Made by a program: the position numbers and the translations under genes
NCBI RefSeq assembly: GCF_039531105.1
Contig: NZ_BAAAPK010000001.1
Location: 3,009,818 to 3,073,817 of the forward strand
Length of the DNA: 64,000 nucleotides
Origin: Microbacterium lacus
GTDB taxonomy: Bacteria > Actinomycetota > Actinomycetes > Actinomycetales > Microbacteriaceae
Direction of reading: 5' to 3'
The notes under the pieces: model-generated
Databases searched by the model: none
The model's input: the letters and a program-made list of their open reading frames with translations, nothing else
Told to the model about the DNA's origin: nothing
Part shown: piece by piece, positions 1-64,000 of the stretch
Layout of the letters: every line of letters begins with the position of its first letter
How positions within the stretch are numbered: the stretch's first letter is position 1

Positions 1-541
1 GTTGCGCGGGTCGCTTCCCGTGCCGCACCCCGCCGAGGTGTGGGCCCAGCTCGGCGCCGTCCTGCACCGCGATGGACTCACCGTGGCGGCCGATCATCTC
101 CTGCACCAGCACCTCGCCGACCACGAGATGCTGCGCACGGCGGTCGACCGCCTGCGCCGACGAGGCGCGGTCGACCTGCGCGAGGCGATCGAGCAGGCGC
201 GGGCGGGCGCGGAGTCACCGAAGGAGACGGAGACCCGGCTACTGCTCGTGAGGGGCGGGCTGCCCGAGCCCGAACTGAACTGGAACCTCCGCGACGCATC
301 CGGACGGCTGCTCGCCCGCCTCGACATGGCTTACCCGCGTTACCGCGTCGCGGTCGAGTACGACGGTCGTCAGCACGCCGAACACCGTCAGTTCGAACGG
401 GACGCCGACCGCTGGGCGGACATCGAAGCGAGCGGCTGGATCCTCATCCGCGTGCTCTCGCACCATCTCGCGGATCCCGGCCTGGTCGTGGCCCGTACTC
501 GTCGCGCCCTCAGCTCGCGCGGCTGGATGCCGTCCCGTTGA
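1..541 (+). CDS. DUF559-domain protein, C-terminal part (5' end outside window)
   Basis: The reading frame is open from the window edge to a TGA at 539, giving about 179 residues of a longer protein. The last ~110 residues look like the DUF559 / Vsr-like endonuclease fold: a conserved glutamate (ETETR), then LDMAYPRYRVAVEYDGRQH with the acidic residue pair expected in a PD-(D/E)XK nuclease core, then RDADRW and a final IRVLSHHL segment. Actinobacterial genomes carry many such proteins, often about 300 residues with an N-terminal winged-helix part; their role is not established. The true start lies upstream of base 1. The stop codon is the first base pairs of a strong inverted repeat. Confidence 0.75.
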   Translation, partial: LRGSLPVPHPAEVWAQLGAVLHRDGLTVAADHLLHQHLADHEMLRTAVDRLRRRGAVDLREAIEQARAGAESPKETETRLLLVRGGLPEPELNWNLRDASGRLLARLDMAYPRYRVAVEYDGRQHAEHRQFERDADRWADIEASGWILIRVLSHHLADPGLVVARTRRALSSRGWMPSR

Positions 542-596
542 GTGTCCAAGACGCGCCGTGTCCGCGCGCGCCAAGACGGCGTGTCTTGGACACTCA
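539..596. terminator. Bidirectional hairpin between convergent genes
   Basis: Arms at 539-559 and 576-596 are inverted repeats of 21 bp with one mismatch around a 16-base GC-rich loop. The left arm includes the stop codon of the DUF559 gene; the minus-strand ccsB gene ends at 609. A second, smaller hairpin (CCAAGAC / GTCTTGG, 571-577 and 583-589) sits inside the right half. The position between two convergent stops fits a two-way terminator. The CCAAGAC core occurs three times, so it may also be a dispersed repeat. Confidence 0.7.
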
Positions 597-608
597 AACG
601 GGGGCGGC

Positions 609-1685
609 TCAGCTCAGGCCGCTGTAGGCGTGCAGGCCCTTGAAGAACATGTTGACGATCGTGAAGTTGAACATCACGGCGCTGAAGCCGATGATCGACA
701 GCCACGCCGAGCGCGAGCCGCGCCATCCGCGCGTCGCGCGCGCATGGATGTAGCCGGCGTAGAGCACCCAGATCACGAAGGTCCAGACTTCCTTCGTGTC
801 GAAGCCCCAGTAGCGTCCCCATGCGTCGTTGGCCCAGATCGATCCTGCGATCAAAGTGAACGTCCAGAAGATGAAGCCGATGATCGCGAACCGGTACGCG
901 ATCGACTCGAGGGCGTCGCTGCTGGGCAGGGTGCGGAGGAATCGGGGACCGGTCTTCGCGGCGGCGACCGCCTCGGCTGACGCGTCCGCCAGTGCAGCCG
1001 TCTTGCGCTCGCGCCGGGCCTGCATGAGCTGCAGCACCGACAGGCCGAACGCGAGCGCGAAGATCGCCGTGGCGAGCGAGGCCACGAAAACGTGGATCAC
1101 GAGCCAGATGCTCTTGAGGGGATCCATCAGCGGGGAGATCTCGACGTAGAACGCGAGCGCGGCACCGCCGAGGAGGAGGACGACCATGCCGGTGATGAAT
1201 GCCCCGAGGAAGCGCAGGTCGTACTTGATGAGCGAGAAGAGGTAGACCGCGACGATGAGCATCGTCCCCGTGAGGGCGAACTCGTACATGTTCGACCAGG
1301 GCACACGCCCGGCGGCGATGCCGCGCGTGACGTCGCCGGCGATGTGGAACAGCAGCCCGAGCACGGTGAGCGACGTGCCGATCCGCGCCCAGACCAGGCG
1401 CGGCCGGTCCGCGGGACGCGCGGAGAAGGAGATCTCGGCGTCGCGTTCCTCCGCGCGCAGACGGTCGTTCGCCGACCGACCCGCCGAGACCGGAGCGCCG
1501 TCCGCCGATGCGGCGGCTGCGCCGACCGTCACGAGTTCGCGGGCGGCGGCATCCTGCTTCTCCACTGCACTCGCCCCGCGGCGAGCGAGATCGACCGTGT
1601 AGGCGATGAAGGCCAGTGCGTAGATCGAGATCGCGGTCCAGACCAGGAGCACGGAAACCGCGTCGAGCGTGAGGGCTTCGGGCAT
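609..1685 (-). CDS. ccsB: Cytochrome c synthase subunit CcsB/ResC
   Basis: 358-residue integral membrane protein of the System II cytochrome c maturation pathway. With ResB it moves heme across the membrane and attaches it to apocytochrome c on the outer face. The diagnostic tryptophan-rich heme motif WGRYWGFDTKEVW lies at about residues 289-301, and about eight hydrophobic helices plus conserved histidines (LLFHIAGD, WLVIHVF, GYIHARAT) fit the family. A hydrophilic alanine-rich insert of about 70 residues follows the first helix. It ends the operon: resB stops 4 bp upstream. TAGACT with a 6-nt gap precedes the ATG and overlaps the resB stop, so ccsB may also have its own leaderless transcript. 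Confidence 0.95.
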   Translation of the reverse strand: MPEALTLDAVSVLLVWTAISIYALAFIAYTVDLARRGASAVEKQDAAARELVTVGAAAASADGAPVSAGRSANDRLRAEERDAEISFSARPADRPRLVWARIGTSLTVLGLLFHIAGDVTRGIAAGRVPWSNMYEFALTGTMLIVAVYLFSLIKYDLRFLGAFITGMVVLLLGGAALAFYVEISPLMDPLKSIWLVIHVFVASLATAIFALAFGLSVLQLMQARRERKTAALADASAEAVAAAKTGPRFLRTLPSSDALESIAYRFAIIGFIFWTFTLIAGSIWANDAWGRYWGFDTKEVWTFVIWVLYAGYIHARATRGWRGSRSAWLSIIGFSAVMFNFTIVNMFFKGLHAYSGLS

Positions 1686-1689
1686 GGTC

Positions 1690-3462
1690 TCAGTCTACGC
1701 GCGGCGCGTCGGGCGAGCCCTGCCGCGAGCCGGCCGGATCAGCCGGCTGCGCGTCCTTCAGAAGCGGCTCGAGTGCATCCCCGTGACGGCGGACGAACTG
1801 GTCCAGCGCCGTCGCGATCGTCGGATCCTCACCGCGCGCGAGGCCGGCGTACTCGAGCCGCAGGGTGTGCCCGTCGACGGTCGCCTTGACCCAGAGCCGG
1901 CGCCGCGGGACGAACAGCGCGGCGAGCAGGCCTACGACGGCGAGGGAGGCGAACAGCAGCACCCAGCTCGCGGCGGCGTCGCGGTGGATCGAGAGCGAGA
2001 CGAAGCGCTTGACGGACTCTTCGGATCTCCGGGCACCCGGGGGCGAGACGTCCTCGAACGTGATCGTGCCGAGCCCGTTCGGCAGATCGACGGTGTCCCC
2101 CGGCTCGAGCTCGAGCGAGGGCACGTCGATCTTGCGGCCGGTGAGCTGGGTCATGTCCGAGGTGTCCAGCGCGTACACCGAACGCGGCGTGCCGTCGTCG
2201 ATGCCGAGGTCGCCCTCGTAGACGTCGAGAGTGAGCACGGGCAGGGTGAGTGAGGGGTACGCCGATGTGAACGCCCCGGACGCGAGCGGCGCCTGGGTCG
2301 GGTAGAAGAAGCCGACGAGCCCGAGCTGCTCGGGCATGCCGTCGGGAACCTTGACCACACCGAGAGAGGTCATGTTGGTGTCCTGGGCGAGGAACGGCAC
2401 CGACTCGGAGAACACGACGTCGCCCGCGGCGTTGCGGATCGTGATCGTGGGTGCGTAGCCGTTGCCCATCAGGTAGACGCGGTCGCCGGCGATCTCCAGC
2501 GGATGGTTGACCCGGACGTCGCCCTCCTGCGGCTCCTGCCCGGCGAGCTGCGTGGTCAGGTGCGCGACGAAGTCGCCGGCCTGGCCGGATCCCTGCGAGC
2601 CGAGCGGCTGGTAGGTCACGTCGAACTCGTCGAGGGTCAGGGAGTACGGCTCGAGCGTCCCCTCGTCGACGAAGCGCCCCGGGTTGAACGATGTGTAGTC
2701 CAGCAGCGTGTTGACGAACGTGCCGCCCTCGATGATCACGCCCTGCCCGGTGTACGTGTAGCCGCCTCCGACGCCGACCGCGACGAGGACGCCGATCAGT
2801 GCGGTGTGGAAGACGAGGTTCCCGGTCTCGCGCACGTAGCCGCGCTCGGCCGAGACCGACAGCGTGCCGCGACTGTCGTACCGCTCGACGCGGTAGCCGC
2901 CGCGCTTCAGCTGCTGCGCAGCAGCCTCGATCGCGGTCACCGCCGCGTCTTCGGCAGAGGCGCCGGGAGCCAGCTCGACGAGCGACTCACGGTGGTCGGC
3001 CAGACGCTCCAGCCGCGCCGGAGTGCGCGGCGGGCGGGCACGCAGCGCCTTCCAGTGGTGCTTCGTGCGCGGGATCACGCAGCCGATGAGCGAGATGAAC
3101 AGCAGGATGTAGATCGCCGAGAACCACGCCGACGTGTACACGTCGAACAGCTGGAGGTTGTCCAGGACCGGCGCGAGGTCGGGGTTGTCGGTGAAGTACT
3201 GCGTCACGCCGTTCGGGTCGGCGCTGCGTTGCGGCACGAGCGACCCCGGCACCGCGGCGATCGCGAGGAGCAGGAGGAGCACGAGTGCCGTGCGCATGCT
3301 CGTGAGCTGCCGCCAGCCCCACCGCAGCCAGCCGACGAACCCGAGCGCGGGCTGGGCGATGTCGCCGTCGGATGCCGCGCCGGAGTCGGCGTGATCGGCC
3401 GGGCGCAGCATCCCCTCGGTGGGCGCCGCGTCGCCGGGTGCGTCAGAGCGGGAGCGGGACAT
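1690..3462 (-). CDS. resB: Cytochrome c biogenesis protein ResB
   Basis: 590-residue ResB-family protein, partner of CcsB in System II heme ligation. Three hydrophobic helices lie in the first ~230 residues (around WRQLTSMRTALVLLLLLAIA, SAIYILLFISLIGCVIPR and the LVFHTALIGVLVAVGVGGG stretch). A long extracytoplasmic domain and a final helix near residue 500 (SWVLLFASLAVVGLLAALFVP) follow. The N-terminal ~45 residues are disordered and acidic. The ATG at 3462 lies inside the end of ccdA (20 bp overlap), so translation is probably coupled. A histidine in helix 3 (VFHTAL) is a candidate heme ligand. Confidence 0.95.
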   Translation of the reverse strand: MSRSRSDAPGDAAPTEGMLRPADHADSGAASDGDIAQPALGFVGWLRWGWRQLTSMRTALVLLLLLAIAAVPGSLVPQRSADPNGVTQYFTDNPDLAPVLDNLQLFDVYTSAWFSAIYILLFISLIGCVIPRTKHHWKALRARPPRTPARLERLADHRESLVELAPGASAEDAAVTAIEAAAQQLKRGGYRVERYDSRGTLSVSAERGYVRETGNLVFHTALIGVLVAVGVGGGYTYTGQGVIIEGGTFVNTLLDYTSFNPGRFVDEGTLEPYSLTLDEFDVTYQPLGSQGSGQAGDFVAHLTTQLAGQEPQEGDVRVNHPLEIAGDRVYLMGNGYAPTITIRNAAGDVVFSESVPFLAQDTNMTSLGVVKVPDGMPEQLGLVGFFYPTQAPLASGAFTSAYPSLTLPVLTLDVYEGDLGIDDGTPRSVYALDTSDMTQLTGRKIDVPSLELEPGDTVDLPNGLGTITFEDVSPPGARRSEESVKRFVSLSIHRDAAASWVLLFASLAVVGLLAALFVPRRRLWVKATVDGHTLRLEYAGLARGEDPTIATALDQFVRRHGDALEPLLKDAQPADPAGSRQGSPDAPRVD

Positions 3463-4231
3463 TCAGGAACACCCCCTGCAGCTGAGCCATGAGCGCGGTC
3501 CAGACACCCGTGACCATCAGGACACCGAGGATCACGAGGAGGACGCCGCCGATGATGTTCACCGTGCGGATGTGACGGCGGAGGAAGCCGACGGATCGCG
3601 TCGCCCAGCCGAAGCCGAGGGCGAGGAGGACGAACGGGATGCCGAGACCGAGCGAATACGCGAGCCCGAGCAGCCCCGCCCGCAGCGGATCGCCGAAGTT
3701 CCACGACATCGCGAGGATCGCGCCCAGGGTCGGGCCGATGCAGGGAGCCCAGCCGATACCGAGCGCCAGGCCGAGGAGCGGCGCCCCGACGAGACCGAGA
3801 TTGCCGCGCACCTGCGGCTTGAACGTGCGCTGGGCGAACCCGAACAGCCCGATGAACACGAGCCCCAGCAGGATGATCACGACGCCCATCACACGCGTGA
3901 TCGGCTCGGCGTATTCGAGGAAGAACAGCCCGACCGCGCCGCCGAGGATGTTCATCGCCATGAAGACGACGGTGAAACCGGCGATGAACAGCAGCACGCC
4001 GCCCAGCAGACGGCCGCGCCCCGTCTCGGTGACCGTCGCGGTCGCGGCGGGAGCGGCATCCGTCGGCGCGCCGCTCGGCGTGCGGGGCGCGACGGCGCCG
4101 CCGAGGAAGCCCAGGTAGCCGGGGACCAGCGGAAGGACGCAGGGCGAGAGGAAGGACACGAGCCCGGCGAGCAGTGCGATCGGCAGCGCGAGCCACAGCG
4201 CGCCGTCGGCGATCACGGCGCCCGGGTTCAC
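3443..4231 (-). CDS. ccdA: Thiol-disulfide membrane transporter CcdA
   Basis: 262-residue polytopic protein of the CcdA/DsbD-beta family. It carries reducing equivalents from cytoplasmic thioredoxin to ResA so that apocytochrome CXXCH cysteines are reduced before heme attachment. The first helix holds the conserved cysteine and prolines (FLSPCVLPLVPGYLGFL, near residues 29-45); the second conserved cysteine is in GIGWAPCIGPTLG. Six helices are visible. The GTG start at 4231 overlaps the stop of the upstream thioredoxin-like gene (GTGA). The open frame extends further upstream, but that part is antisense-type high-GC coding and overlaps the real upstream gene. Confidence 0.93.
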   Translation of the reverse strand: MNPGAVIADGALWLALPIALLAGLVSFLSPCVLPLVPGYLGFLGGAVAPRTPSGAPTDAAPAATATVTETGRGRLLGGVLLFIAGFTVVFMAMNILGGAVGLFFLEYAEPITRVMGVVIILLGLVFIGLFGFAQRTFKPQVRGNLGLVGAPLLGLALGIGWAPCIGPTLGAILAMSWNFGDPLRAGLLGLAYSLGLGIPFVLLALGFGWATRSVGFLRRHIRTVNIIGGVLLVILGVLMVTGVWTALMAQLQGVFLNVPLPL

Positions 4232-4839
4232 GAGGTCTCCGCGAGCTTGTCCTGCACGAGGGTCTTCAGGATCGACGGGTCGATCGGGCCGATGATGCGG
4301 GCGGCGACCCGGCCCTGCGCATCGAGGACGAGAGTGGTCGGCGTGGCCTGGATCGGCGTCTTCTCCGCGAACGCGAGTTTGATCGCGGGCGTCTCGGCGG
4401 CGATCGCGCTCGGGTAGGTGATGCCGTAGTTCTCCGCGAACGCGGTCGCGGCCGCCGGCGAGTCCAGCGTGTTCACCCCGAGGAAGTCGACGTTTTCGCC
4501 GGCGAACTCCTGGTAGACGGCCTCGAGATCCTTCGCCTCCGCGCGGCACGGTCCGCACGCGGCGTACCAGAAGTTCACGACCAGCACGTCTCCGGCGTAG
4601 TCCGCACTGGACACCGGGTCGCCGTTCTCGGTCGTGGCGGCGAACTCGACAGGCTCTCCCCGCTGATCCTCCGCGATCTCCTGCACGGCACCGTCGCCGG
4701 CGATGAAACCCTTGTTGTCGCCCTGACGGTACTGGTCCGCGAGCGGGTCGTTCGCGCAGGCCGCGAGAGAGAAGACGAGCGCGCCGCTGACGGCGAGCGC
4801 CGCGATGCGACGGGTCGAAGACGAACGGATGCCGCGCAT
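4228..4839 (-). CDS. ResA/TlpA-type thioredoxin lipoprotein
   Basis: 203 residues. A signal peptide ends in a lipobox (SLAAC, cysteine near residue 27), so the protein is probably anchored on the outer face of the membrane. The C-terminal part is an AhpC/TSA-thioredoxin fold with active site CGPC (FWYAACGPC) and a cis-Pro loop near TPTTLV. With CcdA upstream in the pathway and ResB/CcsB downstream, it is the likely reductant of apocytochrome c thiols. The start was set at the ATG 4839, which shares TGATG with the stop of the preceding phosphatase gene; this places the signal peptide at the N terminus. Confidence 0.92.
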   Translation of the reverse strand: MRGIRSSSTRRIAALAVSGALVFSLAACANDPLADQYRQGDNKGFIAGDGAVQEIAEDQRGEPVEFAATTENGDPVSSADYAGDVLVVNFWYAACGPCRAEAKDLEAVYQEFAGENVDFLGVNTLDSPAAATAFAENYGITYPSAIAAETPAIKLAFAEKTPIQATPTTLVLDAQGRVAARIIGPIDPSILKTLVQDKLAETS

Positions 4840-5468
4840 CACACCGCCCCCACATCCACCGCACCGGCGGTCGACGCCGGTTCGACGTAACCCACTTCGC
4901 GCCACACATCTCCCGAGAGCTCGAAGCTCGTGACGCTGGAGAGGGCGCAGCGCCGGCGGCGCGGATCGTGACGGGTGGGCAGGCCGGCGACGAAAAGATG
5001 GGTGACCCAGATCGGCAGCTGGTGGCTCACGATCACGACGTCGCCGGATCCGGTGTCGTGCCACGCGTCGGACATCGCGGCCTGCATCCGGTCGACGACC
5101 TGCGCGTAAGGCTCGCCCCACGACGGGATCTCGGGGCGGGAGAGGTGTCGCCAGCTCAACGGGTTCATCATCGCCCGGCTCATCCGGCGTCCCTCGAACA
5201 CGTTGGTCGGCTCGATCACCCGGTCATCGATCACGGGTTCGATGCCGAGGAGTTCGGTGAAGGCCTCCGCCGATTCGCGCGTGCGCTGCAGCGGGGACGC
5301 GATCAGGCTTCCGACGGGGCGGCCGAGACCGTGGACGTACTCGGCCGCCTGGCGCGCCATGCGGCGGCCGTCGCCACTGAGTCCGTAGCCCGGGAGCCGT
5401 CCGTACAGCACGCGGCGGGGGTTGTGGACCTCTCCGTGGCGCACGAGATGGAGGCGATCGGCGGGCAC
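4839..5468 (-). CDS. Histidine phosphatase family protein
   Basis: 209 residues with the phosphoglycerate-mutase-like RHG motif near the N terminus (LHLVRHGEV) giving the phosphohistidine, an arginine in SPLQRTRESAE and the second catalytic histidine in IVSHQLPIW. The substrate cannot be read from the sequence; relatives include phosphoglycerate mutase and small-molecule phosphatases. It is the first gene of the cytochrome c maturation operon, overlapping the next start by TGATG. Its GTG start follows TAGACT by 6 nt, the pattern of a leaderless transcript, so the operon promoter is probably here. Confidence 0.9.
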   Translation of the reverse strand: MPADRLHLVRHGEVHNPRRVLYGRLPGYGLSGDGRRMARQAAEYVHGLGRPVGSLIASPLQRTRESAEAFTELLGIEPVIDDRVIEPTNVFEGRRMSRAMMNPLSWRHLSRPEIPSWGEPYAQVVDRMQAAMSDAWHDTGSGDVVIVSHQLPIWVTHLFVAGLPTRHDPRRRRCALSSVTSFELSGDVWREVGYVEPASTAGAVDVGAV

Positions 5469-5504
5469 CCTGCCAGTCTACGTGGGCGAAGATATGGGCA
5501 GTCT

Positions 5505-5558
5505 GGATGCCGGCCGAGAGCCAGGAGCCCGGGATGCCGGCCGAGAGCTAGGAGCCCG
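5505..5558. repeat. Tandem 27-bp duplication at a gene end
   Basis: Two adjacent 27-bp copies (5505-5531 and 5532-5558) differ at one base. The distal copy contains the TAG stop of the minus-strand membrane protein gene; in the other copy the equivalent codon is TGG. The unit is nine codons long, so without the TAG the frame would continue through the second copy. Confidence 0.85.
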
Positions 5559-5916
5559 GGACACCCGCCGCGGCGATGAACGCGCCGATGAACCACGACG
5601 CGATGATGAGCACGCCGCCCACGAGCGGAACCCAGAACGCGAGCCGCCGCTTGACCAGCAGGACGATCGCGACAACGGCGGTGATGATGAGGAACAGCCA
5701 GGGCAGCCCGACGGCGACGAACATGCCGGTCGTGATCAGGTCGAAGCTGCAGTCGCGGACGCCGCAGGGGTCCGAGGCCATCGCGAGGAAGAAGCCGAAG
5801 AACGACATGATCGCCGCGAGGACGCCGGCCAGGACGAGCAGGATGATCGTCAGGACGAGGTCCCACGTCCGCAGCGGACGCTTGGCGGGCGAGGGGAGGG
5901 CGGGCGGCTGCGTCAC
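5548..5916 (-). CDS. Hypothetical membrane protein
   Basis: 122 residues with three hydrophobic helices (about 20-42, 65-85 and 95-115). A short cytoplasmic N terminus is rich in proline, and an extracellular loop has two cysteines (DPCGVRDCSFD) that could form a disulfide. I do not recognise a family with confidence. The GTG start follows TAGGAT by 6 nt, a leaderless-type promoter. The gene's end lies in the 27-bp tandem duplication. Confidence 0.7.
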   Translation of the reverse strand: MTQPPALPSPAKRPLRTWDLVLTIILLVLAGVLAAIMSFFGFFLAMASDPCGVRDCSFDLITTGMFVAVGLPWLFLIITAVVAIVLLVKRRLAFWVPLVGGVLIIASWFIGAFIAAAGVPGS

Positions 5917-5942
5917 GCGCCCATCCTAGGAGGCGTGGCTTC

Positions 5943-6614
5943 TCAGGACGCGCCGTCCTCCACGGCTCCGTTGCGTCGATGCTCCAGCAGGGAGCGCACG
6001 CGGCGGTGGATGAAGAACGCCACACCGCCGACGGCCCCGATGATCACGATGTACTGCAGGATCTCGGCGTACTGCTCCACGACGTGCCAGGACTCCCCGA
6101 GGAAGAATCCGGAGAGAACGAAGATGCTGTTCCAGATGAGGCTGCCGGCGGCGGTGAGCAGACCGAACTTCAGCAGCGGCATCCGCGTGATCCCCGCGGG
6201 GATCGAGATGAGGCTGCGGAACACCGGCAGCATGCGTCCGAAGAAGATCGCCTTGACACCGTGCCGCTGGAACCACGCGACCGTGCGGTCGATGTCCTCG
6301 GGGTGCAGGAGCGGGATGTGCGCGGCGAGGCGCCGCAGGCGGTCCGCGCCGAGCCACGCGCCGAGCCCGTACAGAGCGAACGCGCCGACGATCGAGCCGG
6401 CGGTCGTCCAGGCGAGCGCCTCGATGAGCGTGAAGGAGCCGCGGCTCGCGGCCAGACCCGCCAGCGGCAGGATGACCTCGCTGGGCAGCGGCGGGAAGAG
6501 GTTCTCGAGCGCGATCGCGAGGCCGGCCCCGATCGGGCCGATCACGTCCATGAGGGAGACGGCCCAGTCGCTCAGGGCGGTCAGCCAGGATCCGTCGGCG
6601 GGGCTTGCGGTCAT
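5943..6614 (-). CDS. DedA family membrane protein
   Basis: 223 residues with the DedA/SNARE-associated (VTT) fold. Hallmarks are ENLFPPLPSE near residue 38, with the glutamate and prolines of the first re-entrant loop, and the GRMLPVFRSLISIPAG segment near residue 125, with the conserved arginine and G-x-x-x-P. Family members are thought to act in lipid (undecaprenyl phosphate or phospholipid) translocation and membrane homeostasis. The ATG at 6614 has an AGGAG-like ribosome site 7-10 bases upstream. Confidence 0.9.
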   Translation of the reverse strand: MTASPADGSWLTALSDWAVSLMDVIGPIGAGLAIALENLFPPLPSEVILPLAGLAASRGSFTLIEALAWTTAGSIVGAFALYGLGAWLGADRLRRLAAHIPLLHPEDIDRTVAWFQRHGVKAIFFGRMLPVFRSLISIPAGITRMPLLKFGLLTAAGSLIWNSIFVLSGFFLGESWHVVEQYAEILQYIVIIGAVGGVAFFIHRRVRSLLEHRRNGAVEDGAS

Positions 6615-6762
6615 CGTGCGGCTCCTGCGAGTCGTCGGGCGGTGATCGGATGCCGTCGCCCAGACGGACGAGACCTCTCCAGGCTACGGGGCGAAGGTGA
6701 CCGAAGCCTGGGTGTGGGCGACTCGCGGGGAGCGGCATCCGCCCCGCGTAGACTGATCCGTC

Positions 6763-8103
6763 ATGACCGAACGCACTCTCGTCTCCCAGCTGCACGCCCG
6801 CGAGGACGGACCGGTCACGGTCTCCGGTTGGGTCGAGACCGTGCGCGATCAGAAGAAGGTGCAGTTCGTCATCCTGCGGGACGAGACCGGCGCCGTGCAG
6901 CTCGTGAACCCCGCCACGCGCCCGGCCGAGGACGGCACGGAGCAGGACGCCGCGGCCCTCGCGCTCACCGACGTGATCTCCGCGCTCGCGACCGGCACCT
7001 TCCTCACCGTGCGGGGCGAGCTCAAGCACGACGAGCGCGTCAAGCTCGGCGGCGTCGAGATCAAGGTCGGCACGCTCGAGATCGCCGCGGCGGCGAACCC
7101 GGAGACGCCCATCGCGGCCGACAGCAGCCCGGACAAGCGCATGGACTGGCGCTTCCTCGACCTCCGGCAGCGGCGCAACAACCTGATCTTCCGCGTGCAG
7201 ACGACGTTCGAACACGCGCTGCGCACGTACTGGATCGAGCGCGACTACATCGAGGTCCACTCGCCGAAGCTCATGGCGAGCCCGTCGGAGTCCAACGCGG
7301 AACTGTTCGCCCTGGAGTACTTCAACGACCAGACCGCTTATCTCGCGCAGTCGCCCCAGTTCTTCAAGCAGATGGCCCAGGTCGCCGGCTTCGGCAAGAT
7401 CTTCGAGATCGCCCCGGCGTTCCGCGCCGACCCCTCCTTCACGAGCCGGCACGCGACCGAGTTCACCTCGATCGACGCCGAGATCAGCTGGATCGACTCG
7501 CACGAGGATGTCGCCCGGATGCAGGAGGAGCTGCTGCAGTTCGCCTTCCAGGCGGTCAAGGACAAGCACGGCGAAGAGATCGCGCAGCTGTTCGAGGTCG
7601 AGGTGCAGGTTCCCACGGTCCCGTTCCCGCGCATCCCGCTCGCCGAGGCCCTCGAGATCGTGAAGTCGCGCGGCTACGAAGTGCCGCGCACCGACGGCGA
7701 TCTCGACCCGGAGGGCGAGCGCCAGATCGCCGCCTATGTGCAGGAGACGTACGGTCACCAGTTCGTCTTCATCACCGACTACCACCCTGCGATCCGCGCG
7801 TTCTACCACATGCGCGACGAGGAGACCGGGCTCACCAAGAGCTACGACCTCCTGTTCAACGGGGTCGAGATCACGACGGGCGCGCAGCGCGAGCACCGCG
7901 TCGACGTCCTGATCGAGCAGGCCAAGGAGAAGGGGCTCGATCCCGAGCACCTGGACTTCTACCTCGACTTCTTCCGCTTCGGCGCTCCGCCGCACGGCGG
8001 GTTCGGGATGGGTCTCGCGCGCGTCCTCATGCTCCTGCTCGGCGAATCGTCGATCCGCGAGGTGACCTACCTGTTCCGCGGCCCGACGCGCCTGGCTCCC
8101 TGA
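6763..8103 (+). CDS. aspS: Aspartyl-tRNA synthetase, archaeal-type short form
   Basis: 446 residues: an N-terminal OB-fold anticodon-binding domain (about 1-110) and a class II catalytic core. Motif 2 appears as FEIAPAFRA and motif 3 as GFGMGLARVLM; the REHRVD segment before motif 3 is also typical. The protein lacks the ~100-residue insertion of the usual bacterial AspRS (about 590 residues) and aligns by memory with archaeal AspRS along its whole length. Such enzymes can charge only tRNA-Asp, or also tRNA-Asn for later amidation. At the position where archaeal discriminating enzymes have Trp (GWVW), this protein has Glu (GWVET), so specificity cannot be decided here. TAGACT at 6749 lies 8 nt before the ATG. 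Confidence 0.93.
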   Translation: MTERTLVSQLHAREDGPVTVSGWVETVRDQKKVQFVILRDETGAVQLVNPATRPAEDGTEQDAAALALTDVISALATGTFLTVRGELKHDERVKLGGVEIKVGTLEIAAAANPETPIAADSSPDKRMDWRFLDLRQRRNNLIFRVQTTFEHALRTYWIERDYIEVHSPKLMASPSESNAELFALEYFNDQTAYLAQSPQFFKQMAQVAGFGKIFEIAPAFRADPSFTSRHATEFTSIDAEISWIDSHEDVARMQEELLQFAFQAVKDKHGEEIAQLFEVEVQVPTVPFPRIPLAEALEIVKSRGYEVPRTDGDLDPEGERQIAAYVQETYGHQFVFITDYHPAIRAFYHMRDEETGLTKSYDLLFNGVEITTGAQREHRVDVLIEQAKEKGLDPEHLDFYLDFFRFGAPPHGGFGMGLARVLMLLLGESSIREVTYLFRGPTRLAP

Positions 8104-8108
8104 GCGCG

Positions 8109-8915
8109 ATGGCAGCGGGACACGGGGCGCCGGAGGGCACCGTCAACTTCCGCGATGTCGGCGGGATGCCGCTCATCGGCGGCGGCGCCGTCCGGGCGGG
8201 TGTGCTCTTCCGCTCGGATGCGCTGAGCGGACTGACCCCGGAGGGCGGGCGCCGGCTCGCAGACACGGGCATCGGCGTGATCGTCGACTTCCGGACGCCG
8301 ATGGAGCGGCAACTCTCCCCCGACCGCCTGCCCGCCGAGACCGAGTTCCGCGTCGTGCATCTCGAGCTGCTCGAGGGCGCGTTGAACGGACTGGCCGATC
8401 AGGCACTCTCCGCGCCGGGCGCTCACGCCGAGGCGGCCGTCGAGCAGGCCCTCGCGCAACTGCCGCAGCTGAGCGCGCTCTACACATCGATGCTTGCGCA
8501 CGGAGCCGGCGTCTTTGCCGAGTTCACGCGCGTCGTGGCGGACCCTCCGGCGCCGGACGCCGATCGCGAGGCTGTTCTCGTACACTGCACGGCGGGTAAG
8601 GACCGGACGGGCGTGAGCGTCGCGCTGGTCCTGGACGCGGTGGGGGTGCAGCGTGAGGCCCTGATCGCCGACTACGCGTCGTCGGAGGCGAATCTGGCGG
8701 GCGCGTGGGCGGACCGGATGTTCGGGATGATCGCCGCCATGGGGATCCCGCGGACACCGGCCCTCGAGGAGCTCATCGCGCAGACGCCCGCGTCGGCGAT
8801 CATGACGGCACTCGAGTGGGTCGACCGGGAGCACGGCGGCTCTGACGCCTATCTGCGCAGCGGCGGAGCGACCGAGGAGGACCTCGGACGTCTGCGTCAG
8901 CGACTCGTCGGCTGA
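8109..8915 (+). CDS. Tyrosine/serine protein phosphatase
   Basis: 268 residues with the NFRDVGG opening (residues ~13-19) and the cysteine phosphatase signature HCTAGKDRTG near residue 160, typical of the Y_phosphatase3 family that includes mycobacterial PtpB. The cysteine is the nucleophile and the final arginine binds phosphate. The ATG lies 5 nt after the aspS stop, so the two are probably cotranscribed. The last 19 bp overlap the end of the convergent glutaredoxin gene. Physiological substrates are unknown; some relatives also dephosphorylate phosphoinositides. Confidence 0.9.
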   Translation: MAAGHGAPEGTVNFRDVGGMPLIGGGAVRAGVLFRSDALSGLTPEGGRRLADTGIGVIVDFRTPMERQLSPDRLPAETEFRVVHLELLEGALNGLADQALSAPGAHAEAAVEQALAQLPQLSALYTSMLAHGAGVFAEFTRVVADPPAPDADREAVLVHCTAGKDRTGVSVALVLDAVGVQREALIADYASSEANLAGAWADRMFGMIAAMGIPRTPALEELIAQTPASAIMTALEWVDREHGGSDAYLRSGGATEEDLGRLRQRLVG

Positions 8916-9172
8916 GCCGCGTCCGTGAGCGCCGCTCGAAGACGATCGGCTGAGACTCGCCAGTGCGCGTGCAGCCGGCCGTCGATCAGGATGACCGGGA
9001 TCTTCTCCCACCACAGTTCGTACAGAGCGGGGTCGTCGGCGATCGACGCCTCGCGAAGCTCGATGCGGTCGGCCACCTCGTCGGGCAGTTCAGCGAGGAC
9101 CGAACCGACGATCTCCTCCGCCACATCGCACAAGTGGCAGTCGGGCTTGCCGATCAGCGTGATCTCGGTCAT
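8897..9172 (-). CDS. Glutaredoxin family protein
   Basis: 91 residues of thioredoxin-fold glutaredoxin-like type (DUF836) with a CHLC dithiol motif near residue 11 (KPDCHLCD) and the IPVILIDG cis-Pro loop. It is likely a small thiol-disulfide protein. The ATG at 9172 overlaps the stop of the rhodanese gene (ATGA), so the two form a coupled pair. A longer frame with an N-terminal MDRRGLPRR extension exists but overlaps the rhodanese end and is unlikely. Confidence 0.85.
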   Translation of the reverse strand: MTEITLIGKPDCHLCDVAEEIVGSVLAELPDEVADRIELREASIADDPALYELWWEKIPVILIDGRLHAHWRVSADRLRAALTDAAQPTSR

Positions 9173-9462
9173 CGCTCGACGGGGTAGCCCGCGTCGATCC
9201 ATCCGTTCGTGCCGCCCTCGACGTTGACCGCGTCGTATCCGCGCGCCTCCAGCGCCTCGACCACACGACCCGACCGCCCACCGAGAGCGCAGATGACATC
9301 GAACTCGCCGTCGGGCAGCTGATCCAGCAGTTCGCCGATGCGGGACATCGGAAGGTTCACGGCTCCGGGCACGCGCCCGGCGGCGAACTCGTCGGGCTCG
9401 CGGACATCGATGAGAGGGACGCCCTCACGGGCACGGCGCTGCTCGACGGTGATCGACTTCAT
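9169..9462 (-). CDS. Rhodanese-like sulfurtransferase
   Basis: 97-residue single-domain rhodanese. It has the LIDVREPDEF and GAVNLPMS motifs and the catalytic cysteine in VICALGGRS near residue 61, followed by a GYDAVNVEGG strand and final GW. It is likely to carry persulfide sulfur, and it is coupled to a glutaredoxin-like gene downstream. The start was chosen at the ATG 9462; an upstream start at 9501 would add 13 residues with no family support. Confidence 0.88.
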   Translation of the reverse strand: MKSITVEQRRAREGVPLIDVREPDEFAAGRVPGAVNLPMSRIGELLDQLPDGEFDVICALGGRSGRVVEALEARGYDAVNVEGGTNGWIDAGYPVER

Positions 9463-9520
9463 GGTTCCATTCTGGTGCTGCCCAGACCAGGTGAGCGCCA
9501 CCGCGGTGCCGACAACACGA

Positions 9521-9567
9521 AGCGCCCGTCCTCGGACAGGCGCTCGGTGTGCGCGGGCGATGCCCGC
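9521..9567 (-). terminator. Double hairpin after the bS22 gene
   Basis: Downstream of the minus-strand bS22 stop are two hairpins: 9553-9558/9562-9567 (6 bp, 3-base loop) and 9521-9530/9535-9544 (10 bp with one G-T pair, 4-base loop). The second is followed by a modest T-containing tract, as is usual for actinobacterial terminators. Confidence 0.55.
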
Positions 9568-9575
9568 GGCCGCTG

Positions 9576-9674
9576 CTACTTCTTGTTGCGGCGCTGGTGG
9601 CGAGTCTTGCGAAGCAGCTTGCGGTGCTTCTTCTTCGCCATGCGCTTGCGGCGCTTCTTGATGACTGAACCCAC
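9576..9674 (-). CDS. 30S ribosomal protein bS22 (AURKAIP1/COX24 type)
   Basis: A 32-residue, extremely basic protein: GSVIKKRRKRMAKKKHRK, then LLRKTRHQRRNKK. This matches the small-subunit protein bS22 seen in mycobacterial ribosomes and the AURKAIP1/COX24 domain. The GTG start at 9674 is preceded by GAGG at a 6-nt gap. A TAGACT box on the minus strand at 9764-9769 is a possible promoter. The gene is too short for most gene finders. Its neighbour is a small HTH gene, the same pair as Rv0500A-Rv0500B in M. tuberculosis. Confidence 0.93.
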   Translation of the reverse strand: MGSVIKKRRKRMAKKKHRKLLRKTRHQRRNKK

Positions 9675-9797
9675 GGAAAACCTCACTAAGTCGGGGTCTG
9701 GGCTACCTGCACTTTCGTGCAGTCGTGCCCGGGAACGGCAAGAACGGAAAAATGCCTTGGCAAAGTCTATCAGGCGCGTCGACCTGAGAAACCTCGC

Positions 9798-9989
9798 TCA
9801 GCCGACGTCGGCGATCGGGCGCTGCAGCGCGTCGGTGACGGCGGACTCGGGAACGCGGTAACTGCGCCCGAACCGGACGGCGGGCAACTCGCCCGCGTGA
9901 ACGAGCCGGTACACGGTCATCTTCGACACGCGCATGATGTCGGCGACCTCCGCGACGGTCAGGAAGCGCACATCAGGCAGTTCCGCCAT
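9798..9989 (-). CDS. Small excisionase/MerR-like HTH protein
   Basis: 63 residues, almost entirely one winged helix-turn-helix: FLTVAEVADIMRVSKMTVYR, then LVHAGELPAVRFGRSYRVPE. This is the conserved actinobacterial protein found beside bS22 and near proC (Rv0500A in M. tuberculosis). It probably binds DNA; targets are not known from sequence. The ATG at 9989 has a GGGGAG ribosome site 3 nt upstream. Longer upstream frames are not conserved in composition and were rejected. Confidence 0.88.
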   Translation of the reverse strand: MAELPDVRFLTVAEVADIMRVSKMTVYRLVHAGELPAVRFGRSYRVPESAVTDALQRPIADVG

Positions 9990-10147
9990 GATCTCCCCTT
10001 CCCCAGGATCGTGCACAGCACACTCTATGGGGTGCGTGCGACGCCTGTAAACCCGTGTGACCACTGGGATCGAAGCGTGTGCCGTTCCCAGCCGACCCAT
10101 ACCCGCCGCAGAGGTCGCACCTCAGCGCTCGCGCGAGCATCGGACGC

Positions 10148-10537
10148 ATGTCCCGCGACGATTCCGAACCCACTGCACCCGCTCCCACCGCGCCCGCCGA
10201 GCAGCCGACCGCCGTCCTTCCCGAAGCGCCGCCCGCCGGAGCGTCGCCTGCCACGCCGGAGCCCACAGCCCCACCGACGCGCCCCTCGTCCCGCGGCTGG
10301 CTCATCGGCGGGATCGCCGCGGGAGGCGCGCTTCTGCTGGCACTCGCTTTCGGCGGTGGCGTGGCGACCGGCTTCGCCCTCGATTCGGGTCGAGGCGGGC
10401 CCGCCGCTGAGTTCGGAGACCGCGGCTTCCCGGGTGGCGATCCCGGTCAGGGCTGGGGGGACCGCGACGGCGACCGTCCCGCTCCGGGTGCGCCGCAGCA
10501 GGACCAGGACCAGGACTCCACGGCGCCGAACTCCTGA
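10148..10537 (+). CDS. Hypothetical single-pass membrane protein
   Basis: 129 residues in three parts: a proline/alanine-rich N terminus (1-55), one transmembrane helix (about 58-80, GGIAAGGALLLALAFGGG) and a Gly/Asp/Gln-rich tail. The family is not recognised. It sits alone between divergent and convergent genes; no clear ribosome site was seen before the ATG. It is probably real because of the membrane segment and consistent third-position GC. Confidence 0.6.
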   Translation: MSRDDSEPTAPAPTAPAEQPTAVLPEAPPAGASPATPEPTAPPTRPSSRGWLIGGIAAGGALLLALAFGGGVATGFALDSGRGGPAAEFGDRGFPGGDPGQGWGDRDGDRPAPGAPQQDQDQDSTAPNS

Positions 10538-10548
10538 GCCCGGCTCAG
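10534..10548. terminator. Short palindromic terminator at convergent stops
   Basis: CTGAGC, a 3-base loop and GCTCAG span both the stop of the plus-strand membrane protein gene (TGA at 10535) and the stop of the minus-strand ArsR gene. The stem is only 6 bp; function is inferred from position. Confidence 0.4.
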
Positions 10549-10952
10549 CGGCCCGGCAGCTTCTTCAGCGCGCTCTCGAACGCGTGCTTGGCCGACGCCG
10601 CCGCACGCCCCAGGGTGTCCGCCGCGTGCGCCGCCGAGTCCGGAAGCGTGGAAGAGCCGCCGAGCTCGGCATCCGCCCCGTCGTCGAGGAAGGGGATGAG
10701 CCAGTCGTCGACTTCGTCCAGCGGCGCGGCCGACAGGCTGTAGTAGCGGTGCTGGCCCTCTTCGCGAACCGACACCAGCTGCGCCTCGCGCAGCACTTTA
10801 AGGTGCTTGGAGACCGTCGGCTGGCTGACACCGAGCTGCTGCACGATGTGCGACACGCTCGTCCCGCGCTCTCCGGCGGATGACCGATCCAGGAGGAGCT
10901 GCAGGATGTCGCGGCGGGTGCCGTCCGCGATCACGTCGAAGATGTCCGCCAT
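10545..10952 (-). CDS. ArsR-family transcriptional regulator
   Basis: 135 residues. The first ~85 form an ArsR-type winged HTH with the recognition helix VSQPTVSKHLKVLREAQLV and a beta-hairpin REEGQHRYYSL. The C-terminal 50 residues are alanine-rich and helical. No cysteine or histidine metal-site cluster is visible, so metal sensing is doubtful; homologues often repress detoxification or stress genes. It is divergent from trkH with a 65-bp gap, so it may control that gene. The ATG follows TAACCT by 6 nt, suggesting leaderless expression. Confidence 0.85.
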   Translation of the reverse strand: MADIFDVIADGTRRDILQLLLDRSSAGERGTSVSHIVQQLGVSQPTVSKHLKVLREAQLVSVREEGQHRYYSLSAAPLDEVDDWLIPFLDDGADAELGGSSTLPDSAAHAADTLGRAAASAKHAFESALKKLPGR

Positions 10953-11017
10953 GTGCTTAGGTTAGTCGGGCATCTGCCGGAGTACCATGACTGAGGTTTC
11001 GAGCGAGGGGGCCGCGC

Positions 11018-12457
11018 ATGGCGACTGACCCGAAGGGGTCCTTCGTGACGCGGATGAGAGCCTCCCTGCGCCTGGCCTGGGATCGCCTGCAGGACCTCAC
11101 CACCGCTTCGCCCGCCAGGTTCGCGGTCCTCGTCTTCGCCGCACTCATCCTGCTGTTCACCGGCTTCCTGTCCCTCCCCGCCGCGACCGCCACCGGCACG
11201 CGGGCCCCGTTCGCGGACGCCCTGTTCACCGCGGTCTCCACGATCTGCGTCACCGGATTGACCACGGTGAACATGGGAACGTACTGGTCGCCGTTCGGCC
11301 AGGTCATCATCTTCATCGGCGTGAACGTCGGCGCGATGGGCGTCCTCACGCTCGCGTCGATCCTCGGGCTCGTGATCTCCAAAAGACTGGGTCTGCGCGC
11401 CAAACTCATCGCGGCGGGCGACACGAATCCGATGCGCGCGCACGGCGGCGTCGTGAACGAAGGACAGACGGTCCGACTCGGCGAAGTCGGTGTTCTGCTG
11501 CGCACCGTCGCGCTGTCCACCCTCGTGATCGAGGCCGTGATCGCGGTCCTCCTGTACCCCTCCCTCCTCGTGGGCGGCGTCGATCCTCTCACCGCGCTCT
11601 GGGAGGCGCCGTACTACGCCGCGATGGCGTTCACGAACACCGGGTTCTCCCCCAACCCGGACGGCATCCTGCCGTTCCAGTACGACTACTTCTTCCTCAC
11701 CGTCATGATGGCGGGTGTCTTCCTCGGCTCGATCGGCTTCCCGGTCATCTACACGCTGTGGCGCCACCAGTGGCACGTGCGGCACTGGACCCTGCACGCG
11801 AAGCTCACGCTCATCACGACCGTCCTGCTGTTCTTCCTCGGCGCAGCCGCGTTCCTCGCCCTCGAGTTCGACAACCCCGAGACCTTCGGCAGCCGCGATG
11901 CGTGGGACACCGTGTTCCAGTCGTTCTTCCTGTCGGCGATGACCCGCTCCGGCGGATTCTCGGTCGTGGACATCGGCGAGCTCAACGGCTCGTCGCTCCT
12001 GGTCGGGTCGATGCTCATGTTCGTCGGCGGAGGATCGGCGTCCACCGCGGGCGGCATCAAGGTGACCACCCTCGCCGTCCTCGCACTCGCGGTGTGGTCC
12101 GAGGCGAAGGGTCGCCCCTCGGTGCAGGCCTTCGGGCGCCGCATCCCGAGCGACGTGCAGCGCGTCGCGCTGTCCGTCGTCGCGTGGGGCGCGACGATCG
12201 TCGCCCTGTCGACCATCACGATCGCGCACATCACCAAGTCGCCGGTCGAGATGGTGCTGTTCGATGTGATCTCGGGGTTCGCCACCGTCGGCCTGTCCAC
12301 GGGGCTCACCGAATCCCTGCCCGACGCCGGCGTCTACGTCATGGCGCTGACGATGTTCATGGGACGCATTGGTACAGTGACTCTCGCCGCGGCCGTGGCC
12401 GCGTCATCCCGTTCGCAGCTGTTCGCGCTGCCGGTGGAAAGGCCGATCGTTGGTTGA
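11018..12457 (+). CDS. Potassium uptake channel subunit TrkH/KtrB
   Basis: 479-residue ion-conducting subunit of a Trk/Ktr system. The four pore-loop repeats with their filter glycines are visible: STICVTGLTT, FTNTGFSPN, MTRSGGFSV and FATVGLSTG. It should pass K+ (possibly Na+-coupled) inward under control of the RCK protein encoded next. A GAGGGGG ribosome site precedes the ATG, and TACCAT at 10983 is a possible -10. The stop overlaps the next gene by 8 bp. Confidence 0.93.
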   Translation: MATDPKGSFVTRMRASLRLAWDRLQDLTTASPARFAVLVFAALILLFTGFLSLPAATATGTRAPFADALFTAVSTICVTGLTTVNMGTYWSPFGQVIIFIGVNVGAMGVLTLASILGLVISKRLGLRAKLIAAGDTNPMRAHGGVVNEGQTVRLGEVGVLLRTVALSTLVIEAVIAVLLYPSLLVGGVDPLTALWEAPYYAAMAFTNTGFSPNPDGILPFQYDYFFLTVMMAGVFLGSIGFPVIYTLWRHQWHVRHWTLHAKLTLITTVLLFFLGAAAFLALEFDNPETFGSRDAWDTVFQSFFLSAMTRSGGFSVVDIGELNGSSLLVGSMLMFVGGGSASTAGGIKVTTLAVLALAVWSEAKGRPSVQAFGRRIPSDVQRVALSVVAWGATIVALSTITIAHITKSPVEMVLFDVISGFATVGLSTGLTESLPDAGVYVMALTMFMGRIGTVTLAAAVAASSRSQLFALPVERPIVG

Positions 12458-13121
12458 GCGCATCAGGGGCGATGCTCCTGTCCTGGTGATCGGACTCGGA
12501 CGCTTCGGCGCCGCCTGTGCGGGCGAGCTGGATCGCCTGGACCGCGAAGTGCTCGCGATCGATGAGAGCCTGGATCTGGTCCAGAAGTGGTCCGAACGTG
12601 TCACGCACGCCGTGCAGGCCGATGCCCGCAACGTCGACGCGCTCAAGCAGATCGGCGCGCAGGACTTCCAGGTGGCCGTCGTCGCCGTCGGATCCTCGAT
12701 CGAGGCCTCGGTCCTGATCACCGCGAACCTCGTCGACCTGAAGGTGCCGCAGATCTGGGCGAAGGCGGTGTCGCAGTCGCACGGCAAGATCCTCGCCCGC
12801 GTGGGCGCGAACCACGTCATCTACCCCGAGCGCGAGGCCGGTGAGCGCGTCGCCCATCTCGTGAGCGGGCGGATGCTGGACTTCATCCGGTTCGACGACG
12901 ACTTCGCGATCGCGAAGATGTACCCGCCGAAGTTCATCCGCGGAGTCGGGCTGAACGAATCGGGCGTGCGGTCCAAGTACAACGTGACCGTGGTCGGGGT
13001 GAAGAGCCCGGGCAAGCCGTTCCGCTACGCGGAGGCGAACACGATCGTCACGAACCACGACCTGATCATCGTGTCGGGTACGAACGGCGACATCGAGCGG
13101 TTCGCGGCTCTCGACCGCTGA
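12450..13121 (+). CDS. TrkA/KtrA RCK-domain regulator
   Basis: 223 residues: an RCK_N Rossmann domain with the GLGRFG nucleotide loop (residues 14-19) and an acid at the end of strand 2 (AIDES), then an RCK_C domain (about 140-220). It forms the cytosolic gating ring for the TrkH channel encoded upstream. The TTG start at 12450 is preceded by GGAAAGG and overlaps the trkH stop. The gene converges on a second trkA gene 12 bp away. Confidence 0.93.
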   Translation: MVERIRGDAPVLVIGLGRFGAACAGELDRLDREVLAIDESLDLVQKWSERVTHAVQADARNVDALKQIGAQDFQVAVVAVGSSIEASVLITANLVDLKVPQIWAKAVSQSHGKILARVGANHVIYPEREAGERVAHLVSGRMLDFIRFDDDFAIAKMYPPKFIRGVGLNESGVRSKYNVTVVGVKSPGKPFRYAEANTIVTNHDLIIVSGTNGDIERFAALDR

Positions 13122-13133
13122 GGCATCGTCCGG

Positions 13134-13829
13134 TCAGCGCAGCTGAGCGAAGGCCTCGGCTCTCGACGTCGGCCCGACGATCAAGACCGCCGCGCCGGGA
13201 GCGAGCACCGTCGCGTTGTCGGCGTTCTGCCATGATCCGCTGTCGTCGCGGTAGGCCGCGATGGTGACACCATGCTGCTGGCGAAGGCGCGTCTGACCCA
13301 ACGGCACGCCGACGAAAGAGGCGGGAACGGTGGCTTTGACCAGCGAATAGCCCCGGTCGATCTCGAGGTAGTCGATCGCGGCACCGCGCACGAGGTGCGC
13401 CACGCGCCGACCCATGTCCTTCTCGGGATACACGACGTGATGCACACCCAGCTGGGCGAGGATCGTGCCGTGCTGTTCGCTGATCGCCTTGGCCCAGACG
13501 ACGGGAACCTTCAACTGGAGCAGAAGCGACGCTGTGAGGATGGAGGCCTGCACGTCGTCGCCGATCGCGACCACGACGCGGTCGAACTCGTCCACGGCGA
13601 GTTGACGCAGCGCCTCCTCCTTGGTCGAATCCGCCCGGACGACCTGCGTGAGCTGACCGTTGTGCGACTGCACGATCTCTTCGTCGCTGTCGATGCCGAG
13701 CACCTCCGTCCCCGACGCCATGAGCTCCAGCGCGAGGCTGCTGCCGAAGCGGCCGAGCCCGATCACCGCAACCGAATCGGCCTCCGCGATCCGGCGGGAT
13801 GTGTCTGAGAAGAGCGAGAACTTAGCCAA
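13134..13829 (-). CDS. TrkA/KtrA RCK-domain regulator, second copy
   Basis: 231-residue paralogue of the neighbouring RCK protein, with the same GLGRFG loop (about residues 23-28), an acidic residue after strand 2 (GIDSDEE) and a C-terminal RCK_C domain. The sequence differs clearly from its neighbour. The TTG start at 13829 has AAGGAGAGG 7 nt upstream inside the end of the paired trkH gene, so the pair is translationally coupled. It is likely the gating subunit of the second Trk channel. Confidence 0.92.
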   Translation of the reverse strand: MAKFSLFSDTSRRIAEADSVAVIGLGRFGSSLALELMASGTEVLGIDSDEEIVQSHNGQLTQVVRADSTKEEALRQLAVDEFDRVVVAIGDDVQASILTASLLLQLKVPVVWAKAISEQHGTILAQLGVHHVVYPEKDMGRRVAHLVRGAAIDYLEIDRGYSLVKATVPASFVGVPLGQTRLRQQHGVTIAAYRDDSGSWQNADNATVLAPGAAVLIVGPTSRAEAFAQLR

Positions 13830-15189
13830 TGGCGGGCCTCTCCTTGGGGTATTCGTACAGGATGCGACGTTGTCGCAGCGCGATGGCGCTGCCGAGCGTC
13901 AGCGGACCGAGCCGGCCGAGGAACATCAAGAGCACCAAGACGATCTCGGCCGCGTCGGGCAGGTCACCGGTGATGCCCGTCGACAGCCCTACCGTGCCGA
14001 ATGCCGACACCGCCTCGAAGAACACACGATCGAACGACAAGCCCGTGATGACCATGAGCGAGATCGTCGCCACCATGACGGCCGCGACCGCCATCAGCAC
14101 CACGGTGATCGCCTGCCGGTGGACCGCGCGAGACAGTCGCTTGCCGAAGATGTTCACGGCGCCCTCACCCCGCAGCTCGGTGGCCATGATGAAGAACAGC
14201 ACGGCGAACGTGGTCACCTTGATACCGCCGGCTGTTCCCGCGGGCCCACCGCCGATGAACATCAGCACGTCCATGCCCAGCCACGTCTCGTCGTGCATCA
14301 GTCCGATGTCGACCGAGTTGAACCCCGCCGTACGGGTCTGCACCGAATGGAAGAAGCCGATGAGCAGCCTCGTCGCAGGATCGTAGGCGCCGAGTGTCTC
14401 GGCGTTGGACCACTCGAACACCGTGATGTAGACCGTGCCACCCACGAGGAGGGTTGCGGTGGCCCACAGCACGATCTTGGTGTTCATGCTCCAGTGCAGT
14501 GGGCGCCGGAACTCCTTGCGCAGCTGCATGATCACCGGGAATCCGAGCCCGCCGAGGATGATCGCCCCGCACAGGGGCAGGCAGATCCAGGGGTCGGCGG
14601 CGAACCCGATCAGGTTGTCGCTGTAGAGCGCGAATCCGGCGTTGTTGAACGACGAGACGCTGTGGAACAGCGCGTACCACGCCGCCTCCGCCGGACCATA
14701 GCCATAGGCGAGCATGAAGCGCGGTGCGAGGAAGCAGAATGTGACCGCCTCGATGATGAGCGAGATGAGCAGGATGCCGCGTACGAGCCCGCGGACATCG
14801 TCGTAGCCGACGGCTTTCGCCTCGGCGGCGGTGTTCAGGCGCGAACGGACTGTGAGTTTCCGCGCCAAGGCGAGTCCGACCAGCGACGCGAAGATCATGA
14901 TCCCCAAGCCGCCGAGCTGGATGAGGACGAGGATCACGACCAGCCCGAACGGGCTCCAGTGCGTCGCCGTGTCCAGCACGGTGAGGCCGGTGACGCACAC
15001 TGCGGAGGTCGCCGTGAACAGCGCGTCGACGAAGCCGGTCCATTCGCCCGAGCGCGACGAGATCGGGAGACTGAGCAGCGCGGTGCCGATCAGGTTGGTC
15101 GCGGCGAAGCCGGCCACGACAGCCTGAGCGGGGTGCAGGCGTATTCCACGGCGCGACCTTGTCGCCACGGGGGCGGCACGGGTGGACAC
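13822..15189 (-). CDS. Potassium uptake channel subunit TrkH/KtrB, second copy
   Basis: 455 residues from the chosen start. Filter regions are TSAVCVTGLTV, FNNAGFALY, TRTAGFNSV and FGTVGLSTG. I chose the GTG at 15189 because TAGAGT lies 8 nt before it, a leaderless-type promoter; the frame also stays open to 15228. The promoter and start codon are enclosed by a 14-bp perfect inverted repeat. The genes trkH-trkA here point toward the other trkH-trkA pair. Confidence 0.92.
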   Translation of the reverse strand: MSTRAAPVATRSRRGIRLHPAQAVVAGFAATNLIGTALLSLPISSRSGEWTGFVDALFTATSAVCVTGLTVLDTATHWSPFGLVVILVLIQLGGLGIMIFASLVGLALARKLTVRSRLNTAAEAKAVGYDDVRGLVRGILLISLIIEAVTFCFLAPRFMLAYGYGPAEAAWYALFHSVSSFNNAGFALYSDNLIGFAADPWICLPLCGAIILGGLGFPVIMQLRKEFRRPLHWSMNTKIVLWATATLLVGGTVYITVFEWSNAETLGAYDPATRLLIGFFHSVQTRTAGFNSVDIGLMHDETWLGMDVLMFIGGGPAGTAGGIKVTTFAVLFFIMATELRGEGAVNIFGKRLSRAVHRQAITVVLMAVAAVMVATISLMVITGLSFDRVFFEAVSAFGTVGLSTGITGDLPDAAEIVLVLLMFLGRLGPLTLGSAIALRQRRILYEYPKERPAIG

Positions 15190-15219
15190 GGAGAGCGACT
15201 CTAGCCGCTCTCCGTGTCC
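15184..15219. promoter_or_regulatory. 14-bp palindrome enclosing the trkH promoter and start
   Basis: Perfect inverted repeat GGACACGGAGAGCG (15184-15197) / CGCTCTCCGTGTCC (15206-15219). The 8-base centre carries most of the minus-strand -10 box TAGAGT (15203-15198), and the left arm covers the GTG start (15189). It could be a repressor operator or, if transcription begins further upstream, a hairpin hiding the start codon. Confidence 0.6.
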
Positions 15220-15253
15220 GCACACCACCGCACCCGAATTCGCGCGATCGGCA

Positions 15254-15270
15254 GGGAGCCGGCGGCTCCC
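15254..15270 (-). terminator. Hairpin after the rhodopsin gene
   Basis: GGGAGCC, loop GGC, GGCTCCC: a perfect 7-bp stem just past the rhodopsin stop (15278) on the minus strand, with no T-run. Confidence 0.45.
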
Positions 15271-15277
15271 CTCGGCA

Positions 15278-16108
15278 TCAGGGCTTGACGGCGCGCTCGG
15301 TCAAGCTCACGGTCTCGGCGTGCGAGCGCTCCTGCTGGGCGAAGGATGGATCCTCGATCCACGACTTCGTCTTCGCGACCTGGTAGATGATGATGCCGTA
15401 CACCGCCTTGGCGACGATGTCGGCGATCGAATAGCCGACCTGCTTCCACACCCACCCGTCGGCTCCGACATCCAGCGACGGCAGGAGGTAGGCGATCGGG
15501 TACACGCCCCAGCTCAGCAAGAGGAGGTAGCGCAGGCGGCTGATGGTGCCGCGCACGGCTTCCGGCTGGGTCTTCAGGGACTTGCTGAGCTCGACGAACA
15601 GCACCCACAGGATGAACAGGAAGGGGATCGTGGACAGGATGCCGAAGATCGTCCGCACGCCGACGTCCTCGCTGATCTCACCGGGGTAGCCCAGGACGAT
15701 CATCAGGATCGATGCGGGAACGAGCTGCATGAGCAGCTTGTTCTGCATCGCGCGCGCCAACGCGAGCACGGCGACGAGTTCCACGAGCAGCAGCGGAACG
15801 GTCAGCAGCCAGTCGACGTAGCGGTAGCCCTCGTTGAAGGCGGCTCCCTCTGCGAGCGTGTAGTCGCCGGCGCCGCCGATCGCGGTCGTCGTGTACGCCG
15901 CGTTGAACGAGTCGAAGATGCGGAAGTAGTGGTAGGCGGCGATTCCGCAGACGATCAGCGCGATCGTGATCGCGGGTCGATAGCGCGGGAGAACCCTCGG
16001 CAGCGAGATGAGCAGGAAGATCGCGGTGAACAGCTGAGCAGCGATCACGAGGGAGAGCGAGTTGTAGACCGTCGAGTGCTGCGCGGCGGTCAAGAGATCG
16101 GGTATCAC
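15278..16108 (-). CDS. Light-driven proton-pumping rhodopsin (actino/xanthorhodopsin-like)
   Basis: 276-residue seven-helix microbial rhodopsin. Helix C reads YVDWLLTVPLLLVE: Asp99 is the proton acceptor, Thr103 the middle motif residue and Glu110 the donor, the DTE set of outward proton pumps. Leu107 is at the spectral tuning position that gives green absorption in proteorhodopsin. His60 matches the conserved helix-B histidine paired with the acceptor. In helix G, Asp230 and Lys234 are the counterion and the retinal Schiff-base lysine. Gly156 in FGILSTIPF is the small residue that leaves room for a carotenoid antenna in xanthorhodopsin. The GTG at 16108 has a strong AGGAGG 7 nt upstream; the frame extends to 16132 without such support. 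No retinal-forming dioxygenase gene is in the window. Confidence 0.93.
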   Translation of the reverse strand: MIPDLLTAAQHSTVYNSLSLVIAAQLFTAIFLLISLPRVLPRYRPAITIALIVCGIAAYHYFRIFDSFNAAYTTTAIGGAGDYTLAEGAAFNEGYRYVDWLLTVPLLLVELVAVLALARAMQNKLLMQLVPASILMIVLGYPGEISEDVGVRTIFGILSTIPFLFILWVLFVELSKSLKTQPEAVRGTISRLRYLLLLSWGVYPIAYLLPSLDVGADGWVWKQVGYSIADIVAKAVYGIIIYQVAKTKSWIEDPSFAQQERSHAETVSLTERAVKP

Positions 16109-16123
16109 GATGACTCCTCCTTG

Positions 16124-16159
16124 TTTAAGCAACTATTCAAGTTACTGTCTAAGTACGTT
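16124..16159. promoter_or_regulatory. Three 12-bp direct repeats between rhodopsin and marR
   Basis: The motif TYYAAG occurs at 16124 (TTTAAG), 16136 (TTCAAG) and 16148 (TCTAAG), exactly 12 bp apart, in an AT-rich island between the divergent rhodopsin and MarR genes. The repeats start 2 bp beyond the rhodopsin ribosome site, so a bound protein would block the rhodopsin leader or promoter. The first also forms part of a near-palindrome TTGTTTAAGCAA (16121-16132; central TTTAAG). Confidence 0.6.
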
Positions 16160-16202
16160 TATTACACAGCATGTCAACAAGGCGCTTGAGTACCATGAGT
16201 GC

Positions 16203-16703
16203 GTGACGAGAGACGAGGACGCGGATCAGGACGGCCGTTCGTACAAGCTCAGCGCCTTTCCCGCCGCGGCAGTCCGGTTCTCCCGGGCGCTGGATCGAAA
16301 CCGGGAGCGGATCGCTGAGGAAGAGGGCCTGTCTGCCAGCGAGCTGCGCGCGCTGTTCTACATCGGCGAACACGTGGCCGTGACGCCCAAGCGCCTCGCC
16401 GCCCATATGCACATGACGACCGCGGCCATCACGCTCATCTCGCGCCGACTGGTCGAAATCGACCTGCTGCAGCGCCTCGACAACCCCGATGACCGCCGAA
16501 GCGTCATGCTCTCGCTCACACCGCGTGCGCACGTCGCCATGGAACGCATGCACAGCGACTTCGCCGAGATGATCACTGGCGCAACCGCCCACCTCAGCTC
16601 CGCCGAGCTCGCGGCGTTCACCACCCAGCTCGAGTCCGTGGCGACCGCGATCGCCGACCACACCGCGCGGCTGGACCGCGAACGCAGCATCGCGGCGCTC
16701 TGA
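16203..16703 (+). CDS. MarR-family transcriptional regulator
   Basis: 166 residues with a MarR winged helix: LSASELRALFYIGEH, then the recognition helix KRLAAHMHMTTAAITLISRR, then a wing containing DNPDDRRSVMLSLT. Flanking helices would form the dimer. It is divergent from the rhodopsin gene with 94 bp between the two starts, so it is the obvious candidate for control of the rhodopsin and of itself. The GTG at 16203 follows TACCAT by 6 nt (leaderless). The signal it senses is unknown; no cysteine pair for redox sensing is seen. Confidence 0.88.
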   Translation: MTRDEDADQDGRSYKLSAFPAAAVRFSRALDRNRERIAEEEGLSASELRALFYIGEHVAVTPKRLAAHMHMTTAAITLISRRLVEIDLLQRLDNPDDRRSVMLSLTPRAHVAMERMHSDFAEMITGATAHLSSAELAAFTTQLESVATAIADHTARLDRERSIAAL

Positions 16704-16733
16704 GCGCCGCGGCTCCCCCGGCTGCTCTTCCCG

Positions 16734-17579
16734 TTACGCGCCGGCCGCGAGTTCGCGCGCGCGCTCGAGCGCGGCATCCGTCGCCCGGACGAAGACGTCG
16801 TCGAGGTGCGCGTCCTGCAGGACCGCCACCGCGCGCTCGGTCGTGCCCTTCGGGCTCGTCACCTGCCGCCGCAGCTCGGCGGGGTCGACATCGGATGCCG
16901 CCAGCAGCGCCGTCGCGCCGATGAAGGTCTGCTCGGCCATCGTGCGGGCGTCCGCCTCGCTGAAGCCCTTACCGATCGCGGCCTTCAGGAACTCCTCGAT
17001 CAGGAGGAACACATAGGCGGGGCCCGAGCCGGAGATCGTCGACAGCGCGTCGATCTGGGATTCCGGCACCTCGATCACGGTGCCGACCGTCTCGAACAGC
17101 GCCCGCACGAGGGCGGTGTCCTCAGGCGTCGCGGCCGTCCCCGCGGACAGGCCGGTCACCGCGAGGCCGACGACGGCCGGGGTGTTCGGCATCGATCGCA
17201 GCACCGAGGTGCCGGCGGGGAGGATCGACTCGAACGTCGCGATCGTCACTCCCGCCGCGAGGCTGACGACGACGGCGTCGGGACCGAGGTGCGGCGTGAT
17301 CTCGCTCAGCAGCTCCGGGACCATCGCCGGCTTCACGCCGATGAGCACGATGCGCGCCGATGCGACGGCCCGGGAGTTCCCGTCCGGCTGGTCTTCGAGG
17401 GCGATGCTCGTGACGCCGGGCTGACCGGCGAGCGGCTCAGCCTTCGCACGCGTGCGATTGGTCACCGTCACCCCACCCACGGCGAGCCCCGAGCGGACGA
17501 GCCCCTGCAGGATCGCCCCTCCCATCGAGCCCGCGCCGATGATCGCGATGGGGGGCAGGGCAGGGGTCTGTGCAGGCAT
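16734..17579 (-). CDS. proC: Pyrroline-5-carboxylate reductase
   Basis: 281-residue enzyme of the last step of proline synthesis (P5C to proline, NAD(P)H). The N-terminal Rossmann loop is GAGSMGG (residues ~14-20). The C-terminal dimerisation domain has SGSGPAYVFLLIE and the P5CR signature around VTSPKGTTERAV. The ATG at 17579 follows TAGGAT by 7 nt. The open frame runs much further upstream, but that part lies over the divergent hydrolase promoter and is not conserved. Confidence 0.95.
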   Translation of the reverse strand: MPAQTPALPPIAIIGAGSMGGAILQGLVRSGLAVGGVTVTNRTRAKAEPLAGQPGVTSIALEDQPDGNSRAVASARIVLIGVKPAMVPELLSEITPHLGPDAVVVSLAAGVTIATFESILPAGTSVLRSMPNTPAVVGLAVTGLSAGTAATPEDTALVRALFETVGTVIEVPESQIDALSTISGSGPAYVFLLIEEFLKAAIGKGFSEADARTMAEQTFIGATALLAASDVDPAELRRQVTSPKGTTERAVAVLQDAHLDDVFVRATDAALERARELAAGA

Positions 17580-17703
17580 GCCGATCATCCTAACCAGGCT
17601 GCGAGGATGCGAACCTGAAACCCCGTTCACCGGCGTGCGGGGCGGGGCTATAGTCGAGGAAACAGCGGCGAAAGACCCCCGCGCACAACGAAGGATCCTT
17701 CCC

Positions 17704-18816
17704 ATGAGCCTCTTCGACGGCATCCGTTCCCGCATCGTGGAAACCCCGGATCTGAACGTGGGCGTCCTCGAGAGAGAAGGCGACGATCCGGCGACACCTC
17801 CGGATCGGACCGTCGTGCTGATCCACGGCAACGTGTCGTCGTCGCTGTTCTGGCAGGAGGTCATGCAGGACCTGCCGAGCGACCTGCGGGTCATCGCGAT
17901 CGACCTGCGCGGCTTCGGCGCGACCGAGCACGCGCCGGTGGATGCGACCCGGGGCGTCCGCGACTTCAGCGACGACGTGTTCGCGACGCTCGAGGCGCTC
18001 GGGATCCCGACGGCGCACCTGGTCGGCTGGTCGATGGGCGGCGGCGTCGTGATGCAGTATGCGTTGGATCACCCGGTGCTGAGCCTGACGCTGCAGTCGC
18101 CCGTCTCGCCGTACGGGTTCGGGGGTACGCGCCGCGACGGCACCCGGCTCACGGATGACGATGCCGGGACCGGCGGCGGCGGTGCGAACCCCGACTTCGT
18201 GCAGCGCCTCATCGACCGCGACACGACGGCGGACGCGCCCACCTCACCCCGGAGCGTCTTCCGGTCGGGCTATGTCGCGGCCGGGTACACGACCGAGCAC
18301 GAGGACACCTGGGTCGAGTCGATGCTCGCGACCTCGACGGCCACGGGCAACTATCCGGGCGACGGCGCGGCGAGCGCGAACTGGCCCGGATTCGCCGCGG
18401 GCACGATCGGCGTCCTGAACACCATGACGCCGCGGTACTTCGACGTCTCGGGCATCGTCGAGCTCGACCCGAAGCCGCCGATCGCGTGGATCCACGGCAC
18501 CGCCGACGCGATCGTCTCGGACACGTCGTTCTACGACCTCAACTACCTCGGACAGCTCGGGATCGTGCCCGGCTGGCCCGGCGCGGACGTCGCCCCCGCC
18601 CAGGAGATGGTCGCGCAGACCCGCGACGTGCTCGACGCGTACGCCGCCGCGGGCGGTGAGGTCACCGAGGTGGCGCTGGAGGGCGTCGGGCATTCGGCGC
18701 ACCTGGAGGCGCCCGCGGAGTTCCGTCACGCGCTGCTGTCGGTGATCGGCTACGTCGGGGCTCCCGCCGATCCCTCACCCCCGACCGAGACGATCATCCT
18801 CAAGTCCGCCGACTGA
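17704..18816 (+). CDS. Alpha/beta hydrolase
   Basis: 370 residues. Alpha/beta-hydrolase features are the oxyanion region LIHGNVSSS, the nucleophile elbow GWSMGGG (Ser near residue 107), an acid near GTADAIVSD and the histidine in GVGHSAHLE. A long cap insert of about 100 residues lies between. The substrate cannot be told. The ATG has AAGGA about 9 nt upstream. The C-terminal tail TETIILKSAD resembles the end of the next gene's product (TEQIVIRSAD). Confidence 0.88.
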   Translation: MSLFDGIRSRIVETPDLNVGVLEREGDDPATPPDRTVVLIHGNVSSSLFWQEVMQDLPSDLRVIAIDLRGFGATEHAPVDATRGVRDFSDDVFATLEALGIPTAHLVGWSMGGGVVMQYALDHPVLSLTLQSPVSPYGFGGTRRDGTRLTDDDAGTGGGGANPDFVQRLIDRDTTADAPTSPRSVFRSGYVAAGYTTEHEDTWVESMLATSTATGNYPGDGAASANWPGFAAGTIGVLNTMTPRYFDVSGIVELDPKPPIAWIHGTADAIVSDTSFYDLNYLGQLGIVPGWPGADVAPAQEMVAQTRDVLDAYAAAGGEVTEVALEGVGHSAHLEAPAEFRHALLSVIGYVGAPADPSPPTETIILKSAD

Positions 18817-18862
18817 CGCGGGCGCGGACGCGGGCGGGTCCGGGAACCTAGACTCGTCACTC

Positions 18863-19843
18863 ATGAGTGCATCGGGTGGCGGCAAGGCGATCATCGCCGC
18901 GTTCTTGGCGAACATGGGCATCGCCCTGGCGAAGTTCATCGCGTGGTTTTTCTCGGGCTCAGCCTCGATGCTCGCCGAGGGCATCCACTCGGTCGCCGAC
19001 TCCGGCAACCAGCTGCTGCTCCTGCTGGGCGGCCGCAAGGCCAAGAAGCGCGCCGACAGCGAGCACCCGTTCGGATACGGCCGCGAGCGCTACGTGTACG
19101 CGTTCGTCGTCTCGATCATCCTGTTCTCCGTCGGTGGTCTGTTCTCGATCTACGAGGGCGTCGACAAGCTCACGCACCCGCACGAGCTCGAGAACGTGTG
19201 GGTTCCGCTCACGGTGCTGCTGATCGCGATCGGACTGGAATCGTTCTCGCTGCGCACCGCGATCCGTGAGAGCAACCTCGTCCGCAAGAAGGGCGAGTCG
19301 TGGGTCGGCTTCATCCGGCACGCGAAGGCACCCGAGCTGCCCGTCGTGCTCCTCGAGGACGTGGCGGCCCTCATCGGACTCGTCTTCGCCCTCCTCGGCG
19401 TCGGGCTCACCACGATCACCGGCAACTCGGTGTTCGACGCGATCGGCACGCTCATGATCGGCACGCTCCTGATCGTGGTCGCGATCACGCTCGGCATCGA
19501 GACGAAGAGCCTGCTCGTGGGCGAGGGGGCGACGGATGCCGATCACCGCAAGATCGTGAAGGCGATCACCTCCGGCCCCGAGGTGGAGCACCTGATCCAC
19601 GTGAAGACCCTCTACCTGGGCCCCGACGAGCTCCTCGTGGCGGCGAAGCTGGGGTTCGCGGCGGACAAGCTGTTCGCCGACGTCGCGGCCGAGATCGACA
19701 TCGTCGAGGCGCGCGTGCGCGCGGCGGTGCCGATCGCGCGGGCGATCTACTTCGAGCCCGACGTGTACGCCGGCCCCGACGACTCGGGTTCGCTCGCCGC
19801 GCAGCCGGCCACCGAGCAGATCGTCATCCGTTCCGCCGACTGA
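18863..19843 (+). CDS. Cation diffusion facilitator (CDF) family transporter
   Basis: 326 residues with six helices and a cytosolic C-terminal domain. The HSVADSGNQ stretch in helix 2 holds the conserved metal-site aspartate; the loop HPFGYGRERYVYAF is the CDF signature. Helix 5 has the second metal pair region (LLEDVAALIGL). It likely exports Zn2+, Fe2+ or another divalent ion in exchange for protons. TAGACT lies 8 nt before the ATG (leaderless type). The 20-bp repeat array begins 34 bp after the stop. Confidence 0.93.
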   Translation: MSASGGGKAIIAAFLANMGIALAKFIAWFFSGSASMLAEGIHSVADSGNQLLLLLGGRKAKKRADSEHPFGYGRERYVYAFVVSIILFSVGGLFSIYEGVDKLTHPHELENVWVPLTVLLIAIGLESFSLRTAIRESNLVRKKGESWVGFIRHAKAPELPVVLLEDVAALIGLVFALLGVGLTTITGNSVFDAIGTLMIGTLLIVVAITLGIETKSLLVGEGATDADHRKIVKAITSGPEVEHLIHVKTLYLGPDELLVAAKLGFAADKLFADVAAEIDIVEARVRAAVPIARAIYFEPDVYAGPDDSGSLAAQPATEQIVIRSAD

Positions 19844-19876
19844 CGCGCGGCATCCACTCTCCGTCGCGCTCTCCCG

Positions 19877-20120
19877 CCGAGATGGTGGGTTTCTGACCGA
19901 GGTGGTGGGTTTCCCGCCGAAATGGTGGGTTCTCCCCCGAGATGGTGGTTCCTCCCCCGAGCTGGTGGGTTCTCCGCCGAGATGGTGGGTTCTCCCCCGA
20001 CATGGTGGGTTCTCCCCCGAGGCGGTGGACACCATCTCGACGGGGAAGGGACCATCTCGAAAGGAAAGGGACCATCTCGACGCGAGAGGGACCATCTCGG
20101 GGGGAGAGGGACCACCTCGG
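19877..20120. repeat. Head-to-head array of 20-bp repeats, 13 copies
   Basis: The gap between the convergent CDF and tadA genes is filled by repeats on an exact 20-bp lattice. Eight copies have the core CGAGATGGT on the plus strand, starting at 19878, 19898, 19918, 19938, 19958, 19978, 19998 and 20018, with flank GGGTTCTCCC. Five copies follow with the core inverted (ACCATCTCG) at 20031, 20051, 20071, 20091 and 20111, with a different flank (GGGGAAGGG-like). The inversion point (20027-20030) sits in a 9-bp stem. The two halves can pair as one long interrupted hairpin. The unit is not a multiple of three and no gene crosses it. Confidence 0.92.
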
Positions 20121-20160
20121 CGGCAGAGGGATCGGCGCGCGGGGCGAAGGGGGCGAGGGG

Positions 20161-20622
20161 CTAGCGGCGGGCGGTGAAGAACGTGTGCAGGAGGGATGCC
20201 GCCTCCTCGGCGTACACGCCGGCGATCACCTCCGCGCGCTGCGGCAGCCGTCGGTCGCGGACGACGTCGTACACCGATCCCACGGCGCCGGCCTTGTCGT
20301 CCCACGCGCCGTAGACGAGGCGCGAGACGTGCGCCTGCAGCATCGCTCCGGCGCACATCACGCACGGCTCCAACGTGACCACGAGCGTGCATCCGTCGAG
20401 GTTCCAGCCGCCGCGCGCGACCGCGGCCTGGCGCAGCGCCACGATCTCGGCGTGCGCCGTCGGATCGTGGGTCTCCTCGCGCCGGTTGCGGCCCTCGCCG
20501 ATCACCGCGCCCTCGGCATCCGTCACCACCGCACCGACGGGCACGTCGCCGTCCGCGGCGGCCTCCTGGGCGAGCGCCAGGGCACGTCGCATCGCCGCGG
20601 CGTCGGAGGGGGCGGCGATCAC
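20161..20622 (-). CDS. tadA: tRNA adenosine deaminase TadA
   Basis: 153-residue cytidine/deoxycytidylate-deaminase-fold enzyme that converts A34 to inosine in tRNA-Arg(ACG). Zinc ligands and catalytic acid are in TAHAEIVAL (HAE near residues 57-59) and [11 protein letters not shown] (PCxxC near 86-90). The C-terminal helix has the FF-containing [14 protein letters not shown] with a 6-nt gap precedes the GTG start, so I kept it over the internal ATG at codon 11. The stop touches the end of the repeat array. Confidence 0.92.
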
Positions 20623-20677
20623 CCTCAGAGCGTACGCCCCACCACGCCGGGGAGCCCCGGTGCCATACCCTGAACGT

Positions 20678-21310
20678 ATGCGCCTGCACGTCGCGGATCA
20701 CCCGCTCATCACCCACAAGCTCACGGTCCTGCGCGACCAGACCACCCCGTCGCCGGTGTTCCGCCAGCTCACCGAAGAACTGGTCACCCTCCTCGCCTAC
20801 GAGGCCACGCGCAACGTCCGCGTGAGCCCGCACGAGATCCAGACTCCGGTCACCACGACGGTGGGTGTGCGCATCAGCGACCCGCGTCCGCTCGTGGTGC
20901 CGATCCTCCGCGCCGGCCTCGGGATGCTGGACGGCATGGTCAAGCTCCTGCCGAGTGCCGAAGTGGGGTTCCTCGGCATGGCGCGCAACGAAGTGACGCT
21001 CGAGCCGACGACGTACGCCGAGCGCCTCCCCGAGGACCTGAGCGACCGGCAGTGCTTCGTGCTCGATCCGATGCTCGCCACGGGCGGATCGCTCGGCGCC
21101 GCGATGGAGTTCCTCTTCGCCCGCGGCGCCCGCGACGTCACGGCGATCTGCCTGCTGGGCGCGCCGGAGGGCGTCGCGGCGATCGAGAAGCAGGTCGAGG
21201 GCCACGACGTGACACTCGTGCTCGGCGCGCTCGACGAGCGGCTCAACGAGAAGGGCTACATCGTGCCCGGACTCGGTGACGCCGGCGACCGCCTCTACGG
21301 CACGGTCTGA
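20678..21310 (+). CDS. upp: Uracil phosphoribosyltransferase
   Basis: 210-residue salvage enzyme (uracil + PRPP to UMP). The PRPP loop DPMLATGGS lies near residues 128-136; the substrate segments [10 protein letters not shown] and [13 protein letters not shown] at the C terminus are characteristic. The length matches the bacterial family (208-210). Its ATG follows TACCCT by 6 nt, and it is divergent from tadA with a 55-bp gap. Confidence 0.96.
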
Positions 21311-21316
21311 GTCGGG

Positions 21317-22564
21317 TCACGCCAGCGCAGCCAGGGCCGGCTCGCGTTCCACGGCGCCGACCCGCGCGACCTCGACGGCGTCCAGCACGGCGATCGTCGT
21401 CACGGGTCGGCCGTTGAAGCGGCTGGCCGTCACGACGGTGTACGCGCCCATCGCCGGACTCACGAGCAGGTCGCCGACCTCGAGCTCGGGCATGAGCGCC
21501 TCCCGGGCGATCACGTCGCTCGAGTCGCACGTCGGCCCGGCGAGCGTCGCCCAACGGTGCGCAGACGTGTCCGCGGCCTCCAGCTCGCGCTCGGCGAAGA
21601 TCAGCGGATGCACGTCCTCGGTGAGCACGTTCGAGTACGCCCCGTAGAGGCCGTCGTCCAGGTAGTACCACCGCCCGTCATCACGTTCAGCGACCCCCAC
21701 GACGCTCGTGACGAGCATCATCGACTCCGCGACCATCGCCCGTCCGGGTTCGGCGAGGATCTCCAGGTCGCCCGCGCGCGCCGCCAGCACGGGGCCGATC
21801 ACGGCCGCGAGCTCTTCGATCGACCGCACCGCACTGTCGTACGCGATCGGGAAGCCCCCGCCGATGTCTAGCACGTCCAGGTGCACGCCGAGCTCGGCGC
21901 GGACGCGATCGATCAGCGCGACCGTCTCCGTGATCGCCGCGGCGAATCGGGCCGGGTCATCGAGCTGGCTGCCGACGTGGAAGCTGAAGCCGGCGACGCG
22001 GATGCCGCGCTCGCGCGCCGCGACGATCAGGTGCATGGCCTCGAACGGGCCCACCCCGAACTTGCTGGACAGGTCGCTCTTCGCGTGCGGGCTGCGGTAC
22101 GCGAGCCGCACCAGGAGCCGGACATCCGACGGAGCTCCGATGAACTTCGCCAGTTCGATCTCGTTGTCGATCACGAACGTCCGTACGCCGGCGTCGATCG
22201 CCTCCGCGATCTCAGCGGGCTTCTTGATCGGGTGCGTGTGGATGATGCGTCCGCGCGGCACGCGATCGAGAAGCGCGAGCTCTTCGCCGGTCGCCACGTC
22301 GAAGCCGCACCCCTCCTCCGCGAGCGTCTCCAGGACCCCCTCGTGAGCGAGGGCCTTCACCGCGAAGTGGAAGTCGACGAACGGCAGCGCGGCCCGCAGG
22401 CGGCGGTACTGGGCGCGGACGCGCTCGGTCTGCAGCAGCAGAACCGGTGTGCCGTGCAGCGCGATCGCCGCGCGAGCGGCATCCGATCGCATCAGGGAGG
22501 CGGCCTCTTCGCGACGCGCGTCGCGGAAGGCCTCCTCCGCGCGGCGGGTGGTGGCGATGCTCAC
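21317..22564 (-). CDS. PLP-dependent ornithine/lysine/diaminopimelate-type decarboxylase
   Basis: 415-residue fold-type III (alanine racemase-like barrel) decarboxylase. Visible residues are the Schiff-base lysine in HFAVKAL (~residue 65), HVGSQ, the phosphate loop GGGFP, EPGRAMVAES, the catalytic cysteine in GPTCDSSD and the closing GAYT. CDSSD is typical of ornithine/lysine decarboxylases rather than DapF-pathway LysA, so polyamine or diamine formation is most likely. The GTG start overlaps the stop of the upstream membrane protein gene (GTGA). It converges with upp across a 6-bp gap. Confidence 0.85.
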   Translation of the reverse strand: MSIATTRRAEEAFRDARREEAASLMRSDAARAAIALHGTPVLLLQTERVRAQYRRLRAALPFVDFHFAVKALAHEGVLETLAEEGCGFDVATGEELALLDRVPRGRIIHTHPIKKPAEIAEAIDAGVRTFVIDNEIELAKFIGAPSDVRLLVRLAYRSPHAKSDLSSKFGVGPFEAMHLIVAARERGIRVAGFSFHVGSQLDDPARFAAAITETVALIDRVRAELGVHLDVLDIGGGFPIAYDSAVRSIEELAAVIGPVLAARAGDLEILAEPGRAMVAESMMLVTSVVGVAERDDGRWYYLDDGLYGAYSNVLTEDVHPLIFAERELEAADTSAHRWATLAGPTCDSSDVIAREALMPELEVGDLLVSPAMGAYTVVTASRFNGRPVTTIAVLDAVEVARVGAVEREPALAALA

Positions 22565-23082
22565 GAGTCCTGCTCCTTGGCGCGTCGTTCGCGCAGACCC
22601 GTCTTCGCGGTGATCATGAACGATCCGGCGGCCACCGCGTAGAAGATGATGTCCGCGACCACCTTGCCCGCCAGCAGACCCCACACCGGATCGGGGATGA
22701 GCCAGACACCGAGTGTGAGCGCTGCGGGGCGCACGAGCAGCGTGTCCAGAAGCTCGGCCGGCCCGAACTCGGCGACCAGCAGCATGAACGTGCGCACGAC
22801 GGCGTTGCGGCCGTTCGCCGACACCGCGGACTGCTCGGCGTAGATCGTGATCGCCAGGACGGCGTAGAAGCCGAGGCTCTCCCCCACGATGGCTGCAAGC
22901 GCGATGAGTGCAGGGACATCGGTCCAGGCCGTGACGGCCAGCCCCGCCACGATCATCGCCGCGGTGCCCACGATCTCGGCGGGCAGGTAACGGATGACCC
23001 AGAAGAGCAGTCCGCGCCGCTTGGGCGCGTCCGCGGTGGCGGTTTCCAGACGGACGGTGGATCCGGCGTCGATGGCAGTCAT
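22561..23082 (-). CDS. Hypothetical four-helix membrane protein coupled to the decarboxylase
   Basis: 173 residues with about four transmembrane segments (near 30-48, 55-75, 100-125 and 135-150) and a basic C-terminal tail (TGLRERRAKEQ). The ATG at 23082 has GGGGGAG about 4 nt upstream. The stop overlaps the start of the decarboxylase gene, so the two are made together. No family is recognised with confidence. A role in moving or sensing the decarboxylase substrate or product is a guess from coupling only. Confidence 0.75.
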   Translation of the reverse strand: MTAIDAGSTVRLETATADAPKRRGLLFWVIRYLPAEIVGTAAMIVAGLAVTAWTDVPALIALAAIVGESLGFYAVLAITIYAEQSAVSANGRNAVVRTFMLLVAEFGPAELLDTLLVRPAALTLGVWLIPDPVWGLLAGKVVADIIFYAVAAGSFMITAKTGLRERRAKEQDS

Positions 23083-23268
23083 GTTCTCCCCCTCGTTGAA
23101 AGGGAGAGCGCCCCGGGCACGCGGTGATACGTCGGCGCAAGACAGAGATGGCCGCAGCATCCACCCCTCGCCGAACGGATGCCGCGGCCTGCGTCCCGAA
23201 AGACGCCTGGATAGCGTACGAACTCCGGGTTCCGGAACGGACGGGGTTGACAGTCGCGCCCGAGCCGT

Positions 23269-26200
23269 CTAATGGGCCTCGAGCACCGTCACCGGCTCGC
23301 GCGCGTCCACCGACGCATCGGCGGACTGCGTCAGCCGGACGAACCCGCTGAGCCGCGCCACTCCGTCCGGCGTGCGCGGGAGGTCGTCCAGCAGGCCCGG
23401 TGACGAGACCAGATACGCCGTATGCATCGCGCGGGAGATCGCCACGTTCAGCCGGTTGCGCAGCAGGAGGAACTCGAGTCCGCGCGGTGCGTCGCGCCCG
23501 GACGACGCGGCGAGCGACACGATCGCCACCGCGGCCTCCTGACCTTGGAAGCGATCGACCGTCCCGACCGGCACGTCGGGGAATCCGGCATCCGTCAGGG
23601 CCCGCTCGACGGCCACCTGCTGCGCGTTGTACGGCGTGACGACGATGATGTCGCGCTCGCCCAGCGGGCGGGGCGGCAGCGTTTCGGCGTCGCCGTCCTC
23701 GCCGATGCGGATGCCGGTCCACTCGCGCCCGACGAGGTCGCGGACGAGCGCGGCGACGACGGCCGCCTCCTCGGGAGACTGCGTCGCGTTGCCGTGATGG
23801 CGCACCGGGATCGGAAGGAGACCCGGACGGATGCCGTCCAGGACGCGCCGCGCCGTCGCCGGATGCGCGGCGAGCTCGCCACCGTAGGACAGCCGGGAGA
23901 CGGGCGCCGCGACCTCGGGCCTCATGCGCCACGTGCGCGCCAGGAAGTACCCGTACTCGGCGGGGATCACATCGGCCCCGTCGATCACCCACCCGAGCGC
24001 GGATCTGTCCACAGGTGCGGGATGGGTCCCCTGGCTGACCTGCGGCAGCTGCTGCGGGTCGCCCAGCAGAAGCAGCCGCGGCGCCGCGAGGGAGACCGCG
24101 ATCGTCGAGGCGAGGGAGAACTGTCCGGCCTCGTCGATCACGAGCAGGTCGAGGCTGCCCCGGGGTACGCGCCCCTCGTGCGCGAAGTCCCACGCGGTGC
24201 CGCCGACGACGAACCCGGTCGCAGCGTGCTCCGCGGTGAATGCGGTCATGCCGTTCTTCGGGATCGCCGTGTACGGGATGCCGGGGGCGGAGGCGTCCTT
24301 GGGCGCCTTGCCGACGATGCCCGGCTCGACGCCCGCCGCGACGACGCGTCCGAGCATGTGCTCGACGACGTTGTGCGACTGCGCGACGACTCCGACCCGG
24401 AAGCCGTGCTCGCGCACGAGCCGCGCGATGACGTGCGAGCCGACGAACGTCTTGCCGGTCCCGGGCGGTCCCTGCACCGCGAGGTAGCTCTGATCGAGGT
24501 CGAGCACCGCGCGGACGATCGCGTCGACGTCGTCGCCGGTCGATGCCGGGAGAGACCCGCCGCGGGTGCGCGGGGGTCGGCGCAGCAGGATGTCAGTCGC
24601 TGGATGGCCGGGCAGATCGGGCGCGGCGGCGAGGAGACCATCGGCCCAGTCGTCGATCGCCGCCTGCTGACGGCCGGCACTCGGCGGCGCCTGGGGTGTC
24701 AGTGCGATCGGCAGCTCGTCCCACGTGTTCCCGTCCACCGCGAGCTCTTCGACGATCGCCCCGTCATCGAGCACCTCGACGACCGTGACCGTTCGGACGC
24801 CGTGGATCCACCGCGGCTTCGCATCGAACGGGAACGGCGCGGGCAGCTCGTAGATCGCGAACGGCGAGGAGCCCCCACTGAGCCGCGTTCCGGGTGCGAG
24901 CTCGCCCCGAAGCTCGACGCGTCGGCGCTCGCTCTTGCCCTCGGGGTGGTGCCAGTCCTCGATGACGCGTGACCGGGTGGCGTCGACGACCGTGACGTCG
25001 CGGGTCTCCTCCCACAGCGACAGCGGCTCGCGCAGGCGGAGGAAGTGCGTGGCCCAGAACGATTTGGCCTCGCGCGGGTAGTAGTCGATCGCCGCGGCGC
25101 CCAGCTGCAGGGCGGCGGACTCGGGTGATTCGTCGGGCAGGTCTGCGGCGAGCGCCGTGAGGGCGACCGCGCGCGGAGACGGCTCGTACGACCGCTCGTC
25201 CGGGTCCTGGTTCGGCGTCGGGCGGAGCCCCGCCTCCCGCGCATGGTCGACGAGCCAGTCCCGCAGACGCCTCGTCGAGACGCAGTCGTAGCGGTTGTAA
25301 TCGGCGAGGTCGTCGAAGATCGCCTGCGCCGCCGCATCCGCCCCCTCGTCCTGCAGCGCGCGCGCCTCGACGTAGCGGACGATCGAGTCGTCGCCCTTCT
25401 GCACGTCGCTCGTGCGGACGTCGGCGCCCATGTAGAGCGGCTCGAGCTTCTTGATCGAGTACGACCGCGACCCGACCCGCAGCGCCTGCCGGACGATCGG
25501 GTACAGGTCGACGAACACGCCGTCGCGCAACAGGCGGTCGACCTCGGCCTCGCGCGTCCCATAGCGCGCCGCCATCGTCAGCAGGTGCGTCGGCTCGTAC
25601 GGGGCGTAGTGGTAGATGTGGAAATCCGGATGCCGGGCCCGGTGCACCTCGAGAAGATCCAGGAAGCGCTGCAGAGCCGCCTTCTCGTCGGCGAACGAAT
25701 GCGCCCACAGCGCGCTGTACTGCTCGCGGACGTCCACCCACCCGAACAGGTAGTCGATGCCCCACACCGTCGCATCGCCCTCGGTGTAGAGCGGATCGCC
25801 CTCGAAGTCGAAGAACAGGTCTCCGAGGTCGGGCCGCGGGAGGGCACCGAGCGCCTTCGGCGCGACGACTTCGTACGGCGGCGGGGCGCCGGTCGGGTCG
25901 GCCCCGCCCGTGCCCGCCGGCGCGCTCAGCTGCAGCCGCGCCTGCGTGCGCAGCATCGCGAATGTGTCCGGATTCATGCCCGCGGGCCCGGTCGGAGCCG
26001 CGGCGAGAGCGTCGATCGTCTCGACGCCGGCGGCGCGCAGCCGCTCGCGCTGCACCGGGCGCATTCCCGCCACGAGCAGGAGGTCGCGATTCGCGATCAC
26101 TTCGAGGTCGCACGTCGCGCACCGCCCACACGCGATGACCCCGAGCTCGCCGCGGGGGTCGCCCCATGCGATCGCCGGCGCGTCGGCGCCGCGGTCGAGC

Positions 26201-26814
26201 GCGCGGTCGGCGATCAGGGCGCGCAGGCGGGCGCGGCGGAGATCGAACACGGGGAGCAGATCGTCGACGAGATGCTCGCTCGTCGACCCGTCGCCCAGCA
26301 GCAGCTCGACGCGATCGGAGCGCGGGATGCCGAGCCGGTCGAGCTGATCGGCGTAAGCGGCCAGCTGCATGAGTGCGGTCACCCGGGCGCGGCGCGCGAG
26401 TTTGCTGTCCTGCACCATCCACCGGCCGCCCTCGTCGCGGACGAGGAAGTCGGCAAAGCCCACGAACTCGTCCGTCGCGAAAGCCGCCTGGTAGATCACG
26501 TCTGCGTCCGAGGCGAGGGCGGTGTTCGTGTGGGCGACGGCGGCGGCCAGCGCGTCGGCATCCGATGATCTCGCCGCGGCGATCTCGATCACGCCCTCAC
26601 CGAACCGGCGTCGGTAGTCGGCGAGCACCCGCAGCTCGTGCTCGCCGCCGAGGCGGCCGGCGCGCTCGAGGGTGGCGTCTTCGGGCTCGTCGACCGCCGC
26701 GATGCGCCCGAGCTTCGCGTCGATCGCCCGCAGCCAGGCGAACTCGCACTCGGCGGCCGCCTTGAGGTCGCTCGCGCTCCAGACGACGCGCGCCTCAGCC
26801 GGGATGTATCGCAC
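23269..26814 (-). CDS. TM0106-family RecB-like nuclease fused to a superfamily 1 helicase
   Basis: 1181 residues. The N-terminal ~330 resemble a RecB/Cas4-type nuclease (WMVQDSKLAR, then paired cysteines CGRCATCDLE). Next comes an RNase H-like exonuclease segment with FFDFEGDP. The C-terminal ~450 form a Dna2/Upf1-like SF1 helicase: GPPGTGKT, LVIDEAGQFSLA, GDPQQLPQ, VVTPYNAQQV, GTVDRFQGQE and RNRLNVAISRA. It is likely a DNA-processing enzyme in repair or defence. The GTG at 26814 was chosen for its AAGGGA ribosome site and because the TM0106 N terminus starts there. Confidence 0.88.
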   Translation of the reverse strand: MRYIPAEARVVWSASDLKAAAECEFAWLRAIDAKLGRIAAVDEPEDATLERAGRLGGEHELRVLADYRRRFGEGVIEIAAARSSDADALAAAVAHTNTALASDADVIYQAAFATDEFVGFADFLVRDEGGRWMVQDSKLARRARVTALMQLAAYADQLDRLGIPRSDRVELLLGDGSTSEHLVDDLLPVFDLRRARLRALIADRALDRGADAPAIAWGDPRGELGVIACGRCATCDLEVIANRDLLLVAGMRPVQRERLRAAGVETIDALAAAPTGPAGMNPDTFAMLRTQARLQLSAPAGTGGADPTGAPPPYEVVAPKALGALPRPDLGDLFFDFEGDPLYTEGDATVWGIDYLFGWVDVREQYSALWAHSFADEKAALQRFLDLLEVHRARHPDFHIYHYAPYEPTHLLTMAARYGTREAEVDRLLRDGVFVDLYPIVRQALRVGSRSYSIKKLEPLYMGADVRTSDVQKGDDSIVRYVEARALQDEGADAAAQAIFDDLADYNRYDCVSTRRLRDWLVDHAREAGLRPTPNQDPDERSYEPSPRAVALTALAADLPDESPESAALQLGAAAIDYYPREAKSFWATHFLRLREPLSLWEETRDVTVVDATRSRVIEDWHHPEGKSERRRVELRGELAPGTRLSGGSSPFAIYELPAPFPFDAKPRWIHGVRTVTVVEVLDDGAIVEELAVDGNTWDELPIALTPQAPPSAGRQQAAIDDWADGLLAAAPDLPGHPATDILLRRPPRTRGGSLPASTGDDVDAIVRAVLDLDQSYLAVQGPPGTGKTFVGSHVIARLVREHGFRVGVVAQSHNVVEHMLGRVVAAGVEPGIVGKAPKDASAPGIPYTAIPKNGMTAFTAEHAATGFVVGGTAWDFAHEGRVPRGSLDLLVIDEAGQFSLASTIAVSLAAPRLLLLGDPQQLPQVSQGTHPAPVDRSALGWVIDGADVIPAEYGYFLARTWRMRPEVAAPVSRLSYGGELAAHPATARRVLDGIRPGLLPIPVRHHGNATQSPEEAAVVAALVRDLVGREWTGIRIGEDGDAETLPPRPLGERDIIVVTPYNAQQVAVERALTDAGFPDVPVGTVDRFQGQEAAVAIVSLAASSGRDAPRGLEFLLLRNRLNVAISRAMHTAYLVSSPGLLDDLPRTPDGVARLSGFVRLTQSADASVDAREPVTVLEAH

Positions 26815-26869
26815 AGGGTCCCTTTCGTCCCCCCGATCGTACGTGCGTCCCCCGACACCGCCTGCCGCT

Positions 26870-26931
26870 CGCGAGAGGGCACACATGCACCCTGGACACG
26901 GCGTGTCGCCCTGCACATCTGCCCTCTCGCG
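26870..26931. repeat. Long inverted repeat between divergent genes
   Basis: CGCGAGAGGGCA (26870-26881) and TGCCCTCTCGCG (26920-26931) are perfect 12-bp arms. A second stem-loop, GACAC-ggc-GTGTC, lies at the centre. The element is between the start of the nuclease-helicase gene and the divergent DUF1905 gene, so it is not a terminator of either; it may be regulatory or a dispersed element. Confidence 0.6.
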
Positions 26932-26960
26932 GGGAGCAGGGCGGCTGTACGCTCGCGGAT

Positions 26961-27389
26961 ATGCGGTTCGAGACGACGCTTCTGCAACAGGGCAACAACA
27001 CGGGCATCGAGGTCCCGCCCGACCTCGTCTCCGAGCTGGGCGGGGGAAAGCGCGCCGCGGTGCTCGTGACCGTGAACGGCTTCCGCTATCCGAGCACGCT
27101 CGCGGTCATGGGCGGGCGCCACCTGATCCCGTTCTCCTCCGACAAGCGCGCCGCCACGGGGTTGACGGGCGGAGATCCGATCACGGTCGACCTCGAGCTC
27201 GACACGACCCCGCGCACCGTGGAGGTGCCCACGGATCTGGGTGCCGCGCTCGATGCCGCAGGAGCGCGGCAGGCGTTCGACGCCCTCGCCCCGAGCGCGC
27301 GCAAGGCGCACGTCACGAATGTCGAAGGCGCGAAGACCGCGGACACCCGCGACCGCCGGATCGCGGCGATCGTGGCGAAACTCGGCTGA
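26961..27389 (+). CDS. DUF1905 / YdeI-OmdA domain protein
   Basis: 142 residues. The first ~90 form a DUF1905 beta-barrel (FETTLLQQGNNTGIEVPP, LVTVNGFRYPSTLAVMGGRH). The last ~45 match the bacteriocin-protection YdeI/OmdA motif (AFDALAPSARKAHVTNVEGAK, with A-x-R-R-I). Homologues are linked to resistance to peptides, but the mechanism is not known. TACGCT lies 7 nt before the ATG (leaderless type). Confidence 0.85.
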   Translation: MRFETTLLQQGNNTGIEVPPDLVSELGGGKRAAVLVTVNGFRYPSTLAVMGGRHLIPFSSDKRAATGLTGGDPITVDLELDTTPRTVEVPTDLGAALDAAGARQAFDALAPSARKAHVTNVEGAKTADTRDRRIAAIVAKLG

Positions 27390-27425
27390 CGCGACGAAGC
27401 GCCGCCCTCCTGACAGACTGGGCGG

Positions 27426-29495
27426 ATGAGCCTCGACTTCGAGAGTGCCTACCGCCACGGCTTCGCCCGCATCGCCGCGTGCACGATCCCCGTCGCGATC
27501 GCCGACCCGGCGCGCAACGCCGAAACCGTGCTCGCGACCGCACGCGCGTGCGACGCCGATGCCGTCGCCGTCGCCGTCTTCCCCGAGCTGTGCCTGACCG
27601 GGTATGCGATCGACGACCTCGTGATGCAGGATGCCGTGCTCGATGCGACCGAGCACGCCATCGCGACGCTCGTGGCGGCATCCGAGGATCTTCTGCCGAT
27701 GCTCGTGGTGGGTGCGCCGCTGCGGCACCGCAACCGCCTCTACAACTGCGCCGTCGTGATCCACCGCGGCGAGCTGCTCGGCGTGGCCCCGAAGTCGTAC
27801 CTGCCGACGTACCGCGAGTTCTACGAGCGCCGCTGGTACGCCCCCGGCGACGATCAGGCGGGGCAGGACATCCGGATCGGCGAGCTGCAGGCGCCGTTCG
27901 GACCCGACCTGCTGTTCGAAGCCCTCGACGTGCCGGGCCTCGTCGTCCACGCCGAGGTCTGCGAAGACGTCTGGGTGCCGATCCCGCCGTCCTCCTCCGC
28001 GGCGCTGGCGGGGGCCACCGTCCTGCTGAACCTCTCCGGCAGCCCGATCACGATCGCCCGCGCCGAGGACCGCAAGATCCTCTGCCGGTCGCAGTCGCTG
28101 CGGTGCCTCGCGGCGTACGCGTACGCCGCTGCCGGGCAGGGCGAATCGACGAACGACGTCTCGTGGGACGGTCAGACCCTGATCTACGAGGGCGGCACCC
28201 TGCTGGCCGAGACCGAGCGCTTCCCCGACGGCCCGCGCCGCGCGATCGCCGATGTTGACCTCGACCGCCTCCGCCAGGACCGCCTCCGCCAGGGCACGTT
28301 CGACGACAACCGCCGCGCCGAGCACGCCGACGCGATGTTCCGCACGGTGCATTTCGAACTCAGCCCGCCGACCGGCGACATCGGCCTGCACCGCGCGCTG
28401 GACCGCTTCCCGTTCGTGCCGGATGACCCCGCGCGTCTCGCGCTGGACTGCTACGAGGCCTTCAACATCCAGGTGTCGGGTCTCGTGCAGCGCCTCCAGG
28501 CGATCGGCGGACCCAAGCCCGTGATCGGCGTGAGCGGCGGCCTCGATTCCACCCACGCGCTCCTGGTGATCGCCCGGGCGATGGATCGCATGGGGCGCCC
28601 CCGCAGCGACATCCTCGCCTTCACGATGCCGGGGTTCGCGACCTCGGATCACACCAAGTCCAACGCGATCGCCCTCGCCGAGGCGATCGGCGCATCGATC
28701 GAGACGATCGACATCCGGGATGCCGCCACCGAGCTGCTCGGCCGGATCGGGCATCCGTTTGCCGACGGCGAGCCCGTGCACGACGTGACGTTCGAGAACG
28801 TGCAGGCGGGACTGCGCACGGACTACCTGTTCCGGCTGGCGAACCAGCGGGGCGGGCTCGTGATCGGCACGTCCGACCTGTCCGAGCTCGCGCTCGGCTG
28901 GGCGACGTACGGCGTGGGCGACCAGATGAGCCACTACGCCGTGAACACCGGAGTTCCGAAGACCCTCATCCAGCACGTCATCCGCTGGGTGATCGCCGAT
29001 GACACGACCGGGCTGAGCGCCGAGGCCAAGCGGGTCCTGCAGTCGGTGCTCGACACCGAGATCAGCCCCGAACTCGTCCCGGCGGGACAGGACGGCAAGC
29101 TGCAGTCCACCGAGGACCGCATCGGCCCCTACGCGCTGCACGACTTCGCGCTCTTCCACATCCTCCGCTACGGCATGCGGCCGTCCAAGATCGCCTTCCT
29201 CGCCGAGCGCGCGTGGCGCGATGCGGATGCCGGGGCGTGGCCGCCGGGCTTCCCCGCCGAGGACCGGTACGCCTACGACCTGCCCACGGTGGCGAAGTGG
29301 CTCCGGGTCTTCCTGCAGCGCTACTTCGCGTTCGCGCAGTTCAAGCGCTCGGCGATCCCCAACGGCCCGAAGGTGTCGCCGGCAGGATCCCTCTCCCCGC
29401 GCGGCGACTGGCGCGCGCCGTCGGACGGGAACGCGGCGGTCTGGCTCGCCGAATTGGATGCCGCCCTCCCCGAATCCGCCCGCGCGGACGACTGA
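27426..29495 (+). CDS. nadE: Glutamine-hydrolysing NAD+ synthetase
   Basis: 689 residues. The N-terminal nitrilase-type glutaminase (1-~290) has the Glu-Lys-Cys triad: FPELCLTGY, GVAPKSYLP and HAEVCEDVW. The C-terminal synthetase has the ATP-pyrophosphatase loop GVSGGLDSTHAL near residue 370. It converts deamido-NAD+ to NAD+ with ammonia channelled from glutamine. The size matches the actinobacterial form. The next gene starts 3 nt after the stop. Confidence 0.96.
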   Translation: MSLDFESAYRHGFARIAACTIPVAIADPARNAETVLATARACDADAVAVAVFPELCLTGYAIDDLVMQDAVLDATEHAIATLVAASEDLLPMLVVGAPLRHRNRLYNCAVVIHRGELLGVAPKSYLPTYREFYERRWYAPGDDQAGQDIRIGELQAPFGPDLLFEALDVPGLVVHAEVCEDVWVPIPPSSSAALAGATVLLNLSGSPITIARAEDRKILCRSQSLRCLAAYAYAAAGQGESTNDVSWDGQTLIYEGGTLLAETERFPDGPRRAIADVDLDRLRQDRLRQGTFDDNRRAEHADAMFRTVHFELSPPTGDIGLHRALDRFPFVPDDPARLALDCYEAFNIQVSGLVQRLQAIGGPKPVIGVSGGLDSTHALLVIARAMDRMGRPRSDILAFTMPGFATSDHTKSNAIALAEAIGASIETIDIRDAATELLGRIGHPFADGEPVHDVTFENVQAGLRTDYLFRLANQRGGLVIGTSDLSELALGWATYGVGDQMSHYAVNTGVPKTLIQHVIRWVIADDTTGLSAEAKRVLQSVLDTEISPELVPAGQDGKLQSTEDRIGPYALHDFALFHILRYGMRPSKIAFLAERAWRDADAGAWPPGFPAEDRYAYDLPTVAKWLRVFLQRYFAFAQFKRSAIPNGPKVSPAGSLSPRGDWRAPSDGNAAVWLAELDAALPESARADD

Positions 29496-29498
29496 TCC

Positions 29499-30962
29499 AT
29501 GGGCAAGCGCGCCACGGTCGTCGGCAGCGGGCCCAACGGACTCACGGCCGCCGTCGCGCTCGCGCGGGCCGGCTACTCGGTGCGCGTGCTCGAAGCGTCC
29601 GCGCAGGCCGGTGGCGGTCTGCGCACTGCCGAGCTCACGCTCCCGGGCTTCCGCCACGACATCGGATCCGCGGTGCATCCCGCCGCGCTCAGCTCCCCGT
29701 TCTTCCGCGCTTTCCGGCTGCGCAGCCGGATCGACTGGGTCACCCCCGACATCTCCTACGCCCAACCGCTCGACGGCGGACGGGCGGCGATCGCGTGGCG
29801 CGACATCGACCGGACCGCCGAGGCACTGGGAGCAGACGCCCGCGCGTGGCGCGCAGCGCTGCGGCCGCTGAGCTCGCACCTGGACGCCGTGGTGGATTTC
29901 ACCGGCTCGCAGCTGCTGCGCGTGCCGCGGCATCCGCTCACCACCGCGAGATTCGGTCTGCGCGTCCTGCAGCTCGGAACGGCGCTCGGCCGCGGGACCT
30001 TCTCGACGAAGGAGGCAGCGGCCCTGCTGTCCGGGGTCTTCGCGCACGCGAACACCCGCCTGCCCTCGCTCGGCGCCGCCGCGTCGGGGCTCTTCCTCGC
30101 CGCACACGGCCACACCGGCGACGGGTGGGCCTACCCCCGAGGCGGCGCGCAACGCATCGCGGACGCACTGATCGCCGACGTGCGCGCGCACGGCGGCGAG
30201 GTCGTGACGCAGCACCGCGTGGACTCGCTCGCAGACCTCGACTGGGGCGACCCGGCCGCCGGCGACGTCCTCGTGCTCGACACGTCGCCGCGGCTGCTGC
30301 TCACCCACCCGGGGATCCCCGGCGGCTACGCACGGGCGATTCGCCGGTACCGCTACGGCGCCGGCGCCGCGAAAGTGGACTTCGCACTGGACGGCCCCAT
30401 CCCCTGGGAGAACCCCGACGTCGCGCGATCGCCGACGGTGCACCTCGGCGGAACGCGCGCGGAGGTCGAGCACGCGGAGAACACCGTGGCGCGGGGTGCG
30501 GTGTCCGGCCGACCGTACGTGCTCGCCGTCCAGCCGTCGGTCCTCGACCCGACGCGGGCGCCGCGCGGCAAGGCTGTGCTGTGGGCGTACATCCACGTGC
30601 CCGCAGACTCCCCGCTGGACCCGACCGAGCTCGTGACCCGGCAGGTCGAGCGCTTCGCTCCGGGTTTCCGCGACCGCGTCCTGGGCTCTCACTCGATGAC
30701 TGCGGCGGAGCGCGTCGCGTTCAATCCGTCCGACATCGGCGGCGACATCCTGGGCGGCGCGTTCACCGTCGTGCAGGCGGTGCGCCGGCCCGTGGTCTCC
30801 CCCACGCCGTGGCGGACTCCGATGCCCGGCGTGTACCTGGGCTCGGCATCCACTCCCCCCGGTCCGGGGGTCACCGGCATGCCCGGCTGGTACGCCGCGC
30901 GGCAGGTGCTGCGCGACGCCGGAGTCGGCGAGGTGGTCCCCGCGGACCTGTTCAGCGTCTGA
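29499..30962 (+). CDS. Phytoene-desaturase-like FAD/NAD(P) oxidoreductase
   Basis: 487 residues of the COG1233 amine oxidase/desaturase superfamily. The N-terminal dinucleotide motif is VVGSGPNGLTAAVALARAGY with an acidic residue after strand 2 (VLEAS); the C-terminal FAD segment reads GSASTPPGPGVTGMPG. The substrate is unknown. Homologues in this branch are widespread in non-carotenogenic bacteria, and no crt genes adjoin, so carotenoid synthesis should not be assumed. It is probably cotranscribed with nadE. Confidence 0.85.
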   Translation: MGKRATVVGSGPNGLTAAVALARAGYSVRVLEASAQAGGGLRTAELTLPGFRHDIGSAVHPAALSSPFFRAFRLRSRIDWVTPDISYAQPLDGGRAAIAWRDIDRTAEALGADARAWRAALRPLSSHLDAVVDFTGSQLLRVPRHPLTTARFGLRVLQLGTALGRGTFSTKEAAALLSGVFAHANTRLPSLGAAASGLFLAAHGHTGDGWAYPRGGAQRIADALIADVRAHGGEVVTQHRVDSLADLDWGDPAAGDVLVLDTSPRLLLTHPGIPGGYARAIRRYRYGAGAAKVDFALDGPIPWENPDVARSPTVHLGGTRAEVEHAENTVARGAVSGRPYVLAVQPSVLDPTRAPRGKAVLWAYIHVPADSPLDPTELVTRQVERFAPGFRDRVLGSHSMTAAERVAFNPSDIGGDILGGAFTVVQAVRRPVVSPTPWRTPMPGVYLGSASTPPGPGVTGMPGWYAARQVLRDAGVGEVVPADLFSV

Positions 30963-31080
30963 TCCGGGCGTTCCCCCGGCAGGTTGGCGACACCGATCTG
31001 CAATGGCCCTATGAAACCTCAGGCGCCGTCGCAGGAACATGGCGCCGAAGCTTGCGGGCACGACCTGGGAGACTGGAGGG

Positions 31081-31638
31081 ATGAAACTCCTGGTCGCCGC
31101 CCTCGAAGCCGAACTCGTCGCCTTTCCGGAGGACCTTCCGGGATTCGACCGGCTCGTCACCGGTCCCGGCAAGCTGCAGGCGACGTATGCGCTCACCCGT
31201 GCTCTGGATGCCGGCAGCTATGAGGAGATCGTCGTGGTCGGCACCGCGGGTGCGATCGACACACTGCTGAGTGCGGACGTGTACGAGATCGATGCCGCGA
31301 TCCAGCACGATGTGACCGACATCGACGGGATCGTGGGCCAGCACGTGTCCCTGCCGCCCCGCGTCGAGCTCGGACGCGAGGGTGTCACGATCGCGACCGG
31401 CGACCACTTCGTCGACGACGTCGAGGCCGTCGCGGTGATCCGCCCGCTCGGGGCGGGTCTGGTCGACATGGAGGCCTACGCGTACGCGTGGGTGGCGGAG
31501 CAGTTCGGCGTCCCGATCCGCGTGATCAAGGCGGTCTCGGATCGTGCGCAGGACGACGCGATCACCGACTGGCGTGCGACGGTGACCGCCTGCAGCGCTC
31601 AGCTGCGCGAGTTCATCCGCGACGAGTACGGCGTCTGA
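31081..31638 (+). CDS. MTA/SAH nucleosidase-like protein
   Basis: 185 residues of the purine nucleoside phosphorylase/nucleosidase fold. The ligand-binding segment LVDMEAYAYAWVA and the acidic catalytic region KAVSDRAQDDA are those of 5'-methylthioadenosine/S-adenosylhomocysteine nucleosidase relatives. The protein is shorter than classic MtnN (about 230), so the substrate is uncertain. The ATG at 31081 has GGAGGG just upstream and GAGACT at a 6-nt gap; an in-frame start at 31039 lacks support. Confidence 0.75.
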   Translation: MKLLVAALEAELVAFPEDLPGFDRLVTGPGKLQATYALTRALDAGSYEEIVVVGTAGAIDTLLSADVYEIDAAIQHDVTDIDGIVGQHVSLPPRVELGREGVTIATGDHFVDDVEAVAVIRPLGAGLVDMEAYAYAWVAEQFGVPIRVIKAVSDRAQDDAITDWRATVTACSAQLREFIRDEYGV

Positions 31639-31650
31639 GCCGGCTCAGAC
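31633..31650. terminator. Palindromic bidirectional terminator
   Basis: GTCTGAG-CCGG-CTCAGAC is a perfect 18-bp palindrome covering the stop codons of both convergent genes (plus-strand nucleosidase and minus-strand small membrane protein). Confidence 0.5.
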
Positions 31651-31830
31651 CTCGGTGTCGCGGCGCGAGAAGATCACGCGCAGGATCACGAAGACGATCA
31701 GCGCCACGACCGCGACCGCGAGCAGCTTGAAGACGAAGGCCAGCACCGAGAACAGGATGTTCACGAGGAACCACGCGATCACGATGGCTGCGACGACGCC
31801 GACGATGGTCCAGATTGTTCCCTTGTTCAC
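31645..31830 (-). CDS. Small hydrophobic membrane protein
   Basis: 61 residues, nearly all hydrophobic: two segments (about 5-28 and 30-52) followed by a charged tail (SRRDTEV). I recognise no named family; such small membrane proteins are common in Microbacteriaceae. The GTG start follows TAGGCT by 6 nt and has GGAGGG directly next to it. Confidence 0.65.
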   Translation of the reverse strand: MNKGTIWTIVGVVAAIVIAWFLVNILFSVLAFVFKLLAVAVVALIVFVILRVIFSRRDTEV

Positions 31831-31891
31831 CCCTCCAGCCTACGGCGCCTGAGCCCTGCTCCTCCGCCCTCGTGCCGGGAGGGAGCTCCGG

Positions 31892-34882
31892 TCAGACCGG
31901 AAGCGCCGAGTCCTGGCGGATCACGCTCGGGCCCTGCGCCGTGGCCTCCACCACGAGCTGAGCGGGGAGCTGCTCCTTCATCGCCGCGACGTGGCTGATG
32001 AGGCCGACCGTGCGCCCGCCCTGGCGGAGCTCGTCGAGCGTGCGCATCGCGAGGTCGAGCGTGTCGTCGTCGAGCGAACCGAAGCCCTCGTCGATGAACA
32101 GGGTGTCGAGCTTCACGCCTCCTGCGCGGGCGGTCACGACCTCCGCGAGGCCCAGCGCGAGGGCGAGCGAGGCGAGGAACGTTTCCCCGCCGGAGAGCGA
32201 CTGCGCGGGACGCGCCTGACCCGTGTGGGCGTCCATGACCTGCAGACCGAGGCCGGATGCCGCTCCCCGCGCCGCGCGGGCGTCGGTGTGCTGCAACCGA
32301 TACCGGGCGGACGACATGTCCTGCAGACGCAGATTCGCGGCCTCGACGATCGCTTCGAGCTCGGCGGCGAGGACGAACGACTCGAGCGTCATGCGGTGCG
32401 TGTTCGGGGCCTTGCCGGCGACCGTGTTCGCGAGCCGGGCCACGACGTCGTACTCGTCGGCGAGGTCGGCGATCGTCGCGTGCGCCTGCACGGCGCGTGC
32501 GTGCAGGTCGCGCAGGCGCTCGTGCGTCTGCGCGGCATGCACGGCGGCATCCACCGCGGCGCTCCACGCGTCGCGTGCCGCCGCCAGAGCGGTGCTGAGC
32601 GGTTCGAGGTCGATCGGCTCATCGGGTTCGCCCGCCAGGTCGAGCTCGAGCTCGCGAAGACGGTCCCGTTCGGCGCGCAGCGCCGCGTCGTGGTCGCGGA
32701 TCCGGGCGTCCAGCGCTGTGCGTTCCCCCGCGTCGCGCAGAGCCGACGTGGCCTCCGCCGCATCGACGAACCCGGAGCTCTCGATGCGGACCGCGAGGTC
32801 GGCGGCGGCATCCGCGGAGGCAGCCGCCCGCACGGAGGCCTCCGCGTGCGCGTCCTCGAGCGCCTGCGCGAGGCTCCGAAGCCGAGTCGCCTCCGCGATG
32901 CGGGCCGAGACCGACGCGAAGTCGCCGCGGGCGGCATCCACGGTCGCTCGTGCGCCCGCAGCCTGCGCTTCGTGGCGGGCGAGCGCGGTCTGCGCCTCGA
33001 CCAGCTCGGCCGCAAGTGCCTCGCGCTCGGTGGCTGCGGCCTTGTCGGTCGCGTGGAGTTCGTCGCGCTCGGCCTGCAGTCGGTCTCGTGACCGGGCGGA
33101 GTCGGCGGCGGCCACGAGGGCAACCTCCGCGGCCGTCATGGCCGTCTCCAGCGTCTCCACCGACTCGCCGCCCGCTCGGGCGAGGGCAGCGGCGTGGGCG
33201 TCGCGTGCAAGCCGTGCGCGCCCGGATGCCGCGCGCTCGGCATCCGCCGCGTGATCCTTCTGCGCCTCGGCCGCGGCGACGTCGTCATCGGTCACCACGG
33301 TGTCCGTCAGCGGCGCCGGTGCGGGATGCTCGAGCGCGCCGCACACCGCGCAGGGTTCTCCGTCGACGAGGGCGGCGGCGAGTTCGGCGGCATGGCCCGC
33401 GAGGCGCTGTCGGAGGAGCGCGTTCACCGTCGCTGCGGCGCGCTCGAGCGCGGTCAGTGCCACGGCGTGCGCGGCGTCGGCGTCGTTCCGCGCGCCCGCG
33501 AGCTGTTCCGCCTCCCGCGCGGCGGCGAGCCGCTCGGCGACCTCGTCGCGGTGCGCCTGCGCCGCGGGGAGCGCACCCGCGGCGGCGGTGTGCACGCGGA
33601 TCTGCTCGTCGAGCCGGGCGAGTCGTTCGGGGAGCCCTGCCCGTGCCTCGTCGATCCGGCCGAGGAGCGCCGTGAACTCGGCGCACGTCTCCCGCGTGGT
33701 GACCACGGCGTTCTCGGCGGCGGCGAGTTCGGACTCCGCCGACGCGGCGGCCGTCGCGATCGCGATCTCGCCGGTGAGCTGCGCGATCCGGATGCCGAGC
33801 CCGGCGGCATCCGGTCGCTCCCCCGCCGCGATCCAGGCCGTCAGCGCGAGCTGCTCGGCGGCGGACGCACGGCTCGCGGCCGCCTCGGCGCGGGCGGCGA
33901 CATCGATCGATGTGCGCAGTGCCTCGGCGGCGACCGCGCGCTCGAGGACCAGACGGTCGTGGTCGATCGCGCCGGACGCGGACTCCAAGGCGGCCAGTGC
34001 CGTCCGCGCGCGGACGCGCTGCACCTGCTTCTCACGCAGGGTCGCCGCGGCACGGTGCCGCGCCTCGGCCGCCGCGTGCGCGGTGTCGGCGGCATCGCGC
34101 TCGCGCGCACTCGTCTCGGCGCGGTACGCGGCGCGCTGCACGGCGCGCTCGACTTCCGCGAAGCGGTCGGCGGTCGACGGAGTCCCGTCAGCCGAGGGCT
34201 CGTCCCCCGCAGTCTCGCGCGTGAGCCGCTCCGCCTCGCCGAGGAGCATCCCGACTCCATCGCCGGCGGCCGTCAGCGCGCGCTCGGCGTCCTTCCGGCG
34301 CTGCTCGAACGCGTTCTGATAGTCCTCGTACGTGCGCGTGCCGAACAGCTTGCGCAACAGCCGCTGCCGGTCGTCGTTCTTGGCGAGGAGGAACTCCGCG
34401 AAACGCCCCTGTGCCAGGAGGATCACCTGGAGAAACTGCTGCTGACTCAGCCCCAGGATCTCGTCGAGCTCGCGGGCCACATCGACCGGGCGCGCTGCTT
34501 TACCGACCCATTCGCCGTCGACGAGTTCGTCGAGCTGGGCGCGGTGGGGTTCGGTCGTGAGCCCCGGTCCGCGCAGCTTGGGACGTTCGTATTCGGGTGA
34601 CCGGGTCACCCGCCACCGTCGCTCTGCGGCGCTGAACTCGACCGAGACCGTCGTCGGGTCCTCAGGTGCGCAGTGGTCGCTGCGCAGGCGCTTGTCCGTA
34701 CCCTCGTAGCGCGGCGCCCCGCCGTAGAGCGCGAAGCACACGCCGTCGAGCACGCTGGACTTTCCGGCGCCGGTGCGGCCCGCGATCAGGAAGATGCCGT
34801 CGGCGGCGAAGGCGTCGAAGTCGACGACCTGCCGCTCCCGGAACGGTCCGAACCCTTCGATCTCGAGACGGTGGAGTCTCAT
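31892..34882 (-). CDS. sbcC: Exonuclease subunit SbcC (Rad50-like)
   Basis: 996 residues: an N-terminal ATPase lobe with Walker A GRTGAGKSS (35-43), long alanine/glutamate-rich coiled coils, a zinc hook CAVC near residue 510 and a C-terminal lobe with LSGGETFLASLALALGLAE and LFIDEGFGSLD. With SbcD it forms the Mre11-Rad50-type complex that opens hairpins and processes blocked DNA ends. The ATG overlaps the sbcD stop (ATGA). Confidence 0.95.
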   Translation of the reverse strand: MRLHRLEIEGFGPFRERQVVDFDAFAADGIFLIAGRTGAGKSSVLDGVCFALYGGAPRYEGTDKRLRSDHCAPEDPTTVSVEFSAAERRWRVTRSPEYERPKLRGPGLTTEPHRAQLDELVDGEWVGKAARPVDVARELDEILGLSQQQFLQVILLAQGRFAEFLLAKNDDRQRLLRKLFGTRTYEDYQNAFEQRRKDAERALTAAGDGVGMLLGEAERLTRETAGDEPSADGTPSTADRFAEVERAVQRAAYRAETSARERDAADTAHAAAEARHRAAATLREKQVQRVRARTALAALESASGAIDHDRLVLERAVAAEALRTSIDVAARAEAAASRASAAEQLALTAWIAAGERPDAAGLGIRIAQLTGEIAIATAAASAESELAAAENAVVTTRETCAEFTALLGRIDEARAGLPERLARLDEQIRVHTAAAGALPAAQAHRDEVAERLAAAREAEQLAGARNDADAAHAVALTALERAAATVNALLRQRLAGHAAELAAALVDGEPCAVCGALEHPAPAPLTDTVVTDDDVAAAEAQKDHAADAERAASGRARLARDAHAAALARAGGESVETLETAMTAAEVALVAAADSARSRDRLQAERDELHATDKAAATEREALAAELVEAQTALARHEAQAAGARATVDAARGDFASVSARIAEATRLRSLAQALEDAHAEASVRAAASADAAADLAVRIESSGFVDAAEATSALRDAGERTALDARIRDHDAALRAERDRLRELELDLAGEPDEPIDLEPLSTALAAARDAWSAAVDAAVHAAQTHERLRDLHARAVQAHATIADLADEYDVVARLANTVAGKAPNTHRMTLESFVLAAELEAIVEAANLRLQDMSSARYRLQHTDARAARGAASGLGLQVMDAHTGQARPAQSLSGGETFLASLALALGLAEVVTARAGGVKLDTLFIDEGFGSLDDDTLDLAMRTLDELRQGGRTVGLISHVAAMKEQLPAQLVVEATAQGPSVIRQDSALPV

Positions 34883-36033
34883 GCGCGCGCCTCGGCGAGA
34901 CTGCGCTCGTCGATGACGTCGCGGACGATCCGTGCCTCGTGCTCGCTTGCGCCCTCGCCCTCGCGCACGTGGATGAGGAACGCATCGACGAGTTCGGCAT
35001 CGCTGCGCGCCGCGCGCACGCGACGGGAGTAGGTCAGGCCGTCGTCTGCGCGCCGACCCTCCGGCGTGTGCATCACCGTGGCGCAGAAGGGATACCGGGC
35101 CTGCAGACGCCGCATCGGATCGAGCTGGGGCGTCGCGTCGGTGTACTGCGCGCACACCCACGCCTGTTCGGAATCGGTGAAGCGCTCGTCGGTCAGGAGC
35201 TCATCGAGCGTGCCGCGGAGGGTCTTGAGGGACCGCGGCACGGGCAGGTCGAGCCAGGTCACGCTTGACAGCCCGTCGGCGTCGAGGTCGACCAGCCACG
35301 AGCCGCGCGGCTTGTCGCCCTCGCCGAAGCTGTAGTGCAGCGGCGCTCCGGCGTACCGCACCCGGTCGGAGAGCTGCTGGCGGCCGTGGATGTGGCCGAG
35401 CGCGACGTAGTCGGGCCCGTCGAAAGCGCTCAGCGCCACGACGTCCAGGCTCCCCTGCCGGATCTCGCGCTCGACGCCGGCGGTGGCCTCCACACCCGCG
35501 GCGAAGCAGTGTGCGATCGCGACCGAGCGCCCACCGCGGGCCTCGAGGTCGGCGCGGACGAGACCCATCGCGTGCGCGATCGTGGCGTGCTGCGAACGCA
35601 GCCCGGCGTCCGGCCACAGATGCCGCACGAGCGCAGGCTCGAGGAACGGGATGCCGTAGAAGTGCACGGGGCCGTGCGCGTCGGCGATCGTGATCGGGAT
35701 GCCGACCGTGAGCGGATCGGTCACGACATGGATCCCGTCCCGCAGCAGTGCCGCCTGGAAGCCGAGTCGCGCGGCGGAGTCGTGGTTTCCACTCGTCACG
35801 ATGATCTGGGCGCCGGAGGCGGACAGGGCGGCGAGGGTGTCGGTGAGCAGGGAGTAGCACGCGGCCGCGGGCGCGGCGGAGTCGAACACGTCGCCGGCGA
35901 CGATGACGACGTCGACGTCGTTCTCGCGCACCTGATCGGCGAGGCGCTCGAGCACACCGCGCAGCGCGTCGAGCGTGGAGTGTCCGTGGAAGGACCGCCC
36001 GATGTGCCAGTCGGAGGTGTGCAGGATCCGCAT
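34879..36033 (-). CDS. sbcD: Exonuclease subunit SbcD (Mre11-like)
   Basis: 384-residue metallophosphoesterase with the phosphodiesterase motifs HTSDWHIG (residues 5-12), VAGDVFD, TSGNHDS and ALGHIHGRQ that bind two Mn2+ ions. It is the nuclease partner of SbcC. The ATG at 36033 follows TAGCGT by exactly 6 nt; the in-frame GTG six bases earlier would abut the -10 box, so it was rejected. Confidence 0.95.
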   Translation of the reverse strand: MRILHTSDWHIGRSFHGHSTLDALRGVLERLADQVRENDVDVVIVAGDVFDSAAPAAACYSLLTDTLAALSASGAQIIVTSGNHDSAARLGFQAALLRDGIHVVTDPLTVGIPITIADAHGPVHFYGIPFLEPALVRHLWPDAGLRSQHATIAHAMGLVRADLEARGGRSVAIAHCFAAGVEATAGVEREIRQGSLDVVALSAFDGPDYVALGHIHGRQQLSDRVRYAGAPLHYSFGEGDKPRGSWLVDLDADGLSSVTWLDLPVPRSLKTLRGTLDELLTDERFTDSEQAWVCAQYTDATPQLDPMRRLQARYPFCATVMHTPEGRRADDGLTYSRRVRAARSDAELVDAFLIHVREGEGASEHEARIVRDVIDERSLAEARA

Positions 36034-36088
36034 GCTCACACGCTACGGCGGCCCGCCGACATCGCCGCCGAGGCGAGCGGGCTTTCGC

Positions 36089-37579
36089 TCAGCCGACCTT
36101 CTGCTTCTTCTTGCGCCGCGAGCCGAGGTCGATGACCGAGATCGAGAACGCGAGGGCGACGAAGATCGCGACGGCGATCATCCCGTACGCGTAGGCGTCG
36201 TGATAGACGACGATGTCCGGTGCGTCTCCGCCGGCCTCGCGGTAGATCGTGGCGTAGAAGAGCGACAGGGCCACAGCCGTGCCGACGGCGGTGCCGATGC
36301 GCTGGCCGAGCTGTCCGATCGAGCCGGCCACCCCGCCCTGCTTGACCGGGATGTCGGCGAGGGTCAGCGTCTGGTTGGGCGAGATCACGAGTCCGCCGCC
36401 GATGCCGCCGACCACCATGACGCCGGCCATGACCCACGCGACGGCATCCGCGGGGACGAACAGCGCCGCGGCGGCGAGCCCGACCACGCACAGGAGCACC
36501 GCCGAAAGGCCCCAGACGACCACCGGTCGCCCGTACTTCCCGACGAGGTTGCCGCCGATCCAGGAGAACACCGCGCTCGCGAGAGCGAACCCGATCGAGA
36601 CCATGCCCGCGTACACCGGCTCGAGTCCGACGCCGGTCTGCAGGAAGAGGGTCGTGAGCAGGAACAGAGCGGGAAGCGCGGTGAAGTACGCGGCGATCAG
36701 CAGGGTGCCGTTGCGGAAGGAGGACACCCGGAACAGCGCGAACCGGATGAGCGGCTGGTTGCCGTTGCGTTCGTAGCGGCGCTCCCACGCGACGAACGCG
36801 CCGGCGAAGAGCACGAACGCGACCAGGAGCCACCACCGACGCGGGTCGTCGTCCGGCGACCCGGTCGTGAAGAGGAACGGCCACATCAGCGAGAGCACGG
36901 CGAGGCCGAAGAGCACGACGCCGAACGCGTCGAACGAGAGCGCCTTGCCCGTCTTCAACCGCGTGCGCGGCAGCACCCAGATCGCGAGCCCGATCGCGAT
37001 GAGCCCGAGCGGCACGTTCATCCAGAAGATGAGGCGCCAGCCGTCCGTCGCCCCGCCGACCAGGATGAGGAGTCCACCCAGTGTCGGCCCGAACGCCGTC
37101 GCGATGCCGATCGTGGCGCCGAACAGGCCGAACGCCCGTCCGCGCTCTTTGCCCTGGAAGAGCTGCTGGATGAGCCCCAGGACCTGGGGCATCTGGATGC
37201 CGGCCGCCACGCCCTGCAGCAGCCGGGCGATCATGAGCATCACCGGGCTCACCGCGATCGCGCACAGCAGGCTCGTGACGGTGAACAGCGACAGGCCGAC
37301 GATGAACAGCGCGCGCCGGGACCGCTGATCGCCGAGCCGGCCCATCGGCACGAGCACGAGCCCGAACGTGAGCACGTATCCGGAGACGATGAGCTGCAGC
37401 TCGGTCGACCCGGCGCCGAGCGCCTCTTCGATCGACGGCAGCGCGACGTTCACCTTCGACAGGTCGAGGATCGTGATCGCGGCGACGGCGACGCACACCC
37501 AGAAGGCCCGCCACCGCTGGGGGGCGCTCAGGGTGATCGTCCCGGTGGGGGCGGCGGTGCGCGAGGCGGTATCGGACAT
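36089..37579 (-). CDS. MFS drug-efflux-type transporter (DHA2, 14 helices)
   Basis: 496 residues with about 14 transmembrane segments. Motif A variant MGRLGDQRSRR lies after helix 2, and the antiporter region in helix 5 reads GIATAFGPTLGGLL. This subfamily exports lipophilic drugs or metabolites in exchange for protons. The C terminus is a basic cluster (RRKKKQK). The ATG follows TAGCGT by 7 nt. No regulator adjoins, so the substrate is open. Confidence 0.9.
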   Translation of the reverse strand: MSDTASRTAAPTGTITLSAPQRWRAFWVCVAVAAITILDLSKVNVALPSIEEALGAGSTELQLIVSGYVLTFGLVLVPMGRLGDQRSRRALFIVGLSLFTVTSLLCAIAVSPVMLMIARLLQGVAAGIQMPQVLGLIQQLFQGKERGRAFGLFGATIGIATAFGPTLGGLLILVGGATDGWRLIFWMNVPLGLIAIGLAIWVLPRTRLKTGKALSFDAFGVVLFGLAVLSLMWPFLFTTGSPDDDPRRWWLLVAFVLFAGAFVAWERRYERNGNQPLIRFALFRVSSFRNGTLLIAAYFTALPALFLLTTLFLQTGVGLEPVYAGMVSIGFALASAVFSWIGGNLVGKYGRPVVVWGLSAVLLCVVGLAAAALFVPADAVAWVMAGVMVVGGIGGGLVISPNQTLTLADIPVKQGGVAGSIGQLGQRIGTAVGTAVALSLFYATIYREAGGDAPDIVVYHDAYAYGMIAVAIFVALAFSISVIDLGSRRKKKQKVG

Positions 37580-37642
37580 CGCGTCCACGCTAGTCGTGCG
37601 GGCGGGTCCGGGGGTCGCCCGGGATGCGGTTAGCCTCAACGG

Positions 37643-38383
37643 GTGAGCGCGATCGCCTCCTTCAGCCATGCGGGCGCGACCCTCGTCGCCGAGACCCGCG
37701 GTGCCGCCGACGCGCAGAGCACGTTCCTGCTGGTGCACGGGATCGGGATGGGCCGCACGATCTTCGCCGACCTGTCCGATCATCTGGTCGCTGCCGGCGG
37801 CGGCACGATCGCCGTCGACCTGCCCGGGTACGGCGAGGCACCCGAGCCGGTCCGCGTCCTGACGATGGAGCGGACGGCCGACCTTCTCGCCGCCTTGCTG
37901 CGCGATCGCCGCAGCGCGCCGGTCGTCGTGGTGGGGCATTCGATGGGCAGCCAGATCGCCGTCGAACTCGCGGCGCGGCATCCGCAGCTCGTCGACCGCG
38001 TCGTCCTGATCGGGCCCACGGTGAACCGGCGGGAGCGGACGGCGTGGCAGCAGATCCTCCGGCTCGTCCAGGACATCGCGATCGAGAGTCCGCGGGTGAT
38101 TGCGATCGGAGCCCGGGAGTACCTGCGGGCAGGACCGAATCTGCGCGGCAAGTTCCGCGCGATGCTCGCGCATCGACCGGAAGCCGTCTACCCGCGCGTC
38201 ACGGCGCCGACGCTCGTCATCCGCGGCGAGTCGGATCGCGTCTGCCCGCCGGCATGGTGCCGATTCGTCGTCGCGGCCCTGCCCGACTCCTCGGCGACCG
38301 AGATCGCCGGGCACGGCCACGAGACGATGATCCGGGATGCCGCGGCCTCGGCCGCCGCCATCCGACGGTTCCTTCGGGGCTGA
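37643..38383 (+). CDS. Alpha/beta hydrolase
   Basis: 246 residues with oxyanion segment LVHGIGMGRT, nucleophile elbow VGHSMGSQ (Ser near residue 100), an acid in RGESDRVCPPAW and the catalytic histidine in GHGHETM. The substrate is unknown. The GTG start follows TAGCCT by 6 nt (leaderless type), divergent from the MFS gene with a 63-bp gap. Confidence 0.88.
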   Translation: MSAIASFSHAGATLVAETRGAADAQSTFLLVHGIGMGRTIFADLSDHLVAAGGGTIAVDLPGYGEAPEPVRVLTMERTADLLAALLRDRRSAPVVVVGHSMGSQIAVELAARHPQLVDRVVLIGPTVNRRERTAWQQILRLVQDIAIESPRVIAIGAREYLRAGPNLRGKFRAMLAHRPEAVYPRVTAPTLVIRGESDRVCPPAWCRFVVAALPDSSATEIAGHGHETMIRDAAASAAAIRRFLRG

Positions 38384-38384
38384 C

Positions 38385-38705
38385 TCAGACCCCGTCGCCA
38401 CCGCTCGGGTGCGCGCGGCGCGCCCATGTGGTGACCTCGTCGTCGCTGAGCTCGATCTGCGCGTCGGACAGCCGCTGACGGATGACCTCCGCATATCGGT
38501 CGTGCGACTCGTCCCCCAGATCGACGCGGGTCTGCGCGGCGATCCCCTGGAGCTTGTCCTCGGTGCTGGCGTCGTTCTGCTCGAGCACGGGCTCGTTCTG
38601 CACGGGCTGCCCGTTCCCGTCGACCTGCGCGCGCTTGTCGTCGGAATCGTGGACCGCCCCGCCGACGGAGTCCGCTGCGGAGGCGCCACTCTGTGCGTCG
38701 CTCAT
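38385..38705 (-). CDS. Hypothetical acidic protein
   Basis: 106 residues, rich in Asp, Gln and Ser, with an extended N-terminal half and a possible helical part near the end (DRYAEVIRQRLSDAQIELSDDEV). No family is recognised. The ATG overlaps the stop of the next upstream acidic gene (ATGA), so the two are coupled and both are probably real. Confidence 0.6.
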   Translation of the reverse strand: MSDAQSGASAADSVGGAVHDSDDKRAQVDGNGQPVQNEPVLEQNDASTEDKLQGIAAQTRVDLGDESHDRYAEVIRQRLSDAQIELSDDEVTTWARRAHPSGGDGV

Positions 38706-38863
38706 TCGTCTTCACCCTTCTTCAGGTCATCATCGGTGATCAGGTCGGGGTCGGCGTTCTGGCCGGGCTGATCGCTCTCGACATCATCCCCCGTATCGGC
38801 GGTGGCGTCCGTTCCGTTCGGGGTGTTCGGCGGCAGGCCCGTGGATGAGGCGTCCGTGCTCAT
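38702..38863 (-). CDS. Hypothetical small acidic protein
   Basis: 53 residues, low-complexity Asp/Gly/Pro/Thr with no predicted structure. The ATG at 38863 has GGAGA 4 nt upstream. It is coupled to the following acidic gene. Function unknown. Confidence 0.5.
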   Translation of the reverse strand: MSTDASSTGLPPNTPNGTDATADTGDDVESDQPGQNADPDLITDDDLKKGEDE

Positions 38864-38942
38864 GGTGTCTCCAATCGACTCCCCCACACTCGCGCACCGC
38901 GCCCGCCCGCCCCTAGGGGTTGACGGCGGATCGCGCCGAGGT

Positions 38943-39374
38943 CTACGCCGGACGCGACGCGGCGGAGGCGGCTCGGTCGCGCGAGACGGCTTCGCCGATC
39001 ATCTGCCCGCCGCTGGTCAGCAGCGCCCGCCGCCACGGCAGAGTGCCTTCGATCTCGATCTGGATCGACATCGACAGGATCGTCCGAATCAGCACGATGA
39101 CCCCGAGGATGAGGGCGTCCTCCATCGACGGCTTCGAGGTGATCGTCCGGATGAGGTCGGCGGCCACGAGCACTTCGAGCCCGAGGAGGATGGCCGACCC
39201 CAGCGTCGTGCGCAGGACCGAGAACGCCGCCGAACCGCCCTCTCCCCGGCGCAGTGACCGCCAGCCGAGCACGACGGCGATCACGAACCCGATGACCATC
39301 GCGAGCGCGCCGATCGCCTCGAAGCCGAGGGCGATCGCGGTGAAGACGGTCTCGATGTCCACGTCGGCCAGCAT
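38943..39374 (-). CDS. DUF1622 membrane protein
   Basis: 143 residues with three to four transmembrane helices (about 12-37, 55-78, 86-105). The pattern LRTTLGSAILLGLEVLVAADLIRT and the LGVIVLIRTILS segment, with conserved arginines inside helices, match DUF1622 as I know it. Function unknown. It lies between the acidic protein pair and a GNAT gene, with no overlap. Confidence 0.8.
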   Translation of the reverse strand: MLADVDIETVFTAIALGFEAIGALAMVIGFVIAVVLGWRSLRRGEGGSAAFSVLRTTLGSAILLGLEVLVAADLIRTITSKPSMEDALILGVIVLIRTILSMSIQIEIEGTLPWRRALLTSGGQMIGEAVSRDRAASAASRPA

Positions 39375-39393
39375 ATGGCCCGGTACCCGCTGA

Positions 39394-39702
39394 CTACGCG
39401 CGGGCGCGCTGCTGCAGGATGCCGGCGCGTTCGGGGTGCGCGGCGAACCAGTCGGCGACGTACCAGCACACCGGGATGACCTGACGGTCCCCCTGCTTCT
39501 CGAGGTCGGCCACCGCGCGGTCGACGACCTCCCCGGCGTACCCGTGACCCCGGAACGTGGGCACCGTGTACGCGCGGGTCATCGCGACGGTGCGACCGTC
39601 ATCGCGGTAGTCCAGCACACTCACCAGGTCGTCACCGCGGTGCAGGGTGTAGCGCGAGGCGTCCGCCTCTCGGGTGAAGGTCAGCGCTGTCGAGGAACTC
39701 AC
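39394..39702 (-). CDS. YjdJ-type GNAT N-acetyltransferase
   Basis: 102-residue short acetyltransferase with the acetyl-CoA segment VPTFRGHGYAGEVV near residue 50 and a final VCWYVADWFAAHPE. This matches the small GNAT (YjdJ/NATD1) family, which lacks a defined substrate. The GTG start follows TACCCT by 6 nt. Confidence 0.85.
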   Translation of the reverse strand: MSSSTALTFTREADASRYTLHRGDDLVSVLDYRDDGRTVAMTRAYTVPTFRGHGYAGEVVDRAVADLEKQGDRQVIPVCWYVADWFAAHPERAGILQQRARA

Positions 39703-39719
39703 CCTGACAGGGTACGTCC

Positions 39720-39747
39720 GCCCGGCTCGGCGATGGCCGAGCCGGGC
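39720..39747 (-). terminator. Terminator of the alpha-xyloside operon
   Basis: Perfect 12-bp GC stem (39720-39731 / 39736-39747) with a 4-base loop, downstream of the GH31 stop on the minus strand and just upstream of the GNAT promoter. There is no T-run, as is common in high-GC actinobacteria. Confidence 0.65.
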
Positions 39748-39772
39748 TGTGCGATTCCCGGGAGCGCAGATC

Positions 39773-41995
39773 TCAGCCGGTCACCTCCGACCGGTTCACC
39801 CGGAAGGTCTCCGCACGGCCGTCCGGCGCCGTCACGACGACCTCGGCCGTGCCCGCCCCGCCCGCGAAGACCCGGAGGCGCAGGCCCTCGAGGTAGTCGT
39901 AGTCCGGGCGGTCGGTGCGCGCGCCCCACGGGATCACGGCGCCCGGCCGGACGTACAGCGGGAGCGAGAGGAAGTCGTGCCGTTCGCGCCGCCAGCGTCC
40001 CCCCTCGACCTGCTCGCCGGTCAGCAGATGCGTCCAGGTGCCGTCCGGAAGGTAGAAGTCCACGTCCCCCGACGCACTGAAGACCGGCGCGACGAGGATG
40101 TCCGCGCCGAGCATGTACTGCCGGTCGAGGTAGCCGACGGCGGGGTCGTCCGGGAACTCGAGCGCCATCGGTCGCAGGAGCGGCGTGCCGAGGGATGCCG
40201 CCTCCAGGGAGGCCGCGTAGAGGTAGGGCATGAGCTGCATCTTCAGATGCGTGAAGACGCGCGTGACCTCGACGGCCTCCTCGTCGAACGCCCACGGCAC
40301 GCGGTACGAGCCCGAACCATGGAACCGACTGTGCGAGCCCAGCAGCCCGAACGCCGTCCAGCGCTTGAAGACGTCGGCATCCGGAGTGCCCTCGAAGCCC
40401 CCGATGTCGTGGCTCCAGTACGCGAATCCGCTGAGGGCCAGGGAGAGACCGCCGCGGAGCGTCTCGGCCATCGAGGCGAACGTCGAGGTCGAATCACCTC
40501 CCCAGTGCACCGGCATGCTCTGGCCGCCGGCCGTCGCCGAGCGGGCGAACAGGACGGCCTCGCCCTCGCCCTTGGCGTCGACGAGCACGTCGTGGACCGC
40601 CTTGTTGTAGAGCTGTGTGTAGAGGTTGTGCATGCGCGACGGGTCGGATCCGTCGAAGTAGTCCACCTCGAGCGGGATCCGCTCGCCGAAGTCGGTCTTG
40701 AAGCAGTCCACGCCCTGGTCGATCAGCGCGCGGAGCTTGCCCTGGTACCAGGCGGTCGCATCCGGGTTCGTGAAGTCGACCAGGCCCATGCCGGCCTGCC
40801 AGAGATCCCACTGCCACACCGAGCCGTCGGGGCGCTTCACGAGATAGCCGGATGCCGCCGCCTCGGCGAACAGCGGCGATCGCTGCGCGATGTACGGGTT
40901 GATCCACACGCACACGCGCAGATCCTTCTCGTGCAGGCGGGCGAGCATGCCGTCGGGGTCCGGGAAGACCCGCGGATCCCACTCGAAGTCGCACCAGTTG
41001 AACTCGCGCATCCAGAAGCAGTCGAAGTGGAAGACCGACACCGGCAGCTCGCGCCGGGCCATCTCGTCCACGAACGACGTGACGGTCGCTTCGTCGTAGT
41101 CGGTCGTGAAGGACGTCGACAGCCACAGTCCGTACGACCACGCGGGCACGATCGGGGGGCGACCGGTCAGCGCGGTGTAGCGCTCGAGGACGTCCTTGGG
41201 CGTCGGGCCCGCGATCACGAAGTATTCGAGCACTTCGCCGGGCACCGAGAACTGCACGCGCTCGACCGCCTCCGACCCGATCTCGTACGAGACGTGACCC
41301 GGATCGTTCACCAGCACGCCGTAGCCGCGGCTGGAGAGGTGGAACGGCACGTTCTTGTACGCCTGCTCGCTCGAGGTGCCGCCGTCGGCGTTCCACACCT
41401 CGACGGTCTGCCCGTTCTTCACGAGCGGTCCGAAGCGCTCCCCCAGCCCGTAGATGAGCTCGCCCACGCCGAGATCCAGCTGCTCGTGCACGAACACGCG
41501 CTCGACCGGAGCGGCCGCGCCGGCGCGCGCGTTGCCCACGATTCCGCGGTCGACCTGGGCGCCGGCATCCAGCGAGATGTAGCCCTGCGAGCGCCCGCCG
41601 CTGCCGGTGACGCGCTGCCCGTCGATCTCGAAGGAGAGGTCCCACGGCGCACCGGGGGCGATCCGCGCCGTGAGGCGCCCGGTCTGCAGCACGCCGCCGT
41701 CCTCGGTCACGGATGCCGAGCCGACGCCGCCGTCGACCGCGCCGGGCAGATCGAAGCCGCCGTGCCACGCGCCGCCCGTGTGATGCGCGATCCGCACCCG
41801 CACGATCCCCTCCAGGGGCGAGGACAGTGTGACGGTGAGGGTCGGCCGGTTCAGCACGTCGCCGCGCGACGCGATCACCTTGGTCGGTGCCGTGACCACG
41901 AGCGCGGCATCCTGCCGATCGATGTCGTACGCCTCCTGGGCGTACAGCGCGGTGACGCCGGGTCGCAGCTGCCAGAACCCGTCGGTGAACTTCAT
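39773..41995 (-). CDS. GH31 alpha-xylosidase
   Basis: 740 residues of the YicI-like glycoside hydrolase 31 group. The catalytic nucleophile is in CFKTDFGERIP near residue 435 (the KTDFGE motif separates alpha-xylosidases from most alpha-glucosidases). The acid/base is in HWGGDSTS near residue 499. N-terminal beta-sandwich and C-terminal beta domains flank the barrel, and there is no signal peptide, so it acts in the cytosol on imported xylosides such as isoprimeverose. The ATG overlaps the permease stop (TAATG). Confidence 0.93.
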   Translation of the reverse strand: MKFTDGFWQLRPGVTALYAQEAYDIDRQDAALVVTAPTKVIASRGDVLNRPTLTVTLSSPLEGIVRVRIAHHTGGAWHGGFDLPGAVDGGVGSASVTEDGGVLQTGRLTARIAPGAPWDLSFEIDGQRVTGSGGRSQGYISLDAGAQVDRGIVGNARAGAAAPVERVFVHEQLDLGVGELIYGLGERFGPLVKNGQTVEVWNADGGTSSEQAYKNVPFHLSSRGYGVLVNDPGHVSYEIGSEAVERVQFSVPGEVLEYFVIAGPTPKDVLERYTALTGRPPIVPAWSYGLWLSTSFTTDYDEATVTSFVDEMARRELPVSVFHFDCFWMREFNWCDFEWDPRVFPDPDGMLARLHEKDLRVCVWINPYIAQRSPLFAEAAASGYLVKRPDGSVWQWDLWQAGMGLVDFTNPDATAWYQGKLRALIDQGVDCFKTDFGERIPLEVDYFDGSDPSRMHNLYTQLYNKAVHDVLVDAKGEGEAVLFARSATAGGQSMPVHWGGDSTSTFASMAETLRGGLSLALSGFAYWSHDIGGFEGTPDADVFKRWTAFGLLGSHSRFHGSGSYRVPWAFDEEAVEVTRVFTHLKMQLMPYLYAASLEAASLGTPLLRPMALEFPDDPAVGYLDRQYMLGADILVAPVFSASGDVDFYLPDGTWTHLLTGEQVEGGRWRRERHDFLSLPLYVRPGAVIPWGARTDRPDYDYLEGLRLRVFAGGAGTAEVVVTAPDGRAETFRVNRSEVTG

Positions 41996-42900
41996 TACTT
42001 GACTGCTCCTGAGGTGATGCCCCTGGTGAGGGTGCGCTGGAAGATGAGGAAGAAGATGAGCGTGGGGATGATGCCGAGAAGTGCCGACGCGCTCGTCGTC
42101 GTGACGTCCATGAGGCGGTCGCCCTGCAGCACGCTGATGGCGACAGGAACCGTCTGGTTGGCGTTGGAGGCGAGGAACGTGAGCGGGATGAGGAACTCGT
42201 TCCACGTCCAGATGAAGAAGAAGATGAGCAGCACCGACAGGGTCGGGCGGCTGATCGGGAAGACGACCCGCCAGAGGATCTGCCAGCGGCCGGCGCCGTC
42301 GAGCGAGGCCGCCTCCAGGATCTCCTTCGGGAACGTGCCGTAGACGCTGGAGAGCAGGTAGGTGCCGAAGGCCGCCTGGATCACAGTGAAGACGATGATC
42401 ACCGACCACACGTTGTCGTAGAGACCCACCTCTTTGAACATGTAGTACAGCGGGTACAGCAGGGCTTCCTGCGGCAGCAGGTTCGCCAGGAGGAAGAGCA
42501 GCACGATCCACGAGCGGCCCTTGACCCGGCCGATGCCGATCGCGAACGCGTTCAGCATCGAGATCAGGACGGCGAGCACGGCGACGACGCCCGAGATGAA
42601 GATCGAGTTCCAGACCTTCTCGGGGAAGTTCACCCGCTCCCAGAACTTCACGATGCCCGAGAAGTCCAGCGACTCCGGCAGCGCGAGCGGGCCGGAGGTC
42701 GCGTAGTCGATCGGGGACTTGAACGAGTTCACGAGCACGAGGTAGAACGGCGCGATCACCGCGAGCGCGCCCACGATCACGAGGGCCAGCAGCAGCCAGT
42801 CGATGCTGCGCTTCTTCGTCATCCCGCCGCGCCCGCGCGACGGCCGCGGAGTCTTGGCCGACGTGGCCGGGGTGGTGGTCAGAACGGTTCCGACGGCCAT
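41995..42900 (-). CDS. Sugar ABC transporter permease, MalG type
   Basis: 301 residues, six helices after an N-terminal basic tail. The EAA loop EAASLDGAGRWQILWRVVFP near residue 200 contacts the ATPase. With its partner permease and binding protein it forms a CUT1-class oligosaccharide importer; no ATPase gene is in this operon, so a shared MsiK-like ATPase is expected elsewhere. Start and stop overlap both neighbours (TGATG and TAATG). Confidence 0.93.
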   Translation of the reverse strand: MAVGTVLTTTPATSAKTPRPSRGRGGMTKKRSIDWLLLALVIVGALAVIAPFYLVLVNSFKSPIDYATSGPLALPESLDFSGIVKFWERVNFPEKVWNSIFISGVVAVLAVLISMLNAFAIGIGRVKGRSWIVLLFLLANLLPQEALLYPLYYMFKEVGLYDNVWSVIIVFTVIQAAFGTYLLSSVYGTFPKEILEAASLDGAGRWQILWRVVFPISRPTLSVLLIFFFIWTWNEFLIPLTFLASNANQTVPVAISVLQGDRLMDVTTTSASALLGIIPTLIFFLIFQRTLTRGITSGAVK

Positions 42901-43862
42901 CACAGTCCCGCCCTTTCCTTGAGCTCGATCGAGTTCTGCACCCGGATGAACACGATCGAGACGATCACGACGACGATCGTGAGCACCGTCGCGATCGTCG
43001 CGCCGTAGCCGACGTTGCGCTTGGTGAAGAACTCCGTGTACGCGTAGTACGCCGGCACGAGGGTCGCCCCGGCGGGACCGCCGCGGGTGATGACATAGAC
43101 GGGTCCGAAGACCTTGAGCGCGGCGATCGTGCAGGTCAGGGTGACGACGAAGATCTCCGGGCGGATGATGCTCATCGTGATGGCCGAGAACCGCTGGAAC
43201 CAGTTGGCTCCGTCGAGCTCCGCGGCCTCGTACAGCTCCGGGTCGACGCGCTGCAGGGCGGCCATGAAGACCACGATCGGGTAGCCCAGCTGCACCCAGA
43301 TCAGCACGACCATGAGCACGATGAGGGCGGACGGCATCTGCCCGAGCCAGTCCACGGGCGGGATGCCGAAGAATCCGAGGATCTGGTTGAGAGCGCCGTC
43401 CGCGCCCGGGCGGACGATCCAGCCCACGACGATGCCGGCAATGGCGACCGGGAGGATCTGCGGCAGGTAGTACGTGGCCCGCAAGAAGCTGCCGACCTTG
43501 CCGCCGAACTTGCGACCCACGACGTCGAACAGCAGCGCCGCGACGATGAGCCCCACGATCGTGGGGACGACCACCATCGCGATGACCATCCAGACCGAGT
43601 TGGTGAATGAGGTCCAGAAGTCGTCGTCCGTGAGGAGCTTCTGCCAGTTCTCCAACCCGATGAACTCGGGCGTGCGCACGCCCTTCCACTTCGTGAAGGT
43701 GAGGTAGACGTTCCAGATGAGCGGGACGATCACGATCACGATCAACAGCGCGAAGCCGGGCAGCAGGTACATCCAGTACGCGCCGGTTCCCCCCTTGCGC
43801 TGGGGAATGGACGGCTGCTCGGGTGGCAGCTTCACGCGGCCCGAGCGGGTGGCAACAGACAT
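42900..43862 (-). CDS. Sugar ABC transporter permease, MalF type
   Basis: 320 residues, six helices, with the EAA loop EAAELDGANWFQRFSAITM near residue 217. The periplasmic P2 loop of enteric MalF is absent, as usual in Gram-positives. The ATG at 43862 has TGGAG 6 nt upstream. Coupled to the next permease by TGATG. Confidence 0.93.
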   Translation of the reverse strand: MSVATRSGRVKLPPEQPSIPQRKGGTGAYWMYLLPGFALLIVIVIVPLIWNVYLTFTKWKGVRTPEFIGLENWQKLLTDDDFWTSFTNSVWMVIAMVVVPTIVGLIVAALLFDVVGRKFGGKVGSFLRATYYLPQILPVAIAGIVVGWIVRPGADGALNQILGFFGIPPVDWLGQMPSALIVLMVVLIWVQLGYPIVVFMAALQRVDPELYEAAELDGANWFQRFSAITMSIIRPEIFVVTLTCTIAALKVFGPVYVITRGGPAGATLVPAYYAYTEFFTKRNVGYGATIATVLTIVVVIVSIVFIRVQNSIELKERAGL

Positions 43863-43879
43863 GGTCAACTCCAGGACGG

Positions 43880-43913
43880 GGTGGGGCGGCATCCGGAAGG
43901 ACACCGCCCCACC
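43880..43913 (-). promoter_or_regulatory. Intercistronic hairpin after the binding-protein gene
   Basis: GGTGGGGCGG (43880-43889) pairs with CCGCCCCACC (43904-43913), extended by a partly paired inner section. It lies between the solute-binding-protein stop and the first permease start, a place where hairpins often stabilise the binding-protein mRNA and lower permease expression. Confidence 0.6.
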
Positions 43914-43918
43914 GCGGA

Positions 43919-45229
43919 TCAACGGAACTCGGCGGTTCCTTCGTCGTACTGCTCACCGAGGTTGGCGTTCGTGGTCTTCACGTCCTGCACACCGGTGACG
44001 AGGCCCTGCAGCTCCTGCACGATCACGTCGTAGAAGCCGGGCGCCGGCCAGTCGGGGTAGAACGACAGTCCGTCCTGGTCGAGGATCCCGTTGAACGTCG
44101 AGATGAGCTCGGCGCTCTTCTCGTCGGTGATGTCGGCGGGATCGGCCGCGACCGGGACTCCGCCGTTGTTGCCGATGATCGCCTGGATCTCGGGGCGCAT
44201 CGTGATGTCGATGAACTGGTACGCCAGCTCCTTGTTCGCCGCGTTCTCGGGCACGACCCAGAGGTTGCCCGACGAGCCGAGCGAGAGGTCGGCACCCGGG
44301 AACGCGGTCATGGTCCAGTCGAAGCCGGTCGCCTCGTTCACGAAGCGGCCGTACCACCACGAGCCCGAGACGAAGATCGGGGCGGTGCCGTTGATGAAGG
44401 CGACGCCGGCGTCCTCCGCCTTGATCGAGGAGACATCGGAGGCGATGTAGCCCTTGTCGACGTACTCCTTCAGCGTGGTCGTCGCCGTCGTCAGGGTGTC
44501 GCCCTGCCAGTCGACGGGGTTCTCGTACAGCTGGTAGTCGTTCACGAACTGGCGGTCGCCGTTGCTCAGGGCCAGCTGGTACCAGAGCTGTCCGAGCGGG
44601 TACTCCGCGCCGGCCTCGGCGAGCGGCGTGATGCCCTGCGCGACGAACGCATCCAGCACCGAGACGAACTCGTCGTAGGTCGTGGGGATCTCGAGACCCG
44701 CGGCTTCGAAGGCGTCCTGGTTGTAGTAGACGCCGACGAACTCGCCGTAGTTCGGGATGCCGTACCAGGCGTCACCGCCCATGACGCCGTCTTCGCTGTA
44801 CTTCGCCGTCGTCTGCAGCGACGGGGCGAGCTTGTCGGCCCAGCCGTACTCGTCCACCGCGTCGGAGATGTCGGTGATCAGGCCCGTGCTCGCGAGGAAA
44901 CCGGCCGTCGCGTTGCCCTTGTTGAACTCCATCAGATCGGGAGCGGCGTCGGTGTCCAGCACCTGGCTCGCGGTCTTCTGGATCTGCTCGAAGGACTTCT
45001 CCTCGAACTCGACCGTGGCGCCGGTCTCCTCCTCGAAGACCTTGATGGCCTCGTTCCAGGCCTTGCCCATCGCGCTGTCGGCGCTTTCGTAGTGCCAGAG
45101 CTTCAGGGTGTCGCCGGACTCCTCTGCGGAGCCTGCGCCGCCGGAGCAGCCGGCGAGCGCGAGACCGGTGACGGTCAGTGCGCTGAGGAGGACGAGCCCC
45201 CTCTTCGTGGTGCGGGTGATACGTGCCAT
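43919..45229 (-). CDS. Sugar-binding lipoprotein of an ABC importer
   Basis: 436 residues. The signal peptide with lipobox LALAGC places the lipid-modified cysteine near residue 28. The remainder is a CUT1-type extracellular solute-binding protein (family 1) with aromatic ligand-site residues (LWHYES, DAWYGIPNYGEF, GSWWYGRF). With the downstream GH31 enzyme it suggests uptake of alpha-xyloside-containing oligosaccharides. A LacI operator lies 64 bp upstream of the ATG. Confidence 0.92.
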   Translation of the reverse strand: MARITRTTKRGLVLLSALTVTGLALAGCSGGAGSAEESGDTLKLWHYESADSAMGKAWNEAIKVFEEETGATVEFEEKSFEQIQKTASQVLDTDAAPDLMEFNKGNATAGFLASTGLITDISDAVDEYGWADKLAPSLQTTAKYSEDGVMGGDAWYGIPNYGEFVGVYYNQDAFEAAGLEIPTTYDEFVSVLDAFVAQGITPLAEAGAEYPLGQLWYQLALSNGDRQFVNDYQLYENPVDWQGDTLTTATTTLKEYVDKGYIASDVSSIKAEDAGVAFINGTAPIFVSGSWWYGRFVNEATGFDWTMTAFPGADLSLGSSGNLWVVPENAANKELAYQFIDITMRPEIQAIIGNNGGVPVAADPADITDEKSAELISTFNGILDQDGLSFYPDWPAPGFYDVIVQELQGLVTGVQDVKTTNANLGEQYDEGTAEFR

Positions 45230-45292
45230 CAGTGGCGTTCCTTTCTGGACCTGCGGTGGTCTCATGTGCGGTGCGGGTGGGAGGTGAAGTTG

Positions 45293-45306
45293 TCGAAGCG
45301 CTTCGA
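45293..45306. promoter_or_regulatory. LacI-type operator upstream of the sugar operon
   Basis: TCGAAGCGCTTCGA, a perfect 14-bp palindrome with the central CG typical of LacI-family sites. The same core CGAAGCGCTTC occurs twice in front of the lacI-type gene itself. Confidence 0.85.
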
Positions 45307-45341
45307 TGCTCGGCGAACGGAAAACGAGGGGCTGCGGACGC

Positions 45342-46367
45342 TCAGTCGGCGGAGCCCCCCGGCGGGGCGGCGAGGGAGCCGTGTGCGGCGTAGACGGGGT
45401 CGATCAGGCGCAGTCCCGGTTCGGGCCGATCCTCGCCGAGGCTCTGCAGCGCGAGGTCCACGGCGAGGTCGCACGAGGTCTGCGGCACGAGCGGGATCAT
45501 GTCGACGGGCGTCCGCAGCGCGGCTGTGTCGAAGGACGCCCCCACCGAGACGAGCGAGACGTCCTCGGGGACGCGCAGCCCCCGCTCGGCGAGCTCGCCG
45601 AGCACGACGACGTGCGCCTCCTCGGTGCAGTGCAGCACGAGGGCTGTCGCTCCCTCGTCGAGCAGCCGCGCGACCGTGCGGCGCGTTGCCGTCCTGCTCG
45701 TGTGCTTGGAGCCGGTGGCCCCGAACCCGGACCGGATGTCGCGCTCACCGGCACGCTTCTCGAACGCGGCCAGGACGCGCGGGGGGAAGTTCGACATCTC
45801 GTAGCTGACCTCGGGTTGGCCGACGAGGCCGATCGCGCGGTGGCCGGCATCCGCGAGCCGATCGACGGCGAGTTCTGCGGCCGCCGCGAAGTCGAGGTCG
45901 ACGCAGACGAGTCCGGCGTTGTCGTTCGGGATGCCGATGAAGATCGTCGGCGTGGAGATCGCACGAGCGAGCTTCACGCGCTCGTCATCCGGGGCGACAT
46001 CGAGCACCAGGATCGCATCCACGAGTCCGTTCGAGGCGACGCGGCTCATACCGGCCGTCGCATCCTCGTCCGTCAGCAGGAGGATGTCGTAGTCGTTGCG
46101 TCGGGCCGCAACCGCCGTCGCGAGGACGAACGCCATGTGCGTCGGCGCGTGGGTGTCTTTGCGCAGCGGTTCGGTCAGCGCGAAGATCTGCGTCCGGCTG
46201 CCGGCCAGCATCCGCGCCCCCGCGTTCGGGCTGTATCCGAGCTCGTGCACGGCCTTCTCGATGCGGCGACGGGTGTCCGGCGAGATCGGGCGCTTGCCAC
46301 TCAGCGCGTACGACACCGTGCTGATCGAGACGCCGGCGGCCTGTGCCACCTCGTTGATCTTGACCAT
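45342..46367 (-). CDS. LacI-family repressor of the alpha-xyloside operon
   Basis: 341 residues: N-terminal HTH (KINEVAQAAGVSISTVSYALSG, residues 3-24) with hinge SPNAGARMLAGS, then a periplasmic-binding-protein-like sensor domain. The ATG has GGAG upstream. It precedes the operon on the same strand, and identical palindromes flank both the operon and its own promoter, so it should repress both and be released by an imported sugar. Confidence 0.93.
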   Translation of the reverse strand: MVKINEVAQAAGVSISTVSYALSGKRPISPDTRRRIEKAVHELGYSPNAGARMLAGSRTQIFALTEPLRKDTHAPTHMAFVLATAVAARRNDYDILLLTDEDATAGMSRVASNGLVDAILVLDVAPDDERVKLARAISTPTIFIGIPNDNAGLVCVDLDFAAAAELAVDRLADAGHRAIGLVGQPEVSYEMSNFPPRVLAAFEKRAGERDIRSGFGATGSKHTSRTATRRTVARLLDEGATALVLHCTEEAHVVVLGELAERGLRVPEDVSLVSVGASFDTAALRTPVDMIPLVPQTSCDLAVDLALQSLGEDRPEPGLRLIDPVYAAHGSLAAPPGGSAD

Positions 46368-46410
46368 GTCCGCTCCGTCGTCGTGGTCCGGACGCCCACG
46401 GTCCGGAGGA

Positions 46411-46437
46411 TCGAAGCGCTTCCGCGAAGCGCTTCGA
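46411..46437. promoter_or_regulatory. Tandem LacI operators at the repressor's own promoter
   Basis: CGAAGCGCTTCC (46412-46423) and CGAAGCGCTTCG (46425-46436) are spaced 13 bp apart; together they form a larger near-palindrome. They lie between the likely transcription start and the repressor gene, consistent with autorepression. Confidence 0.85.
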
Positions 46438-46442
46438 TGGCG

Positions 46443-46472
46443 ATGGTAAGCGCATGTCGACGCGGAGCGCAA
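46443..46472 (-). promoter_or_regulatory. Candidate promoter of the lacI-type gene
   Basis: On the minus strand TTGCGC (46472-46467), 18-bp spacer, TACCAT (46448-46443). The tandem operators begin 6 bp downstream of the -10 box. Confidence 0.5.
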
Positions 46473-46597
46473 GCCTTTTGCTGGAAGTGGCAACAAATGC
46501 GTTCCGTGGTGGGCGTCGGGAAGGTCGGCGCGGTCGCGAGCTGCGACTGAGCAATCTGTAACATTCCGTCACGTCGAGGCTGCGGCATCCGCGCGAT

Positions 46598-46627
46598 TTG
46601 ACGATTTTCGACGCAATCCGTCATAAT
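46598..46627 (+). promoter_or_regulatory. Promoter of the poly-cysteine leader ORF
   Basis: TTGACG (46598-46603), 18-bp spacer, CATAAT (46622-46627): the best sigma-70-type match noticed in this stretch. The ATG of the small ORF starts 6 nt after the -10 box, so the mRNA should begin at or next to the start codon. Confidence 0.75.
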
Positions 46628-46633
46628 CGCGAC

Positions 46634-46735
46634 ATGACTGACAACGCACGCTCTCTGTCCGCCCTGGAGGCGAACGGGACTGCCGGCATGATGATGGCCG
46701 GCCGCGTCGTCATGTGTTGTCGAATGTGTCGCTGA
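46634..46735 (+). CDS. Poly-cysteine leader peptide (uORF)
   Basis: A 33-codon ORF starting 6 nt after a strong promoter, hence leaderless. The product ends GRVVMCCRMCR with cysteines at 28, 29 and 32, right before the stop. Leaderless actinobacterial uORFs with clustered cysteine codons are known from mycobacteria, where ribosome pausing at Cys codons controls downstream genes when cysteine is scarce. It is followed by overlapping hairpins and then by a winged-helix regulator gene, 189 bp away. The peptide itself probably has no other role. Confidence 0.7.
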   Translation: MTDNARSLSALEANGTAGMMMAGRVVMCCRMCR

Positions 46736-46762
46736 CACGAAGCCGTCGCTGAACACAGCGAC
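46726..46762 (+). promoter_or_regulatory. Candidate attenuator hairpins after the Cys leader
   Basis: GTGTC-GCT-GACAC (46726-46738) overlaps the last Cys codon and the stop. GTCGCT (46745-46750) can pair with AGCGAC (46757-46762). The 8-mer GTCGCTGA occurs twice (46728 and 46745), so either copy could pair with the same AGCGAC, giving mutually exclusive structures that depend on where a ribosome stands. Confidence 0.45.
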
Positions 46763-46924
46763 CCGCTCGATCCGCGCGCAGCTTCTGTAACGCTGCACGG
46801 ATCCCTCGAGCATCCGAACCCCGCGTCGATCACGCGATGAGGATGCCGAATCACCGGCCCGCTCCGAGGCCGCATCGCAGCACACACCGAACCCGCGACC
46901 GGGTTCTCTCCGCAAGGACACCTC

Positions 46925-47665
46925 ATGTCGAACACCGCCCTTCTCGAACGTCCCGCCGCCCCGCGTCACCTGCGCGCGGTTCCGTCTGCTCCGGCGGCTC
47001 CGGCCGCAACGCCCGTTCCGGCTGCCACACCCGCCGCCGAGGCCCGCGCCCTCCCGGCCGGCACCGCACCCCGCGGCTTCGCCCTGTACGTCGGCATCGA
47101 CGAGGCCAAGGCCGCGGCATCCGGAGTGAGCCTCGGCGTCCTCGTCGACGCCCTCCGCCGCACGCTCGCCGATCTCGCGCCCGAGGCCGAGACGTACGCG
47201 ACGGTCGCGCTCGCGCCGGTCGGCTCAGGCGGCCGCGACGTCGACGTCGTCCGCCTCGCCCTCCACGAGCCCTCTGCGATCGCCCGCACGAAGGCGGACG
47301 AGCCCGAAGACGAGGACCGCGCACCCGGCGGCGTCGTCGTGGACATCTCACGCAAGCGCGTGCTGATCGACGGCGAATCGGCCGCCTTCACGTTCAAGGA
47401 GTTCGAGCTGCTGCAGTACCTCGTGCTCCGCGAGGGGCGCACGATCGAGCGCACCGAGCTCGTCGGCTCGCTGTGGCAGAACGCGAGCGAAGAGGAGTCG
47501 CCCGGCGAGCGCACGATCGACGTGCACGTGCGTCGTCTTCGCGCCAAGCTCGGACGCTACGAGGACATCGTGCGCACCGTCCGCGGCGTCGGCTACCGCT
47601 TCGACCGCCACGCCGACGTGTCGATCCGCTACGGACACGGCACCCCCTCCCCCGACCGCTTCTAG
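46925..47665 (+). CDS. Winged-helix (OmpR/PhoB-type) regulator without receiver domain
   Basis: 246 residues. An Ala/Pro-rich linker (1-50) is followed by a small alpha/beta domain (about 50-135) that is not a phospho-receiver. The C-terminal OmpR/PhoB-type DNA-binding domain (~140-235) contains VVDISRKRVLIDG, FTFKEFELLQYLV, the recognition helix RTIDVHVRRLRAKL and the final VRGVGYRFD. The input signal is unknown. It lies downstream of a poly-cysteine leader, so its synthesis may respond to cysteine or sulfur supply. AGGA lies 6 nt before the ATG. Confidence 0.85.
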   Translation: MSNTALLERPAAPRHLRAVPSAPAAPAATPVPAATPAAEARALPAGTAPRGFALYVGIDEAKAAASGVSLGVLVDALRRTLADLAPEAETYATVALAPVGSGGRDVDVVRLALHEPSAIARTKADEPEDEDRAPGGVVVDISRKRVLIDGESAAFTFKEFELLQYLVLREGRTIERTELVGSLWQNASEEESPGERTIDVHVRRLRAKLGRYEDIVRTVRGVGYRFDRHADVSIRYGHGTPSPDRF

Positions 47666-47845
47666 CGTCGGCGGCGCGCTTGCGCACCGGACGCCGGCCG
47701 CCGGGATGCTGCTGCAGTTGACGCGGTGATCGGGCAGCATCTCGGGGCACGTATGCGGCCACCGAATCGTCGACACTGCCTTGGTCACGAAGTGATGAGC
47801 GGTGCCCTGGGAACTGTTTGAATGAGCGGCAGCGTGCGGGCGCGA

Positions 47846-48880
47846 TCAGTGAGGCGCCTTCCCGGTCGAGGCCCCGCCTTCGATGAGGAGCGGCAGCACG
47901 TCGTGAGAGAACTGTGCGATGAATCGGCGTTGGTCGAGTCCGGGCGCATGGAAGATGAGGTGCGTGAACCCCGCCTGGACGTACTCACGGACGCTGGACG
48001 CCACCTGCTCGGGATCCGATCCGACGATCCATCGCGATGCGATCTGCTCGATGGACAGAGCATCTGCCGCCTGCTCCATCTCGACGGGGTCCGTCAGGTC
48101 ATGCTTCTGCTCCTTCGACAGCGAGAGCGGCGCCCAGAACCGGGTGTTTTCAAGCGCACGGCCGGGGTCGGTGTCGTACGAAACCTTGATCTCGATCATC
48201 CGCTCGACCGATTCCGGATCACGGCCGACGGAGCGCGCGCCGTCGGTCACCGCGGGCTGAAGCTCATCGGTGTAGAGGGCCATCCCCTTACCGGATGTAC
48301 AGATGAAGCCGTCTCCGGCGCGGCCGGCGTAACGGGCGACGACGGGACCACCGGCTGCGACGAAGATCGGAACCGGTCGCTCAGGCCGGTCGTACACCGT
48401 GGCGTCGCGGACCGAGTAGTACTCGCCATCGAGTGTCACGCGATCCTCGGTCCACAGCAGGCGCATGATGTCGACCGACTCACGCAGTCGAGCGAAACGC
48501 TCGCGGAAGGCCGGCCACGGGCCCTTCCACCCCGATGCGACCTCGTTCAGTGCCTCACCGGTTCCCACCCCGAGGAACACCCGCCCTGGGAAGAGACAGC
48601 CCATAGTCCCGAACGCTTGCGCGAGCACCGCCGGGTTGTAGCGGAACGAGGGCGTGAGCACCGACGTGCCGAGGGTCAACGACGACGTCCGCTCTCCAAC
48701 GGCCGCCATCCATGCCAAGGCGAAGGGTGCGTGTCCGCCGGTGTGACGCCAGGGCTGGAAGTGGTCACTGACGGTCACGCTGTCGAAACCGGCCGCCTCC
48801 GCCTCGACCGCGATCTCCACGAGCTCACGGGGAGCAAACTGCTCCGCCGACGCCTTCAGCCCGAACCGAACGCGGCTCAC
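47846..48880 (-). CDS. fgd: F420-dependent glucose-6-phosphate dehydrogenase (Fgd)
   Basis: 344 residues of the luciferase-like TIM-barrel superfamily, matching mycobacterial Fgd1 along its whole length. His40, Trp44 and Glu109 fall at the catalytic positions. Lys198, Lys259 and Arg283, which hold the substrate phosphate in Fgd1, are present at the same numbers. The signatures [14 protein letters not shown] and [16 protein letters not shown] are intact. It should oxidise glucose 6-phosphate and make F420H2. It is the last gene of a ten-gene operon; its GTG overlaps the alcohol dehydrogenase stop (GTGA). Confidence 0.92.
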
Positions 48881-50001
48881 GATCCGACCCCGTCGGTGGG
48901 AAACTCGATGATCTGGCGGATGGATCGACCGTCGGCAAGCTCGTCCATGCCCGCATTGATGTCCGACAGGGCGCGGTGCGCCGAGATGAGCCGGTCGATC
49001 GGCAGCCTGCCACTGCGCCACAGCTCAACGTATCGCGGGATGTCACGCTCGGGCACGGCGGAGCCCAGATAGCTTCCCACGACATGCCGACCCTCGGCGA
49101 CGAGCAAGAGGGGACTCACTGACACTCGCGCATCCGGATGCGGGAGACCGACGGTGACCGTCGTTCCACCCGGCGCCGTCAGGGCGAGTGCCGTCTCAAA
49201 GGCCGCCGCCGCGCCCGCCGCTTCGACCACGACCTCCGCTCGAACACGCGCCTCACGTGCATCATCCGGCGCAAACACCCGCGCTGCCCCAAGCTCGAGC
49301 GCCGTCGCACGCTTGCCTTCGTCGAGATCCACGCCGATAACCTCGACACCGTCGATCGCACAGGCCGTGAGAAGCGCCGCCATCCCGACGCCCCCGAGCC
49401 CGACGACGCAGACGCGATCCCCAGATGTCGGAGGCGCAGCGTTCAGGATGGCTCCGCCGCCCGTCAGGATCGCGCACCCGAGAAGCGCCGCGATATCGGC
49501 GGGCACGTCCTCATCAACGCGCACGACGGAGCGCCTGTCGACGACTGCGGCTGTCGCAAAGGCGGACACTCCGAGATGGTGCTGCAGGCCGCGTCCGTTC
49601 TGGTGCAGACGGCGCTCCCCTGAAAGCAGCGTGCCTGCCGCGTTCGACGCACTTCCTCGTTCGCAGGGCATGCGCCCGTCGCTCGCACATGCAGGGCACT
49701 CGCCGCACCGCGGGAGGAACGTCATGACGACGCGATCGCCGACCCCGAGGTCGTCGACGTTCGGACCGCAGTCGATAACCCGACCGGATGCTTCATGCCC
49801 AAGCAGCATCGGGAGCGGACGCGAACGGTCGCCATTGATGACCGAGAGATCCGAGTGACAGAGCCCCGCCGCTTCGATTCGCACAAGGATCTCGCCGCGA
49901 CCCGGCGGATCGAGATCGATCTCGGCGAGCTGCAACGGCATCGACTCGCTGTAGGGTCGGGCCGCGCCTTCGGAATGCAGAACTGCTCCTCGGATTCTCA
50001 C
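48877..50001 (-). CDS. Zinc-dependent alcohol dehydrogenase
   Basis: 374-residue medium-chain dehydrogenase. Catalytic zinc ligands are in [10 protein letters not shown] and LGHEASG with a later Cys; the structural-zinc loop is [18 protein letters not shown]. The NAD loop is GLGGVGM with an acidic end to strand 2 (GVDLDEG), favouring NAD over NADP. It resembles class III/formaldehyde or mycobacterial long-chain alcohol dehydrogenases. Translationally coupled on both sides. It would oxidise an alcohol intermediate of the unknown substrate. Confidence 0.9.
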
Positions 50002-50993
50002 AGTGCGGGCACCACCTCTCTGACCAGAAGATCCAGCGACGAGTGCGCCGACTCGGCGGGCATGTCGGGCCACTCGGTCCGGTAGATGAACTCGTCAACA
50101 CCGATCTCGTCGCGGAAGCGAGTGAGCTCCGTCAGGCAGTGCTCGGGGTCGCCCACGATGAAGCGGCCACGGCCAACGGTGTCGGCCCCTCCCGTGAGGG
50201 CTCGTTGGCCGGGATGCCCATCGTCCTGACCCCAGGTTGCGTAGCGGCCGTACTTCTTCTCGAGGTAGGGCAGCGCCTGCTCCCGGGCTTTCTTGGTCGT
50301 GGGGGCGCAATACACCTCGCGAAACGCCGCGATCCACCCACGACCATTGCCGTGCTGGACGGATGTCTCGCGATAGAGCACGGCTTGCCGCGCGATCGTC
50401 TCACTCGGCGCGGCGGGGTTGAGGATCCACCCCTCCGAGAGCCGTCCCGCGCGCCGTACGGCAGGGTCGCTCGTTCCCCCGATCCAGACGGGGATGTCAC
50501 CCGCGACGGGGGGCGTTCCGATCGTCGCCCCTTCTAGCCGGCACCACGGCTCATCCGCGTCGACCGCCTCGCCGCGCCAGAGTCGACGAGCGATCTCGAG
50601 GCTGCGTTCGAAGCGCTTCACGCGCGACGAACGGTCGACGCCGAAGGCAGCGAATTCCTCGGGACGGTAGCCGAGACCGAGCCCAGCGACGGTTTTGCCG
50701 CCCGTGATGACGTCGAGCGTCGCGAACTCCTCGGCCATCGCCACCGGGTTCCCGAGCGTCCAAAGGTGTATGCCGGTCCCGAAAGAGAGGCCGGGCGCCT
50801 CAGCCGCCAGCCGGGCGAGGAACGGCAAGGGCTGCAGGCGCTGCGTACCCTCCGTGATGAAGTGCTGTCCCGTGAAGATCGAGTCCCAGCCGGCATCCGC
50901 GACCACCGCCGTCATATCCAACTGCTGACCCAGGTGCGCGGAGAGATCGGCAGGTGCCGTGTGCTCGTTCGTGAGGAAGAGTCCGGCCTTCAT
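49998..50993 (-). CDS. Luciferase-like (F420 or FMN) oxidoreductase
   Basis: 331 residues of the LLM superfamily (MKAGLFLTNEHTAP, FTGQHFITEGTQRL, GTGIHLW, GLGLGYRPEEFAAFGV). The GLGYRPEEF segment is seen in F420-binding LLM reductases and in FMN monooxygenases; the presence of an fgd gene in the same operon favours F420H2. Its ATG overlaps the preceding stop (ATGA), its own stop the next start (GTGA). The reaction is unknown. Confidence 0.85.
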   Translation of the reverse strand: MKAGLFLTNEHTAPADLSAHLGQQLDMTAVVADAGWDSIFTGQHFITEGTQRLQPLPFLARLAAEAPGLSFGTGIHLWTLGNPVAMAEEFATLDVITGGKTVAGLGLGYRPEEFAAFGVDRSSRVKRFERSLEIARRLWRGEAVDADEPWCRLEGATIGTPPVAGDIPVWIGGTSDPAVRRAGRLSEGWILNPAAPSETIARQAVLYRETSVQHGNGRGWIAAFREVYCAPTTKKAREQALPYLEKKYGRYATWGQDDGHPGQRALTGGADTVGRGRFIVGDPEHCLTELTRFRDEIGVDEFIYRTEWPDMPAESAHSSLDLLVREVVPAL

Positions 50994-51388
50994 CCGGCAT
51001 CCGTCCGGGCGAGATGGGCGAACTCGTCGGTGGCGAGGACCTCCTCTAGAAGCGGGAAGGCCATCATCGGCACATGGAAGCCCCCCACGAGGCCAGCGAG
51101 CTCGAGGGCGTTGACGATCTCCTCGCGTGTCGCACCGTGACGCAGCGCCTCGCCCATGTGGAACTTTAGACCGTAGGTGAAGTAGACCGCCGCGTCAGCG
51201 GCGATCATGATGAGCTCCTTCGTCGCGCGCGGCAGCACGTCGTTCTGGTGCACGGCGTGCATGTATGACTCGTGGAACTGCGCGAGAGCGTCCGGGCTCT
51301 GCCGTGACGCGATCTCGAGATTGGGATGCACGACTCCCCGATCGCTCTCGATCCGGGCGACCAGGTCCGTCACAGCGGCGGCATCCAT
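50990..51388 (-). CDS. Carboxymuconolactone-decarboxylase-like (AhpD fold) protein
   Basis: 132 residues with the helical AhpD/CMD fold (RATKELIMIAADAAV, HMGEALRHGATREEIVNALELA). The CXXC pair of peroxidase-type AhpD is replaced (YFTYGLKFHM has no cysteine), so redox activity is unlikely and a lyase or hydrolase role like that of gamma-carboxymuconolactone decarboxylase is more plausible. Coupled to the amidase and LLM genes by ATGA overlaps. Confidence 0.82.
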   Translation of the reverse strand: MDAAAVTDLVARIESDRGVVHPNLEIASRQSPDALAQFHESYMHAVHQNDVLPRATKELIMIAADAAVYFTYGLKFHMGEALRHGATREEIVNALELAGLVGGFHVPMMAFPLLEEVLATDEFAHLARTDAG

Positions 51389-52986
51389 CAGCGTCCCTTC
51401 GTGAAGGTCGTCGGCTGGACCCAGTCGAAGGGGGCGTCCTGAAGAGCCCAGCCGTGACCGAGCTCGTACGCGCGCGCGAGTCGCAGCAGCCGCGCGTCGT
51501 CATGGCGCCGAGCGACGGCCATGACGCCGACCGGAAGACCTCCCGCATCAGCGGCGGGCATGCTGATAGCAGGGTGGCCCGTCAGGTTGAAGAGCGGGAC
51601 GTTGTGCATCATGCCCCAGCCCCGCAACGACGTCTCGACCCCGTCGACATCGTCTCGCGCGAGAAACGGCGTGTGCGACGTCGTCGGCATCATGAGCACG
51701 TCGACCCCGTTGAGCGCATCGTCGACCGCGGCGCGCATCCCCGCGGCCAGCTGATGGGCGCGCGCGCCGACCTCGCCTCCGCGCTGACGATTGAGATACG
51801 TGCCGACCATGAGTACGGCCTTGAAGTTGTCGGGCATCCGTTCTCCCCGGCCGGCGATCGCGGTCGACAGCGCTGCGGCGAACTCCGGCGACGACTCCGC
51901 GAGCCAGTGGTAGGCGTTGGGCCAACCGAAGGTCGCGGCGGTCGCCGATTCGAGCATCGCGGCGAACATGACGTCACCGCCCTCAGCGAGCACGCCCAGA
52001 TCGACGTCGGCGACCTCGGCCCCGAGGGCGGCGAAACGGTCGGCGGCGGTCCGTACGGCATCCGCCGTCTCGATCGCCCCCTCCGCCGCGTCAGGATCGT
52101 CAGCCGCGCGGAACCCCTGGCGGACGAGTCCAATCCGGACTCCCGTGAGGTCGGGGCCCGTCGAAGCCACCTCCGCCGCGTAGGCGGGGCGTTCGATACG
52201 GACCGGGGATACATAGTCTGCGTCGTCGTAGACGATAGGCGACACGACCGCATCCATTCCGCGCGCCATGATCTCGACGCTGCGCGCAAGGGGCCCGGCA
52301 TGATCGAATCGCCAGTCCGAGGTCGGGATGCCTCCGAACGGCACGAGGCCGTGCGTCGGCTTGAGGCCTAGGACACCGCTCCACGAGGCGGGGATCCGGC
52401 ACGAGCCACCCGTGTCCGTCCCCCAGGCCAAGTCGACGCCGTCGTACCAGAGCGCAACGGCCGACCCGGTCGAGGACCCCGAGGCCGTGCGCGCTCGGTC
52501 AAAAGGATTCTCGACGCGACCGTGCCCCGACGTCTCTCCCCCACCCGAGAAGGCGAACGCCTCCATGTTCGTCGTCCCCACGATCCGACCGCCGGCGGCA
52601 AGCACGCGCCGGGTCAACTCGGCGTCCTCGGCAGGCACGTAGTCCGTCAGGACGTCCGACCCCATCGTCATAGGCACACCCGCGATGGGGATGTTGTCCT
52701 TCATGACGACGTTGATCCCATCGAGGGCGCCCGATGCGCTGGGCTGGAAGATGTCGACGACACGCAAGACCGCGTTCAGCGGATCTTCGTCGGGGCGAGG
52801 CACGCGTCCGGCGTCCCGCGGCGGCGCAGAGGGCCTCGGCTGTGCACGAGCGACGTTGTCAAACCGGTCGACCGTGTCGATCATGTAGTCGGTGAGCGTC
52901 TGGAATCGCTCAGCCTCGGCAGCCGGGATCGGGAAGCCCAGTTCAGTGGAGAGGTTCGTAATGTCCTCGGGAGTCAGTCGGCGCAT
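51388..52986 (-). CDS. Amidase-signature family enzyme
   Basis: 532 residues with the Ser-cisSer-Lys triad: lysine in INVVMKDNIP near residue 100, the Gly/Ser stretch ASGSSTGSAVAL and the nucleophile region DTGGSCRIPAS. It cleaves an amide or ester bond; the N-terminal ~75 residues are longer than in the core family. The ATG at 52986 has AAGGGG 5 nt upstream. In the operon it would open an amide, urea or lactam formed from the imported substrate. Confidence 0.9.
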   Translation of the reverse strand: MRRLTPEDITNLSTELGFPIPAAEAERFQTLTDYMIDTVDRFDNVARAQPRPSAPPRDAGRVPRPDEDPLNAVLRVVDIFQPSASGALDGINVVMKDNIPIAGVPMTMGSDVLTDYVPAEDAELTRRVLAAGGRIVGTTNMEAFAFSGGGETSGHGRVENPFDRARTASGSSTGSAVALWYDGVDLAWGTDTGGSCRIPASWSGVLGLKPTHGLVPFGGIPTSDWRFDHAGPLARSVEIMARGMDAVVSPIVYDDADYVSPVRIERPAYAAEVASTGPDLTGVRIGLVRQGFRAADDPDAAEGAIETADAVRTAADRFAALGAEVADVDLGVLAEGGDVMFAAMLESATAATFGWPNAYHWLAESSPEFAAALSTAIAGRGERMPDNFKAVLMVGTYLNRQRGGEVGARAHQLAAGMRAAVDDALNGVDVLMMPTTSHTPFLARDDVDGVETSLRGWGMMHNVPLFNLTGHPAISMPAADAGGLPVGVMAVARRHDDARLLRLARAYELGHGWALQDAPFDWVQPTTFTKGR

Positions 52987-53011
52987 CGTCGCCCCTTTCT
53001 CGGTCAGGTTG

Positions 53012-53899
53012 TCAGAGGTGGTTGTGAACGAGATGAGCCGGATTGTCGCGGAAGATGAGCTCCAGTTCGCGCCGCGACAGGCCAGCAGCCGCAAGTCCGT
53101 CGGCGAGATCCTGAAGCATCGCGCTGGACGGAGGGCTCCACGAGAAAAAGTAATCGGATGTCGCGACGCATCGTTCGGCCCCGACCAGACGCACCATGCC
53201 CGCGAGGTCGGCGTGGGTGACGCGCCCGATCTGGGGGTACGCGCCCAGCGCGCAGATCTCGACGAAGGCGCCCAGCCTGGCGGCCTCGGCCATCTCGTCG
53301 GCACGTGCACCGATGGAATGGCTGTCGGGGTGCGCGAAGACGTACCGGTCGCTGAGTCTGCCCGTCTTGAGCAGAGCGATCGTCTCGGTCGTGCTCACGT
53401 GCCCCGAGTAGACGAGCACGGGGAAATCGTCGAGCACGTCGAGCAGATTTCGCGCGTCGGGGGTGAGTTCGCCATCGGACGTCAGCATCCGGGTGCCGAC
53501 CTCGCGCGCGGCATCGAACCGATCGATGACGCCGGCGATGCGTGCGGAGATTCCAGCGCGCGCGAGGTCGCTTGCCGCGCTGACCGTCGGCAGGAAGACG
53601 ACACCCGCACCCTGCTTCACCGCCATCTCGACGATGTCGGGTGTGATGCCGCCCGCGAAGCGGTTGAGCGTGATCGATGGGATGACCGCGATCCCCTCGA
53701 CGGCTTGCGCCACCAGTTGCGCACGCCCGATCGTGGGCCACACATGGGACTTCAGAACGACGCCGCGCATCCCCGCATCCCTGCAGGTCGTGATGTCGTC
53801 GACGTCTGACACGGGAGTGCGCAGATCGTCGGAGATCTCTGGATAGCCGTGCCGATGGAGGTCGACGGCACCCTCGAGGATTCCTTCCGCGAGAGTCAC
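53012..53899 (-). CDS. DUF6282 amidohydrolase-like protein
   Basis: 295 residues with an amidohydrolase-like histidine pattern: DLHRHGYPE near the N terminus, GVVLKSHVWPT, and a later FAHPDSHS plus TSDYFF. This matches DUF6282 as I know it, a family without assigned chemistry that often sits beside catabolic genes. The GTG overlaps the lyase stop (GTGA). Likely a metal-dependent hydrolase or lyase. Confidence 0.82.
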   Translation of the reverse strand: MTLAEGILEGAVDLHRHGYPEISDDLRTPVSDVDDITTCRDAGMRGVVLKSHVWPTIGRAQLVAQAVEGIAVIPSITLNRFAGGITPDIVEMAVKQGAGVVFLPTVSAASDLARAGISARIAGVIDRFDAAREVGTRMLTSDGELTPDARNLLDVLDDFPVLVYSGHVSTTETIALLKTGRLSDRYVFAHPDSHSIGARADEMAEAARLGAFVEICALGAYPQIGRVTHADLAGMVRLVGAERCVATSDYFFSWSPPSSAMLQDLADGLAAAGLSRRELELIFRDNPAHLVHNHL

Positions 53900-54771
53900 G
53901 GCCCCACCTCGCCGAGGACCGCGGCCTCCAGACGCTCCGCCGCCTCTATGCCCACGAGGGTGTTGAGGCTTCCCAACGTCGACATCCGGTCGACCCACGC
54001 GGAACTGTCGCCGTCGGCGAGAAGGTCTCGGAAGAAGCGGACGAACGCGTCCGACGCGATCCGCAAGGACGATGTCGGGTACAGCACGATCCCGTAGCCG
54101 AGTTCTGCGAACCTCTCGCGGGACAGCATGGGCGTCAGCCCTGATTCCGACATGTTCGCGACGAGGATGCCGGGGACCTCGGCCGCGATCCGCTCGAGCT
54201 CCGCCTCACTTTCCGGCGCGTCGATGAAGAGCGCATCGGCGCCCGCGTCGTGGTAACGCCGCGCGCGATCGATCGCCTCTCCGATGCCGAAGGGGGCGCG
54301 GGCGTCGGTGCGGGCGACGATGAGCGTCGTTTCGTCGGCCCGGGCACGCACGGCTGCGCGGATCTTCCGTTCCATCACGTCTGTCGGCTCCACGGACTTG
54401 CCTCGCAGATGGCCGCAGCGTTTGGGCCACGTCTGATCTTCCAGCTGGATGCCGGCCGCCCCCGATGACTCGAGGCGCTCGACGGCGCGCGCGACGTTGA
54501 CGACGTCGCCGTAGCCCGTGTCGGCATCGACGATGACGGGCATGTCGACGACCGCGGTCACCGCTCGCAGCGACTCAGTGATCTCGGCGAGCGCGATGAT
54601 GCCGATGTCCGGAAGGCCGTGCCGCCAGGCGGCCGTGGCGTACCCGCTGACATAGGCGGCCCTCGCCCCGGCGCTCTGCGCCGCCAGGGCTTCGAGCGGT
54701 GTCCCGACGCCGGGGAGGACGATCGTGCCGCCCGCTTCGCGGATAGCGCGGATGATGCGCGACTCAGGCAC
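53896..54771 (-). CDS. Isocitrate lyase/PEP mutase family lyase
   Basis: 291 residues of the PEPM/ICL superfamily: VDADTGYGD near residue 83 binds Mg2+, and the flexible loop carries KRCGH, whose cysteine is the general acid in true C-C lyases. Relatives cleave 2-methylisocitrate, 2,3-dimethylmalate or oxaloacetate. The GTG at 54771 overlaps the permease stop by 8 bp. It probably splits a branched dicarboxylate late in the pathway. Confidence 0.9.
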   Translation of the reverse strand: MPESRIIRAIREAGGTIVLPGVGTPLEALAAQSAGARAAYVSGYATAAWRHGLPDIGIIALAEITESLRAVTAVVDMPVIVDADTGYGDVVNVARAVERLESSGAAGIQLEDQTWPKRCGHLRGKSVEPTDVMERKIRAAVRARADETTLIVARTDARAPFGIGEAIDRARRYHDAGADALFIDAPESEAELERIAAEVPGILVANMSESGLTPMLSRERFAELGYGIVLYPTSSLRIASDAFVRFFRDLLADGDSSAWVDRMSTLGSLNTLVGIEAAERLEAAVLGEVGP

Positions 54772-55768
54772 CGGCGGATCCTCTCCGTCCTCGGCCTGCG
54801 AGGATGGCGGCGAACGAGACGGCCAGCAGCAAAGCGAGACCGTTGAAGACGGGCGCGACCCAGAATGGCGCTCCCAGCAGGTTGAGACCGGACACTCCCA
54901 CTGCCAGCACGAGAACTCCGACCATGGTTCCCCAGACGTTGAATCTTCCGCGCCGGATCGTGGTCGCCCCGAGGAAGGCTGCTGCGTAAGCGGGCAGGAG
55001 GAACGCAGGACCCGTGCTCGGGCTTGCCGAGCCCACGGTCCCGGTCTGGAGCACACCGGCGACTCCGGCGAGAGCGCCGGCGCCGATGAATGCGATCGCG
55101 AGATACGCGTTGGTCGGGACCCCGGCGAGGCGCGCGGGAGCACGGCCGAGTCCCGTCGCGGCGAGGTAGCGGCCGAACGGGGTCCGCTCCAGCAGTATCC
55201 ACAGGATGAGCGCGATGACGATGAGGTAGTAGAACGTGAGGGGGAGCCCCAGGAAGCGGCTGCGGGCGATCACGGTGAGCCCCTCGTCGATGCCCTCGAA
55301 GAGCACTGATCCGTTCGTGAGGAGCAGATTGCCGCCCGAGAGCAGCGTCCCCATTCCGAGCGTCGCGATGAACGCGCTGACCCGTACCTTGACGACGAGG
55401 AAGGCGTTGACCGCGCCGATGAGCGCGCCCGCGCCGATGCCCAGCAAGATGGCTGGTACGAGCGGCACGCCACCGATGGACGCCCATGCGGTGAGGACCG
55501 AGGTGAAACCGAGCGTTGCACCGACGGACAGGTCGAATTCTCCCGCCGCGAGGGGCAGGATCACGGCGAGGGCGAGGATCGCGGGCACGGCCTGATTGTT
55601 GGCGATTGCCTGGAAGTTGGACCAGGTGGGGAAAAGGGTCGGCGCCACCATCGAGAAGACGGCGATAAGCACGAGCAGGAAGATGACGATGGCGTAGTTG
55701 CCCACAGCCTGCTGCGCGATGCGGCGGCCCGTGCCGCGCGGGGCGGCAGTAGTGGCCGTAGTGGTCAT
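54764..55768 (-). CDS. Ribose-type ABC transporter permease (RbsC family)
   Basis: 334 residues with eight to ten helices and the conserved cytoplasmic loop GENERA equivalents ATGLGRAPARLAGV, then FIGAGALAGVAGVLQ and LLPAYAAAFLGATT. Forms the channel of a CUT2-class importer. The ATG overlaps the ATPase stop (ATGA). Confidence 0.93.
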   Translation of the reverse strand: MTTTATTAAPRGTGRRIAQQAVGNYAIVIFLLVLIAVFSMVAPTLFPTWSNFQAIANNQAVPAILALAVILPLAAGEFDLSVGATLGFTSVLTAWASIGGVPLVPAILLGIGAGALIGAVNAFLVVKVRVSAFIATLGMGTLLSGGNLLLTNGSVLFEGIDEGLTVIARSRFLGLPLTFYYLIVIALILWILLERTPFGRYLAATGLGRAPARLAGVPTNAYLAIAFIGAGALAGVAGVLQTGTVGSASPSTGPAFLLPAYAAAFLGATTIRRGRFNVWGTMVGVLVLAVGVSGLNLLGAPFWVAPVFNGLALLLAVSFAAILAGRGRRGSAGA

Positions 55769-57297
55769 GAGAGGGCTCCTGACGAGGATTCGGATGACGG
55801 TGGGGAGAAGCTGGATGAGGTTAGGCGTTCGACCGTGATGTCGGACCCACGGACCTCGTCCACGAGGCGTCCGCGGTCGAGGACGAGGACCCGATCGCAA
55901 AGCGATGCGAGTTCGTCGAAGTCGGTCGATGCCACGACGAGCGCGATGCCGGTTGCGGCGAGCTCGCGACAGATGGCCGCGATCTCGCCGCGTGCGCCGA
56001 TGTCGATTCCCTGCGTCGGCTCATCGAGGACCAGCACCGACAGATCGAGGGCCGCGTTCCGCGCGAAGACGACCTTCTGCTGGTTTCCGCCGCTGAGGTC
56101 GTCCATCGGCGCCGCGGGGATCGGGGGACGAACACCGAACCGTCGCACGAGCGTGCGGGCGAGATCGTCCTCTTTGCGCCGATTGACGAAACCCGCGTCA
56201 CTGACGCTGTGGAGCACGCTGAGCGTTGCGTTCTCCGCGACGGTCATTCCAGTCACGGCCCCCTCGGCCCGCCGGTCCTGCGGGACGTATCCGACTCCAC
56301 GGCGACGAGCGTGACGAGGTGAGCGCGGAGCGTACCCCTGGTCCTTGAGTCTGAGGCCGCCCGCCGCGGGAGACTGCGCACCGGCCAGCATGCGCGCCAG
56401 CTCGGAGCGTCCGCATCCGATGAGGCCGGTCACGCCCAGGATCTCTCCCCGGCCGAGCTTGAACGAGACGCCCTGGAGCCGTGGGCCACCAAGCCCTTCG
56501 ACCGCCAAGACGGTAGGGCGCTCGATGCTGGAGCGCTGGTGGGAGACGACGGGCGCCGGGCGTCCGAGCACTAGCTCGATGAGGTCCGCGGTCGAGTGAC
56601 CCGCGTTCGGCGTGTGCGTCACGAGGCGTCCGTCGCGCAGGATGACGAGATCGTCGGCGATCTGTCGGACCTCGTCCAGGCGATGCGAGACATAGACGAT
56701 CGATGCACCTTCGGAGACGGCCGTGCGCAGAGCACCGAGGACCTTCTGCACCTCGGACTCGGGGAGGGAGGCCGTCGGCTCATCGAGGAAGATCGTCGGT
56801 CGGTCGGCCTCGAAGAATGCCCGCGCGATGGCGACCATCGTCTGCTGGGCAGGCGCCAGCTGACTCATGAGCGTCGAGGGATCGACCTCGACGCCCAGCC
56901 GGTCGAGCGTGTCTGCGACGCGGGCGTCCTGACGCCGCTGCGCGATCAGCCCGCCCCGGACGACCCCCGTGAAGCGCTCCGTCAGCGCGAAGTTGTCACT
57001 TACCGACATCGCCGGAACGATCGCGAGGTCCTGATGCAGGAAGCGCACGCCGAGCGAGTGGACGTGGCGCGGGGCAACCGGGAGCGCTAAGGGCTGGCCG
57101 TGCACGAACGCCTCGCCCTCGCCTGCGTCTGGGGTGTAGAACCCGGACAGGATCTTGATGAGCGTCGACTTGCCGGAGCCGTTCTGTCCGAGCAGAGCCG
57201 TGACGCGCCCGGTTCCGAAGGCGACGGTCACGTCGTCGAGCGCACGCTGGGCGCCGAAGGTCTTCGAGATGTTTCTGACCTCGATGGCAGCATCCAT
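55765..57297 (-). CDS. Ribose-type ABC transporter ATPase (RbsA family)
   Basis: 510 residues with two ATPase halves. The first half has Walker A GQNGSGKST (residues 36-44), a divergent signature LAPAQQTMVAIARA and LDEPTASL. The second half has a degenerate Walker A GLIGCGRSE, the signature LSGGNQQKVVFARN and LDEPTQGID, the asymmetry typical of CUT2 ATPases. The ATG at 57297 follows AGGAA. Confidence 0.94.
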   Translation of the reverse strand: MDAAIEVRNISKTFGAQRALDDVTVAFGTGRVTALLGQNGSGKSTLIKILSGFYTPDAGEGEAFVHGQPLALPVAPRHVHSLGVRFLHQDLAIVPAMSVSDNFALTERFTGVVRGGLIAQRRQDARVADTLDRLGVEVDPSTLMSQLAPAQQTMVAIARAFFEADRPTIFLDEPTASLPESEVQKVLGALRTAVSEGASIVYVSHRLDEVRQIADDLVILRDGRLVTHTPNAGHSTADLIELVLGRPAPVVSHQRSSIERPTVLAVEGLGGPRLQGVSFKLGRGEILGVTGLIGCGRSELARMLAGAQSPAAGGLRLKDQGYAPRSPRHARRRGVGYVPQDRRAEGAVTGMTVAENATLSVLHSVSDAGFVNRRKEDDLARTLVRRFGVRPPIPAAPMDDLSGGNQQKVVFARNAALDLSVLVLDEPTQGIDIGARGEIAAICRELAATGIALVVASTDFDELASLCDRVLVLDRGRLVDEVRGSDITVERLTSSSFSPPSSESSSGALS

Positions 57298-57316
57298 GGG
57301 AATTCCTAGCGTCGGG

Positions 57317-57346
57317 GTCGGGGAGGACATGCGCGTCCTCCCCGAC
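57317..57346 (-). promoter_or_regulatory. Intercistronic hairpin after the binding-protein gene
   Basis: GTCGGGGAGGAC (57317-57328) and GTCCTCCCCGAC (57335-57346) form a perfect 12-bp stem with a 6-base loop between the binding-protein stop and the ATPase start. It probably ends or slows part of the transcripts so that binding protein is made in excess. Confidence 0.65.
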
Positions 57347-57363
57347 GGGGGTGAGAGGCGACG

Positions 57364-58470
57364 TCAGCCGATGCCCCACATGCGGCTGTACTCCGAGCGG
57401 AAGTCGAAGTCGCCCGTCCAGGCGGTGCCCTTCTCGGGGAGGTTGTCGGCGGTGAGGATGCGCGCGGGAACGCCGTCATCCTCGACCATCGGAGCGCCCT
57501 GGCTCAGTCGAAGCACCGCATCAGCACCTGCCCAGCCGACCCACTCGAGCGCCTCGCCGACCACGATCTTTTGGGGTGCGCCGGCGCGGATGAACTCGAG
57601 GTTCTGCAGGTTTCCATTGAACGACGCCACCATGACGTCGTCACGACCGGATTGCTGGACCGCCTGGACCATGTCTGTGGCAGCGGCGTCATACGGAGCC
57701 CACAGCACGTTCACGTCGGGGTTGGCCTGGATCGTGCTTTGCACGAGCGAGACGAGATCGGCACCGCCTGCGGTCTGCGAGATGTCTTGCTCAGCCACGA
57801 TCTCGCATCCGGAGCAATCGGCGAAGACCTCCTTGCTGCCCTCGACGCGTTTGACAACGGTCTTGAACTCGTTGCCCGTGAACATGGCGACCTTCGCATC
57901 GCCGCCGGTCTCCACGACGATCTGCGCCGCAAGCATCCGACCTTCCTCGTCTCCATGAAGAGACACCTCGTGATCGAGTCCCGTCGTGTTGTCGGTCGCG
58001 GAGGCGACGACAAAGATGCCCGCATCACGAGCGCGTTCGAGCGCGCCGGCGACGATGTCAGGGTCGATGGAGACGAGGAACACGGCGTCCGCGTCCTGCG
58101 TGATGGCCTGGTCAATGGCGGCGTTGTCCAGCGAGGGGTCACCCTTCGGGTCGACGAGGGTCGTCTCCCATCCGAGGGCGTCGGCGGCTTCGATGAAACC
58201 TTCCGCCTGCCGTTTGCATCCCTCGGTCGCCATTCCACAGGGAACGACGACGACGGACAGCGCCGTCCCGTCTGTCACTGGGCTGTCTGTCGGACCGGGC
58301 CAGGTGGAAATCTCCTGGCGGCCCTGCTCGGCGATTGCAGCGACCGCCTCCGGCACAGCACCGGCCTGGGCGCTGGGCGCCGCGACGTCTTCGTCCGGAC
58401 CGCTGCATGCGCTGAGCAGCAGAACAGCCGTAGCGAGGACGACGGGCGCGAACCACATCTGCTTCTTCAT
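57364..58470 (-). CDS. Substrate-binding lipoprotein of the ribose-type importer
   Basis: 368 residues with lipobox LLSAC (cysteine near residue 22), then a periplasmic-binding-protein 4 (sugar-binding, LacI-like) fold: DADAVFLVSIDP, ASATDNTTGLDHEVSLHGDEEGRM. Four cysteines in two pairs (VPCGMATEGC, DCSGCE) may form disulfides. The ligand is unknown; CUT2 proteins bind pentoses, AI-2, nucleosides or small polyols. AAAGGAG lies 7-8 nt before the ATG. First gene of the operon. Confidence 0.92.
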   Translation of the reverse strand: MKKQMWFAPVVLATAVLLLSACSGPDEDVAAPSAQAGAVPEAVAAIAEQGRQEISTWPGPTDSPVTDGTALSVVVVPCGMATEGCKRQAEGFIEAADALGWETTLVDPKGDPSLDNAAIDQAITQDADAVFLVSIDPDIVAGALERARDAGIFVVASATDNTTGLDHEVSLHGDEEGRMLAAQIVVETGGDAKVAMFTGNEFKTVVKRVEGSKEVFADCSGCEIVAEQDISQTAGGADLVSLVQSTIQANPDVNVLWAPYDAAATDMVQAVQQSGRDDVMVASFNGNLQNLEFIRAGAPQKIVVGEALEWVGWAGADAVLRLSQGAPMVEDDGVPARILTADNLPEKGTAWTGDFDFRSEYSRMWGIG

Positions 58471-58593
58471 GGCTCGACTCCTTTCACATTCGATGTCGGG
58501 TGCGGCGGCTGCCGCGTGTGGTGCAGTCACCCGGTCAGGCACGTCGGGCGAGAAAGCTCCGAGTGGCGCCGAGGTCGGCTCCAACTTCGGACA

Positions 58594-58614
58594 CTGGTTC
58601 GCTCAGCGGACCAG
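58594..58614. promoter_or_regulatory. 21-bp palindromic operator downstream of the operon promoter
   Basis: CTGGTNCGCTNAGCGNACCAG: four paired blocks match perfectly around the centre. It lies roughly 14-34 nt after the predicted start of the operon transcript, a suitable roadblock site for the adjacent IclR regulator. Confidence 0.65.
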
Positions 58615-58634
58615 CGTTTCTCTTTCTGGACCAC

Positions 58635-58664
58635 ACGTTAGGGCTGACTCCCCGCATCGGTCAA
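58635..58664 (-). promoter_or_regulatory. Promoter of the ten-gene catabolic operon
   Basis: Minus strand TTGACC (58664-58659), 18-bp spacer, TAACGT (58640-58635). The rest of the 314-bp gap between the binding-protein gene and the IclR gene (58471-58784) holds the operator, the leader and no ORF that I can support. Confidence 0.65.
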
Positions 58665-58784
58665 TACGCGATGTGTGACGTTCGTGTTACGACACCGGGC
58701 GCGGCCAGGCGCCCTAAGTGCCGAACTCGGGCGCGCCGAAGACACCCGTCACAGCGATAGCCGCGCCAGGTGTTGGGGAGTGGG

Positions 58785-59543
58785 TCAGCTCCAGCCCATC
58801 GCGGAGGTTACGGCGGCCGCGGTCGCACTCACGGACGCAGCGAGTTGCGTCTCAGCCGCTTCGACACGTTCGAGAAGACCGCCGAGGCTCACGGCACCCA
58901 CAGGTGCGCCCGACTCGTCGCGCAGGGCGACGGCGATGGCCCCCACGCCTTGTGAGACGTCTCCTCGTGCAACGGCATAGCCATGCTCGCGGGCGAAGGC
59001 CACGCGGCGCCGGACGGCCGCTCCGCGTTCCGGATCGAGGCCGGAGACGGCCGCATCCAGGGCGTCGGTGTCAAGGACGCTGAGTATGGCGCTTCCACTC
59101 GCGCCGACGTGGAGGGGCACGACGGTGCCGGGAGGGGTAGAGAGATCGCGCATCGGATGCCACCCCTCGATGCGCTCGGCGCAGGCTGCCGCATTGTCTC
59201 GCAAGAGCATCAGATAGACCGTCTCCCCCGTCTGCTCGCGCAGTTGACGCAGTGCCGACCGGGCCTCTTTACGGATGTCGAGCGACGAGGCGACGACGTC
59301 GGCCAGCTGCATGATCCGCACCCCCAGCCGGTAGGCCCGCGTCTGGTCGTTCTGCTCGAGCAGGCCGAGCGAGACGAGCGTCTGTGCCACACGATGCACG
59401 GTCGCCTTGCTCAGCCCGACCTCGGCAGCAAGGCGGGTGAGCCCCATTTCGGGACGCTCACGGGTGAATGCGAACAGGATCTCTCCCGCGCGCGTGACGC
59501 CGTTGAGGTCGGATCCGCGCTCCGGACCATCGTTTTGTCCCAT
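58785..59543 (-). CDS. IclR-family transcriptional regulator
   Basis: 252 residues: N-terminal winged HTH (MGLTRLAAEVGLSKATVHRV, near 33-52) and a C-terminal effector domain (GWHPMRDLSTPPGTVVPLHVGASG, DVSQGVGAIAVAL, GAVSLGGL). It lies upstream of the catabolic operon in the same direction and is the only regulator nearby, so it probably senses the substrate or an early product. Confidence 0.92.
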   Translation of the reverse strand: MGQNDGPERGSDLNGVTRAGEILFAFTRERPEMGLTRLAAEVGLSKATVHRVAQTLVSLGLLEQNDQTRAYRLGVRIMQLADVVASSLDIRKEARSALRQLREQTGETVYLMLLRDNAAACAERIEGWHPMRDLSTPPGTVVPLHVGASGSAILSVLDTDALDAAVSGLDPERGAAVRRRVAFAREHGYAVARGDVSQGVGAIAVALRDESGAPVGAVSLGGLLERVEAAETQLAASVSATAAAVTSAMGWS

Positions 59544-59550
59544 GAACCGA

Positions 59551-59579
59551 ACGGTAGGCGTCGCAAAGACACCAGTCAA
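59551..59579 (-). promoter_or_regulatory. Promoter of the iclR-type gene
   Basis: Minus strand TTGACT (59579-59574), 17-bp spacer, TACCGT (59556-59551), then 7 nt to the ATG: a consensus-like, leaderless promoter. Confidence 0.75.
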
Positions 59580-59821
59580 GCCGCACCGGGTCGGATCACA
59601 TCCGCGGGGTGCGGGTCCGCTCTTTCCGGAGACCGGTCCATCCCATCGCTCGAGAGGGGCAGAAGGCCACCGTCTCTGTCGAGCCGCGATTGGGTCGTTC
59701 ATAGGCCGCGGGCTCTATCGGTGGCGTTCCCCAGCATCGGATGACGAAAACGAGTCGTACGTCGTCCACGGTTCTCGTGGCGGGCACGACTGGCACGCTC
59801 ACCATCTGCACTCCTCATCTC

Positions 59822-60044
59822 GCGCCGAAGATGCTGACCCCGCGCGCTCGTGGCCGTCGCTCCGACCGCCGGTTCCCGCATGGCGATGGCCGCCTCCGTC
59901 GCCGAGGGGCTAACCAACTCGGGCATCGCCGCAAAACTGTTCATATCGGAACGCACCGTGGAGACGCACATTCAGCATCTCTTCGACAAGCTCGACCTCC
60001 CGGGTCATCCCCACTCCAACCGACGAGTGCTCGCAGCCCTGTGA
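59822..60044 (+). pseudogene. LuxR/NarL-type HTH remnant
   Basis: The C-terminal HTH of a LuxR response regulator is readable from about 59888 to 60044 (VAEGLTNSGIAAKLFISERT, then VETHIQHLFDKL). The preceding LTPR motif, which normally leads directly into it, is at about 59835 in another frame, and no receiver domain is found upstream. This is a truncated, frameshifted relic. The flanks 59580-59821 and 60045-60271 hold no gene I can support. Confidence 0.7.
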
Positions 60045-60271
60045 TTTATCGACGCAAGGCGAGCGGCTCGTCCATAGCTCGCTGCAGACAATCCCGCGCG
60101 ACGCCCACACCACCGGCGCCGCGCGGCACCTCTGGGCGGCAGGCGGTCGCGGACCGACCGCGAACTCCCCTCCCGGACACAGCCCGCACAGGCGTCCCGC
60201 TCCAGCGCCTGCGCCCGTCCCCTGTTGAGGCATCGCCCGACTGAGGATCCGCGCACGGAACGCGATCGGCC

Positions 60272-60592
60272 CTACAGCTGCGTCGCGGTGCGCGCGATTG
60301 TGGAGGTGACCCAGAATGCCAGGACCAGAACAAGAGCCCCGGCAACGGGTGCGATGAGAACCCACCACCCCTTCGCGCGGAGCAGATAGCTGCCAGCAAC
60401 AGCGGTGGTGAGTGAAAGACCTGCGGCGACCAGGAACCCGTTCATGGCGCGCGTGATCGACGGGTAGTCGCATCGGTCTCCACATCCTGCGACATTCAGA
60501 CCGCTGACCACCATCGTGTATGTCAGAGCGATCGCCGCCAAGAGGAGTATCAGCGTGAGCAGCGCTGCGTAGCTCAGGCGGCTTCCGTCCAT
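60272..60592 (-). CDS. Hypothetical three-helix membrane protein
   Basis: 106 residues with helices near 7-30, 50-68 and 77-97. An outward loop contains NVAGCGDRCDYPS with two cysteines, likely a disulfide. No family recognised. The ATG follows TACGGT by 6 nt (leaderless), which supports the gene. Confidence 0.65.
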   Translation of the reverse strand: MDGSRLSYAALLTLILLLAAIALTYTMVVSGLNVAGCGDRCDYPSITRAMNGFLVAAGLSLTTAVAGSYLLRAKGWWVLIAPVAGALVLVLAFWVTSTIARTATQL

Positions 60593-60715
60593 GGACCGAC
60601 CGTACCCGCCGCCCTCGACAAATCAGAGAGCATCGTGCACCTCTTGACGAAAGTGAGACACGCGTTGCGCGGTCACGGATCCTTTTGCGCACCGCCGGCG
60701 GACACACGCCGCTGC

Positions 60716-61618
60716 TCACGGCGCGATGTTGCTTCTCCACATCCATGCCAGGGCCGGGATCCAGGCCACCAGCACATAGGAGGCGCCCGCCATCATGATG
60801 AGGAGGACGACCGACCACGCGCTGATCATTCTCAAGTTCTTCGGCCGTTCCAACAGCATGGCGACCGAGAGGAGGGCTCCTGCGATGATCACGATCGTCG
60901 GCAAGATGGCGGCCTGAACGCGATCACTCACGAAACAGTTGCGCGGTCCTGGCATAGATAATGCACACGCCTCGGGCCCGATCGGCACAGCGATCAACCA
61001 GACAACTGCAAGAGCGAGGACGGTGGCAATCCCCACCGCCAGGAGGCGCTTTCGAAGAGCCAGGCCGTAGCGTCCGACCTGCTGCGAAGCGGTCATGGCT
61101 TGAGCGTATGTCGGTACGACTCGGGCGGCGCGTGCCGCCGCAGAATCATCTTTTGCTTTCTGGTAACGGCTGCGCGCTGTGGAGGCGGGGATGCCCGTGA
61201 CCTGGGCGGCTTGGGCCAGGGTGAGCCTGTCCCAGTGGACGAGTCGGATGAGCTCGGCAAGGTCTGGCTCGAGGCGGGCAACGGCATCTCGGACGTCCAC
61301 TCCGGCGTCGGAGGCGGGTGCGGGGTTCTCCGGGGCGAGCATGAGTCGGAGCCGGTCGGCGAGTCGCCAGCGGCGTCGTTCGGCGCGGTCGGCGTTGGCG
61401 AGGACGTTTCGTGCGACGCCGAACAGCCACATGCGCGCTTCCGTCGTGTCCTTTGGCACGTCTGCTGCTTTCCGCCAGGCTGTGAGCATGGTTTCGGCCA
61501 CCAGGTCGGCGGCGTCGTTTGTTCCGACTCGTCGTTCAAAGTAGGCGAGGATGTCGACGGCGTTGAACGAGATGACGTCGGTCAGGTGCGCCGCGAGGTC
61601 CTTATCTGTGCGCGTCAC
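60716..61618 (-). CDS. ECF sigma factor fused to a C-terminal membrane domain
   Basis: 300 residues in one uninterrupted frame. Residues 1-~85 are sigma region 2 (AVDILAYFERRV, AADLVAETMLTAWR, ARMWLFGVARNVLAN). Residues ~110-160 are region 4 (RLTLAQAAQVTGIPASTARS). Then follow about three transmembrane helices (~190-205, 230-250, 262-285). A TACGCT box sits 6 nt before an in-frame ATG at 61096, so the membrane part (126 residues) might also be made alone. The GTG start overlaps the upstream gene's stop (GTGA). Confidence 0.75.
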   Translation of the reverse strand: MTRTDKDLAAHLTDVISFNAVDILAYFERRVGTNDAADLVAETMLTAWRKAADVPKDTTEARMWLFGVARNVLANADRAERRRWRLADRLRLMLAPENPAPASDAGVDVRDAVARLEPDLAELIRLVHWDRLTLAQAAQVTGIPASTARSRYQKAKDDSAAARAARVVPTYAQAMTASQQVGRYGLALRKRLLAVGIATVLALAVVWLIAVPIGPEACALSMPGPRNCFVSDRVQAAILPTIVIIAGALLSVAMLLERPKNLRMISAWSVVLLIMMAGASYVLVAWIPALAWMWRSNIAP

Positions 61619-62265
61619 CACTGCATCCCCGGGCAGCTCGCCTCGCTTTGCCAGGAGAAATCCTCCGGCCCGACGCCGTACCCGTTGCGCTGCAGCTCCG
61701 CAGCGACGGCCGTGGTGACGGCCGCCGGCACCGCCAAGTAGTACTCCACGTCGGGGCTGGGATAGTTCTCGGTCCCGTACCCGACCTGGATGTCTTTGCC
61801 ATCGACGCGAGCGACCGAGGGCGGGGCCATGCGCTGCTTCTGGATCTCCGCATCGACGTCGAGGATGGTAGCGATGTCCACGCTGCGCAGGTAGGCAGCT
61901 GTCTCTTCGCTGATCGCTGGGGTGGGGCCCTGCAAGTTCCCGATGACCTGGAACTCGCAGTTCACGCCGCTGGGCAGGGTGACGCTGAACGAGTCCGGCG
62001 AGTTCTGCTGCCACCACGGCACCAACCCCCAGGTGCTCGCCGCGGCCGCGCCCGCCCCACCCAGCAGCACCACGGCCGCGACACCGATCGCTGCGGCACG
62101 GGTGAAGCCCCGCCCCGCCCGTGCTGGGCGGTGATCGGTTCGAGCGGCCACGCTCATCCGAGCAAGCTCATCCTCGATCGCGTCAGACACCACGGTCGTA
62201 ACCGGGCCTGCGTCATCCAGCAGACCATCGAGCGGATCGTGTGGTGCGTTGCTGCGTTCCGTCAT
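61615..62265 (-). CDS. Membrane-anchored protein coupled to the sigma factor
   Basis: 216 residues: a short acidic N terminus (DPLDGLLDDAGPVTTVV), one transmembrane helix (about 50-72, AAAIGVAAVVLLGGAGAAAAS) and an extracellular domain with cysteines at VNCEFQ and ASCPGMQ. The layout is like an anti-sigma factor but no zinc HXXXCXXC motif is present, so that role is inferred only from the overlap with the sigma gene. The ATG at 62265 has AAAGGA upstream. Confidence 0.7.
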   Translation of the reverse strand: MTERSNAPHDPLDGLLDDAGPVTTVVSDAIEDELARMSVAARTDHRPARAGRGFTRAAAIGVAAVVLLGGAGAAAASTWGLVPWWQQNSPDSFSVTLPSGVNCEFQVIGNLQGPTPAISEETAAYLRSVDIATILDVDAEIQKQRMAPPSVARVDGKDIQVGYGTENYPSPDVEYYLAVPAAVTTAVAAELQRNGYGVGPEDFSWQSEASCPGMQW

Positions 62266-62645
62266 TGCCCCGAATCCTTTCACCGGACACCTTCACTCTG
62301 TGCATGTCCGGCACAGCCCAAAACGTCCACGCGAGAGAAGACCGATTCTCGCGCGGCCGAAAGCCGGCCGTTCGGCGCAACGTCCCCTATCCCTGGTGCG
62401 GGTCGCTCACCGCCCGGAAGCCGGTGGGCCAGTGCGACGCACCTCGACGGGCGACTCGAGCGCCGGCTTGACAATCCTCAAGCTGTCTGAATTCCCGCAA
62501 GACCCGCCCGATGCGGATTCGCGTTAACGGGCGTCTTGCGCATCGGGAAGCGTGTCAGAAGGGATCGACTCGCGGGCACGGTATCCGTCGCGAGGTGGAG
62601 GCGGGTCCGGCCGCCAATACATAGCGTGGTGGACGGAGGTGGATC
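62266..62645. other. Gene-poor gap with inverted repeats
   Basis: 380 bp without a gene I can support. It contains CCCGATGCG (62507-62515) / CGCATCGGG (62539-62547) around a second possible stem (AAGAC and GTCTT sides). The spacing is consistent with a terminator or old insertion scar. Confidence 0.4.
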
Positions 62646-62903
62646 ATGCAGAGCACATGGGCAGCGAAAGTATTTGGAGATCGAGAGGATCCGCGGAGGA
62701 GACTCCAGCTCCTCTTCGGTGGCACGATTCCGACCGGTGGCCAACCGCCCGCACCCGCGCTCGCTTGGGCGCGCGACGTGATTCCCTTCGACGTCGCGGC
62801 GGCGCAGGACACCGTGGCTGCAACCAAGTACCTGCGCGACGCAGAACCGCGCTTGACACTCCGAGCGGCCACCTTCCTCGCCACTCACCTGACGACCACG
62901 TAA
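62646..62903 (+). CDS. Hypothetical protein
   Basis: 85 residues. The composition looks coding: FGDREDPRRRLQLLFGGTIP, a proline turn, then helical stretches (VAAAQDTVAATKYLRDAEP, LTLRAATFLATHL). I cannot name a family. No strong ribosome site is visible (GGTGGA 3 nt upstream). It stands alone in a gene-poor stretch. Confidence 0.4.
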   Translation: MQSTWAAKVFGDREDPRRRLQLLFGGTIPTGGQPPAPALAWARDVIPFDVAAAQDTVAATKYLRDAEPRLTLRAATFLATHLTTT

Positions 62904-63037
62904 CCACGGTGCGATGGATTAACGCGACTACTGCAGACCCTGTGCGTCGATCAAGTCACTCGAGTTCAGACCACCAGTTGTGAACGTCTGGAGTGAACGC
63001 GACCGCAGGGAAGTCCGCCTCGATCGGAAGGGAAAAG

Positions 63038-63286
63038 ATGGACTCGTCGCAGAGCATTCAAGACACACCGAATATCGCCGTCTGGTACTTCGTGGGAGCG
63101 ACGTTCATCTTCGCCGCGCCTGCGCTCTTCATGCCTGAAGCGGAAATCTGGCTTCGCGCTCTCCTCCTTGCGGCCGGCTTCGTCGCGGTCATCGCAGGCG
63201 CCATCCAGCTCGGGCGAGAGATCAAGCAGAGAAGCGCCCGTCGGGTCGTGGCACCCAGCGAACCTCCCACCGAACACCGTGGTTGA
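63038..63286 (+). CDS. Hypothetical two-helix membrane protein
   Basis: 82 residues with helices near 14-32 and 38-58 and a basic tail (REIKQRSARR). GGAAGGG lies 5-10 nt before the ATG, which decides the start over an in-frame upstream one at 62993. Family unknown. Confidence 0.6.
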   Translation: MDSSQSIQDTPNIAVWYFVGATFIFAAPALFMPEAEIWLRALLLAAGFVAVIAGAIQLGREIKQRSARRVVAPSEPPTEHRG

Positions 63287-63712
63287 CAACGCAGTGACGA
63301 CTGTGCCCACGATTTAGCCGCCGTGTATGGTCAGCGCCTCGTCCCGCTAAATCCTCGCGCGGGCCCGTAGACCGATCCCCACGCTCGGCACCTGGATAAT
63401 GTCGACGCGTGATCGAACGCAAGAAGTCCCGGTTCGTCATGGAATTGCCTCGCGCTGACTGACTCGACCATGAGCCCTCCCGTCGTGAATCATTCGCAAC
63501 GGGACATCACCGTAGCCAACGGGTGCGACATCTCAACCGCGCAGTTCCATGGGCCCACGTGATCCGACGGTGCACCCGAGCTCATCCAAGGCCCGACCGT
63601 GCTGTCCGGAAACGCGAGCCGACACGAACACGCCGCAGCGACACTCGACCTACCTTCAGCGTTCAGTGCGCGCATGGGGATCGAGGGTGATCGGCGCAGC
63701 GCCGGCGGATGT
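63287..63712. other. Gene-poor gap
   Basis: 426 bp without a clear gene. One curiosity is TAATGT (63397) followed after 6 nt by a GTG opening a 17-codon frame (63409-63462, IERKKSRFVMELPRAD). This could be a leaderless small ORF or the stump of a lost gene; support is only the promoter-like spacing. Confidence 0.35.
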
Positions 63713-64000
63713 TCAGAGCGCGACAGCGTAGATCCGGTTCTGACCGGTCGCATCCTGCCCGGCGAACAGGTGCGAGAACGCCTGCCAGCCACCGAAGCCG
63801 ACCACGACCGGACTGGACACGTTGCCGGGGGTGCCGGCATCACCGTACGACAGAAGCCGACCGTCCCGGTCGACAGCGTAGATCCGGTTCTGACCGGTCG
63901 CATCCTGCCCGGCGAACAGGTGCGAGAACGCCTGCCAGCCACCGAAGCCGACCACGACCGGACTGGACACGTTGCCGGGGGTGCCGGCATCACCGTACGA
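63713..64000 (-). CDS. Tachylectin-like beta-propeller repeat protein, C-terminal end (start outside window)
   Basis: 95 residues of the C terminus. It is built from a 50-residue repeat (GGWQAFSHLFAGQD, TGQNRIYAVDRDGRLLSYGD, AGTPGNVSSPVVVGF) of the tachylectin/FG-GAP-like propeller type, which binds sugars or forms surface modules. In Microbacteriaceae such repeats often follow cell-wall-active or secreted domains; the N-terminal part is beyond base 64000. It ends with a short VAL. Confidence 0.8.
   Translation of the reverse strand, partial: SYGDAGTPGNVSSPVVVGFGGWQAFSHLFAGQDATGQNRIYAVDRDGRLLSYGDAGTPGNVSSPVVVGFGGWQAFSHLFAGQDATGQNRIYAVAL
63721..64000. repeat. Perfect 150-bp direct repeats in the propeller gene
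   Basis: Bases 63721-63850 and 63871-64000 are identical over 130 bp; the period is 150 bp (50 codons), and the repeat continues past the window edge. Confidence 0.95.

Follow-up and report, generated by a model that had tools for sequence, protein, structure and literature searches.

A putatively mobile catabolic operon of Microbacterium lacus that carries its own fgd gene

The window analyzed here, a 64,000-nt stretch of Microbacterium lacus contig NZ_BAAAPK010000001.1, contains an iclR gene and, behind it, ten minus-strand genes that span 47846-58470 and end with fgd. As judged from sequence comparison, the iclR-to-fgd block appears to be a horizontally mobile catabolic unit that moves among Microbacterium species in one piece. 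We give an even chance to the reading that its LLM-class enzyme is an F420H2-dependent reductase, which would reduce a cyclic or unsaturated amide in an early step and would be fed by the unit's own Fgd.

Operon layout and individual enzymes

The original prediction listed an IclR regulator, a CUT2 importer, a PEPM/ICL lyase, DUF6282, an amidase, an AhpD-like protein, an LLM oxidoreductase, a Zn alcohol dehydrogenase, and Fgd, and each family was recovered by Pfam or NCBIfam. All named Pfam families scored over cut-off, and Bac_luciferase was found twice in the operon. The regulator (58785..59543, minus strand, ATG start at 59543) showed IclR_C and HTH_IclR domains over cut-off. The substrate-binding protein (57364..58470; Peripla_BP_4, 114.5 bits), the ATPase with two ABC domains (55765..57330; ABC_tran in two stretches), and the permease (54764..55768; BPD_transp_2, 106 bits), all on the minus strand like the genes that follow, together identify a CUT2 importer. 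No operon product matched a flavin reductase, sugar kinase, or FNO family in Pfam; fgd is present in place of FNO.

The PEP_mutase domain (146.9 bits) and the KRCGH form of the K(K/R)CGH motif, whose Cys we take to be catalytic, place the next product (53896..54771) among the PEPM/ICL-family C-C lyases. Its best solved chains were petal death protein, carboxyvinyl-carboxyphosphonate phosphorylmutase, and methylisocitrate lyases, and its score for the methylisocitrate lyase (prpB) equivalog TIGR02317 was under the cut-off (288.8 vs 354.4 bits). The DUF6282 protein (53012..53899; 160.3 bits) is a probable metal-dependent TIM-barrel hydrolase, with a profile match to the phosphotriesterase homology protein (1bf6, E 4.5e-4). 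Its residues H15, H17, K50, H52, H167, H190, E214, and D249 were invariant in all six aligned proteins. The metal ligands of the amidohydrolase superfamily comprise an HxH motif, another two His, and an Asp late in the sequence; H15, H17, H167, H190, and D249 (6/6) fit this pattern and may serve as ligands. No paper in the literature collection searched mentions the DUF6282 family.

The amidase-signature amidase (51388..52986) scored 265.8 bits for Amidase, and its nearest solved chain was 3a1k (228.2 bits). The CMD/AhpD-like protein (50990..51388; CMD 42.9 bits) had been described as cysteine-less, and indeed no Cys was counted in it, while its kin in Amnibacterium flavum and in a distant genome (G135) have one each. 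The LLM-class oxidoreductase, a presumed F420H2-dependent reductase (49998..50993), gave 163.4 bits for Bac_luciferase. The Zn alcohol dehydrogenase (48877..50001) showed ADH_N and ADH_zinc_N domains with the GLCHSD, GHE, and four-Cys motifs. Fgd (47846..48880) scored 574.5 bits for TIGR03554, against a cut-off of 420.

Junction lengths, computed with the likely start codons, agree with the predicted run of start/stop overlaps from the ATPase to fgd, broken only by a 25-nt gap before the amidase. The overlap was 4 nt at ATPase/permease, PEPM/DUF6282, CMD/LLM, LLM/ADH, and ADH/fgd, 8 nt at permease/PEPM, and 1 nt at amidase/CMD; a 33-nt gap precedes the ATPase. From the overlaps we infer that the operon genes are probably co-transcribed. 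A promoter and an operator had also been proposed. The gap between iclR and the substrate-binding protein gene contains a TTGACC-18-TAACGT element, read by eye and missed by the consensus scan, and downstream of it lies a 21-bp palindrome (58594..58614, unstranded; inverted repeat with 9 pairs). The palindrome is recognizable in both relatives that carry the block (L016 and L026) and probably acts as the IclR operator; the scan reported it as terminator-like, on the opposite strand.

Fgd copies and inheritance of the block

By equivalog score and residues, the last gene product is predicted to be Fgd (EC 1.1.98.2). Alignment confirmed His40, Trp44, Glu109, Lys198, Lys259, and Arg283 at the predicted Fgd1 positions, and the same six residues were present in all 44 aligned non-operon Fgd proteins. 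His40, Trp44, and Glu109 are presumably functional residues. Lys198, Lys259, and Arg283 form the phosphate pocket (PMC5352752). The three operon Fgd copies formed their own clade with 100/100 support. The M. lacus genome has three Fgd genes, two besides the operon copy, and each of the other two operon-bearing genomes has one further Fgd over cut-off. Another fgd of the M. lacus genome is located in a second catabolic cluster, together with a dihydropyrimidinase, an amidase, and an F420-type LLM that scored over the TIGR03842 cut-off.

The cluster proved to be conserved beyond this strain, with the iclR-to-fgd block in two more Microbacterium genomes, three in total. The blastn similarity started just upstream of iclR and ended with fgd, while the compared flanks gave no match; fgd therefore belongs to the unit. 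For all 11 genes, dN/dS was 0.018-0.109 against the nearer relative and 0.088-0.176 against the farther one, and fgd itself showed values of 0.079 and 0.123; every gene is thus under purifying selection. Because all 11 genes are conserved in two further genomes at low dN/dS, the block is beyond chance. The claim that the operon carries its own F420H2 supply is thus well supported as regards the unit of inheritance; its other half, F420 use by the LLM enzyme, is discussed below. A search of roughly 600 bases to the left and right of both block ends turned up no direct or inverted repeats of 11 bases or longer.

The operon is rare in Microbacterium: a close CMD gene occurred in 4/366 genus genomes, and three of those four have the operon. 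G833 (CMD 50-52%) was considered as a fourth operon and rejected, as its neighborhood gave only 37% PEPM and 25% LLM matches. A genome of the same species (G762) gave no match, an absence that is unsure given its 86% completeness and its fragmentation into about 340 contigs. Outside the genus, the A. flavum cluster kept the core and the LLM gene without an adjacent fgd and gave no amidase match; a private Fgd is therefore not required. G1247 likewise has the LLM without an adjacent fgd. G135 kept only the core, with neither LLM nor fgd in the cluster, and there the core genes adjoin a hydantoinase-like gene and a PIG3-type reductase.

A tblastn-based census inspected 45 of 70 Fgd places, the remaining 25 all belonging to family f22; six fetched stretches were cut by contig ends. 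The probes were the proteins of the window operon, of the second cluster, and of F420 biosynthesis only, so an fgd in other kinds of catabolic cluster would be missed. One locus (L082) showed 31% aldehyde dehydrogenase matches beside fgd, followed by FbiC. Two (L075 and L076) gave aminotransferase (56-57%) and MMSDH (64-67%) matches 3.5-7.5 kb off on the opposite strand, and five (L053, L055, L057, L064, and L067) gave probe matches of 24-33%. At none of these eight did the probe matches form a compact run on the strand of fgd. For two such neighborhoods, the annotation was extended by tblastn over the following 19 kb. One fgd inside a different kind of catabolic cluster did turn up.

Cofactor of the LLM enzyme and the proposed pathway

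F420 biosynthesis genes, whose presence the original prediction had left to be checked, were found in the M. lacus genome as fbiC, cofC, cofD, and cofE matches. AG1240 gave FbiC and CofD matches, and A. flavum a CofD match. The best NCBIfam family of the LLM enzyme was the F420 family TIGR03619, with 125.2 bits below a cut-off of 166.9. A luciferase-type chain led its PDB matches, which included both FMN and F420 enzymes, and we know of no reliable residue rule that separates the two kinds. In the tree, which included only two FMN references, both on long branches, the LLM enzyme fell in its own clade apart from both reference sets, and the F420 references grouped at 97/93 without it. Two Streptomyces cathayae proteins of the wider LLM clade are encoded in a cluster with npdG. 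Among the class genomes, all 20 in which a related LLM was detected (E<=1e-35) also contained CofD, but this co-occurrence is weak because CofD was already present in 248/295 genomes (hypergeometric P 0.027, ignoring kinship; LLM and CofD counts used the same settings and were taken as the same 295 genomes). Among 52 plasmid records with an LLM at E<=1e-20, the 20 matches and the ten genera named were haloarchaea or actinomycetes, a statement that leaves out ten further records; matches at the same level in a second plasmid listing were from these two groups as well. Both lineages are known F420 producers. Overall, the case for F420 use by the LLM enzyme is circumstantial.

In the proposed pathway, an inducer would lift IclR repression, and the compound taken up by the CUT2 importer would be small and polar, probably an amide that is cyclic or unsaturated. 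Once the LLM enzyme had reduced this compound with F420H2, the product would be opened and deamidated by the DUF6282 hydrolase and the amidase and processed further by the alcohol dehydrogenase and the CMD-like protein. The PEPM/ICL lyase would finally split the carbon backbone into central metabolites. Encoded on the same transcript, Fgd would regenerate F420H2 by oxidizing glucose 6-phosphate, so the supply of reductant would rise with the pathway. The order of these steps is a guess. Of the predicted amide- or ring-containing substrate, the amide part can reasonably be deduced from the amidase gene, although no amidase match was found in the A. flavum cluster; the substrate may also contain a ring, by analogy with the hydantoinase-like gene of the G135 variant. 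We also weighed cyclic imides and nicotinate-type and shikimate-like compounds as substrates, but the support for each was too weak to name it.

Two other Fgd genes in the genome speak against a private supply, and three alternatives to this pathway were weighed. The LLM enzyme could instead be an FMNH2-dependent monooxygenase that opens the substrate oxidatively, in the style of RutA or SsuD, with fgd kept because it feeds another cellular reductase. The score below the F420 family cut-off, the FMN enzymes among the PDB matches, the LLM genes without a neighboring fgd in A. flavum and G1247, and weaker LLM kin on Sinorhizobium and Agrobacterium plasmids are consistent with this. However, no flavin reductase family was matched among the operon products, the transferred block consistently ends with fgd, and kin of the LLM are encoded in a cluster with npdG; we consider such a monooxygenase unlikely.

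The two remaining alternatives concern Fgd itself. It might be a pathway dehydrogenase for a substrate-derived sugar phosphate or hydroxy compound, with the LLM enzyme using its F420H2 in a closed redox loop. The operon Fgds share changes at sites 8, 78, and 276, which are conserved in other Fgds, and CUT2 importers usually carry sugars; yet ten examined active-site positions are identical to those of the 44 other Fgds and no sugar kinase family was matched among the operon products, which makes this role quite improbable. That fgd is a passenger, joined before transfer and hitchhiking without functional coupling, appears very improbable: it is the last gene and is missing from the A. flavum and G135 clusters, but it was kept in all three Microbacterium copies, at dN/dS values like those of its neighbors, despite further Fgds in these genomes.

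Beyond the F420H2-dependent reductase reading, we tentatively suggest that some Microbacteriaceae may run an undescribed aerobic reductive catabolism. An F420H2-dependent LLM would reduce cyclic amides at entry, and mobile operons would carry a private Fgd paid for by sugar phosphates. It would have arisen twice here, for the operon substrate and for pyrimidines, with an LLM replacing dihydropyrimidine dehydrogenase.

Comparison with known systems

Reductive pyrimidine catabolism uses dihydropyrimidine dehydrogenase, dihydropyrimidinase, and then amide hydrolysis. The proposed pathway would follow a similar logic of reduction, ring hydrolysis, and amide hydrolysis, and the second fgd cluster resembles this scheme. 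The window operon differs in lacking dihydropyrimidinase, aminotransferase, and MMSDH; in their place it encodes DUF6282 and a C-C lyase. The second cluster offers a testable case of F420-dependent pyrimidine reduction, and the window operon gives a first handle on DUF6282.

The operon Fgd shares sequence, the examined active-site residues, and the equivalog score with the Fgd1 family (Mycobacterium Fgd1 and Rhodococcus Rh-FGD1) but, unlike that family, is encoded in a putatively mobile catabolic operon. Rhodococcus plasmids also carry fgd on mobile DNA; three of 76 records were examined. In two (L134 and L135) fgd adjoins pentose-phosphate genes, and in the third (L136) it follows genes for tryptophan 2,3-dioxygenase and a protein with a class V aminotransferase fold. 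Over 8 kb to each side, none of the three shows an LLM, importer, or PEPM lyase annotation. Rhodococcus Fgds have been speculated to serve endogenous metabolism (PMC5352752). Outside nitroaromatic degradation, a review of F420 describes its roles in Rhodococcus, Nocardia, and Nocardioides as little known (PMC8498797). A mobile operon with a built-in Fgd would be a concrete example, open to gene deletion, of an F420H2 supply that serves a single pathway.

A close parallel is found in the npd operons for picrate and 2,4-dinitrophenol in Rhodococcus and Nocardioides, which encode F420H2-dependent hydride transferases and FNO (PMC5352752); the npd hydride transferase belongs to the LLM enzymes (PMC8498797). 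As in the window operon, a reductase and an F420H2-regenerating enzyme are encoded together, though the LLM enzyme here is only a presumed F420 user. The CUT2 importer, PEPM lyase, DUF6282, and amidase do not figure in the npd operon descriptions consulted. The npd operons obtain F420H2 from FNO, an NADPH:F420 oxidoreductase, and the window operon would obtain it from Fgd; the pairing is therefore new.

Layout, distribution and core of the operon

Eleven minus-strand genes, assigned to families with Pfam and NCBIfam, lie between 47846 and 59543. In reading direction, iclR (58785-59543) comes first, and the 314 nt that separate it from the next gene carry a palindrome and a promoter-like element. 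There follow the genes for a CUT2 substrate-binding protein, a double ATPase, a permease, a PEPM/ICL lyase, DUF6282, an amidase, a cysteine-free CMD/AhpD-like protein (CMD), a luciferase-like oxidoreductase (LLM, 49998-50993), a Zn alcohol dehydrogenase (ADH) and, at the end of the block, fgd. The original prediction had described an IclR-controlled catabolic operon carrying its own F420H2 supply via Fgd; all tested details of its gene block were borne out by Pfam, NCBIfam, coordinates and junctions, while its promoter was recognised by eye but was not flagged by the consensus scan. Upstream of the block, outside the segment shared with other genomes, a gene for an ECF-like sigma-70 family factor was observed (60716-62017, minus strand).

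Synteny beyond this strain, proposed earlier as a check, was found in two genomes: G167 of the same genus (proteins 88-99% identical) and Microbacterium sp. AG1240 (74-93% identical) both hold the full gene set in the same order. In blastn, G167 matched the window from 47864 to 59582 and AG1240 from 47885 to 59565. Their available flanking sequence, 4.3-4.6 kb beyond iclR and 4.9-9.7 kb beyond fgd, matched nothing else in the window. Purifying selection was detected on 11/11 block genes. The block is rare. A close CMD protein occurred in 4/366 genus genomes, three with the operon and the fourth (G833) with different neighbours; a close LLM occurred in 3/398 family genomes, the third being Amnibacterium flavum; and DUF6282 (E<=1e-20) occurred in 6/297 order genomes, of which, besides the own genome, only G167 and G135 exceeded 35% identity. 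Two DUF6282 peptide patterns, run against 84,980 species genomes, hit five loci: those in AG1240 and A. flavum have the cluster, and the other three (33-37% best-segment identity) lack it. The ordered conservation, blastn limits, non-matching flanks and rarity together indicate an accessory unit that has moved as one piece, fgd included. In a Gracilibacteraceae MAG (L028:8620-12686), DUF6282 was seen after an MmgE/PrpD gene and before SDR and 3-hydroxyisobutyrate dehydrogenase-like genes.

A. flavum holds iclR, PEPM, DUF6282, CMD, ADH and LLM at 58-72% identity. Its cluster also includes an MFS transporter gene of the shikimate type (390.7 bits, below the cut-off of 538) and gave no CUT2 or amidase match, and its fgd is located elsewhere in the genome. 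In G135, which belongs to the same order but is more distantly related, iclR, PEPM, DUF6282, CMD and ADH are present at 50-76% identity. They are accompanied by a different amidase, Opp-type transport genes, CUT2-like matches (28-40%) and two products below their family cut-offs, a hydantoinase-like protein (362.3 bits, cut-off 393.25) and a PIG3-type reductase (223.6 bits, cut-off 296.8); this cluster showed no LLM or fgd match. As both keep iclR, PEPM, DUF6282, CMD and ADH, these genes form the core, and LLM then fgd were either added to it or lost elsewhere. An MDR-type reductase in the LLM's place in G135 would fit a reductive step.

Substrate class and cofactor of the LLM

The His/Asp pattern of DUF6282, which we take to be that of metal-dependent TIM-barrel hydrolases, was invariant in 6/6 aligned proteins, and the profile matched phosphotriesterase homology protein (E 4.5e-4). 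The closest solved amidase to the operon amidase was 3a1k. The PEPM protein carries KRCGH, shows similarity to both petal death protein and methylisocitrate lyase, and reached none of the listed NCBIfam equivalogs. Three annotated neighbourhoods of haloarchaeal LLM relatives were inspected. MmgE/PrpD occurs in two of them, in one beside genes for nitrile hydratase and CoA ester lyase and in the other beside those for a tricarboxylate transporter and a lyase of the PEP mutase family; the third holds CoA transferase and MaoC genes in their place. A 46% LLM in genome G1247 lay near an HpcH/HpaI lyase and MmgE/PrpD. The operon enzymes and these neighbourhoods point to small unsaturated or branched acids or amides as the substrate class, with no single compound named.

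The operon Fgd scored 574.5 bits against an Fgd equivalog cut-off of 420 and matched the solved Fgd 5lxe, presumably Rhodococcus Rh-FGD1, across 329 residues. All ten active-site positions examined, whose roles we assumed in part, were kept and were identical in 44 aligned non-operon Fgds. The three operon copies formed a single clade (support 100/100) in a phylogeny that comprised 47 Fgds and three Fgd-like outgroups; this clade was set apart from five biosynthesis-linked Microbacterium Fgds (100/99) and from the own genome's second fgd.

The choice for the operon LLM lies between F420 and FMN, and the sequence evidence makes F420 the probable cofactor. Fgd is fixed in the block, and CofD was present in 20/20 class genomes with a related LLM versus 248/295 overall (P 0.027, weak because the genomes are related). 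Of 52 plasmid records matching the LLM at E<=1e-20, the 42 from named genera belong to haloarchaea or actinomycetes; in a second plasmid search, listed for all but 24 of its records, matches at that level came from the same lineages, and weaker ones included Sinorhizobium, Agrobacterium and Paraburkholderia. Two wider-clade LLMs also lie within a Streptomyces cathayae cluster containing npdG. Against F420, the operon LLM fell below the TIGR03619 cut-off and its PDB matches include FMN enzymes; in the LLM tree it grouped with neither the F420 nor the FMN reference set. The S. cathayae cluster is plasmid-borne (L033:5371-13313) and contains, besides npdG, four LLM genes and one for an adenylate-forming enzyme; arrays of four LLM matches were also seen in L119, L120 and L122.

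F420 biosynthesis and the second fgd cluster

By gene content, the own genome is able to make F420, and the biosynthesis genes sought as a check on the original prediction were found. FbiC is one long frame on contig C2 (CofH part 268.3 bits, below the single-domain cut-off of 374.1), and CofD (306.4 bits, cut-off 257.45), CofC (114.3, cut-off 105) and F420 ligase (172.6, cut-off 25) were matched. Three Fgd genes exceeded the cut-off: one in the window operon, one on C2 beside fbiC, cofC and cofD, and one in another catabolic cluster. In Microbacterium genomes, fbiC and the fgd copy linked to it flank a conserved gene for a 502-aa protein that looks by eye like a flavin monooxygenase (L022:8537-10045, with matches in L044, L079, L080, L081 and L123). 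Several Microbacteriaceae (L045, L055-L058, L060) carry a divergent Fgd-like LLM (36-38% identity) <=2 kb from a true fgd.

In the second cluster (G000:C1, about 212.9-224.3 kb; L023:2935-14322), a dihydropyrimidinase (532.3 bits vs 393.25), an LLM of the TIGR03842 F420 type (557.8 vs 295.45), an MMSDH (681.2 vs 448.5) and an amidase (690 vs 575) exceed their family cut-offs. A ribokinase-like kinase falls short of its own (191.6 vs 299.65), and two transport permeases, a class III aminotransferase and fgd complete the set. Two of 12 annotated plasmid records with relatives of this LLM were inspected, from Paracoccus alcaliphilus (L126:4587-11002) and Leisingera aquaemixtae (L127:4510-11002). 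In both, cofG-cofH-cofD-cofC-cofE-npdG, with cofD a 2-phospho-L-lactate transferase gene, is directly followed by a TIGR03842 LLM (44% identity), which supports F420 dependence of the second-cluster LLM. Each of these two loci is a self-contained F420 biosynthesis and LLM unit. The second cluster looks like an F420-dependent reductive pyrimidine degradation cluster; dihydropyrimidine dehydrogenase was matched by 0/9 of its scanned proteins, and the portions of the literature retrieved held no description linking F420 or F420H2 to pyrimidine or dihydropyrimidinase catabolism.

Recruitment of fgd and comparison with known systems

Fgd at E<=1e-115 occurred in 62/295 class genomes at 70 places, and we inspected 45 of these neighbourhoods (the window's own included), AG1240 and A. 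flavum. With the probes used, fgd lay in a compact catabolic run only in the window-type operons and the second cluster; FbiC was within 3 kb of fgd in seven neighbourhoods, and several others gave scattered probe matches. Among three Rhodococcus plasmids, one carries fgd with gnd and pgi and another with gnd, glpX, tkt and tal. On the R. qingshengii plasmid (L136:5823-9005), fgd stands behind genes for tryptophan 2,3-dioxygenase and for a protein of the class V aminotransferase fold, another catabolic setting. The class census and these plasmids indicate that fgd is recruited into accessory clusters now and then.

A review of F420 (PMC8498797) lists Microbacterium among the Fgd genera and states that, nitroaromatic degradation aside, Rhodococcus, Nocardia and Nocardioides have few known uses for the cofactor. 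For the Fgd of Rhodococcus, a role in endogenous metabolism has been put forward as speculation (PMC5352752), and a phylogeny of F420 dehydrogenases is available (PMC6279831). DUF6282 was not named in any paper found. Since the retrieved portions of the literature on F420-dependent catabolic clusters and Fgd operons describe no operon of the window type, it would be a previously undescribed Fgd-carrying variant beside the known F420 catabolic operons. The picrate and dinitrophenol operons encode FNO together with F420H2-dependent hydride transferases (PMC5352752), whereas the window operon encodes Fgd together with an LLM.
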